The position numbers and the translations under genes were made by a program. The notes under the pieces are model-generated. The model had not been told where the DNA came from. It saw only the letters and a list, made by a program, of their open reading frames with translations, and made no database searches. 34,026 bases of DNA from Desulfonatronum sp. (GTDB lineage: Bacteria > Desulfobacterota > Desulfovibrionia > Desulfovibrionales > Desulfonatronaceae), in contig DSBL01000022.1 in assembly GCA_011049455.1 (NCBI GenBank), forward strand, positions 1 to 34,026. The letters are read 5' to 3'. Positions 1-34,026 of the stretch are shown piece by piece (the first letter of the stretch is position 1; every line of letters starts with the position of its first letter).

Positions 1-747
1 CTAGGCCTCATCCTGCATCAATTCATCCGGGAAGTCGCAATTGACGTAGACATTCTGCACGTCGTCATAATCCTCCAGCGCCTCCATCAGCCGCACGATC
101 TTTGTGGCTGTATCCACATCAACGGGCACAAGGTTATGTGGGATCATGGTCACTTCCTCACTCTCGGCCGCGAGCCCGGCCCGGGCAAAAGCCTGCTGCA
201 CGGCTTGGAATTTCTCCGGCGTGGTGTGCACCTCCCAAAAATTTCCGTCCTCCTGGATGTCTTCGACTCCGGCATCCAATCCGACCTCCAGCAATTGTTC
301 ATCACTGGAGGTTTCACGATCAAAGCTGAACACCCCTTTTTTCTCGAACATCCAGGCCACGCACCCTGATTCGCCCAGATTGCCGTTGTTTTTAGTAAAG
401 ATATGACGAATATCCGCAACCGTCCGATTCCGGTTATCCGTGGCCGCTTCCACGAGTACGGCCACTCCGCCGGGGCCGTACCCCTCATAGGTGATTTCAT
501 CCAGGGATTCCGCGCCCAACTCGCCGGTTCCCTTTTTCAAGGCCGTTTCAATCTTGTCCTTGGGCAGATTCACGGCCTTGGCCGCGGCAATGGCCGCACG
601 CAACCTGGCATTGGAGTCCGGATCGCCGCCGCCCTGTCGGGCAGCAAGCATCACTTCCTTGGTCACCTTGGTGAAAATTTTGCCCTTTTTCTTGTCCTGC
701 ACGGATTTTCGGGCTTGAATGTTCTTCCATTTGCTGTGTCCGGCCAT
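1..747 (-). CDS. yebC: YebC/PmpR family protein (TACO1-like)
   Basis: A 248-residue protein of the YebC/PmpR/TACO1 family. Family members act as DNA-binding regulators or, as shown more recently, as ribosome-associated factors that relieve stalling on proline-rich stretches. The family hallmark N-terminus [14 protein letters not shown] is present, followed by a basic helical first domain. The central glycine-rich segment [13 protein letters not shown] (about residues 88-100) and the acidic C-terminus ending in [17 protein letters not shown] also fit the family. Length matches the usual 240-250 residues. The start ATG (747-745) has a GGGATAGGGT stretch just upstream. The gene follows rlmE on the same strand after about 20 bases, so both are probably co-transcribed. 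The family call is firm; the exact cellular role in this organism is not shown by the sequence. Confidence 0.97.
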
Positions 748-766
748 ACCCTATCCCCATTGCTGT

Positions 767-1354
767 TTATTTTTTGCCCATGGCAACGAAAAACATTTCC
801 CTGCTCTCGGCGCGCGAACTCTTGGGCTTAAATCCCTGCACACGCTCGAACACCCGCCGCATTTCCTCCAACAGGGCCTTTGCTTCATGGGCTTCAAAAA
901 ACTTGACCACGAACGTGCCGCCCTTTATCAAGCACTCTCGACAGATTGCAAGAGCCTGAAAAGCCAAATCCAGCGATTTGGCCTGATCCGCGAACTTGAT
1001 CCCGGTGGTTTTTGGAGCCATGTCGCTGAGTACCACGTCAAAAGGACCCTGCTCAACCAGTGTCTGGCGGGCTTTGCTTGTTTCGTCGAAAACATCGCCC
1101 AGCACGAAAATGCCTTGCGCGGGCAGCTCGACGCTCAGGGGGTTAAGATCCATGGCCACAAGTCTGCCTTGGGCGCCGATCTTTTGCGCCGCGTACAAGG
1201 ACCAGGAGCCGGGAGAGGCTCCAAGGTCCAGCACCTTCTGGCCGACCCGCAATAACCGAAAACGCTTGTCCGCCTCCCTGATCTTGTAGACGGACCGTGC
1301 CGGGTAATTGTCCTGCTTGGCTTTTATAAAATAATGGTCACGGTAGGTTTTCAC
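767..1354 (-). CDS. rlmE: 23S rRNA 2'-O-ribose U2552 methyltransferase RlmE (FtsJ/RrmJ)
   Basis: A 195-residue SAM-dependent methyltransferase that modifies U2552 in the A-loop of 23S rRNA, acting on the large ribosomal subunit. The SAM-binding motif DLGASPGSWS lies at residues 43-52. The K-D-K-E tetrad of the FtsJ fold can be placed at K24 (in SVYK), D111 (LSDMAP), K151 (VVKFF) and E184 (SRAESRE). I chose the GTG at 1354 as start because it gives the family-typical N-terminus (M)KTYRDHYFIKAK. A longer frame to 1501 exists, but it would run into the divergent glycosyltransferase gene and adds residues without family resemblance. Only a weak GGGG precedes the GTG. Just 42 bases separate this start from the divergent gene, so the two promoters must be closely packed or overlap coding sequence. 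Confidence 0.95.
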   Translation of the reverse strand: MKTYRDHYFIKAKQDNYPARSVYKIREADKRFRLLRVGQKVLDLGASPGSWSLYAAQKIGAQGRLVAMDLNPLSVELPAQGIFVLGDVFDETSKARQTLVEQGPFDVVLSDMAPKTTGIKFADQAKSLDLAFQALAICRECLIKGGTFVVKFFEAHEAKALLEEMRRVFERVQGFKPKSSRAESREMFFVAMGKK

Positions 1355-1396
1355 GGCAACCCCGTTTGAACGTTCATCATTGAGTACCCCAAAGAA

Positions 1397-2938
1397 ATGC
1401 CAAGGCCAAGTCGCATGGATCGCCCCAAAAAACGTCCCGTCCGACTCCAGATAACCAACCAGTTCGGCCAACGCCAATCCCTGGACAATGCGCTCGAACA
1501 ATACCTGACCATACCTGGAGCCAAGGGAGTATTGCTGCTTGGACTCGGTCCGTCACCGGCGGCCCTGGCCGCCGCCGTTGGCGGGCAATCCCCCGTGGAC
1601 TACCTGGAATCACCAGATTTTGCCCGGCAGATGCCGACGTCCTGGTTGCAAGAAATCCCTGCTCACTGGCGGAAAATATCCACTGAGGATCTGCGTGAAC
1701 CGGAACTGCTGCAGCGCAAGGCCCTGTTTTATCGTCCCAACCTGAGACTGTTTCCGGATTTTTGGACACCGGTTCTGGCCGCCAAAAGCCTCGGCACTCT
1801 CCCCGCCTCCCAGGTCGCAGATGAAAAGACCCTCTGGATGCCCGCACCCCAAAAGAGGCTTCTGGTCAACGAACTCTCCGGTGCCTTTGCCAAGGCTGGA
1901 ATGCATGTCCATGCCCTTCCCCAGGACCTGCCACCGACAGTGTTTCTGAAGCAATTACAAGCACATCGGCCTGACTTCTTTTTTTGCATAAATTTCCAGG
2001 GACTGGATCCCTTCGGACAAAACTTCGCCGCCCTGAACCACCTGGAAGTGCCCGTGGCGGTCTGGTGCGTGGACAATCCCTTTCATCTTCTGTCCGCCCT
2101 GAAATCAACCTTTTGGCAACAGTGCATGCTGTTCGTAACGGACGACTGGTTCATCAACCCGCTGTTGTCTCACGGCGCCCGGCGCGTATGCCATCTGCCC
2201 CTGGCCACCGACCCGGACCATTTTCAACCGCATAAAGCATTTCATGACGATGAGCTGGCCCAAAAAATCGTTTTTGTGGGCCGCTCTTCCTTTCCGGACA
2301 AAAACAATTTTTTTGCCGGATGTCGTCTTTCCCGCGACAACATGGCACAAGCCGCGGAAATGATGGCCCAGGGTCTCCGTCCTGATTTTGCCTGGTGGCG
2401 GTTGCGATATGAACAAACGCCGCTTTGGCCGGCGCAAAGTGTTCGACAAATCGGTTTTGCTGCCGAGCAGTGCAATCTGGCATGGCGCACAGCACACCTC
2501 GCGGCCGCGGCTGAAATGGGACTGACCGTCTTCGGCGATCCTGACTGGCGCGAGCGGCTGCCCGCCAATGTGGAGCTGCGTCCGCCAGTGGATTATTATG
2601 GTCCGCTGGGCGACATCTACAGCCAGGCGCGTTTCACCCTGAACCTGACCAGCCTGCTTTTGCCCCACGGGCTGACGCAACGGCATTTCGACGTTTGGGC
2701 CGCAGGTGGCTTTTTGCTCACGGATAACACACCGGGACTTCGGATTTTTGACCAGGAGCTGGTCCACGAGATTGCTTTCGCCAAGCCGGAGGAATTCCGC
2801 CCCTTGGTTCAACGTTTGGATGCCGACCCAATCAGTGCGGCTGAGCTACGCCAAGCCTGGCAAAAACATATCCTGGCCAAACACACCTATGACCATCGCG
2901 TGTCAACCTTGCTGGATGCACTGGACCTGAAACCATGA
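1397..2938 (+). CDS. CgeB-like glycosyltransferase family protein
   Basis: A 513-residue soluble protein that resembles the CgeB/DUF3880 glycosyltransferases common in Desulfovibrio-like bacteria. The N-terminal part (about 40-130) contains a glycine/alanine-rich GVLLLGLGPSP segment. The middle has the hydrophobic DFFFCINFQGLDP and VPVAVWCVDNPFHLL motifs typical of a GT-B acceptor-domain strand/loop. The C-terminal third has RFTLNLTSLLLPHGLTQR followed by a FDVWAAGGFLLTD motif, which corresponds to the donor-sugar binding region of GT-B enzymes that transfer from nucleotide sugars. Substrate and product cannot be told from sequence. The ATG at 1397 lies after CCCCAAAGAA; an alternative ATG lies six codons in, after AAGG. 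It sits divergently to rlmE and directly upstream of tRNA-Ala, with no other glycan genes adjacent. Confidence 0.8.
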   Translation: MPRPSRMDRPKKRPVRLQITNQFGQRQSLDNALEQYLTIPGAKGVLLLGLGPSPAALAAAVGGQSPVDYLESPDFARQMPTSWLQEIPAHWRKISTEDLREPELLQRKALFYRPNLRLFPDFWTPVLAAKSLGTLPASQVADEKTLWMPAPQKRLLVNELSGAFAKAGMHVHALPQDLPPTVFLKQLQAHRPDFFFCINFQGLDPFGQNFAALNHLEVPVAVWCVDNPFHLLSALKSTFWQQCMLFVTDDWFINPLLSHGARRVCHLPLATDPDHFQPHKAFHDDELAQKIVFVGRSSFPDKNNFFAGCRLSRDNMAQAAEMMAQGLRPDFAWWRLRYEQTPLWPAQSVRQIGFAAEQCNLAWRTAHLAAAAEMGLTVFGDPDWRERLPANVELRPPVDYYGPLGDIYSQARFTLNLTSLLLPHGLTQRHFDVWAAGGFLLTDNTPGLRIFDQELVHEIAFAKPEEFRPLVQRLDADPISAAELRQAWQKHILAKHTYDHRVSTLLDALDLKP

Positions 2939-3000
2939 TGCGGCATCCTGCCTTGACCGTGAATGCATTTCCCAGTATTTGTCACCTCCATCAACGCCGT

Positions 3001-3076
3001 GGGGGCGTGGCTCAGCTGGGAGAGCGCTGCCTTCGCAAGGCAGAGGTCGGGGGTTCGAATCCCCCCGTCTCCACCA
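3001..3076 (+). tRNA. tRNA-Ala (anticodon CGC)
   Basis: A complete 76-base cloverleaf. The acceptor stem GGGGGCG pairs with CGTCTCC (3066-3072), including the G3:U70 wobble that is the alanine identity element. The anticodon stem CTGCC/GGCAG (3027-3031, 3039-3043) encloses loop TTCGCAA with anticodon CGC at 3034-3036. The T-arm is GGGGG-TTCGAAT-CCCCC (3049-3065), the discriminator is A, and CCA (3074-3076) is encoded. It reads the GCG alanine codon. A hairpin terminator follows 12 bases later. Confidence 0.98.
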
Positions 3077-3088
3077 TTAAAAATCAAT

Positions 3089-3117
3089 GGCTCCATCATC
3101 AGGGAGCCTTCTTTTCC
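3089..3117 (+). terminator. Rho-independent terminator after tRNA-Ala
   Basis: GGCTCC (3089-3094) pairs with GGAGCC (3103-3108) across an 8-base loop, followed by the T-rich run TTCTTTTCC. It lies immediately downstream of the tRNA CCA end, as expected for ending tRNA transcription. Confidence 0.75.
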
Positions 3118-3408
3118 TGCATTGTCTGCCCTTCTGCGTGGAAAACGCATTCTCGACTCCATGGAGACTTCCCAAAATTCCATAATAGTCTCCAACTTCA
3201 GGATTCACGATTGGCTTTTCCAGGGGCCGCGCGCATTGGCACTTGGTCTTTTTGCAGCCGGCCTTTTCTATACGTAACGTCTCAAGACGTTGCGTGTGCG
3301 GATGACAGGACGTCACCTCGACGATCGTGAAACCGTCGGACGACCAACAAAAAACCGCGCTCATCCGTAGACAGAAACATCGAAAATGCAGAAAGGATTC
3401 TCGACGTC
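3118..3408. other. Gene-poor stretch between tRNA-Ala and the next genes
   Basis: No gene of known family is visible. One 38-codon frame on the plus strand (3161-3277) encodes a short peptide ending in a hydrophobic GLFAAGLFY segment, but it has no ribosome-binding site. The following DNA has several short frames that break each other off (stops at 3328 and 3368), which could be the remains of a decayed gene. I see no tRNA-derived attachment repeat that would mark an integrated element. Confidence 0.4.
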
Positions 3409-3543
3409 ATGCCTGAAAAACCCATCGCACCCAAGACATCGCCGATAAAAATCCACGACATGATATACACTTTCGTCAAAACCCTGGCCAAAGATGCACG
3501 CCGCACGAAGCTGGCAGTCGATTTCAAGGTGAAAGGGTTTTGA
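3409..3543 (+). CDS. Possible 44-residue basic small protein
   Basis: A short frame starting at ATG 3409 with AAAGGA about 11 bases upstream, ending at TGA 3541-3543. The product starts MPEKPIAPKTSPIKIHD, has a helical middle (MIYTFVKTLAKDARRTK) and ends AVDFKVKGF; it is strongly basic. I do not recognise a family. The same frame is open upstream to a stop at 3328 but without another good start. It could be a genuine small protein, or the 3' end of a decayed gene whose 5' part is scattered in the other frames of 3161-3400. Its end is 54 bases before the trmN6-like start. Confidence 0.3.
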   Translation: MPEKPIAPKTSPIKIHDMIYTFVKTLAKDARRTKLAVDFKVKGF

Positions 3544-3597
3544 AAACCCAGATTATCAACACCTGAAACTCAAAAAAGCTGACCTGCCTCTTCCTTC

Positions 3598-4371
3598 ATG
3601 AACACCAGCAACCCATCGGTTCTCTTTTGCCGTCAATATTTCCCGCGCGGCCTGTCCCAGCCAAAAGACGGCTTCCGGTTTTCCGCGGATGCGTTGTTGT
3701 TGGCCTGCTTTGCGGGATCACGGAAACCCCTACGGGTTTTAGACCTGGGTACCGGCTGCGGGGTCGTGGGGTTGGGGCTGCTGCTGATCCATGCCGAAGC
3801 AAACTTTACAGTAATGGGAGTGGATCATGATCCGTCGATGATCCAAGCCGCCAAAATCAATGCCGCCGCCTTGGGATTCGAGCATCGATTCACGACTGTT
3901 CTCGGCAATGTCGCCAAAAAAATCGCGACATTGCCGCCCGGCCGATTCGATCTCGTGCTCTGCAACCCTCCCTACCGCCAAAAAGGACGCGGACGCATGC
4001 CCGCCGACGAGACCGTCCAATCGGCCCGCTTTGAAACATCCGCCCGCATTGAGGATTTCATCCGCACGGCGACACTGGCCCTGGACACCAAAGGACGCTT
4101 GGCCATGATTCATCTGCCTGAAAATTTGCATCGAATATTTTCGTTCATGCACGCCTGCAAACTGGAACCGAAACGATTGCGCTTCGTCCATGGCCACCAG
4201 CGCAAGCCGGCCTCACTGCTCCTGGTTGAGGCCCGCAAGACCGGACGCCCTGGGCTGCGAGTCGAACCGCCGCTCGTACTCTATCATCCTTCAGCGCGAG
4301 AGAACGCTCTGACCGAGGAAGCCTTGGAATTTTGTCCCTTTCTGAAATGCAATGCTTCCCGCCCGGGATGA
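3598..4371 (+). CDS. TrmN6-like tRNA1(Val) (adenine-37-N6)-methyltransferase
   Basis: A 257-residue SAM-dependent N6-adenine methyltransferase of the YfiC/TrmN6 type, which in E. coli methylates A37 of tRNA1(Val). Motif I, VLDLGTGCGVVGLG, lies at residues 47-60, and the catalytic NPPY motif, the signature for N6-amino methylation, at 123-126 followed by RQKGRGR. The N-terminal FPRGLSQPKDGFRFSADALLLA segment is split here into FPRGLSQPKDGFRF and SADALLLA; both are characteristic of the family. The C-terminal VHGHQRKPASLLLVEARK is also typical. ATG 3598 is chosen because the family N-terminus begins shortly after it; no strong ribosome-binding site is visible (CTGACCTGCCTCTTCCTTC). It stands alone between the small-ORF stretch and the convergent CBS gene. 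The substrate could differ, as NPPY enzymes also modify rRNA or protein glutamine. Confidence 0.85.
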   Translation: MNTSNPSVLFCRQYFPRGLSQPKDGFRFSADALLLACFAGSRKPLRVLDLGTGCGVVGLGLLLIHAEANFTVMGVDHDPSMIQAAKINAAALGFEHRFTTVLGNVAKKIATLPPGRFDLVLCNPPYRQKGRGRMPADETVQSARFETSARIEDFIRTATLALDTKGRLAMIHLPENLHRIFSFMHACKLEPKRLRFVHGHQRKPASLLLVEARKTGRPGLRVEPPLVLYHPSARENALTEEALEFCPFLKCNASRPG

Positions 4372-4406
4372 AGATTCGAACATGGAAGCTTGGCACATGC
4401 AAAGGG

Positions 4407-5084
4407 TTATTGGACTGGATGCAAATTCTCCCGCACCCAATACAACAGATTAAATTGATCTTTCAGCTTCTCAATCAGGGCGTCCAAATCCTCCTTCTCC
4501 AGATCCTGGATGCGAACATAGACTTGCCTGAACCCCTCTTCCTGCTGTTGGCCGTAAGAGGTCAGAATGCTGATGATCCTGGCTTTTTCCGAACGCAAAA
4601 ATTCCAGCACCTCTTTCAGGCTGCCCGGGGTGTTGGGCAGCTTGAGCGCAAGTTGCACCCCTCCGTATTTTGCTCCGGTGATGGAAATCAGCACCTTGAA
4701 AATATCACTCTCCGTGATGATCCCCACGACCGTCCCCTGATCATCCACCACGGGCAATCCCCCGACCCGCCTTTCCATCATCAACAGCGAGGCCTTTTCA
4801 ATGGTATTGTTCGGGGTTACGGTAAAAGGCTTAACAGTCATGATGTCCTTTACCTTGATCTCGGAAAGCAGATAATACAGCTCGTGAATATCCAACGTCG
4901 TGGCTTTGGAGGGAGAGGCTTCCTTGATATCCCTGTCCGTGACGATGCCGAGAAGCCTTTTCCCGCCATCCACCACGGGCAAGCGGCGAATATGCTTTTC
5001 TTTCATGATTTTCGAAACCTTCATCATGGAAACATCCGGCTCCACCGTGATTACTTCCCTGGTCATCCAATCGTTGATAAGCAT
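4407..5084 (-). CDS. CBS-pair and ACT domain protein (AcuB-like)
   Basis: A 225-residue cytosolic regulatory protein with two CBS domains followed by an ACT domain. CBS 1 covers roughly residues 7-62 (MTREVITVEPDVSMMKVSKI, RRLPVVDGGKRLLGIVTDRD). CBS 2 covers 79-133 (VKDIMTVKPFTVTPNNTIEKA, split here for brevity by its second half GGLPVVDDQGTVVGIITESD). The ACT domain covers about 140-215, starting ALKLPNTPGSLKEVLEFL. CBS pairs usually bind adenine nucleotides and ACT domains amino acids, so the protein probably senses metabolites. The start ATG at 5084 has an excellent AAGGAGGAG upstream. It is divergent from larC across 89 bases. Acetoin-utilisation AcuB shares the layout, but no acetoin genes are near, so the function is open. 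Confidence 0.88.
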   Translation of the reverse strand: MLINDWMTREVITVEPDVSMMKVSKIMKEKHIRRLPVVDGGKRLLGIVTDRDIKEASPSKATTLDIHELYYLLSEIKVKDIMTVKPFTVTPNNTIEKASLLMMERRVGGLPVVDDQGTVVGIITESDIFKVLISITGAKYGGVQLALKLPNTPGSLKEVLEFLRSEKARIISILTSYGQQQEEGFRQVYVRIQDLEKEDLDALIEKLKDQFNLLYWVRENLHPVQ

Positions 5085-5173
5085 GAAAACTCCTCCTTAA
5101 GGATAATAAAATTGTTGGCTCGGTTTTTTGCACAGGCGGTAAATGATAGCAAGAGAACAAACGGAAGAAAACC

Positions 5174-6415
5174 ATGAAAATTCTCCATCTGGAATGTTCC
5201 AGCGGACTCGGCGGCGATATGTTTCTGGCCTCTCTGGCGGATCTGGGTGTGGATCTGCATCTTCTGGAGTCTGCGTTGCGCGCCGCCGGCCTGGGTGTGC
5301 GTCTGATCTGTCGGTCGACCACGCGCCAGGGATTGTCCGGAAAATTCCTGGAAATCCAGGAAGAAACCCACCAGCCGCTTCGTCGTCTTTCGGACATCAA
5401 AACGGTGCTGGCCGCTTTGCCCCTGTCCGGAGAGGTGATTCAACGAAGCCTCTCCGCGATTGAACGCCTGGGCCAAGTGGAGGCCCAGGTGCACGGTATG
5501 GCCGTGGAGGATGTTCACTTCCATGAAATCGGTGCAATGGATACCATCGTGGACGTGGTGGGCGCCTTCTGGGCTTTGGAAACCCTGGAGATCGAGCAGG
5601 TTTTTGCCTCGCCCCTGCCCTGGTTCGAGGGCAGGATCGACTGCGCCCACGGCTTTCTGCCCCTGCCGGCGCCCGCCGTGGTGGAACTGCTCAAGAACAA
5701 GCCAGTGTACCCAACGGAACATCGCGCTGAACTGATCACTCCCACCGGGGCACTGCTCCTGGATCAAATCGTCGCCGCATTCGGCCCTCAGCCCTGCGGA
5801 ACGCTTTTGGGCTGCGGCATTGGTTTGGGCCGAACGGAACTTGCACGGCAGCCCAATGCGCTGCGCTCCTTTTTGGTGGATGCCCGGTCACCAAGCATTC
5901 GGAGTGCATCGCGTCACCAGGCTTTGGAAACGATAATCGAGGATATTGTTGTTCTGGAGACGAATATCGACCATCTGACCGGCGAAGAACTCGGGGCGTG
6001 TTTTGAAGGCTTGCTCCAGGACGGCGCCTTGGATGTGCTGTTCACACCTGGAGTGATGAAAAAAAACCGTCCCGGAGGTCTTTTGCAAGTCATCTGCCGG
6101 CCGGAGGATCTCCCGGAAGTAGAGCAGGCCGTGTTCCGGCACAGCATGACCCTGGGACTGCGGCGGCGACGCATGGAACGGGTTGTACTGAAGCGGACCC
6201 CAGCCGCCCGAGAAACACCTTTCGGTTCGCTGCCCACAAAGCAGACAACCCTCGACAAGCAGATCTATGCCCGCCCTGAATTCGAGGCGTTGAAAAAGCT
6301 GGCGCAGCGTTCCGGCCGCACCGTGGCCCAACTCCGGTATCTCCTGCAATCAACGGCAGATGATGCGCAGTTCGAGGAAGGTGCCGAGCAGGACGAATCC
6401 GGGGTCACAAGGTAA
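5174..6415 (+). CDS. larC: Nickel pincer cofactor biosynthesis protein LarC
   Basis: A 413-residue LarC (DUF111) protein, the CTP-dependent nickel insertase that adds Ni to the pincer nucleotide cofactor of lactate racemase and related epimerases. Family marks are the N-terminus MKILHLECSSGLGGDMFLASL, here seen as LECSSGLGGDMFLASL, the VEDVHFHEIGAMDTIVDVVG motif around residues 112-131 with its HxHE, and the C-terminal FTPGVMKKNRPGGLLQVIC stretch that is encoded by a separate larC2 frame in lactobacilli but is fused in one frame here. Length is normal. ATG 5174 follows CGGAAGAAAACC. LarB and LarE are not in the window. The last 11 bases overlap the convergent helical gene. Confidence 0.93.
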   Translation: MKILHLECSSGLGGDMFLASLADLGVDLHLLESALRAAGLGVRLICRSTTRQGLSGKFLEIQEETHQPLRRLSDIKTVLAALPLSGEVIQRSLSAIERLGQVEAQVHGMAVEDVHFHEIGAMDTIVDVVGAFWALETLEIEQVFASPLPWFEGRIDCAHGFLPLPAPAVVELLKNKPVYPTEHRAELITPTGALLLDQIVAAFGPQPCGTLLGCGIGLGRTELARQPNALRSFLVDARSPSIRSASRHQALETIIEDIVVLETNIDHLTGEELGACFEGLLQDGALDVLFTPGVMKKNRPGGLLQVICRPEDLPEVEQAVFRHSMTLGLRRRRMERVVLKRTPAARETPFGSLPTKQTTLDKQIYARPEFEALKKLAQRSGRTVAQLRYLLQSTADDAQFEEGAEQDESGVTR

Positions 6416-7181
6416 ACGATTGATAGATCTTGAAAACATCATCGTATGTCATGCGCTTGCGCAGACCCAGAAACATCTCCACGGACATCTCCATCTTGTT
6501 TTCCATGTCCGCCAGGATTTCCTTGCGCAGCAAAATCAAGCGGTGCTTGACAAAGTCCAGTTCAAACCCGTCCTGGATCAGGGCCATGCCTTCGGCAAAA
6601 TAGTATGATCGGACATACTCTGAAATCATTCCCAATTTTTTCAAATCATTGCGTCTGGCATACATGGAATAGACCATCATGTTGATGATCAGTGCTTCGA
6701 TTTTCATGGACTGATCAATCACCAAAAATTTTTCACGCGTTTTGGGACTTTCCATGCTTTGCAGGGCTTGCTGGGCGATATCGAAAACTTCTCTTTCAAA
6801 AACCGGCGAAATGGGAAATTTGGAAATGATGCGGATCAACACCTTTTGAGGATTTTCATTGCCTCCGATTCCAAGAAGACAAATGGCCAACAGGTCCAGC
6901 TTGCGATGCAGGTCTCGAACCAAGTTTTTTTTCTTGACTCCGGCCAACCTGACGCAGTCCTCGGGAGTAAGATTTGAACTCAACAGTTGCAAAAGGTGCC
7001 TGATGAACGGCTCTGAAACATGCTTGGCCTCCTCTGCCAAAAAACGGCCGTTCTTGCGTTCATCCAATGCCTTTTTCAAGGAAAGCCAATACGCGGCCAC
7101 AGCCTCGAGCGGGGCATGAACCAGGTCCGCAACCCGCCCATCCTGAATTGAAGGGATGTTTCTGCTTTGCTCCGGTAACAT
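6405..7181 (-). CDS. Uncharacterised alpha-helical protein
   Basis: A 258-residue protein that I do not recognise. It has no signal peptide or membrane segment, few glycines, and reads as almost entirely helical with many charged residues (for example LDERKNGRFLAEEAKHV, VKKKNLVRDLHRKLDLL, and the C-terminal FLGLRKRMTYDDVFKIYQS). The start ATG at 7181 is preferred over one seven codons upstream because AAAGGA lies 6 bases before it. A TAGAAT sequence at 7240-7235 on the same strand could be a -10 element. It converges on larC with an 11-base overlap of the coding ends. A cytosolic regulator or phasin-like structural protein would be possible, but this is speculation. Confidence 0.75.
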   Translation of the reverse strand: MLPEQSRNIPSIQDGRVADLVHAPLEAVAAYWLSLKKALDERKNGRFLAEEAKHVSEPFIRHLLQLLSSNLTPEDCVRLAGVKKKNLVRDLHRKLDLLAICLLGIGGNENPQKVLIRIISKFPISPVFEREVFDIAQQALQSMESPKTREKFLVIDQSMKIEALIINMMVYSMYARRNDLKKLGMISEYVRSYYFAEGMALIQDGFELDFVKHRLILLRKEILADMENKMEMSVEMFLGLRKRMTYDDVFKIYQSFTL

Positions 7182-7453
7182 CGTGCATCCTTTGCTCTTC
7201 AAAATCTCTTGGCAATCCCATTTTCACTGTTTGTATTCTACGTCATTTACACGGGAAAGAAAACAATAAGCCAAGAGACCCGCGGCAATGACCGCAGCCG
7301 TGAAAAGCGCCGATACGGGGCGATGAATGGACGAAAACGGTTGTGCATTTTCCGCGCCCCTCATGATCAAAGGCCATGCGGCAAGAAAAAAACGATGTGA
7401 TCTGCTGAACAGTTATGGGAACATCCCCGGCATTTTTCGTCCATCCAGCTCCA
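7182..7453. other. Intergenic stretch upstream of pgpA
   Basis: About 300 bases between two outward-facing genes. Short frames exist on both strands (a plus frame from TTG 7209 and a minus frame 7557-7243), but none has a ribosome-binding site, a domain or codon use that supports a gene. The region probably holds the promoters of the two flanking genes. Confidence 0.5.
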
Positions 7454-7482
7454 TTGTGCATGACAATGCAGGATGATATATA
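7454..7482 (+). promoter_or_regulatory. Candidate sigma-70 promoter for pgpA
   Basis: TTGTGC (7454-7459) and TATATA (7477-7482) are spaced by 17 bases, in an AT-rich patch that stands out from its surroundings. Transcription would begin near 7490, which makes the TTG at 7492 an unlikely translation start and favours ATG 7534. Confidence 0.45.
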
Positions 7483-7533
7483 TAAGATCGGTTGCTCGAA
7501 CATGCCTGGAATCAAATAATCGTCCTTTTCATC

Positions 7534-8022
7534 ATGGATTCGGGAACACTTTTTCACGCCAGAACAGACTTTCTGGCTTCCAGTATCGCCACCCTCGGCC
7601 CCCTGGGAAGACTGCCCAAGGCCCCGGGGAGCTGGGGATCGCTGGGCGCTGTCCTGGCTGCTCCCTGGCTGTTTCTGCCCTTTTCCACACCCATCCGGGT
7701 TCTGATTTTGCTGCTGGTTTTAACCAGTGGAACCTGGGCCGCCGGGCGGATGGAAAAGCTCTTGAACCGCAAGGATCCCGGCTGCGTGGTGGTGGATGAA
7801 CTCTGCGGCCAATGGTTGACCTTCCTGCCCTTTGCATCGTTGGGACATTGGCAACTGGTGGCCGGTTTCGCCTTGTTCAGAATCTTCGACATCTTCAAAC
7901 CCTGGCCGGTACGCCTGGCGGAACAACGTATTCACGGGGGGTTGGGAGTGATGCTGGACGATTGCGTGGCAGCCTTGTATGCAGCGCTTGCGCTGTGGGC
8001 CGTGATCAGCTTTTGTTCATAA
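7534..8022 (+). CDS. pgpA: Phosphatidylglycerophosphatase A
   Basis: A 162-residue integral membrane enzyme that dephosphorylates phosphatidylglycerophosphate to phosphatidylglycerol in the inner membrane. Family features are LGPLGRLPKAPGSWGSL near the N-terminus, the KDPGCVVVDELCGQW motif with its acidic pair, and FRIFDIFKPWPVR followed by GGLGVMLDDCVAALYA. These are the conserved PgpA motifs in order. Hydrophobic segments lie at LAAPWLFLPF, VLILLLVLTSG, and the C-terminal ALYAALALWAVISF. The start is uncertain: ATG 7534 has no clear ribosome-binding site, and TTG 7492 would add 14 residues but lies almost at the predicted transcription start. The stop is inside the A-tract of the shared terminator with pal. 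Confidence 0.93.
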   Translation: MDSGTLFHARTDFLASSIATLGPLGRLPKAPGSWGSLGAVLAAPWLFLPFSTPIRVLILLLVLTSGTWAAGRMEKLLNRKDPGCVVVDELCGQWLTFLPFASLGHWQLVAGFALFRIFDIFKPWPVRLAEQRIHGGLGVMLDDCVAALYAALALWAVISFCS

Positions 8023-8060
8023 AAAAAAACGCCGCCGGCCTTTGGGCCGGCGGCGTTTTT
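8021..8060. terminator. Bidirectional Rho-independent terminator between pgpA and pal
   Basis: A perfect 11-base-pair stem CGCCGCCGGCC (8030-8040) / GGCCGGCGGCG (8045-8055) with loop TTTG, flanked by nine A on the left and five T on the right. It can therefore end both the plus-strand pgpA transcript and the minus-strand tol-pal transcript. Confidence 0.95.
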
Positions 8061-8088
8061 CCTATACCAAACCTGATGCGGCAGCTTC

Positions 8089-8673
8089 CTACATGTCCAA
8101 AAGCTTGAATTGCGCACGGCGATTCAGGGCCCAGGCGGTTTCATTGCTGGCCGGATCCAGAGGCCGCTCCTTGCCGTAGCTGACAATCTGCAGTCTGTTG
8201 GGACTGACGCCCAGAAGCACCAGAAATTCATAGGCCGCACGGGCACGACGCTCACCCAAGGCCAAGTTGTACTCGGAGGTGCCGCGTTCATCACAATGTC
8301 CCTCGATGAGCAATTTGACCTCTTGATGTTCCTTGAGCAGTTCAGCCTTGCGCTGCAAGGTGGTTCTGGCTTCGGGACGCAGTTCAAAAGAATCAAAGGC
8401 GAAATGAATCATGTTCGCCGTGATTTCTTCTCCCACCTGAGCCAAGCGGGCGCGTTCGGCCTCCATGCGCTCACGGGCCAACTGCTCCTCGGCCAGCTGT
8501 TGTTCACGCAATCGGGCTTCTTCGCGCAGCCGGGCCTCTTCCGCCTGACGTGCGGCTTCGTCCGCGCTGATGCCCACTGGCGTGGACTCCACCGGCTTTT
8601 TCGCGCAACCGGCGCCAAAGGCAAGCACCATGGCCAGCAACAACCCCAGGACCACAAACCAGCTACCCCTCAT
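8089..8673 (-). CDS. pal: Peptidoglycan-associated lipoprotein Pal
   Basis: A 194-residue outer membrane lipoprotein that anchors the envelope to peptidoglycan and works with TolB and the TolQRA motor in outer membrane constriction at division. It has a lipoprotein signal (hydrophobic VVLGLLLAMVLAFGAG) with lipidation at C23. An acidic/Gln-rich linker follows with repeated EEARLREEARLREQQ and a helical character. The C-terminal OmpA-like domain carries IHFAFDSFELRPEA, LLIEGHCDERGTSEYNLALG and NRRAQF, which bind diaminopimelate. ATG 8673 is chosen because of the near-perfect AAGGAGGAAGGGT upstream and the signal peptide start; the longer frame to 8793 would overlap tolB. The residue at -3 of the lipobox is Gly rather than Leu, a mild deviation. 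It is the last gene of the operon before the terminator. Confidence 0.97.
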   Translation of the reverse strand: MRGSWFVVLGLLLAMVLAFGAGCAKKPVESTPVGISADEAARQAEEARLREEARLREQQLAEEQLARERMEAERARLAQVGEEITANMIHFAFDSFELRPEARTTLQRKAELLKEHQEVKLLIEGHCDERGTSEYNLALGERRARAAYEFLVLLGVSPNRLQIVSYGKERPLDPASNETAWALNRRAQFKLLDM

Positions 8674-8725
8674 ACCCTTCCTCCTTGCACAATGTTTGGC
8701 ATTGGTTAAATTTTTTAATCCACCA

Positions 8726-10060
8726 TCACTGCTGACGAACCCACGCCGGTGATGCGAATTCACCCTCTCCCAAAGGCGCCATGCGAGGCTCATCCCCGTG
8801 TCGGGTCGTCAGATAAATCTTGTATTGCCCACTGCGATTGGAACTGAAAGCCACAAAAAAACCATCCGGCGCCCAAGCTGGACTGACATCATTTCTTGGC
8901 CCAAAAGTCAACTGTCTCTCCCTGCCCGTGGTCAGATCATTCAAAAAAATTCGATGACCTTGATTTGTCTGCCGGGAAAAAACAACCATCCGGCCGTCCG
9001 GACTCAGACTGGGATTGGTGTTGTAGGTTCCCTCGTAAGTCACCCGTCGTACGTCGCCGGTGTTCATGTCCATGAAGAAAATATGCGGGTTTCCCAGCCT
9101 GCTGGAAACAAAAACCATTTTCGTTCCTGATTCGTCAAAACTCGGAGAAATGTCAATGGCCCAGCTTTGCACCAGTTTCCGATCAATCTTCAAATCCTTG
9201 CCCAACTGATAAATGTCCGGCCTGCCGTCCGGGTCGAGACTGACCACGATGTCGCCTCCCGGATGAAATGCCGGGGAGATGACGCTATTGCCGGGGAGGC
9301 GGATCCGACGCACCTCCATGCTGTTCCTGTCCAGTAGCGCAAGATAGTGTCGACCTTCATTGATCAGGGTGAAAGCCAAGCTGCGGCCGTCCCTGGACCA
9401 GGCCGGGCTCATGCTGATTCCCCCAAGAGTGGTGAGTTGTTGCAACCCCCGGCCAAGGGGAGACGCCGTCCAGATTTCCTTGTTCTGACCATGGGTCTTG
9501 ACCACCGCCAGGGTGGAACGAAAAAAATCCCCCTGTCCGGTCAATGCGGCCATGAGATCAGCGCAAAATCGAGCCGCAACCTCCGGAAGTTCCTCCCGGG
9601 TGACTCCGGAATAGGACTTGCCCAGAATCAAACGCTGTTCAAAGGTTTCATAAACCCGCAGTTCAACAGGACCAAGACCCGCATTGCCCCCCCACCCGGA
9701 CGTGAGCACCAGATCGACACGGTCCAGGCGAAACCGCCGAAAATCAATGTCCTTGGCCGTCACGCCGGCCAAAACATCCCCCCCGATAACCTCGGAACCG
9801 GAAACAAGTCGCAAAAAAGGCATGAATCCCAAGCAGGATCGCAAATGATTGTTGAGTATCAAAGCCTCGGGCGGTTCCGGCACTCCAGGTTCAAGATGCA
9901 AAGGTTTGGCCATGACCAGATTCAATTGGTGCTGACCAGGACCGTAAATATCGATGCTCAGTGCTTGTTGGGCCCATGCCGAACTGAAGCAACACAGAAG
10001 CATCAACATCAAAGCATAGACGACCCGCAGGACCAAGGTGCTTCGTGGAAAATACAACAT
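8726..10060 (-). CDS. tolB: Tol-Pal system beta-propeller protein TolB
   Basis: A 444-residue periplasmic protein that interacts with Pal and TolA. A signal peptide is visible (LRVVYALMLMLLCCFSSAWA, cut near residue 30). An N-terminal alpha/beta domain (about 35-190) contains FRRFRLDRVDLVLTSGWG-type TolB sequence. A C-terminal six-bladed propeller has recurrent blades such as SPAWSRDGRSLAF, SPSFDESGTKMVFVSSR, NPSLSPDGRMVVFSR and SPAWAPDGFFVAFSSNRSG. The gene starts 6 bases after tolA ends, with GAGGAG upstream at about 12 bases. Its stop lies 52 bases before the pal start. Length and domain order are normal. Confidence 0.97.
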   Translation of the reverse strand: MLYFPRSTLVLRVVYALMLMLLCCFSSAWAQQALSIDIYGPGQHQLNLVMAKPLHLEPGVPEPPEALILNNHLRSCLGFMPFLRLVSGSEVIGGDVLAGVTAKDIDFRRFRLDRVDLVLTSGWGGNAGLGPVELRVYETFEQRLILGKSYSGVTREELPEVAARFCADLMAALTGQGDFFRSTLAVVKTHGQNKEIWTASPLGRGLQQLTTLGGISMSPAWSRDGRSLAFTLINEGRHYLALLDRNSMEVRRIRLPGNSVISPAFHPGGDIVVSLDPDGRPDIYQLGKDLKIDRKLVQSWAIDISPSFDESGTKMVFVSSRLGNPHIFFMDMNTGDVRRVTYEGTYNTNPSLSPDGRMVVFSRQTNQGHRIFLNDLTTGRERQLTFGPRNDVSPAWAPDGFFVAFSSNRSGQYKIYLTTRHGDEPRMAPLGEGEFASPAWVRQQ

Positions 10061-10066
10061 GCGATT

Positions 10067-10942
10067 CTATAACTCCTCAAGATTAAACGTAATTCGTAAT
10101 GTGCGCATTTCAGGGCGGGGCGGCGCGGGCAGCTGACCGGCCTCCTCCACGGCGCGCTCAGTGGACGCGTCAAAGTCCGGACGACCGGACGAACGTATCA
10201 CTTTGCTGCCCAACACATGACCATCCAAGCTGAGCTGAATTTCCAGGGTGGCGCTCAAATCCAGCCGCGAACCGATTTGGGGAAAGCGCCAGTGGGATTT
10301 GACCCGGCTCTCCACCATTTGAGCATAAACTTCCACAAGACTTCCCGCGGACACTCCGCCGGGTTCTCCGAGTGCCCCTCCTGTCCCGGACGCAACTCCC
10401 TGCCGCAGGCTGGCCAGGGCTTGTTCGCGCTCATCCAGCGTGCCCCTCTGGGCCACATCCTTTTGCGCCGCACCCAGAGCTTCGGCCAAAATCTGCTCTC
10501 TGGTCGGTTCGGCCTTTTTCTGGGGTGCTTTTGCCGGCTGCTGTTTGGGCGCGGGAGCGGGCTTGGCCTCTTTCGGGCGCTCCGCCGGTTTGGCCGGAGC
10601 GGGTGCCTTCTTCGGCTGCTCCGGGATTTTGACTTCGGCTTTGGGTTGCGGCGCAGGAGGTACAGCCGCGGGTTGCGGCGGAGCCGGCGCAGGTTTTGCC
10701 TGTTCCGGGGCGGAAGAAACGGTTGAAGCTGTCTGCTTTGCGGGCAAGGGCTTCCCCGGAGCCGGTGGGGCCAGAGTGACCAAATCCACTTGATAAACCA
10801 CGGGCCGGTCCAGGCGAACGTGCAGGGACTTGCTGAACGACCATTGGATCAGTCCCAATCCTACCACCCCGACATGTAAAAGCAGGGAAAGACCAAAAAC
10901 CAAAAACTGACTGGGAATACCCGCACTCAGCCTCGTTGTCAC
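10067..10942 (-). CDS. tolA: TolA/TonB-type cell envelope protein (TolA)
   Basis: A 291-residue inner membrane protein that transmits force from TolQR to TolB-Pal. The single N-terminal membrane segment is FLVFGLSLLLHVGVVGLGLI (about 13-32). A long periplasmic Pro/Ala/Lys-rich arm follows (about 58-145: PAPPQPAAVPPAPQPKAEVK-like repeats with KKAPAPAKPAERPKEAKPA). The C-terminal TonB_C domain (about 185-291) contains VESRVKSHWRFPQIGS, LDGHVLGSKVIRSSG and FDASTERAVEEAGQLPAPP. The arm is rich in Pro rather than purely Ala/Lys, so it is TonB-like in character; the gene position between tolR and tolB argues for TolA. The start is GTG (10942), preceded by AAAGGGA and 9 bases after the tolR stop. 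Confidence 0.93.
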   Translation of the reverse strand: MTTRLSAGIPSQFLVFGLSLLLHVGVVGLGLIQWSFSKSLHVRLDRPVVYQVDLVTLAPPAPGKPLPAKQTASTVSSAPEQAKPAPAPPQPAAVPPAPQPKAEVKIPEQPKKAPAPAKPAERPKEAKPAPAPKQQPAKAPQKKAEPTREQILAEALGAAQKDVAQRGTLDEREQALASLRQGVASGTGGALGEPGGVSAGSLVEVYAQMVESRVKSHWRFPQIGSRLDLSATLEIQLSLDGHVLGSKVIRSSGRPDFDASTERAVEEAGQLPAPPRPEMRTLRITFNLEEL

Positions 10943-10951
10943 AATGTCCCT

Positions 10952-11365
10952 TTACTGCGATTCCGTTTCTGTTTCCGCGACCACTCCCAGGCGGTCCACG
11001 CCTGCTTCCTTGGCTTCAGCCATCACCTGGACCACCAGTCCGTAAGGGACCTCCTTGTCGGCGCGCAGGTAGACAATCTTTTCCCTGGTCTGAATCAACC
11101 GACCAAGATGGTCACGAAGTTCTCCCAGACCGACCTCGTATTGATCCAACAAAATCACACCGTCCTTACGTACGGTGACAATCAAGGTGTCCTCGTCCTG
11201 GGGAAGCGTCTGGACAGTCCGGGTTTGGGGAAGATCCACCTCCAGCCCCTCGGTCATAAAAGGCGCCGTCACCATGAAAATTACCAGCAACACGAGCATC
11301 ACGTCGACAAATGGGACCACGTTCATTTGGTCCATGTATCCTTGACCGGAGTGTTGCGTTTCCAT
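10952..11365 (-). CDS. tolR: Tol-Pal system protein TolR (ExbD family)
   Basis: A 137-residue inner membrane protein with one N-terminal membrane helix, VPFVDVMLVLLVIFMVTAPF, whose Asp in PFVDVMLVLL is the proton-conducting residue of the TolQR motor. The periplasmic part begins LEVDLPQTRTV and has the ExbD/TolR dimer fold with REKIVYLRADKEVPYGLVV. ATG 11365 has AAGGGACGATTAC before it. The gene follows tolQ after a 64-base gap that holds a perfect hairpin. The stop is 9 bases from the tolA GTG, suggesting translational coupling. Length is usual for the family. Confidence 0.97.
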   Translation of the reverse strand: METQHSGQGYMDQMNVVPFVDVMLVLLVIFMVTAPFMTEGLEVDLPQTRTVQTLPQDEDTLIVTVRKDGVILLDQYEVGLGELRDHLGRLIQTREKIVYLRADKEVPYGLVVQVMAEAKEAGVDRLGVVAETETESQ

Positions 11366-11400
11366 GTAATCGTCCCTTCTTATCGGTTGTCGCGTTGCAG

Positions 11401-11421
11401 TACGCGGATCAGTTCCGCGTA
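11401..11421. repeat. Perfect inverted repeat in the tolQ-tolR gap
   Basis: TACGCGGA (11401-11408) and TCCGCGTA (11414-11421) form an 8-base-pair stem with a 5-base loop. There is no T-tract on either side, so it is not a standard terminator. It may be an RNA processing or stability element that sets the ratio of TolQ to TolR, or a protein binding site. Confidence 0.55.
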
Positions 11422-11429
11422 GCCGGTTC

Positions 11430-12161
11430 TCAGGTAAAGGCTTCCCCGTTCAAGCCGTTTTCACCCTCATCCAGCTGACCGGCAACCCAGGGCAATTCGC
11501 GATGGACGCGATTGAGAAACGCGCCGGCAAAATTGACCAACTCCACCTCAATGCTGCCCAACAAACCTCGGAAGAAATTATAGGCGATGGACGCCGGAAT
11601 GGCCACGGCCAGGCCGATGGCCGTGGCCACAAGAGCCTCGGACAACCCCGGGGCCACCGTGGCCAGGGATGCGCTTTTCATCATGCCTATGGCATGAAAA
11701 GAATGCATGATTCCCCAAACCGTCCCGAACAAGCCGATAAAGGGGGCGGTGCTGGCGCAAGTAGCCAGAAAAGACAAGGAGGAAGCCAGGGTTCTCATGG
11801 AAAGGCTGATGTTCTGGCGCAGTACGCGACGGAGATTATCCATGGCAATCCGGCTTTTCTGGGCCGCCGGCATTGAGGCTCCCTCCAATCGTTTCAGCTC
11901 GGCCACGGCTTGGTAGGCCAAAGGATACAGAGGAGAGTCCGGCCCCCTGGCCAGAATCTGCACTGCGGACCCAAGATCGGGAGCAGCCTGGAAACGCTTG
12001 AAATCCTGGATGGCCTGATGCCTTGCCCTGCGCAACAGGATGATTTTATAAAAAATGATGCTCCAGCTGGCCAAGGACATGCCCACCAACAAAGCCATCA
12101 CCATCTGCACCACAATGGTTGCCTGACGCAAAAGATCCCAGAAGCCTGCTTGAAAATCCAT
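11430..12161 (-). CDS. tolQ: Tol-Pal system protein TolQ (ExbB/MotA family)
   Basis: A 243-residue inner membrane proton channel subunit. Three membrane segments are visible: IVVQMVMALLVGMSLASWSIIFY near the N-terminus, then LSFLATCASTAPFIGLFGTVWGI, and the C-terminal LVATAIGLAVAIPASIAYNFF. Each is quoted in parts elsewhere as ASTAPFIGLFGTVWGIM and ALVATAIGLAVAIPASIAY, the diagnostic TolQ/ExbB motifs. ATG 12161 is preferred over an upstream start at 12224 because the longer form would overlap the sirtuin gene and adds non-family sequence; ACGGGAAC lies just upstream. It begins 23 bases after the sirtuin stop, which suggests read-through from the upstream genes. Confidence 0.96.
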   Translation of the reverse strand: MDFQAGFWDLLRQATIVVQMVMALLVGMSLASWSIIFYKIILLRRARHQAIQDFKRFQAAPDLGSAVQILARGPDSPLYPLAYQAVAELKRLEGASMPAAQKSRIAMDNLRRVLRQNISLSMRTLASSLSFLATCASTAPFIGLFGTVWGIMHSFHAIGMMKSASLATVAPGLSEALVATAIGLAVAIPASIAYNFFRGLLGSIEVELVNFAGAFLNRVHRELPWVAGQLDEGENGLNGEAFT

Positions 12162-12184
12162 GGATTGTTCCCGTTTATCGTCGG

Positions 12185-12934
12185 TTAATGATGATTCAAC
12201 ATATCCGCCAATGCCGGCAGGCACTCTTGGGCCGGAAGATCCAGACGCACATCGGCAAGATTCCCGTAACTGGTCGGCCCCAGATTGATCTCCAGAACCC
12301 GCCCGCCCATGTGTTTGACCTGATAGGGAATGGCGTTGGCCGGGGCCACGTCTCCGGAAGTGCCCACGATCACGGCCAGATCCGCCCTGGAGGCCAGCTG
12401 TTGAGCGGCTGTCATCGCTTTACGGGGAATGGCCTCGCCAAAAAAGACCAGGCTGGGGCGAATGACCCGTGTGCACAGGCCGCACAGCCAAGGCAGATCC
12501 GATTCCGTCAATGCAAGGGCCTGATTTGCGGGATACTCCCGGCGACAGCCGTTGCAATAAAACCGTCGGCAATTGCCGTGAAATTCAATCACGTTCCTGG
12601 AACCGGCCTGACTGTGCAGCCCGTCAATATTTTGGGTGATCACTGCTTCCAGAAAACCCAGCTGTTCCAGCTGAACCAAGGCCGTATGGGCCGGATTCGG
12701 TGAAGCGGCATTGAACATGCGCAAGGCATCCAGCAGGAATTCCCAGACCGCACGGGGATGCTGGTCCAACGCCCAGGAACTGGCCACCTGATTAGGGTCA
12801 AAACGGGACCATAACCCCCCGGGGCTGCGAAAATCGGGAATTCCGCTGGGCACGGAAATGCCTGCTCCGGTCAATACAATGGTGCACTGTGCCGCCCTCC
12901 AAAGCTCGGCGGCTTGCGACAGCTGCGTGTTCAT
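12185..12934 (-). CDS. NAD-dependent protein deacylase, sirtuin family (CobB-like)
   Basis: A 249-residue sirtuin that removes acyl groups from protein lysines using NAD+. It has the NAD-binding GAGIS at residues 23-27 with IPDFRSPGGLW following, the TQNIDGLHSQAGS motif (100-112), and the catalytic H119 in IEFHGN. The zinc-binding cysteines are C127, C130, C151 and C154 (YCNGC ... LCGLC). SLVFFGEAIP and the C-terminal VIVGTSGDVAPANAIP (cofactor-binding) complete the family pattern. It lies in the long minus-strand operon, 36 bases after the PHP gene and 23 bases before tolQ. Which acyl type it removes cannot be told with confidence. Confidence 0.95.
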   Translation of the reverse strand: MNTQLSQAAELWRAAQCTIVLTGAGISVPSGIPDFRSPGGLWSRFDPNQVASSWALDQHPRAVWEFLLDALRMFNAASPNPAHTALVQLEQLGFLEAVITQNIDGLHSQAGSRNVIEFHGNCRRFYCNGCRREYPANQALALTESDLPWLCGLCTRVIRPSLVFFGEAIPRKAMTAAQQLASRADLAVIVGTSGDVAPANAIPYQVKHMGGRVLEINLGPTSYGNLADVRLDLPAQECLPALADMLNHH

Positions 12935-12970
12935 AGAAGAAGTAAGGCAAAAACCATAAATTGCGTTGTG

Positions 12971-13633
12971 TTAGGCGTACCCATTTTGGATAATTCTCGC
13001 GACCAGGGCCCGGGAATTGGCTTCCGCCTGCAAATACTCCGCCTCGGACAAACCGGCTCCCAAGGCCGCATTGCGGCGCAATTCCCGGGACACGAGATCG
13101 CCGGGAGCGTGGGCGTCGTTGTTGATCACCAGTTTAACGCCGAAACGTCGGGCCATGGCCGCCACATGACCATTGGTCAGACTGTGTCCCTTGCGGGTAG
13201 TGATCTCCAGGTGCACGCCTTTTTCCGCGGCAAGCCGCGCATCCTCGGCGGTGAGCAGACCAGGATGAGCCAGAACATCCACTCCGGCCTCAATGGCCGC
13301 CAAATTGGTCCCGACCTCCACGGGCTCAACCACGGTCTCTCCATGCACCAGGACGATCTGCGCCCCATTGAGCCTTGCCGTTCCCACCAATTGCCCGATC
13401 AAGGCCGAAGGAACATGGGTCAACTCCACTCCCAGCAGGATGTCCAAACCATGGTAGGCCGCGCCCTGCGCAGCCACTCGTCCCAGGTTTTCCAGAATAT
13501 GGTGGAGATTGCTCGCATCCGTATGATCCGTAAGGGCCAAAGCCTGGTACCCGGCGACTCTGGCTCTTCGGGCCAGTTCGGAGGGCAACAGCTCGCCGTC
13601 GCTGAACAATGTATGGGTGTGCAGATCGATCAT
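12971..13633 (-). CDS. PHP domain metal-dependent phosphoesterase
   Basis: A protein of about 220 residues of the PHP (polymerase and histidinol phosphatase) superfamily. It shows the metal-binding motifs in order: DLHTHTLFSDGEL at the N-terminus, LTDHTDASN near residue 40, LGVELTHV, ILVHGETVVEP, LAHPGLLTAED, and NNDAHAPGDL at the C-terminus. All expected His/Asp ligands appear present, so it should be an active phosphoesterase; histidinol phosphatase is one possible role, but the short family in this context is not assigned. ATG 13633 gives the typical MIDLHTHT start. A GTG two codons earlier (13639) overlaps the stop of the upstream nuclease gene as GTGA and could also be used. Confidence 0.9.
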   Translation of the reverse strand: MIDLHTHTLFSDGELLPSELARRARVAGYQALALTDHTDASNLHHILENLGRVAAQGAAYHGLDILLGVELTHVPSALIGQLVGTARLNGAQIVLVHGETVVEPVEVGTNLAAIEAGVDVLAHPGLLTAEDARLAAEKGVHLEITTRKGHSLTNGHVAAMARRFGVKLVINNDAHAPGDLVSRELRRNAALGAGLSEAEYLQAEANSRALVARIIQNGYA

Positions 13634-13635
13634 GA

Positions 13636-14133
13636 TCACATCTTGTATTTGGTATCGTCCAACGAATACTTCTCAAGAATTTCATTCCATTGCTGGGCGT
13701 CCTCGGTCTTGAGCACAGCCTGGTACTTTTGCTGTTCCCGGACCTCCACAACCTGGGCCAAAACATCCTCGCTGACCCGAATGGGTACTTGTGCACGCAG
13801 CCCCAAGGCAATGGCGTCCGAGGGCCTGGAGTCGATGCGCTTTAATTTGTCTCCCTGTAGTACCTCGATTTCAGCAAAATACGTATTGTCCTGCAATCGA
13901 ACCACATCCACGAAGCGCACCTCGCCGTCCAGGGCCTCGATGGCCTGCAACAGCAGATCGTGGGTCATGGGCCTGGGCAGATTGACATTGTTCAAGACCA
14001 TGGAAATGGCCACCGCCTCCATGGCCCCGATCCAGATCGGCAACACCCGTTTTTCTTCCTTATCCTTGAGAATCAACACCGGCACCTGACTATCTTCATC
14101 CAACGCCAATCCATAGATATGCATTTCAATCAT
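13636..14133 (-). CDS. Bifunctional nuclease family protein (BFN, DUF151)
   Basis: A 165-residue protein of the BFN/DUF151 family, some members of which show DNase and RNase activity in plants. The characteristic LPIWIGAMEAVAISMVLNNV segment appears as VLPIWIGAMEAVAISM, followed by RPMTHDLLLQAIEALDG, VRLQDNTYFAEIEV and RIDSRPSDAIALGLRAQVPI, which together define the domain. A C-terminal extension (about 135-165) is helical. ATG 14133 follows TATGGAGGAACGGCC and overlaps the miaB stop as ATGA, so the two are translationally coupled. The upstream extension to 14157 lacks family resemblance. Bacterial function is not established; association with tRNA modification genes is seen here. Confidence 0.9.
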   Translation of the reverse strand: MIEMHIYGLALDEDSQVPVLILKDKEEKRVLPIWIGAMEAVAISMVLNNVNLPRPMTHDLLLQAIEALDGEVRFVDVVRLQDNTYFAEIEVLQGDKLKRIDSRPSDAIALGLRAQVPIRVSEDVLAQVVEVREQQKYQAVLKTEDAQQWNEILEKYSLDDTKYKM

Positions 14134-15503
14134 GGCCGTTCCTCCATAATACCCCACAAGGAATGCTTTTTAGCTTCCACAATGCGCACAAAAACCAGCG
14201 TCTTGCCGGAATCGAACCCAACGCCGGCCTTGAAGTTGACCATCCGTCCCGCCTCGTCGCGCCCCCGCATGCTCTCGCCGCCGGTTGACGCATCCGCGGA
14301 AGATGCGCATTGTTTTTTGCTTGGCCCCTCCACCAGCACCTGGGCAAGGCGTCCCAGCTGAGCGCGCAAATGAACCTGGGAAAGCTCGTTCTGCAGACTT
14401 TGCAGGCGTTGTAGCCGAAGCGCCTTCACTTCCTGGGGTATTTTGCCGTGCATGCACGCGGCCCGGGTTCCCGGGCGATCCGAATACATAAAGGAGTAGC
14501 TGCTCTCAAAGCCGATCCGTTGCAGTGCGTCCAGGGTCTGGTCAAAATCCGACTCGGTTTCTCCGGGAAAACCCACGATCAAATCCGTGCTCAAGGCAAT
14601 ATCCGGCCGCACCCGGCGCAGATGCTCCACGATTTCCAGATACGTTTCCATGGTATATTTTCGTCCCATGGCCTGCAAGACCGTATTGGAACCGGACTGC
14701 AGGGGCAAATGCAGCTGCGGACAAAGATTCTCCAGACGGCCAAAAGCCTCGACTGTCTGATCCGAGAGATCCTTGGGATGCGAAGTGGTAAAGCGCAATC
14801 TTTTTAGTCCCGGCAGTGCGGCAATGGAAGTCAAAAGCTCCGGGAAGGATGGTTCTGTTCCACCGCAATCCATGCCGTAACTGTTTACATTCTGCCCCAG
14901 CAGGGTGATCTCCAACACTCCGCGGGAAATCAATGCCCGACACTCCTCCAGTATCGACCTGCTGCTCCGGGAACGCTGCCTCCCCCGGGTCAGGGGGACA
15001 ATACAGTAGGAACAAAAATTGTCGCATCCCTGGGTGATGTTCACAAAAGCCCGGGGACTTTCGCCGAACTCCGGGAGAAACGTTTCTCTCTCCGGAAAAC
15101 GTTCGGTAAAATCCAGCAAGCTCAGCCGCAAGTCCGGTTCCTTGAACAGACGCATCACAGCACCAGGCACCATTGCCAGGCCGTCCGGTCCGAAAACCAA
15201 TCGGACAAAGGGAAAACGATTCCAAAATGCCTCACCCACCTGCTGGGCCACGCATCCGCCCACGGCCACGAACAAATCCGGATTGCGCAGCCAATAATCC
15301 CGCAATCGCCCCAAGTGGCTGTAGACCTTCTGCTCGGGCTTGTCCCTGACGCTGCATGTGTTGACGACCAAAAGATCAGCCTGCTCTTCAGCGCTTTCTT
15401 CCCAGCCCCGTGCCTCCAGGCTGCGGACCAGCCATTGGGAATCGTTGACGTTCATCTGGCAGCCGAAGGTGGTCAGATGGAAGCGCATGGAACGTGAATT
15501 CAT
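14130..15503 (-). CDS. miaB: tRNA-2-methylthio-N6-isopentenyladenosine(37) synthase MiaB
   Basis: A 457-residue radical SAM methylthiotransferase that adds a methylthio group to isopentenyl-A37 of tRNAs reading UNN codons. The N-terminal UPF0004 domain carries three cysteines that hold the auxiliary iron-sulfur cluster: TFGCQMNVNDS, VVNTCSVRDKPEQKV and VAVGGCVAQQ. The radical SAM motif CDNFCSYC (around residues 160-170) follows in TQGCDNFCSYCIVPLTRGRQ. A C-terminal TRAM domain ends the protein. Start choice is uncertain: ATG 15503 and ATG 15488 both lack a clear ribosome-binding site, and the latter gives the tighter family start MRFHLTTFGC. The stop overlaps the nuclease start as ATGA. The C-terminal TRAM region (about residues 390-440) has a serine-rich insertion (KKQCASSADASTGGE). 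Confidence 0.96.
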   Translation of the reverse strand: MNSRSMRFHLTTFGCQMNVNDSQWLVRSLEARGWEESAEEQADLLVVNTCSVRDKPEQKVYSHLGRLRDYWLRNPDLFVAVGGCVAQQVGEAFWNRFPFVRLVFGPDGLAMVPGAVMRLFKEPDLRLSLLDFTERFPERETFLPEFGESPRAFVNITQGCDNFCSYCIVPLTRGRQRSRSSRSILEECRALISRGVLEITLLGQNVNSYGMDCGGTEPSFPELLTSIAALPGLKRLRFTTSHPKDLSDQTVEAFGRLENLCPQLHLPLQSGSNTVLQAMGRKYTMETYLEIVEHLRRVRPDIALSTDLIVGFPGETESDFDQTLDALQRIGFESSYSFMYSDRPGTRAACMHGKIPQEVKALRLQRLQSLQNELSQVHLRAQLGRLAQVLVEGPSKKQCASSADASTGGESMRGRDEAGRMVNFKAGVGFDSGKTLVFVRIVEAKKHSLWGIMEERP

Positions 15504-15555
15504 TGCTTGATGATCAGGATATGTACGGGGAAGCGCAACTTGCTTACACGGGAGT

Positions 15556-16143
15556 TCATGTCGACCGCGACCATGCGTCCCAGAATGCCAAGACCTTGTC
15601 TCTGGCCTCGATCACGTTCATTCTCTCGCTGTCCACCACGCATTCCGCCCCGGGATCCTCCTCAAAAGGCACGTCCACTCCGATCACCTGCCCCAACCCC
15701 GGATACTGACGTCCCGTGCGTTTTCTGTCCAAGGCCTTTTCATACAGCCCGGCCATAACCAAGCCCCCGGGTCGTGATCGCTCCCTGGTCATGGCCATGT
15801 TCAGGGGGCAGCGGATATACACCTCGGCGAATTTGGCCATCCGTTGCCTGGCGGCATGACGCATGGCCAACCTGAAAGCTGTACCGTCCATGATCACGCC
15901 CAGACCTTGTTGGGTCAGGCTGGCGGCTTCCTCGACAAAAAGATCGTACGCCTTGGCCCGTTCCTCGGAAGAATAGGTCGGACTGGGAAAATAAACCTTG
16001 CGCCGGGCATCCATTTCCAGGTGCTCGACCCTATGGCCACGGGCCCGCAATTCCTCGAGAACCGCCTTGGCCACGGAGCTTTTACCGGAGCCGGGCAATC
16101 CGACAAACCACAAAGCCCAGCCGCGTCGCCCTGCATGCTTCAT
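15556..16143 (-). CDS. Adenylylsulfate kinase-like P-loop kinase
   Basis: A 195-residue P-loop kinase related to CysC (APS kinase). Walker A GLPGSGKS lies at 15-22. The C-terminal part resembles CysC: VYIRCPLNMAMTRER, then GLYEKALDRKRTGRQYPGLG, and VDVPFEEDPGAECVVDSE, with the family's D/P-rich ending. However, the substrate motif DGDxxR of CysC is replaced by LEMDARRKVYFP, and the IRR-type APS-binding motif is not seen. It may therefore phosphorylate another substrate. It starts 22 bases after the APH-like kinase gene and is probably its co-operonic partner. Related proteins fuse such an ATP-binding kinase to an APH domain in one polypeptide; here they are separate. Role unknown. Confidence 0.8.
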   Translation of the reverse strand: MKHAGRRGWALWFVGLPGSGKSSVAKAVLEELRARGHRVEHLEMDARRKVYFPSPTYSSEERAKAYDLFVEEAASLTQQGLGVIMDGTAFRLAMRHAARQRMAKFAEVYIRCPLNMAMTRERSRPGGLVMAGLYEKALDRKRTGRQYPGLGQVIGVDVPFEEDPGAECVVDSERMNVIEARDKVLAFWDAWSRST

Positions 16144-16165
16144 GAACGATTCACCCTGGACCAGG

Positions 16166-17245
16166 TCAACTCATGTATTTGTTGATTTGATCGTATGCAA
16201 ACCGCTTGTCCGCCAACACGTTTTCCATGAACCGGAACAGCCCCGCGCGGACCTCCAGGGGATGATTGGGATACCATTCCGGAGAAGCGATCACCAGGGA
16301 ACGAAACACGTAAAACGGGGCAATCACGTCGAGCATCTCGCGATCGTTGGTTCGTCCCAGGTATTCTTCCCAAAAAGTCAAATACAGCTTCTCAAAAGAT
16401 CCTGAAAGACGGGGTTGGTCGTACAATCCGAAGAGCAAATAATTGCAGCTCATGGTGGACACGTCGTCCGCGGCGTCCCCCCATTCGCCCCGACTGCGAT
16501 CCAGCACGGAAAAATCGCCATCCTCGCGCACCAGCACGTTCCAGGGATGAAAATCTCCGTGCACAGCGCACAGCCGGTGGGTGTAGTCCTTCAGCTTCCA
16601 GCGCCAATCAACAAGTCGTTTTTCCAGCGCCTGAAAGCGCCCCGGCAAAAAATGCTCGTAAGGATGCGGATAACCGTCCACCAGGCCGAAAATGCATTCG
16701 GAATGGCCGATCAAATCTCGTATGCGACGATGGTACAGGTCCGGGTCGTCAAGCTTGCGGTCATGCGCCTCTGCCAGCCAGCGGGCAAAGTTTCTGGCCA
16801 TGCGCTCGTCCTCTGGACGAAAATCCCCGTGACGAATTCGTTCCAGATCAAGAAAATAATCCTTGCCTTCCAATTTTTCATTGAGGATGACGAACTCCCG
16901 GGGGGCTTGCAGGGGATTGAGGCGCCCCGCTCCATCCACATACCCTAGTCCAAGGCTGCGCACATGCTTGGCCAGCCGCTCCCCGGCATCATGCTGAAAC
17001 ATAAGCACCGCGGCCCGGTCCCAATAAAATTGATGGCCGTACTTGTCCCCGCGCATCACGGAAAGCACGGCCTGGGCTTTGTTTCCGGCCTGCTCGTAAT
17101 GCACCAGCAACGGTTTGCCGTAGCCGAAATCCTTCATCCCCTGTTCGTCCAAAGAGCCGATTTCCCCCAAACCTGTCAGACGCACATCGCTCCCCAGGGA
17201 TTGACGTAAAAAATCTTCGATCTGTTTCTTGTTCAGTTCCAGCAT
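16166..17245 (-). CDS. APH-family phosphotransferase
   Basis: A 359-residue protein with the aminoglycoside/choline kinase (APH) fold. The Brenner motif is VHGDFHPWNVLV with HGDFHPWN at 229-236 and catalytic D231. The metal-binding motif that is normally IDWE/IDFE is VLDRSRGEWGDAADDV here (D249). The N-lobe has an adenine-pocket pattern but no obvious glycine loop. It is soluble. The length and the GEWGDAADDVSTM sequence match a family often annotated simply as phosphotransferase; it need not act on aminoglycosides. ATG 17245 has CAGGAAC upstream. The next gene is the CysC-like kinase (22-base gap), which suggests both act on one pathway. Substrate unknown. Confidence 0.85.
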   Translation of the reverse strand: MLELNKKQIEDFLRQSLGSDVRLTGLGEIGSLDEQGMKDFGYGKPLLVHYEQAGNKAQAVLSVMRGDKYGHQFYWDRAAVLMFQHDAGERLAKHVRSLGLGYVDGAGRLNPLQAPREFVILNEKLEGKDYFLDLERIRHGDFRPEDERMARNFARWLAEAHDRKLDDPDLYHRRIRDLIGHSECIFGLVDGYPHPYEHFLPGRFQALEKRLVDWRWKLKDYTHRLCAVHGDFHPWNVLVREDGDFSVLDRSRGEWGDAADDVSTMSCNYLLFGLYDQPRLSGSFEKLYLTFWEEYLGRTNDREMLDVIAPFYVFRSLVIASPEWYPNHPLEVRAGLFRFMENVLADKRFAYDQINKYMS

Positions 17246-17336
17246 GATTTATGTTCCTGGTGGTTTAAGTGATGGTGGGTTCGTGTTATGAAAACTGCAC
17301 TGACGAAATGAACGCGGCCTGACTGCGCTTATCACC

Positions 17337-17666
17337 TCAACTGATCATCTTTTCCCCTGTCTCCCGACCGATCCAGTCCAAAAAAGGCGGATAACCACCG
17401 GTCAGAGGCCAGGAAACAATGCAGGGGCAATCGTATTCGTGAACCAGACGAACCTGCTCCACTAAAGCGGACAACAAGTCCTCCCTGGTTTTGGCCAGGA
17501 CAACGACCTCTTGGGCTTGTTCCATTCGCCCTTCCCACCAATACATTGCAGTCATTCCCTCCAGGACATTGACGCAGGCCGCCAGGCGGCGGGTGATCAG
17601 TTCCCGGGCTATGATCCGGGCCTGCTCCATGCTCCCGGCGGTCATATATACCATAACCACATTCAT
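17337..17666 (-). CDS. cutA: Divalent cation tolerance protein CutA
   Basis: A 109-residue trimeric CutA1 protein. Recognisable are VYMTAGSMEQARIIARELI, here VVMVYMTAGS then IARELITRRLAACVNVL, the WWEGRMEQAQEVVVLAKT strand and helix, and the C-terminal VHEYDCPCIVSWPLTGGYPPFLDWI, of which HEYDCPCIVSWPL is diagnostic. Family members bind copper or other divalent ions, though a general metal-tolerance role is debated. ATG 17666 follows CCGGAACGTCAC and lies 12 bases after the cytochrome stop, so it is co-transcribed with that gene. Confidence 0.95.
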   Translation of the reverse strand: MNVVMVYMTAGSMEQARIIARELITRRLAACVNVLEGMTAMYWWEGRMEQAQEVVVLAKTREDLLSALVEQVRLVHEYDCPCIVSWPLTGGYPPFLDWIGRETGEKMIS

Positions 17667-17678
17667 GTGACGTTCCGG

Positions 17679-17954
17679 CTAATCGCTGAGCAAATATTCC
17701 AGGACAGCGGTCCGTTCCTCGTTGTTCAACAGTCCAGAGCGCTTGCCGATCATCCTGTCCACGGTGCGCTCCCACCCGGCGCGATCCTTGCTGCCCTTTG
17801 CTCGATGCACGCGGATCAAGTCATGACAACTGGACATGCATCGCTCTTCGACCAATTTTTGTCCGTCCAGGGTCTCTTGGGTCACCGCGGGCCGCGCCCC
17901 AAAAACAAACACGACACACCATGCCAGGGCCACGATGCACAACGTCTTTTTCAT
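17679..17954 (-). CDS. Small periplasmic c-type cytochrome with CX3CH motif
   Basis: A 91-residue exported protein with signal peptide MKKTLCIVALAWCVVFVFGA and likely cleavage after about residue 20-25. The mature part is about 65 residues and resembles class I-like short cytochrome domains: KLVEERC...CHDLIRVHRAKGSKDR, then AGWERTVDRMIGKRSG and an EERTAVLEYLL ending. The haem motif reads C39-M-S-S-C43-H44, i.e. CX3CH rather than CX2CH; the codons TGC ATG TCC AGT TGT CAT confirm it. M68 is a plausible axial ligand. ATG 17954 has AGGAGG at 8 bases; a start two codons earlier would place it too close. It lies between marR and cutA on the same strand. Electron transfer is inferred. Confidence 0.8.
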   Translation of the reverse strand: MKKTLCIVALAWCVVFVFGARPAVTQETLDGQKLVEERCMSSCHDLIRVHRAKGSKDRAGWERTVDRMIGKRSGLLNNEERTAVLEYLLSD

Positions 17955-17997
17955 GGTCATTTCCTCCTGTGAAAAAGGCCAAAAGGCAAAGTCGTAG

Positions 17998-18065
17998 CAA
18001 GGCCGAACACCGAGGCCTTGTCCCATTGACGATGGGTTCAGGCTATGATCTTTCGTCTCGGAAAG
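17998..18065 (-). promoter_or_regulatory. Structured leader with three hairpins upstream of the cytochrome gene
   Basis: Read on the minus strand, the 137-base gap between the marR stop and the cytochrome start carries, in order, CTTTC/GAAAG (18065-18050), CCCAT/ATGGG (18036-18022) and CAAGGCC/GGCCTTG (18020-17998) stems. The middle stem can also be extended by GCC/GGC pairing (18043-18041 with 18016-18014), which would compete with the third stem. Such mutually exclusive pairing is a riboswitch or attenuator feature, but no known riboswitch class is recognised. The ribosome-binding site follows after a T-rich stretch. Confidence 0.45.
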
Positions 18066-18091
18066 CAATGCACCTCGAACAACTAAACGTC

Positions 18092-18559
18092 TTACCCGGG
18101 AATGCCGTTTAAATTTGCATACACCATATTCGCAATATTCTTGAAATGATCGATTTGATCCTCGCTCAGGCCCTTGTAGGCCCTTTGGGCCAACACCTCG
18201 GTCACAGCCAGAACATCGCCCCGCAAGGCTCGGCCCGCATCGGTCAAAAACACTCTGCTGCATCGTCGATCATGCTCGTCACGCTTGCGCCTGACCAATT
18301 CGCGCCGTTCCAATCCGTCCAGAATCCGGGTCAAATTGGTCATGTCCTTGAATGTGGTCAAAGCCAATTCACGCTGTACACAGCCATCAAAATTCCAAAG
18401 TCTCCATAAAATCACACATTGTTCAGGGGTGACCTGCAGCCCTCGTTCCATCAGCATTCGTTGAAACTCCTTTTTGATGCGCAAAGCAGCCCGGTTGATC
18501 AAAAACCCGGGAGAATTTTCTAAAATCGAATTATTCACAATGGTTGTCCAGTTGATCAT
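18092..18559 (-). CDS. MarR family transcriptional regulator
   Basis: A 155-residue winged helix regulator. The helix-turn-helix region reads CVQRELALTTFKDMTNLTRILDGLERRELVRR, whose core TFKDMTNLTRILDGLERR is the MarR recognition helix pattern, followed by the wing KRDEHDRRCSRVFLTDAGR. The N- and C-terminal helices form the dimer interface. No cysteine redox switch like OhrR is evident beyond C63, which lies in the WNFDGCVQRE stretch. It is divergent from the fadL-like gene with 125 bases between starts, so it probably controls that gene and itself. Weak GGGGTGA precedes its ATG (18559). The ligand is unknown; a fatty or hydrophobic acid would fit the FadL neighbour. Confidence 0.92.
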   Translation of the reverse strand: MINWTTIVNNSILENSPGFLINRAALRIKKEFQRMLMERGLQVTPEQCVILWRLWNFDGCVQRELALTTFKDMTNLTRILDGLERRELVRRKRDEHDRRCSRVFLTDAGRALRGDVLAVTEVLAQRAYKGLSEDQIDHFKNIANMVYANLNGIPG

Positions 18560-18581
18560 TAGTTGTCACCCCAAATAATTG

Positions 18582-18610
18582 TTGACTTTTAGAGTTCGGC
18601 GCAACATATC
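18582..18610 (+). promoter_or_regulatory. Candidate promoter for the FadL-like gene
   Basis: TTGACT (18582-18587) and CATATC (18605-18610) are spaced by 17 bases in the marR-fadL divergent region. Three GTTG-containing direct repeats lie just to the left (at 18543, 18551 and 18562), partly over the marR start codon, and could be regulator contacts. The -10 match is only moderate. Confidence 0.35.
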
Positions 18611-18684
18611 CTCACGCATTCATTGTATTGGCTGGCGGATTTTGAATTGTGCCGCATCACGCAATCGCAACATCAGGAGGAAGC

Positions 18685-19962
18685 ATGGCGCGCATCGTTG
18701 TTCTGACATTCTTATTGGTCTTCTCAAGTTTCGGTTCCGCTTTTGGAGCGGGTTTTGCGCTCTATGAATTCAGCGCGCGCGGCAATGCGCTGGGCGGAAC
18801 ACTGGTTGGTCGAGCGGACGACCCTTCGGCCTTGGCATACAACCCTGCCGGTATCACCCAGCTTCCAGGGAAGCAAGTTCAGGGTGGGTTGAGCGTCATC
18901 ACCCCCATGGTCGACGTCACCACCACCAACCCCTATACCAGGGAAAAGATGACCACCAGAAGTGACCGTAACTACTGGATTCCACCGCACCTATACTACA
19001 CCCACCAGTTGACCGACCGCCTCTGGCTGGGACTCGGAGTGCTCTCCCGCTTCGGTTTGGGCACGGAGTTCAAGGACGACTGGCCCGGCCGCTACAACAG
19101 CCGTTTTGCCGGAGTGCAGACCGCTTCGATAAACCCAAACCTGGCTTACAAATTGACGGACAACCTGACCGTGGCCGTGGGCGCGGAAGCGATGTGGATG
19201 GATATCGAACTGCGCCGGGCCATTGACGGTTCGCCCTTCTTGGGCCTGCCCATCACCAACAATCCGGCAACTTCTGCCGCGGATATCGGTTTGAAACTCA
19301 AGGGCGACAGCTGGGGCTACGGCTTCAACGTGGCCCTGCACTATGTTCCCTCGGACATGCTCAAATTCGGCCTGAGTTACCGCGGTCCGGTCAAACAAAA
19401 AGTCAAGGGTGACGCGAAATTCGACAGCCCCGTGGCGCATCCGATCTTTTTTCGCGACACGGACGCCAGTGGAAATATCACCCTGCCGGACATGATCTTC
19501 GCCGGTGTAGCCGTCTACCCCACGGAGAACCTGAGTCTGGAATTCTCGACGATCTACACCTTTTGGAGCAAGTATGACAAATTGACCTTCAAATTCGATG
19601 ACCCGGTGCTTTTTGGCCAAAATTCCAGCACCAGCGTCAAGGATTGGAAAGACGTCTGGCGCTTTCAATTCGGTGTGGAATACTCCCTGAATCCCAACGT
19701 GGACCTCCGAGCCAGCTATATTTACGACCAATCGCCTGTACCAGACAAACATGCTGACTACCTGATTCCGGCCAACAATCGTCACCTGTTCAGTTTTGGT
19801 CCGGGATTCCATTGGGGCTCCTGGACTCTGGACCTGTCCTATACCTATCTGCACATCCTGGATCGCGACATTCAAGCTCGCGTGGCTGAAGGGGTCTACG
19901 ATTCGGAATTCACCAAGGGGCATGCCCATATCATGGGCCTGAGCCTGGGCTATAAATTTTAA
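18685..19962 (+). CDS. OmpP1/FadL family outer membrane transport protein
   Basis: A 425-residue outer membrane beta-barrel of the FadL/TodX family, which lets hydrophobic compounds such as long-chain fatty acids or aromatic hydrocarbons cross the outer membrane. The signal peptide VVLTFLLVFSSFGSAFG is followed by the classic plug-domain start GFALYEFSARGNALGGT and ADDPSALAYNPAGITQLPG. Amphipathic strands make up the rest, ending with the aromatic terminal residue in LGYKF, as needed for BAM insertion. ATG 18685 has ATCAGGAGGAAGC upstream; the longer frame from 18649 lacks such a site. It is divergent from marR and followed by a strong terminator, so it forms a one-gene unit. The substrate is unknown. 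Confidence 0.95.
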   Translation: MARIVVLTFLLVFSSFGSAFGAGFALYEFSARGNALGGTLVGRADDPSALAYNPAGITQLPGKQVQGGLSVITPMVDVTTTNPYTREKMTTRSDRNYWIPPHLYYTHQLTDRLWLGLGVLSRFGLGTEFKDDWPGRYNSRFAGVQTASINPNLAYKLTDNLTVAVGAEAMWMDIELRRAIDGSPFLGLPITNNPATSAADIGLKLKGDSWGYGFNVALHYVPSDMLKFGLSYRGPVKQKVKGDAKFDSPVAHPIFFRDTDASGNITLPDMIFAGVAVYPTENLSLEFSTIYTFWSKYDKLTFKFDDPVLFGQNSSTSVKDWKDVWRFQFGVEYSLNPNVDLRASYIYDQSPVPDKHADYLIPANNRHLFSFGPGFHWGSWTLDLSYTYLHILDRDIQARVAEGVYDSEFTKGHAHIMGLSLGYKF

Positions 19963-19987
19963 CCACCTTTTTTCTCCGAAGAATGCG

Positions 19988-20021
19988 GCCCGGGGCGTTC
20001 ACGCCCCGGGCTTTTTTTTTT
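19988..20021 (+). terminator. Rho-independent terminator of the FadL-like gene
   Basis: A perfect 10-base-pair GC-rich stem GCCCGGGGCG / CGCCCCGGGC with loop TTCA, followed by ten T (20012-20021), 25 bases after the stop codon. Confidence 0.95.
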
Positions 20022-20088
20022 CGCTTATTGGGAGTAAGCACACAGTTCAACCGCATCGAACATAATTAACGATAACAAGAGGATTTGC

Positions 20089-21417
20089 ATGGGTTTTTTC
20101 ACAAGAATCAAGAAAATTTGGTCCGGCAAGGAGTCACCTGACACGAGTCGAGAGGCTGTCGCTCCGGACGAGTCGACGCGACCTCAAGCTCCTCTCGAAC
20201 AGCAGACCACGGACGTTCAGGCCGATTGGCAAACTGGAGTCCTGACCTCCCTGCAAAATGCCGAGCCCAAGCTTTCCGTCTGGCTGGAACATACGCTTTC
20301 CGGCGTCGAAACCGCAGGTGAAGCCTTATGGGAGCGACTGCGTTTTTTGTTCCAGGCCCTGCAAGCGCCCGCTGACGAAGCCGAGCAATTCATCGCCAAA
20401 TTTCGCGCCTGGCTGGACGACATGGGTTACCTCCAGGTGGCGGAATTTCGTTCCGAATTGCAATACCGCCTGGCCCTGGCCCTGGATCTGGAAGACGAGG
20501 AAGACGAGCGCAGCAGGCTTTTTTTGAAGCTCTCCGAGGGGTTGAACAAGACCAGGGAACAACTCACTAAGCGCATCGACGCCCTGCTCTCCAGCCACAA
20601 AAAATACGACGACCCCTTCTGGGAAGAACTGGAGGAGGTTCTGATCATGGCTGACGTGGGCCATCAGTCCGCGGCCAATCTTCTGGACAGGCTCAAGGCC
20701 AGGGTGCGCAAGGACAGTATCGATTCACCGGAAGCCTTCAGGGAAGCCTTGCGTCTGGAATTGGCCGGCGTCTTTCCCCGGCTCAGGCCGAAGCCGGCTG
20801 TTCATGGACCGGAAATCGTCCTCGTTGTCGGCGTCAACGGTGTGGGCAAGACCACGACCATTGCCAAACTGGCCCACCGCGCCCAGATGCAGGGTCGCAA
20901 GGTCCTGGTGGCGGCCGGGGACACCTTTCGGGCCGCGGCCATTGAACAACTGGGCATCTGGGCCCAACGTTCCGGAGCGGATTTCTTCAGCAAAGGCGAA
21001 CACGCCGATCCCGCGGCCGTAGCCTATGAAGCCGTGGACGCGGCCCTGCAAGGCGGTCACGACGTAATCTTCCTGGACACGGCCGGCCGCTTGCACACCA
21101 AGGTGGATCTGATGGACGAGCTGCGCAAAATCAAGCGCGTACTGGCCAAAAAGCTGCCCGGAGCGCCGCACCGTTGTCTGCTGGTGGTGGACGCCACAAC
21201 AGGACAGAACGCCCTGTCCCAGACCAAATTGTTCCACGAAGCCGTCAATGTGGATGAAATCATCCTGACCAAGCTGGACGGCACGTCCAAGGGCGGCGTG
21301 GTCGTGGCCATCGCCCTGGAGTTCGGACTGCCCATCAGCTTTGTCGGATTGGGTGAAAAAATGGAGGACTTGCGCCCCTTTAGCGGGGAAGATTTTGCCA
21401 GGGCGCTGGTAAATTGA
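20089..21417 (+). CDS. ftsY: Signal recognition particle receptor FtsY
   Basis: A 442-residue SRP GTPase that docks ribosome-SRP complexes on the inner membrane. It has an acidic, Gln/Glu-rich N-terminal A region (about 1-150), a four-helix N domain (LSEGLNKTREQLTKRIDALL, quoted here as LSEGLNKTREQLTKRID) and the G domain. The P-loop GVNGVGKT lies at about 248-255, with DTFRAAAIEQL, DTAGRLHTKVDLMDEL (DTAGR motif), TKLDGTSKGG and the C-terminal SFVGLGEKMEDLRPF, which is the FtsY ending. ATG 20089 is preceded by AAGAGGATTTGC. The final 38 bases overlap the 3' end of the convergent rRNA/tRNA pseudouridine synthase gene. Confidence 0.98.
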   Translation: MGFFTRIKKIWSGKESPDTSREAVAPDESTRPQAPLEQQTTDVQADWQTGVLTSLQNAEPKLSVWLEHTLSGVETAGEALWERLRFLFQALQAPADEAEQFIAKFRAWLDDMGYLQVAEFRSELQYRLALALDLEDEEDERSRLFLKLSEGLNKTREQLTKRIDALLSSHKKYDDPFWEELEEVLIMADVGHQSAANLLDRLKARVRKDSIDSPEAFREALRLELAGVFPRLRPKPAVHGPEIVLVVGVNGVGKTTTIAKLAHRAQMQGRKVLVAAGDTFRAAAIEQLGIWAQRSGADFFSKGEHADPAAVAYEAVDAALQGGHDVIFLDTAGRLHTKVDLMDELRKIKRVLAKKLPGAPHRCLLVVDATTGQNALSQTKLFHEAVNVDEIILTKLDGTSKGGVVVAIALEFGLPISFVGLGEKMEDLRPFSGEDFARALVN

Positions 21418-22297
21418 TAAAGCATGCCAAAGCATCGGCGAGCTCTGATTCCCAGTCCGCCCAGTTCGGGAAATTCCAAACTGCGAAACCAGGGAGGATG
21501 ACGCTGCAGTGGTGCAGATAAATCCAGCCCTGATCCGGTCCTGTCCCGTACTGGGGGTCCGACTTGACCGGATGCCCGGCCGCCGCAAGATGCGCCCGGA
21601 TCTGGTGCCGGCGGCCCTTGTGGATCTCCACCCTGACCAGGGTTTCATCGGATGCCTTACGATATGACGCTGGAAAGACCCTGGTCCAGCGCACGGCATC
21701 CGGCTCCTCTTGGGTCATGACCCGGACCTTTCGCCGCCTGGCCGTATCCAGGGCCAAGCGGATTTCCATTGTTTCGGCCACCTGTCCGGACACCACGGCC
21801 AGATAGTGCTTGCGCACGATCCCCTGGTCCTGCCACGCGGCATAACTGTCAGCCGCATCCTGATTCAACGCAGCCAGGACCAGTCCGGACACGGGCCGGT
21901 CCAGCCGGTTCAAAAGCACGACCTGTTTGCCTGGAAAAAGATCCGGCAGCACAGCCTCGATACTTGTCCCGCCCCTGTCGGCGATGGCTTCGCTGTGCAC
22001 ACCGGCCGGCTTGACCAGGGCGGCAAAATCGTCATTTTGCGCCGCCACCGTCACGTCAGTTGGTTCCGGCGTCTTGACGACAGGTTCCTGTGTACGATTT
22101 TCCCTGGGCTCCCAGGTCACCCGCTGACCAGGTTGGACCCGGTATCCCGGCCTCTGACGCCGACCATCCACCAGCACAAGGACATGCTCCCAGCTCCTGC
22201 GTGTCCCACGTCGCCCCATGCCGGAGATCCTGCGCACCAGGAACTGATCCAGACGCAATCCCTGCTCGTCGCTGGTCACAGTCCAAACCGAGCCCAA
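21380..22297 (-). CDS. RluA family RNA pseudouridine synthase
   Basis: A 305-residue pseudouridine synthase. An N-terminal S4-like RNA-binding domain (about 10-65) is followed by the RluA-type catalytic domain. The catalytic aspartate is D133 in LLNRLDRPVSGLVL. Other family motifs are DDFAALVKPAGVHSE at 89-103, GIVRKHYLAVVSG, and HKGRRHQIRAHLAAAGHPVKSD near the C-terminus. Target site in rRNA or tRNA cannot be assigned; the RluD- or RluC-type is possible. The start at 22297 is 6 bases downstream of the yjbQ stop. It is the last gene of the RND-yjbQ operon, and its 3' end overlaps ftsY by 38 bases. Confidence 0.92.
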   Translation of the reverse strand: MGSVWTVTSDEQGLRLDQFLVRRISGMGRRGTRRSWEHVLVLVDGRRQRPGYRVQPGQRVTWEPRENRTQEPVVKTPEPTDVTVAAQNDDFAALVKPAGVHSEAIADRGGTSIEAVLPDLFPGKQVVLLNRLDRPVSGLVLAALNQDAADSYAAWQDQGIVRKHYLAVVSGQVAETMEIRLALDTARRRKVRVMTQEEPDAVRWTRVFPASYRKASDETLVRVEIHKGRRHQIRAHLAAAGHPVKSDPQYGTGPDQGWIYLHHCSVILPGFAVWNFPNWADWESELADALACFINLPAPWQNLPR

Positions 22298-22303
22298 GGC
22301 GCC

Positions 22304-22723
22304 CTACTCCCCGATAATCTTCACCAGCACCCGCTTGCGGCGGTTGCCGTCGAACTCGCCGTAGAAGATCCGTTCCCAGGTCCCGAAGTCCAGGCGACCC
22401 TGGGTCACGGCCACCACCACTTCCCGGCCCATGATCTGGCGCTTGAGATGCGCGTCGCCGTTGTCCTCGCCGGTGCGATTGTGCCGGTACTGGCTGATGG
22501 GCGCGTGCGGGGCCAGGCGTTCCAGCCAGTCGTCATAATCCTGGTGCAGTCCGGATTCGTCGTCGTTGATGAACACGCTGGCCGTGATGTGCATGGCGTT
22601 GCACAAAAGCAGCCCTTCCTGGATCCCGCTCTCGCGCAAACATTCCTCCACCTGGGGCGTGATGTTGATGAAAGCCCGGCGGCCCGTGACATTGAACCAC
22701 AATTCCTTACGAAAGCTTTTCAT
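22304..22723 (-). CDS. YjbQ family protein (UPF0047)
   Basis: A 139-residue YjbQ/UPF0047 protein. The conserved motifs are [17 protein letters not shown], the [10 protein letters not shown] helix, [20 protein letters not shown] and [24 protein letters not shown]. Some members have weak thiamine phosphate synthase activity, but the physiological role is not established. The start ATG 22723 overlaps the last 17 bases of the RND pump gene in another frame, so translation is probably coupled. The pseudouridine synthase follows after 6 bases. Confidence 0.93.
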
Positions 22724-25700
22724 CGTTTTGGTCCTTTTCGGGTTGCTCGGTCAGTTCGCATTGCCCTGGTTGAGCCGGCGGATCGTTTTGTCCCGCGGCC
22801 GCTCCCGGGGTTTCCATGCGGATGAAAAAAACCATCAGGCTGGGAATCACGAAGATCGTGAACACCGTGGACAGGGCCAGCCCGCCCAGCACCACGCTGC
22901 CCAGGCCGCGGTACAATTCCGATCCAGGACCGGGGGCCACCACCAAGGGCAGCATGCCGAAGATGCTGGTGGTCGTGCTCATGTAGATGGGCCTAAGCCG
23001 AACCCGAGTGGCTTCCAGCACGGCCTGCACATGCTGCATGCCGAGTTGCCGGACGTTAATCAAGGACTGATTGACCAGCAATATCGCGTTGTTCACCACC
23101 ACGCCCACCAGGATGACGAAGCCGAGCATGGTCAACACGTCCATGGGCTGCGGGGTGATCAGCACATTGACCAGGCGCAGTCCCAGAAATCCGCCGGCAG
23201 TGGCCAGGGGCACGGTGAACAGGATGATGAACGGGTAGAGAAAATTGCCGAACAGCGCGGACATGAGCAGGTAGATGATGATCACGGCCAGCACGAAGTT
23301 CCACTGCAGGGCCAGCCGGGTCTCGGTCAGCTTGTCCGCGGCCCCGCTCATCCCGATGCTGACATTGCGGAGCATGCCCTGGGCGTCCAGGGCTGGAATG
23401 ATCTTGTTTTCTACAGCCTCCATGGCCTCCTGCAGGGTCACCTCCTCGGTGGGCGTCAGTTGCAGGGTAATGGTCCGTTGCCGCTCCAGGTGGCGGATCA
23501 TGGTGATGCCCGTGGTCCGCTCCAGAGTCGCCAAAGAGGAGATCGGCAGGGGCGTTCCCTGAGGCGTGGCCACCAGGGCCGAATACAGGGTTTCCGGTGT
23601 AGCCATGATCTCTGGCGTGGATTTGAGGACCATGTCGATGGTCTTCTGTCCCTCTTCCTTGAATTCGCCGATCTTGCGGCCATGGGTCAGCACGTCCAAG
23701 GCCAAACCAAGTTCCTGGGAACTTAGTTTTGCGGACTTGAGCCGATCCCGGTCCGGCAGGATGCGGATTTCCGGATAGGTCAACTCCAGAGAAGGAATGG
23801 GGCGAATCTGGGCCTGGGGATACATGCCCTTGATCATTCCGAACATGGTCCCGCCCACGGCCACCAGTTCGTCCAGATTCGGTCCCATGATATCGATGTC
23901 GATGGTTCGGCCGCGGCCCAGCCGGGTCTGGAAGATGCCGGCCTGCATGCTCACGCCGAGCATCCCGGGAATGCTTCCGATCACCTGACGAAACAGGGGA
24001 ATCAACTCCCCGGCCCGCTGCTCTTCCGTGCTTACCACGCCGAAAAACATGAACGATTCGGCCCCCACGTAGAACAGGTGGAGGATGCCGGGAAATCCTT
24101 TGAAATCGCGGTCATAATGGGGCTGAAGGTTTTCGTGGATATGCCGGCCGATCTCCACCCGCTCCGGAGAGGACAACCCGGGCGGCGGAATGAGAATATT
24201 CATCACCAGGTTGCGGTTGCCCTGGGGCAAATAGTCCATCTTGGGAAAAAAGAACCAGGCGATGAGCACGGCCGTCGCGGTCAACCCGGTCACCGTGAAC
24301 AGCCGGGTAAACCAGTTGCGCACGGCCTGACGCACCAGAAACATGATCCCGTTGGCCAAAAATCCGCCCAGCCGAGGCAGCGGCCCCAGCTTCCGGGGTC
24401 TGGTCGCGCTGACCACCCGGAACACTTGGCAGGTCATGGACGGGATGACCAGTACCGAAACCAGCATGCTTAAGCTGATGGCGCAAGTCACGGCAATGGC
24501 GATGTCCTTGAACAGCTGCCCGGCCTCCTCCTGGATGAAGACCACGGGCAAAAACACGGCCACCGTAGTCAGGGTGGAGGCCAAAATTGCCCCCCAGACC
24601 TCGCGGGTGCCGTCCAGGGCGGCTTGACAGGTGGACTTGTGCATCTTCATGTGCCGGTCGATGTTTTCCAGAACCACGATGGTGCTGTCCACGAGCATGC
24701 CCACGGCAAATGAAATTCCGGCCAGACTGACCACGTTCAGGTTTCGGCCCAAGGCGTTCATGAAGATAAAGGTCCCGATCACGCTGACCGGGATCGCGCC
24801 GGCCGCGATGCCCGTAGTGGAAATCCGGCGAAGAAAGACGAACAAAACGGACATGGCCAGCAGGCCGCCGATGAGAATGTTCTGCTGGACCAGTTCAATG
24901 GCGCCCATGATGTAGTCCCGCTGGTCGGCCAGCCAGAGCAGAACAAGCCCGTTGGACGCCAGAACGGTCCGGTTCAGGCGTTCCACCACGGTCTCGACCT
25001 CGTCCGTCAGCTCCAGGACATTGGTGCCCGGCTCAGCCTGAATGCCCACGGTGATGCCTTTCTCACCCCTGTGCAGCATGGCCGCGGCGGCCTTCTCATA
25101 GCCGAACTCGGCATGGCCCACGTCTCGCAGCACGACCCGTTCCTGGCCCGAGGAACGAATGGGCAGGGCTTCGATTTCCGCCGGACTCTGGAATTCGGCC
25201 ACAGTCCGGATGCGATAATCCCGTCGGCCCACGTCGATGCTGCCCGCGGCCACGTTCACGTTCTCAGCTTGCAGGGCCCGGATCACCTCGTCCAGGGTCA
25301 TGCCGTAGGCGGCCAGGCGCTCCGGCAGAACGACCACATGCATCTCCCGCTCCGTACCGCCGTACACGAACAAATCCGCCACTCCCCGGACCCGCTCCAG
25401 ATCCTGACGCACCTCGTTCTCGAAAAATGTTCGGTAGGTGTCGATGTCCCTGGGGTTGTCCGGCAGAGTACGCAACGAGGTGAAAATGATCGGCGAGGAG
25501 GCCGCGCCCGTGGCCGTGATCACCGGCCGGTCCGCCCCGTCGGGATAGGAACGGACCTCGTTGAGCTTGTTGGAGACCCGTAGCAGGGCGTCGTCCACAT
25601 CCGTTTCCAGGGAAAAGCGCAAATTGATCCGGCCAAAGGAGCTGAAGCTCTCGCTTTCCATCTCCAGCAGGCCGGGAATGCCCTTGAGCACCTTTTCCTG

Positions 25701-25898
25701 TTCCTCGATGATGTCCCGCTCGACCTCGTAGGGCGTGGCCCCGGTCCAGACCGTTTGTACGGAGATCTCCGGCTCGATCACCGTGGGCGTAAGCTGATAG
25801 GGCATGCCGAACAGGGCGATCAGGCCGAACAAGACAACAAAGATCACCCCGACCATGATGGTTACGGGGTTGCGGATGGCGAAGCTGATGGGATTCAT
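22707..25898 (-). CDS. Efflux RND transporter permease subunit
   Basis: A 1063-residue inner membrane proton-driven pump of the AcrB/RND superfamily. An N-terminal helix ([17 protein letters not shown]) precedes the first porter domain; TM2-6 contain the motif [20 protein letters not shown], given here as [18 protein letters not shown] second porter domain and TM7-12 follow, with [16 protein letters not shown] and [17 protein letters not shown] near the end. In TM4 only one Asp is present (VDS instead of the VDD of AcrB). The start is unclear: ATG 25898 has no purine-rich site and TTG 25922 adds eight residues; both lie at the edge of a tandem repeat. Substrates are unknown. No outer membrane channel gene lies next to it. 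Confidence 0.93.
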
Positions 25899-25908
25899 GG
25901 GTTGTGAG

Positions 25909-25936
25909 GGTTCACGGTTCAAGGTTCAGGGTTCAA
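25909..25936. repeat. Four tandem copies of a 7-base repeat (GGTTCAN)
   Basis: GGTTCAC, GGTTCAA, GGTTCAG and GGTTCAA follow each other without gap (25909-25936), and a fifth, degenerate copy (GGTCATT) follows. On the minus strand this reads as TGAACC units filling most of the 52-base spacer between the adaptor stop (25951) and the RND pump ATG (25898). Copies differ only at the seventh base, except for the degenerate one. Confidence 0.9.
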
Positions 25937-25950
25937 GGTCATTTTTTCGT

Positions 25951-27000
25951 TCATTGCTCAATGCGCACAGGCTGGCCGTCGCGCAAACGCTCCTGGCCCT
26001 TGACCACCACAAGTTCGCCCGGCTCCAGCCCCTGGGCCTGGATGCCGGCCAGTTCATGGGAAAAACCGGCCACATTGACCGGGACCATCTTGGCCTGGTT
26101 GTCTCGGACCACAAAGACCACCTGACCCATGGGGCCCGGAACCACCGCATCCCGAGGCACCAGCAAGCCCTGATGATGCTCGCCGGTGGGCAAAAACACC
26201 CGGACCTCCATGCCTTCCATCAGCCCCGGCTCATTGACCAGCCGGATCTTGACCGGGAAGGTCCGGGTGCCCACGTCGCCCTTGGGCACAATGGCCGCGA
26301 CCCGGCCTTGCAGTGCGCGGCCAAATGCCTGGCCGGCCACGCTTTGGCCCAGGGTCAGGGCCTGGGCCACATCGACCGGCACGTTGACCAGGATGTCCAC
26401 CATGTCGAACCTGCCCAACTCGGCCACCGGAGCACCCGGAGACAGCCATTCCCCGAGATTGCTGCGCCGGGCCAAAACCACGCCGTCAAAAGGCGCGGTC
26501 ACGTCCAGTTTGGTGATTTCCTCCCGGATCTTGGCGATCTCCGCAGCCAGGGAGTCCACCCGGCGCTCCAAGGCACTGGCCAGAAACATGACTTTCTCGT
26601 ATTCCTGTTCAGCAATGGTGTTTTGCTCGAACAGCGTCCGCATCCGGTTCAGTTCCCGCTGCACGCGGGACAATTCGGCCAGGACTTCTTCCCGCTGGGC
26701 CTGCCGGGATTCCAGGTCCAGGGCCTTGAGCGCCCCGTCCATGCGCACCAGGCGCTGGCCTCGACGCACCCGGTCGCCCTGCTCAAAGGAAATGGCCGTG
26801 ACCCGCCCGCTGACCTCCGCGGCCACCAGGGACGTTTCCTGGAAATAGACCGTGCCCACGAACTCCTTTTCCTCCCGCAGTTCCCCGGAACTTACCGCCT
26901 CGACAACCACCAGGGCCGGAGGCTGGGCCGCGACCTCAAGGGGAACAATGCCCTGCAACAGCAGGCCCGCAACAACAATCATAAACAGTTTGGTCATCAT
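25951..27000 (-). CDS. RND efflux periplasmic adaptor (HlyD/AcrA family)
   Basis: A 349-residue membrane fusion protein that bridges the RND pump and an outer membrane channel. It has a signal peptide (LFMIVVAGLLLQGIVPLEVAA, cut near residue 25) without a lipobox cysteine. The lipoyl half-motifs are VSGRVTAISFEQGDRVRRGQ (given as AEVSGRVTAISFEQGDRV) and VTAPFDGVVLARRSNLGEW, separated by a coiled-coil hairpin of about 90 residues (LAELSRVQRELNRMRTLF). Beta-barrel and membrane-proximal domains follow. It starts at ATG 27000, just after a stop codon of another frame (27004-27006), with only a weak GGA-type site. The pump gene follows directly. Confidence 0.93.
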   Translation of the reverse strand: MMTKLFMIVVAGLLLQGIVPLEVAAQPPALVVVEAVSSGELREEKEFVGTVYFQETSLVAAEVSGRVTAISFEQGDRVRRGQRLVRMDGALKALDLESRQAQREEVLAELSRVQRELNRMRTLFEQNTIAEQEYEKVMFLASALERRVDSLAAEIAKIREEITKLDVTAPFDGVVLARRSNLGEWLSPGAPVAELGRFDMVDILVNVPVDVAQALTLGQSVAGQAFGRALQGRVAAIVPKGDVGTRTFPVKIRLVNEPGLMEGMEVRVFLPTGEHHQGLLVPRDAVVPGPMGQVVFVVRDNQAKMVPVNVAGFSHELAGIQAQGLEPGELVVVKGQERLRDGQPVRIEQ

Positions 27001-27251
27001 TCATTATCCGAAGAGTTCAGAAAGATCGGCATGATTGCCAGAATCAAACACACCCTCAACAATGCTGAACACTACATCTTCTCGACCCGGCAGAGCAAGG
27101 CCGAATGCGGCCAGGCGGCTGTCTCACCTTCAATGACACGGAGGAAACATATTCACCGCACGACTTCCAAGAGGTCTGCGACCGATGACGTAGCGGCGAA
27201 CCTTGAATCAGAAGGCATTCGCCACCTTCATTTCAGCGTCACATGCCCGTC
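27001..27251. other. Gene-free stretch upstream of the RND adaptor
   Basis: No recognised gene. On the minus strand a 39-codon frame (27121-27004) ends in GNHADLSELFG five bases before the adaptor start, but it has no start codon of its own. On the plus strand a frame starts MIARIKHTLNNAEHYIF at 27030. Neither resembles a known family, and both may be relics. The minus-strand promoter of the RND operon should lie here, but I cannot point to a convincing one. Confidence 0.4.
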
Positions 27252-27350
27252 CTACCATTCCTTCTTGGCCTTGCCGTTCACGAAGTCGAAAAATTCAGGG
27301 TGCTGGCGAAATACGGATATGGCCAGCTCCAGGGCCGCCCGGAACGCGTC
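27252..27350 (-). pseudogene. Decayed paralogous tail of the neighbouring RHH protein
   Basis: The last 32 codons of this frame (27350-27255, then stop 27254-27252) encode a peptide starting DAFRAALELAISVF and ending FVNGKAKKEW. It aligns without gaps to the last 32 residues of the RHH protein upstream, with 14 identities by my count (for example LE, A, VF, HPE, F, W at the ends). Upstream of this point the frame becomes an unrelated Gly/His-rich stretch, and the N-terminal DNA-binding part is missing. It has no start codon or ribosome-binding site of its own within the similarity. It looks like the 3' remnant of a tandem gene duplication. Confidence 0.6.
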
Positions 27351-27408
27351 CAGGACATGGACGCCCAATTCCTCACCATGACCCCGGCCATGCCCGCCAT
27401 GCGCCAAC

Positions 27409-27804
27409 TTACCAGTCCCGCCTGGCCAGGTTCGCAAAGTAATTGAACATCTCCGGGTGATTTTCAAAAACCGGCAGAGCCATTTCCAGGGAAGCCCGGA
27501 TCACGTCCGAGCGCTGGGTGTCCAGGTCGCGGCAGAGGTCGCGGATACGGTTCAGCGTCTTGTCCGTGGTCACGAAACTGACCCGTACTTTTAAGGGACG
27601 CGGCGAAATAAGGGAATATTGCACAGCCCCCAACCCACCCTGAGCAACCGTCTTGAACTCTGGAGGCGGAAAGAGCGGTTCGGGGGGCAGTTCATACGGG
27701 TCTTCCGGAACCTTGGGCCAGGTCTGCACCTCCTCGTAGTGTTCCATGATCCGTGCATGCCACGATTTTTCCTGTTCTTTTCTCAAAATTTTATCAATCC
27801 CCAT
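27409..27804 (-). CDS. Ribbon-helix-helix-like DNA-binding protein
   Basis: A 131-residue protein. The N-terminal half is charged and proline-rich (KVPEDPYELPPEPLFPPPEF) and probably extended. The C-terminal half looks like a ribbon-helix-helix fold: strand KVRVSFVTTD, helix KTLNRIRDLCRDLD, turn TQRSD, and helix VIRASLEMALPVFENHPE, followed by a helical tail FNYFANLARRDW. RHH proteins are usually dimeric repressors, often the antitoxin of a toxin pair. No toxin gene is adjacent on this strand. ATG 27804 has CAGGAGGGAGC upstream. A TTGAAC/TATGAT pair (27906-27880, minus strand, spacing 15) could be its promoter. A decayed copy of its tail lies directly downstream. Confidence 0.65.
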   Translation of the reverse strand: MGIDKILRKEQEKSWHARIMEHYEEVQTWPKVPEDPYELPPEPLFPPPEFKTVAQGGLGAVQYSLISPRPLKVRVSFVTTDKTLNRIRDLCRDLDTQRSDVIRASLEMALPVFENHPEMFNYFANLARRDW

Positions 27805-28034
27805 GCTCCCTCCTGTTTATAGTGACGTTAGCTCAAACCGCCAAGGCACGACGCCCTTTTCATCTCCCTTAGCGCCGGGATCATATCCTTTGCAAGTTTT
27901 GTTCAATAATCTCAAGGCGGCGACTATCAAGATATCACATCGCCAATAGCCCCTTGCCGTGTTATGATTCTAGGGATTTCTTGCGGGGGCAAGCCTGATG
28001 TCTGACGACACAAACTCAATCAGAAGGAGGAATC

Positions 28035-28577
28035 ATGTACAGACGTGCATTGATGATCATTGCCGCGGTCTTGCTGGTTTTTGCCTGCGGCGGCGGAGGC
28101 GGAGGATCATCCGGAACGCCGCCGACCATTCATGAAGTCGGAGTTTTTCGGAACACCTCGCCGGACTCACAGGTCAGCACCTTGGATGTGGGCCGGGAAT
28201 ACTACGTGGCTGTGCATGCTTCCGATCCCGACCTGGACATGCGCACTTTGCGGGTCGAGCAGTATCATGCGGGCGCGTCCAGCCCCATGTACGTGGACAC
28301 GCTTCGTCTGCCGTCCCAACAATATTCCAACACTCTCTTCTGGGACGTGATCTACATCACGGGGCCTGCCGGGGAGTGGAGAACGTCCTTTCAAATCACG
28401 GACGCAGCCGGAAACACCAGCAATGTCTATTGGCTGCACACCACGGCCCGGAGAAGCAAGGACGCTGGGTTAAAAAGCAACGAACTGGATGAAGCACTTG
28501 ATGCGCCTCTGTTCCGGCTGCACGAAGCGGATATTGCCGTAAGCGCCGATCCTGGGCAGTTTTTTACAAATGAATAA
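28035..28577 (+). CDS. Small putative lipoprotein with Gly-rich linker
   Basis: A 180-residue exported lipoprotein of no recognised family. The signal peptide RALMIIAAVLLVFAC ends in a lipobox VFAC with lipidation at C18. It is followed immediately by six glycines and SSGTPP, a flexible linker typical of surface or periplasmic lipoproteins. The middle (about 30-135) reads as a beta-rich domain: GREYYVAVHASDPDLDMRTL, TLFWDVIYITGPAGEW and FQITDAAGNTSNVYWLHT, which resembles immunoglobulin-like or cadherin-like folds. A short charged tail ends the protein. ATG 28035 has a perfect CAGAAGGAGGAATC upstream. The Hsp70-TPR gene follows 81 bases later on the same strand; a link is only positional. Confidence 0.7.
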   Translation: MYRRALMIIAAVLLVFACGGGGGGSSGTPPTIHEVGVFRNTSPDSQVSTLDVGREYYVAVHASDPDLDMRTLRVEQYHAGASSPMYVDTLRLPSQQYSNTLFWDVIYITGPAGEWRTSFQITDAAGNTSNVYWLHTTARRSKDAGLKSNELDEALDAPLFRLHEADIAVSADPGQFFTNE

Positions 28578-28658
28578 TGAGGGTGATTCAAGAGCAGGTA
28601 CTCACCTGATTGACCCGGAACCGACCGGAACCGTTAACCATCCAGAGCGAGGAGTTTC

Positions 28659-31046
28659 GTGACGCAACCAACCATCCCGCTACCCTACGGCGCAAGCCTG
28701 GATCAGACCAGATTGCCGACAAAGCCGCTACGGGCCGTAGGCATTGACCTGGGCACCACAAACTGCACGGTTGCCGAGATTGTCTATGATCCGGCCAGAA
28801 GCGGGCCGATCAAGGCGGTGTGCCGACCCATCCGACAGACCGGCATTGGCGCACGCGGCGAAGTCATGGTTCCATCCCTTGTCGCCCTGCATGCCGGAAA
28901 GGTGCATATCGGTCAGGGCGCGCGTGACCTGCCCCTTCTTGCTCCGTCATTCGCACCCCGTCTTTATCGGAACTATTTCCGGGACACCAAGAACTACATG
29001 GGGCTGCGCCGCGTGTTTCACCAGGCCCCGCAAGGGTTTCAAAACGCCCGGGACATCGCCGCGCACCTGCTTCGTTTTCTGCGTGACGACATCTGCAGCA
29101 GCGGACAACCGGACAGCGTGGTGATCAGCATTCCGGCCTCGTTCCAGCTTGCCCAGCGCCGGGATGCGGTGTCTGCCGGGGAGCAGGCCGGGTTTGGCAG
29201 GACGCGCCTTCTGGACGAACCCATGGCCGCTTTTCTGGATTTCGCCGCGCACAACGGCCAGCAGTGCTTGGGGAGGCCGGGTCAAATCCGGACTTTGCTG
29301 GTCTTCGACTTTGGCGGCGGCACCTGCGACACGGCCCTGTACCGCGTGACCGTGTCCGAAGCCGATTCCCCGTTGCAGGTCGCTCCCTTGGCGGTGTCCC
29401 GCTATCATCGTCTTGGCGGCGCGGACCTGGACCTGGCCATAGTCCATGAAGTTCTTTTGCCCGAACTGTGCCGCCAGAACGATGTACACCCACTGGACAT
29501 TTCCTACCGCGACAAAAGGGATATTCTGGTTCCTGCCCTGCTCAACGCGGCCGAGCGTCTGCGCATCAGCCTCTGCGAAGAGCAGGCCGGTCTGCTGGAG
29601 CAAGGCATCGAATGCACTCTCTCGGACGGCAGGGTGGTCCTGCTGCGCAATCCCGGCCTGAGCCAAGCGCAATTTGATAAAATCCTCGCCCCGTTCATTG
29701 ATCAGGACGTACTCTGGCCCCTGGAGAGCGAACATCGCACCACATGTTCCCTGTTCGCCCCGCTGGACGATGTTTTGCGCCGGGCCGGAATGTCGGCGAA
29801 CAACGTGGACGGCGTTCTCCTGGCCGGAGGCTGCTGCCGCATGCCCCAAATCCGGAAGGCAGTGGCCGGGCATTTCCCCAGGGCCAAACTTTTCGCCCCG
29901 CGAGACGCGCTGTCCATGCAGCTTTCCGTGGCCCGGGGCGCGGCCTGGGAGGCTTTTTTTCACGCCATGTTCGGCAGGGGCGTGATTGCTCCGGCGGCCG
30001 GGGACAGCGTTCACCTGAACACGACATCCGGCCCCCTGGAGCTGGTCCCTCGCGGGGCAGCCCTGCCTTTTCCCGGCAACGGCCAGGATATGATCGAGCT
30101 GAATTGTCTTGCCGTGCCCGACAAAGGGGCGTCAACGGAGATGGAATTGCGCCTGGACATCGAGGATTCGGACGCCCGGCTCCTGAACCGGAGAACCTGG
30201 ACCCTCAAGGGAGCGCCGCACCAGGGCGAGCCCCTGATCATGTCCTATCGCATGGACGACAACCAGGACTTGCACATGCAGGTCCGGCTGGCCCGCGACT
30301 TGGACCAGGCCTTTGCCTGCACCATCGAGAACCCCCTGGTGCACGTGGTCAACCCGGACGCCAAACGTGAACGGATTCAGGAACTGGAAGAACTCCAACA
30401 CGGCGGAACCCTGCGCGGCGATGCGCTGCGCAATGCCATGGCCGAACTGGCTGGTCTATACGTGGACCTGGGCCACAAGGAACAGGCCCTGGGGCTGTAC
30501 AAGGAGATCATTGCCCGGTTTGGTCCGAGCGTATACCTGCTGAACAGAATCGGCCTGATCTATCGGGACATGCGCGAGTACCATCGGGCCGAGAAGCATT
30601 TCCGGCTGGCCCGTGAGCAGTTCCCGGACAGTGTGCCCTTGTTCAACCTGGCCCTGACCTTGAAGGATCAGGGCCGCACGGATGAGGCGCTGAAGACGGT
30701 CCGGGAAGCCCTGAACGATAAACCGCAAGCAAGCGCACCGTATCACGTGCTCTGCGCCCAGCTGGCGGCCAAGACCGGAGATCGCGAGGCTGAACAGGAA
30801 CACATGGACCAAGCGGCCCGATCCATTCCTCCTCTGGAAAGGATGGATGACTGGGAGATGGACTGGTGCGAGTCCCTGGCCACCATGCGCGGCGACCAAG
30901 GGCTGTTGGATAAGTTGCGGCAGGAAAAGCAGAATCGCAAGGACAGGCAGACAAGACAGGCCCCAGGACTGCTCCCGGACTGGATCGTGAAGAACACGAG
31001 TGAAGGCCGGGATCATAGCGGGGAAATGATGCTTTTGCCTGCTTGA
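28659..31046 (+). CDS. Hsp70-family ATPase fused to TPR repeats
   Basis: A 795-residue protein with an actin-like Hsp70 ATPase domain (about 25-410). The phosphate 1 motif is GIDLGTTNC (29-36), phosphate 2 is VFDFGGGTCDTALY (about 215-228) and the adenosine motif LLAGGCCRMPQI is at about 387. A beta-rich region (about 430-570; ELVPRGAALPFPGN) corresponds to the DnaK substrate-binding core, but the helical lid is replaced by at least four TPR-like repeats (about 590-725; LYVDLGHKEQALGLYKEI, RIGLIYRDMREYHRAEKHF, NLALTLKDQGRTDEALK). The start is GTG 28659 with AGCGAGGAG upstream. No DnaJ or GrpE gene is adjacent. It may be a specialised chaperone or a regulator whose client is bound by TPRs. Confidence 0.88.
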   Translation: MTQPTIPLPYGASLDQTRLPTKPLRAVGIDLGTTNCTVAEIVYDPARSGPIKAVCRPIRQTGIGARGEVMVPSLVALHAGKVHIGQGARDLPLLAPSFAPRLYRNYFRDTKNYMGLRRVFHQAPQGFQNARDIAAHLLRFLRDDICSSGQPDSVVISIPASFQLAQRRDAVSAGEQAGFGRTRLLDEPMAAFLDFAAHNGQQCLGRPGQIRTLLVFDFGGGTCDTALYRVTVSEADSPLQVAPLAVSRYHRLGGADLDLAIVHEVLLPELCRQNDVHPLDISYRDKRDILVPALLNAAERLRISLCEEQAGLLEQGIECTLSDGRVVLLRNPGLSQAQFDKILAPFIDQDVLWPLESEHRTTCSLFAPLDDVLRRAGMSANNVDGVLLAGGCCRMPQIRKAVAGHFPRAKLFAPRDALSMQLSVARGAAWEAFFHAMFGRGVIAPAAGDSVHLNTTSGPLELVPRGAALPFPGNGQDMIELNCLAVPDKGASTEMELRLDIEDSDARLLNRRTWTLKGAPHQGEPLIMSYRMDDNQDLHMQVRLARDLDQAFACTIENPLVHVVNPDAKRERIQELEELQHGGTLRGDALRNAMAELAGLYVDLGHKEQALGLYKEIIARFGPSVYLLNRIGLIYRDMREYHRAEKHFRLAREQFPDSVPLFNLALTLKDQGRTDEALKTVREALNDKPQASAPYHVLCAQLAAKTGDREAEQEHMDQAARSIPPLERMDDWEMDWCESLATMRGDQGLLDKLRQEKQNRKDRQTRQAPGLLPDWIVKNTSEGRDHSGEMMLLPA

Positions 31047-31132
31047 CGCGGCTTTCCAAGGGCGGATAACCAGAGGCGAATTGCTGTCCTCCGGCCAAGA
31101 GGGGACAATTTTCCGCCAAAGGAAGGGGCGTC

Positions 31133-31672
31133 ATGACGGATTTGGTACCAATGGAGAGCATCACCGGCAAGATTCTGGTGCTTCGCGGCATGAAGGTCAT
31201 GTTGGATCGGGATTTGGCGGAATTGTACGGGGTTCCGACAAAAGCCTCGAAACAGTCTGTACGCAGAAATTTCGAGCGGTTTCCAGATGATTTTATGTTT
31301 GAACTGTCCCAGGAAGAGTTGGCCAATTGGAGGTCACAATTTGTGACCTCCAAATCAGACAAGATGGGCTTGCGGTATCCGCCCTTGGCCTTCACTGAAC
31401 AAAGTGTGGCCATGCTGTCCACGGTCCTGAACAGCAAGCGGGCCATCCATGTCAACATCCAGATCATGCGGGCATTCACCAAGCTGCGCCAGATGCTGGC
31501 CTCCCACGAGGATCTGCGACGCAAGATCGAGGACATGGAATCGAAATACGACGAGCAATTCCAGGTCGTGTTCGAGGCCATCCGTCAGCTTTTGGCCACC
31601 GAGGAGAAGCCGGAGCGGAAGATCGGGTTTGTGAGGGAAGATGCTCAAGAGTTTGGAGGCTTGGAGGCGTAG
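31133..31672 (+). CDS. ORF6N domain-containing protein
   Basis: A 179-residue protein with the N-terminal ORF6N domain found in phage antirepressors: SITGKILVLRGMKVMLDRDL and AELYGVPTKASKQSVRRN, FPDDFMFELSQEEL, RYPPLAFTEQSVAMLSTVLNS and the helical AIHVNIQIMRAFTKLRQML, each seen here as shorter motifs. The C-terminal third (about 125-165) is a coiled coil, EDLRRKIEDMESKYDEQF. ORF6N proteins bind DNA in phages and are scattered in bacterial accessory regions, so this may be a phage remnant or a domesticated regulator. ATG 31133 has AAGGAAGGGGCGTC upstream. It ends 188 bases before the cas9 start on the same strand. No other phage genes are visible. Confidence 0.9.
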   Translation: MTDLVPMESITGKILVLRGMKVMLDRDLAELYGVPTKASKQSVRRNFERFPDDFMFELSQEELANWRSQFVTSKSDKMGLRYPPLAFTEQSVAMLSTVLNSKRAIHVNIQIMRAFTKLRQMLASHEDLRRKIEDMESKYDEQFQVVFEAIRQLLATEEKPERKIGFVREDAQEFGGLEA

Positions 31673-31699
31673 CCCCGCTCTTGAAAAAGAGTCAGAGCA

Positions 31700-31742
31700 G
31701 CTTCGGGCACCAAAAAAGGAAGGCGTGCCGAAGCCCGCCTTC
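31700..31742. repeat. Overlapping alternative hairpins upstream of cas9
   Basis: GCTTCGGGCAC (31700-31710) pairs with GTGCCGAAGC (31725-31734) with one bulged G. GAAGGCG (31719-31725) pairs perfectly with CGCCTTC (31736-31742). The two stems share bases, so only one can form at once. A further CTCTT-GAAA-AAGAG hairpin lies at 31678-31691. The strand in use and the function are unknown; a leader element, a transcript end for the ORF6N gene, or part of a small RNA are possible. Confidence 0.5.
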
Positions 31743-31788
31743 TCATCTGGTGGAATCATCCTTGTTAACGGAATGACCCCATTTCCCG

Positions 31789-31816
31789 TTGCAAAACTGC
31801 CAAATCCGCCTAAAAA
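31789..31816 (+). promoter_or_regulatory. Candidate promoter for cas9
   Basis: TTGCAA (31789-31794) and TAAAAA (31811-31816) are separated by 16 bases. Transcription would start near 31823, giving a leader of about 37 bases with TAGGAGGAACGGT just before the cas9 ATG (31860). Confidence 0.4.
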
Positions 31817-31859
31817 AAGCAAGCTTAAAAATGTGCGGTTTTCATCTAGGAGGAACGGT

Positions 31860-33914
31860 ATGCACTATCGCCTTGGCCTGGACATCGGAGCCAATTCCAT
31901 CGGCTGGTGTGTTTTGTCGCTGGGTGAGGACAATACGCCATCCGCAATTGTCCGCATGGGCGTAAGGATTTTTTCCGACGGACGAAATAATAACAGCAGC
32001 CCTGCGACCACGCGCCGTTTGAAACGGCAGATGCGCAGGATGCGAGACCGCTATGTGTTGCGCCGCGACCGGCTCATGCAATGTCTGATTCGTCACGGGC
32101 TGATGCCGCCTGATGAAGCCGAACGAAAGGCATTGCAGGATATTGATCCCTATACGTTGCGGGCCGAAGGGCTCCACAGGCAGTTGCCCTTGCACCATAT
32201 GGGACGCGCCGTTTTCCACTTGAACCAGCGTCGAGGCTTCAAAAGCAATCGCAAGGCTGATCGCGACAGCAAAGAGGTCGGCCCCATCAAGAGCGGCGTG
32301 GAAAAACTCAGACAGATTATGGCCGAGGACGGCACGCCAACCCTGGGTTCTTTCCTGCACCAGCGCCGCATGGAAGGCTTGACCGTGCGCAGCCGCTTGC
32401 AGGAGCAGAAGAGTAAATCGAGCTATGATTTCTATCCCGAACGGGCCTTGCTGGAAGAGGAGTTTGATCTGCTTTGGCAGACCCAGGCCGGATTTAACCC
32501 CCAACTGACTCCGGCCATGCGGGAGGATATTGAGAAGGAGTTGTTTTTTCAGCGGCCTCTCAAACCCGTGGAGCCGGGCAAATGCACCTTTTTGCCCCAT
32601 GAACCCCGAGCGCCCTGGGCCTTGCCCCTGACCCAGCGCTTCCGGATCCTCCAGGAATTGAGCAACCTGATGATCGTGGGATCGGACTACAGCCAGCGTC
32701 CTTTGACCCTTGAAGAACGGAATGCGCTCCTGGCCAAGCTTCTGGGTCAAAAAACGGTCAGTTTCGATGCCATGCGCAAACTACTCCGCCTTCCGGAGGG
32801 CAGTCGCTTCAACCTGGAGAGCGACAAGCGCAAGGAACTCAAAGGCGATGAAACAGCCACTCTGCTGAGCAAGAAGGAACTTTTCGGCAAGACTTGGCAC
32901 CACTTGTCCTTTGAGCGTCAGAACGAGGTGGTGCAGTGGTTGTTGGATTTGGATGATCCCGGCACAGGGGCCGCGAAAACAGACGTTGTCAAGCGTCTCG
33001 TGACGGATTTTGACTTGGAGCGGGAGCGGGCTGAACGTATCGCGACAGTCTCATTGCCTGATCGTCACGCCCGGCTGGGCCGCACCGCCATGACCGCCAT
33101 TGTTCGAAACATGGAGGCGGAATGCCTGCCCAATGACGTTGCAGAGGCTAGAGCCGGATTCCATCATTCCGACCTGCGCACCGGCGAGGTGTTCGAAACA
33201 TTGCCCTACTACGGCATCCCGCTCAATCGGCACACCATGTCCGTAAGCGTGGGTTCGGAAGAGGAGGTGCGTTATGGGCGTATTGCCAATCCCACGGTGC
33301 ATATCGGACTTAACCAACTCCGCAAGCTGATCAATGCCATGATCGAGGAATGGGGACATCCGGCGCAGATTGTCCTGGAACTGGCTCGGGAACTGAAGCA
33401 AAGCCGCAAGAAACGGCGTGAGATCGAAAAGAGGCAGGCTGAGGAACAGGAGGCCAACGAACGTCGTGCCGATGAACTGGTTCGGCTGGGTTTGAAACGA
33501 AATGCCGAAAACTTACTCAAGTTCCGGCTGTGGGAGGAGTTGAACAAAGACCCAAGTCGTCGGCGTTGTGTCTACACCGGAGAGGTCATCAGCCTCCAGC
33601 GACTGTTTTCCCCGGAAATTGAAATTGAGCATATCCTGCCCTTATCGCGGACTCTGGACAACAGCGCGGCCAACAAGACCGTGAGTTTGCGCCGGGCTAA
33701 TCGATTCAAGGAACGTCAGAGCCCCTGGGAAGCTTTCGGTCATTCTCCGAATGGCTATGACTGGGAGGGCATCCTGGAACGGGTGAAGGGTTTACCTGGG
33801 AATAAGCAGTGGCGTTTCAGCGAACAGGCCATGTCTCGTTTCGAGGGTGAAGGTGACTTTTTGGACCGGCATCTCTCCGACACGCAGTATCTGGCTTCAG
33901 CAGCTAGTGCCTAA
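31860..33914 (+). CDS. cas9: Cas9 (type II-C-like), C-terminally truncated by an IS
   Basis: A 684-residue part of the CRISPR RNA-guided nuclease Cas9; complete type II-C proteins are about 1000-1100 residues. RuvC-I is YRLGLDIGANSIGWCVL with catalytic D8. The arginine-rich bridge helix is TRRLKRQMRRMRDRYVLRRD (51-70). A recognition lobe follows (about 80-460). RuvC-II is IVLELARELKQS with E507. The HNH domain runs from about 565 (RRCVYTGEVIS) through IEIEHILPLSRTLDN with H591, and N605 and N614 match the usual Asn positions. The protein ends soon after FLDRHLSDTQYLA, just where RuvC-III would start, so the HHAxDA motif and the PAM-interacting domain are missing. The break coincides with an IS630-type end. 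ATG 31860 has TAGGAGGAACGGT. Not functional as a full Cas9. Confidence 0.93.
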   Translation: MHYRLGLDIGANSIGWCVLSLGEDNTPSAIVRMGVRIFSDGRNNNSSPATTRRLKRQMRRMRDRYVLRRDRLMQCLIRHGLMPPDEAERKALQDIDPYTLRAEGLHRQLPLHHMGRAVFHLNQRRGFKSNRKADRDSKEVGPIKSGVEKLRQIMAEDGTPTLGSFLHQRRMEGLTVRSRLQEQKSKSSYDFYPERALLEEEFDLLWQTQAGFNPQLTPAMREDIEKELFFQRPLKPVEPGKCTFLPHEPRAPWALPLTQRFRILQELSNLMIVGSDYSQRPLTLEERNALLAKLLGQKTVSFDAMRKLLRLPEGSRFNLESDKRKELKGDETATLLSKKELFGKTWHHLSFERQNEVVQWLLDLDDPGTGAAKTDVVKRLVTDFDLERERAERIATVSLPDRHARLGRTAMTAIVRNMEAECLPNDVAEARAGFHHSDLRTGEVFETLPYYGIPLNRHTMSVSVGSEEEVRYGRIANPTVHIGLNQLRKLINAMIEEWGHPAQIVLELARELKQSRKKRREIEKRQAEEQEANERRADELVRLGLKRNAENLLKFRLWEELNKDPSRRRCVYTGEVISLQRLFSPEIEIEHILPLSRTLDNSAANKTVSLRRANRFKERQSPWEAFGHSPNGYDWEGILERVKGLPGNKQWRFSEQAMSRFEGEGDFLDRHLSDTQYLASAASA

Positions 33915-34026
33915 TTGCATAAATTTGAAATAGTATTTCTGAGCTGGCTTCCCTTGACTTCACGTTTCCTCCATACAAATGGCTTGGCATGTGGAGTATA
34001 TGCTTCAACAAATTCCTGGATTGCTA
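33907..34026. mobile_element. End of an IS630-type insertion sequence
   Basis: The sequence changes from cas9 coding DNA to AT-richer DNA that encodes a transposase C-terminus on the minus strand. The junction probably lies at CTAG (33904-33907), a known preferred target of IS630 elements with TA duplication. An alternative TA is at 33888. The rest of the element is beyond the window, so its inverted repeat cannot be compared. Confidence 0.7.
33911..34026 (-). CDS. IS630-family transposase, C-terminal end (partial)
   Basis: The last 37 codons before the TAG stop (33913-33911) are visible; the gene continues beyond the window edge. The peptide includes AIQEFVEAYTPHAKPFVWRK and ends LRNTISNLCN. 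The AKPFVW motif close to the C-terminus is typical of IS630/Tc1-type DDE transposases. The stop codon lies only a few bases from the presumed end of the element, as seen in compact IS630 copies. Its orientation is opposite to cas9, so it does not create a fusion product; cas9 instead gains seven foreign or altered codons and a stop. Confidence 0.75.
   Translation of the reverse strand, partial: AIQEFVEAYTPHAKPFVWRKREVKGSQLRNTISNLCN

What the first reader, a model, noticed from the sequence alone, without database searches (positions are those of the whole stretch)
31860..34026. A type II-C-like cas9 cut off before RuvC-III by an IS630-type insertion
Seen: D8, E507, H591, N605 and N614 of Cas9 are all in place, but the frame stops at 33914 exactly where an opposite-strand transposase end begins, so RuvC-III and the PAM-interacting domain are missing. 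Known: Cas9 without these cannot license or cut both strands. Inference: the CRISPR system was recently silenced, because the remaining frame is free of stops and frameshifts and keeps its promoter and ribosome-binding site. A truncated protein of 684 residues could still be made, with an intact HNH domain and recognition lobe.
Basis: partly seen in the sequence, partly recalled or inferred. Interest (0 to 1): 0.72.

Follow-up and report, generated by a model that had tools for sequence, protein, structure and literature searches.

The report
Jumping gene splits a Cas9 gene
A small type II-C CRISPR system in this bacterium has lost its Cas9 cutter because a jumping gene (IS630 family) landed in the middle of it; both halves of Cas9 and the rest of the system are intact, and the cell still has a second, complete CRISPR system, so this is a clean but ordinary gene knock-out.

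Summary
The window is a whole contig (C21) that ends 120 bp inside an IS630-type element. The missing part lies on contig C138 of the same assembly: the other IS end, then cas9 codons 683-1017 with HHAVDA, cas1, cas2 and a 4-repeat/3-spacer array. Joining the flanks with one copy of the TA duplication gives an uninterrupted 1017-aa Cas9 that aligns across the junction with intact relatives. A second TA-flanked copy of the IS sits elsewhere in the genome. A predicted tracrRNA gene and promoters inside the repeats resemble Neisseria-type II-C loci. The truncated 684-aa protein lacks RuvC-III and the PAM-interacting domain and should be inactive.

Corrections: no sigma-70-like promoter was found upstream of cas9. 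Only the II-C effector is silenced, because a complete type I-E system with at least 22 spacers is present. "Recent" is inferred.

Unexpected extra: in another family of the same order, a distant Cas9 (31% identity) is split by an unrelated IS with a 7-bp duplication, at the equivalent of residue 687 against 682 here. Two independent insertions five residues apart suggest a hotspot, but n = 2.

The parts
31860..33904 (+). 5' part of cas9: RuvC-I, bridge helix/REC lobe, RuvC-II, HNH (682 codons of the uninterrupted gene; codon 682 is completed by the TA of the target)
   Evidence: TIGR01865 485 bits, profile 1-686/1070; catalytic residues checked; 47-53% identity to the five nearest intact order-level relatives
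33905..33906 (.). TA target site duplication (left copy), within an original CTAG
   Evidence: single TA restores the open frame with C138; also TA at both flanks of the second copy
33907..34026 (-). one end of an IS630-family element (terminal inverted repeat GTGCCTAATTGCA and the C-terminal 37 codons of its transposase), cut by the contig end; supplies the TAA stop (33912-33914) of the truncated cas9
   Evidence: homologous full-length element in a relative is IS630 by NF033545, 229 bits
31848..31853 (+). AGGAGG ribosome-binding site of cas9
   Evidence: direct reading
31712..31792 (-). predicted tracrRNA gene, divergent from cas9: anti-repeat 31774-31787 (14 bp perfectly complementary to the repeat), then a stem with a U-run terminator-like end
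   Evidence: repeat:anti-repeat duplex -37.3 kcal/mol; fold z = -2.8; expression not shown
31133..31672 (+). ORF6N-domain gene upstream of the locus; flanking gene, not part of the CRISPR system
   Evidence: PF10543, 104 bits

Best explanation
This is a type II-C CRISPR-Cas locus (tracrRNA, cas9, cas1, cas2, array) whose cas9 was split by insertion of an IS630-family element into a CTAG site, with duplication of TA. The element lies antisense to cas9. Shown: the two halves, both IS ends, the TA, and the intact cas1, cas2, array and anti-repeat. Inferred: the IS supplies a stop, so only a 684-aa fragment can be made from the normal start. That fragment has no RuvC-III (so RuvC is inactive) and no PAM-interacting domain (so no target search), so RNA-guided interference by this system is lost. 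cas1-cas2, which follow cas9 in one apparent operon, are probably cut off from the upstream promoter as well. The cell keeps a complete type I-E system, so losing the small, 3-spacer II-C system is probably near neutral.
For: Flank join...GCAGC + TA + GAGAATACC... gives 1017 aa without a stop. The junction (TQYLASAAREYLTCVCD) aligns without gaps to intact relatives. The two halves match profile positions 1-686 and 687-1068 of the same Cas9 model. IS ends share TAGTGCCTAATTGCA. A second IS copy (C122/C118) is also TA-flanked. A homologous full-length element in a same-order genome is IS630 with similar ends. cas1 TIGR03639 (type II) and cas2 TIGR01573 pass their cut-offs. The array has 36-bp repeats at 66-bp spacing, each carrying TTGACC-16-TACAAT. 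The type I-E system on C74 has cas3, cse1, cas7, cas1 and 23 repeats.
Against: No contig spans C21-IS-C138, and the IS body is absent from the assembly, so physical adjacency is inferred from frame, homology and TA. IS-mediated rearrangement since insertion cannot be excluded. A 340-aa frame for the C-terminal half opens at a TTG inside the IS end, so some C-terminal fragment could be translated. The fraction of the population carrying the insertion is unknown.
Confidence: 0.94

Rival explanations
1. Natural split Cas9: the N-terminal 684-aa and C-terminal ~340-aa polypeptides are both made and reassemble into an active nuclease.
For: Both halves are intact open frames; the C-terminal half has an in-frame TTG inside the IS end. 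Artificial split Cas9s are known to work (general knowledge).
Against: No ribosome-binding site was seen before that TTG (direct reading) and no promoter-like site in the IS end. The break falls in the stretch that opens RuvC-III, and intact relatives are single chains.
Confidence: 0.02
2. Assembly artefact: C21 was joined by error to an IS end, and the real cas9 is uninterrupted.
For: The window ends at the element, and the element's body is not in the assembly.
Against: Both cas9 halves independently end at the same point against opposite IS ends with the TA shared, and the assembly holds no uninterrupted cas9. The same pattern marks a second site.
Confidence: 0.03
3. The 684-aa protein is a functional short Cas9 relative (for example a target-free regulator) conserved as such.
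For: REC lobe and HNH are intact.
Against: Its last codons and stop come from the IS. The five nearest order-level relatives encode full-length proteins of 1065-1082 aa. The C-terminal half is still present and undecayed next to the other IS end.
Confidence: 0.01

Closest known systems
Type II-C CRISPR-Cas (Neisseria/Campylobacter type)
   Same: cas9-cas1-cas2 only, ~1017-aa Cas9, 36-bp repeat starting GTTG and ending CTACAAT, promoter inside each repeat, array convergent with cas2, predicted tracrRNA next to cas9
   Different: cas9 is split by an IS; only 3 spacers
IS630-family insertion sequences (IS630/Tc1/mariner)
   Same: TA duplication in a CTAG target, short inverted ends, transposase C-terminus 69% identical to an IS630 transposase of a relative
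   Different: the body of this copy could not be read
F. psychrophilum CN46 type II-C locus with IS982 and IS256 insertions (PMC10309648)
   Same: IS insertions in a type II-C locus; truncated Cas9s also reported in that species
   Different: there the insertions lie between tracrRNA and cas9 and in the array, and the cas genes are still transcribed; here cas9 itself is split
Disrupted cas9 genes of Mollicutes (PMC6882279)
   Same: cas9 inactivated while the rest of the locus remains
   Different: the described M. arthritidis case is a frameshift with a self-targeting spacer; no self-target was found here

Membership tests
Type II-C CRISPR-Cas | Cas9 with RuvC and HNH domains | tested here: met
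   both halves match TIGR01865 above its cut-off; met only for the joined gene, not for the present protein
Type II-C CRISPR-Cas | cas1 of type II and cas2 downstream; no csn2, no cas4 | tested here: met
   TIGR03639 cas1 and TIGR01573 cas2; no further cas gene between cas9 and the array on C138
Type II-C CRISPR-Cas | tracrRNA with anti-repeat | tested here: met
   sequence prediction only: duplex -37.3 kcal/mol
Type II-C CRISPR-Cas | repeat-spacer array | tested here: met
   4 repeats, 3 spacers of 30 nt
Type II-C CRISPR-Cas | RNA-guided interference | not testable with these tools
   expected lost; needs an assay
IS630 family | TA target duplication | tested here: met
   both sites
IS630 family | short terminal inverted repeats | tested here: met
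   TAGTGCCTAATTGCA shared by both ends
IS630 family | DDE transposase of the IS630 type | tested here: inconclusive
   only the two termini of the protein can be read; C-terminus 69% identical to a full IS630 transposase in a relative

The most novel reading that the evidence does not exclude
The stretch that opens RuvC-III (residues about 680-690) is a recurrent landing site for unrelated insertion sequences in Cas9 genes: two independent cases in one order, by elements with 2-bp and 7-bp duplications, fall five residues apart and both at CTAG-containing targets. Either the site is a target hotspot, or loss of exactly RuvC-III plus the PAM-interacting domain is a favoured way to silence Cas9.
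Probability: 0.1. Interest if true: 0.45.

Novelty: new member of a known kind. Interest (0 to 1): 0.3.

Why it matters
It is a clean natural knock-out of Cas9 with every other part of the locus still intact, in a cell that keeps a second CRISPR system. It is useful as a well-resolved example of how CRISPR systems are lost. The near-identical position of a second, independent insertion makes a simple survey worthwhile.

Tried and rejected
Self-targeting as the cause: the three spacers have no other match in the genome with up to 3 mismatches, no exact 19-20-nt seed match in IMG/VR and no convincing phage match. The IS body was sought by its DDE_3 domain in the assembly and was not found. Plasmid searches for the IS end (DNA; peptide) gave nothing. 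No Cas9 relative was found in the other 7 genomes held for the genus, which is also the whole family sample, so an uninterrupted allele from a close relative could not be examined. Type I-E spacers do not match the cas9 locus or the IS (one 13-bp chance-level match elsewhere in the window). The idea that clustering of contig ends in cas9 marks a hotspot was weakened: other contig ends fall at about residues 800 and 890.

Full report
CHECK OF THE OBSERVATION. The window is the complete contig C21 of a 2.87-Mb draft genome in 164 contigs. From ATG 31860, preceded by AGGAGG at 31848-31853, a frame runs to TAA 33912-33914: 684 residues ending DTQYLASAASA*. The protein matches cas_Csn1 (TIGR01865) with 485 bits over profile positions 1-686 of 1070, and Pfam HNH_4 and Cas9_a. 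The minus strand of 33914-34024 encodes the C-terminal 37 residues of a transposase. The last 123 bases of the window recur without a mismatch at the end of contig C122, next to unrelated genes.

THE MISSING HALF. Two further contig ends, C118 and C138, start at the same terminal sequence (TAGTGCCTAATTGCA) and then diverge from it, as the opposite end of an IS would. C138 (4542 bp) carries, on its minus strand and directly against that IS end, a 340-aa frame that matches Cas9 profile positions 687-1068 and contains HHAVDA. It is followed by a type II cas1 (TIGR03639, 241 bits), cas2 (TIGR01573) and an array of four 36-bp repeats at 66-bp spacing. Joining C21 to C138 with a single TA gives a 1017-aa Cas9 without a stop, with H719 and D723 in the HHAVDA motif. 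The joined protein aligns through the junction with full-length relatives from the same order (up to 53% identity in the N-terminal part). The insertion site was a CTAG; besides it the gene has only one other CTAG. The other IS copy (C122/C118) is also flanked by TA within an original CTAG.

THE ELEMENT. The body of the IS is not in the assembly, presumably collapsed into a short contig that was discarded (inference). The C-terminal peptide is 69% identical to that of a 357-aa transposase in a same-order genome. That protein passes the IS630 model (NF033545, 229 bits), and its element has similar ends (TAATGCCTAATTGCAAAA). Family assignment therefore rests on TA duplication, inverted ends, the readable protein termini and a full-length relative.

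REST OF THE LOCUS. Upstream of cas9, on the minus strand, 31774-31787 is perfectly complementary to 14 bases of the repeat; the repeat:anti-repeat duplex is predicted at -37.3 kcal/mol, followed by a stem and U-run, and the region folds better than shuffles (z = -2.8). This is the likely tracrRNA. Each repeat contains TTGACC-16-TACAAT pointing into the next spacer, and a terminator-like hairpin follows the last repeat: the Neisseria-like arrangement of type II-C, in which crRNAs start inside the array. The three spacers match nothing else in the genome, no viral contig by exact 19-20-nt seed and no phage convincingly.

HOST CONTEXT. The genome has a second, type I-E system on C74: cas3, cse1, further Cascade genes including cas7, cas1e, a cas2-like frame, and 23 repeats up to the contig end. 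So the cell is not left without CRISPR defence. None of the other 7 genomes held for the genus has this Cas9, while 24 of 296 other genomes of the order have a relative; the system is patchy and probably acquired horizontally (inference).

MECHANISM. Shown: insertion, TA duplication, intact halves and intact neighbours. Inferred from established Cas9 biology: without RuvC-III (the H and D of HHAVDA) the RuvC site is incomplete, and without the C-terminal domain there is no PAM reading, so the fragment cannot license or cut targets. The IS also separates cas1-cas2 from the promoter of the operon. Recency is suggested by the absence of any other lesion in either half and by the identity of the IS ends at the two sites over 122-123 bp, but no date can be given. 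Translation of the C-terminal half from the TTG inside the IS end is possible on paper but lacks a visible ribosome-binding site; I give a working natural split Cas9 about 2%.

A SECOND CASE. In genome G073, of another family of the same order, a Cas9 only 31% identical ends at a contig edge 142 bp inside an element found at more than 15 places of that genome. Its 3' half with cas1 lies at the end of contig C37. Joining the flanks with one copy of the 7-bp duplication CCTAGGC restores a 1067-codon frame. The break corresponds to residue 687 of the window's Cas9, against 682 here. Given one site, a second within five residues has a chance of about 1% if breaks are uniform along the gene. With two cases and an unplanned comparison this is suggestive only. 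Other contig ends inside cas9 genes (G278, SZUA-147, G149, G209) show no IS bases and are spread from about residue 672 to about 890. In G151 the cas9 is a pseudogene with frameshifts and stops.

COMPARISON WITH WHAT IS KNOWN. IS insertions in type II-C loci (Flavobacterium psychrophilum CN46, PMC10309648) and broken cas9 genes (Mollicutes, PMC6882279) have been described. The present case is a new member of a known kind: well resolved, but not surprising. Verdict: confirmed, ordinary, interest 0.3, with a cheap survey suggested by the coincidence of positions.

Noticed in passing
L126 and L127 (G073 contigs C37 and C38): A distant Cas9 in another family of the order is split by an unrelated, multi-copy IS with a 7-bp duplication (CCTAGGC) five residues from the site in the window; flanks rejoin to a 1067-codon frame.
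   Followed up: yes
L015 (G000 contig C74): Complete type I-E CRISPR-Cas system with 23 repeats in the same genome.
   Followed up: partly
L009:5606-5728 and L010:5799-5921: Second IS630 copy, TA-flanked, inserted just upstream of an ArsR-family regulator gene; the flanking contigs carry an ArsP-type permease and a molybdopterin oxidoreductase.
   Followed up: partly
L038 (G151 contig C2): cas9 relative decayed by stops and frameshifts, i.e. a third broken cas9 in the order.
   Followed up: no
window 28659-31046: Hsp70-like protein fused to C-terminal TPR repeats, close to the CRISPR locus.
   Followed up: no
window 31133-31672: ORF6N-domain gene (a domain usual in phage antirepressors) directly upstream of the tracrRNA/cas9 region.
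   Followed up: no
L007 end and L037 end: Contigs of SZUA-147 and G278 end inside cas9 at the equivalents of residues about 672 and 689, near the IS site, but without IS bases.
   Followed up: partly
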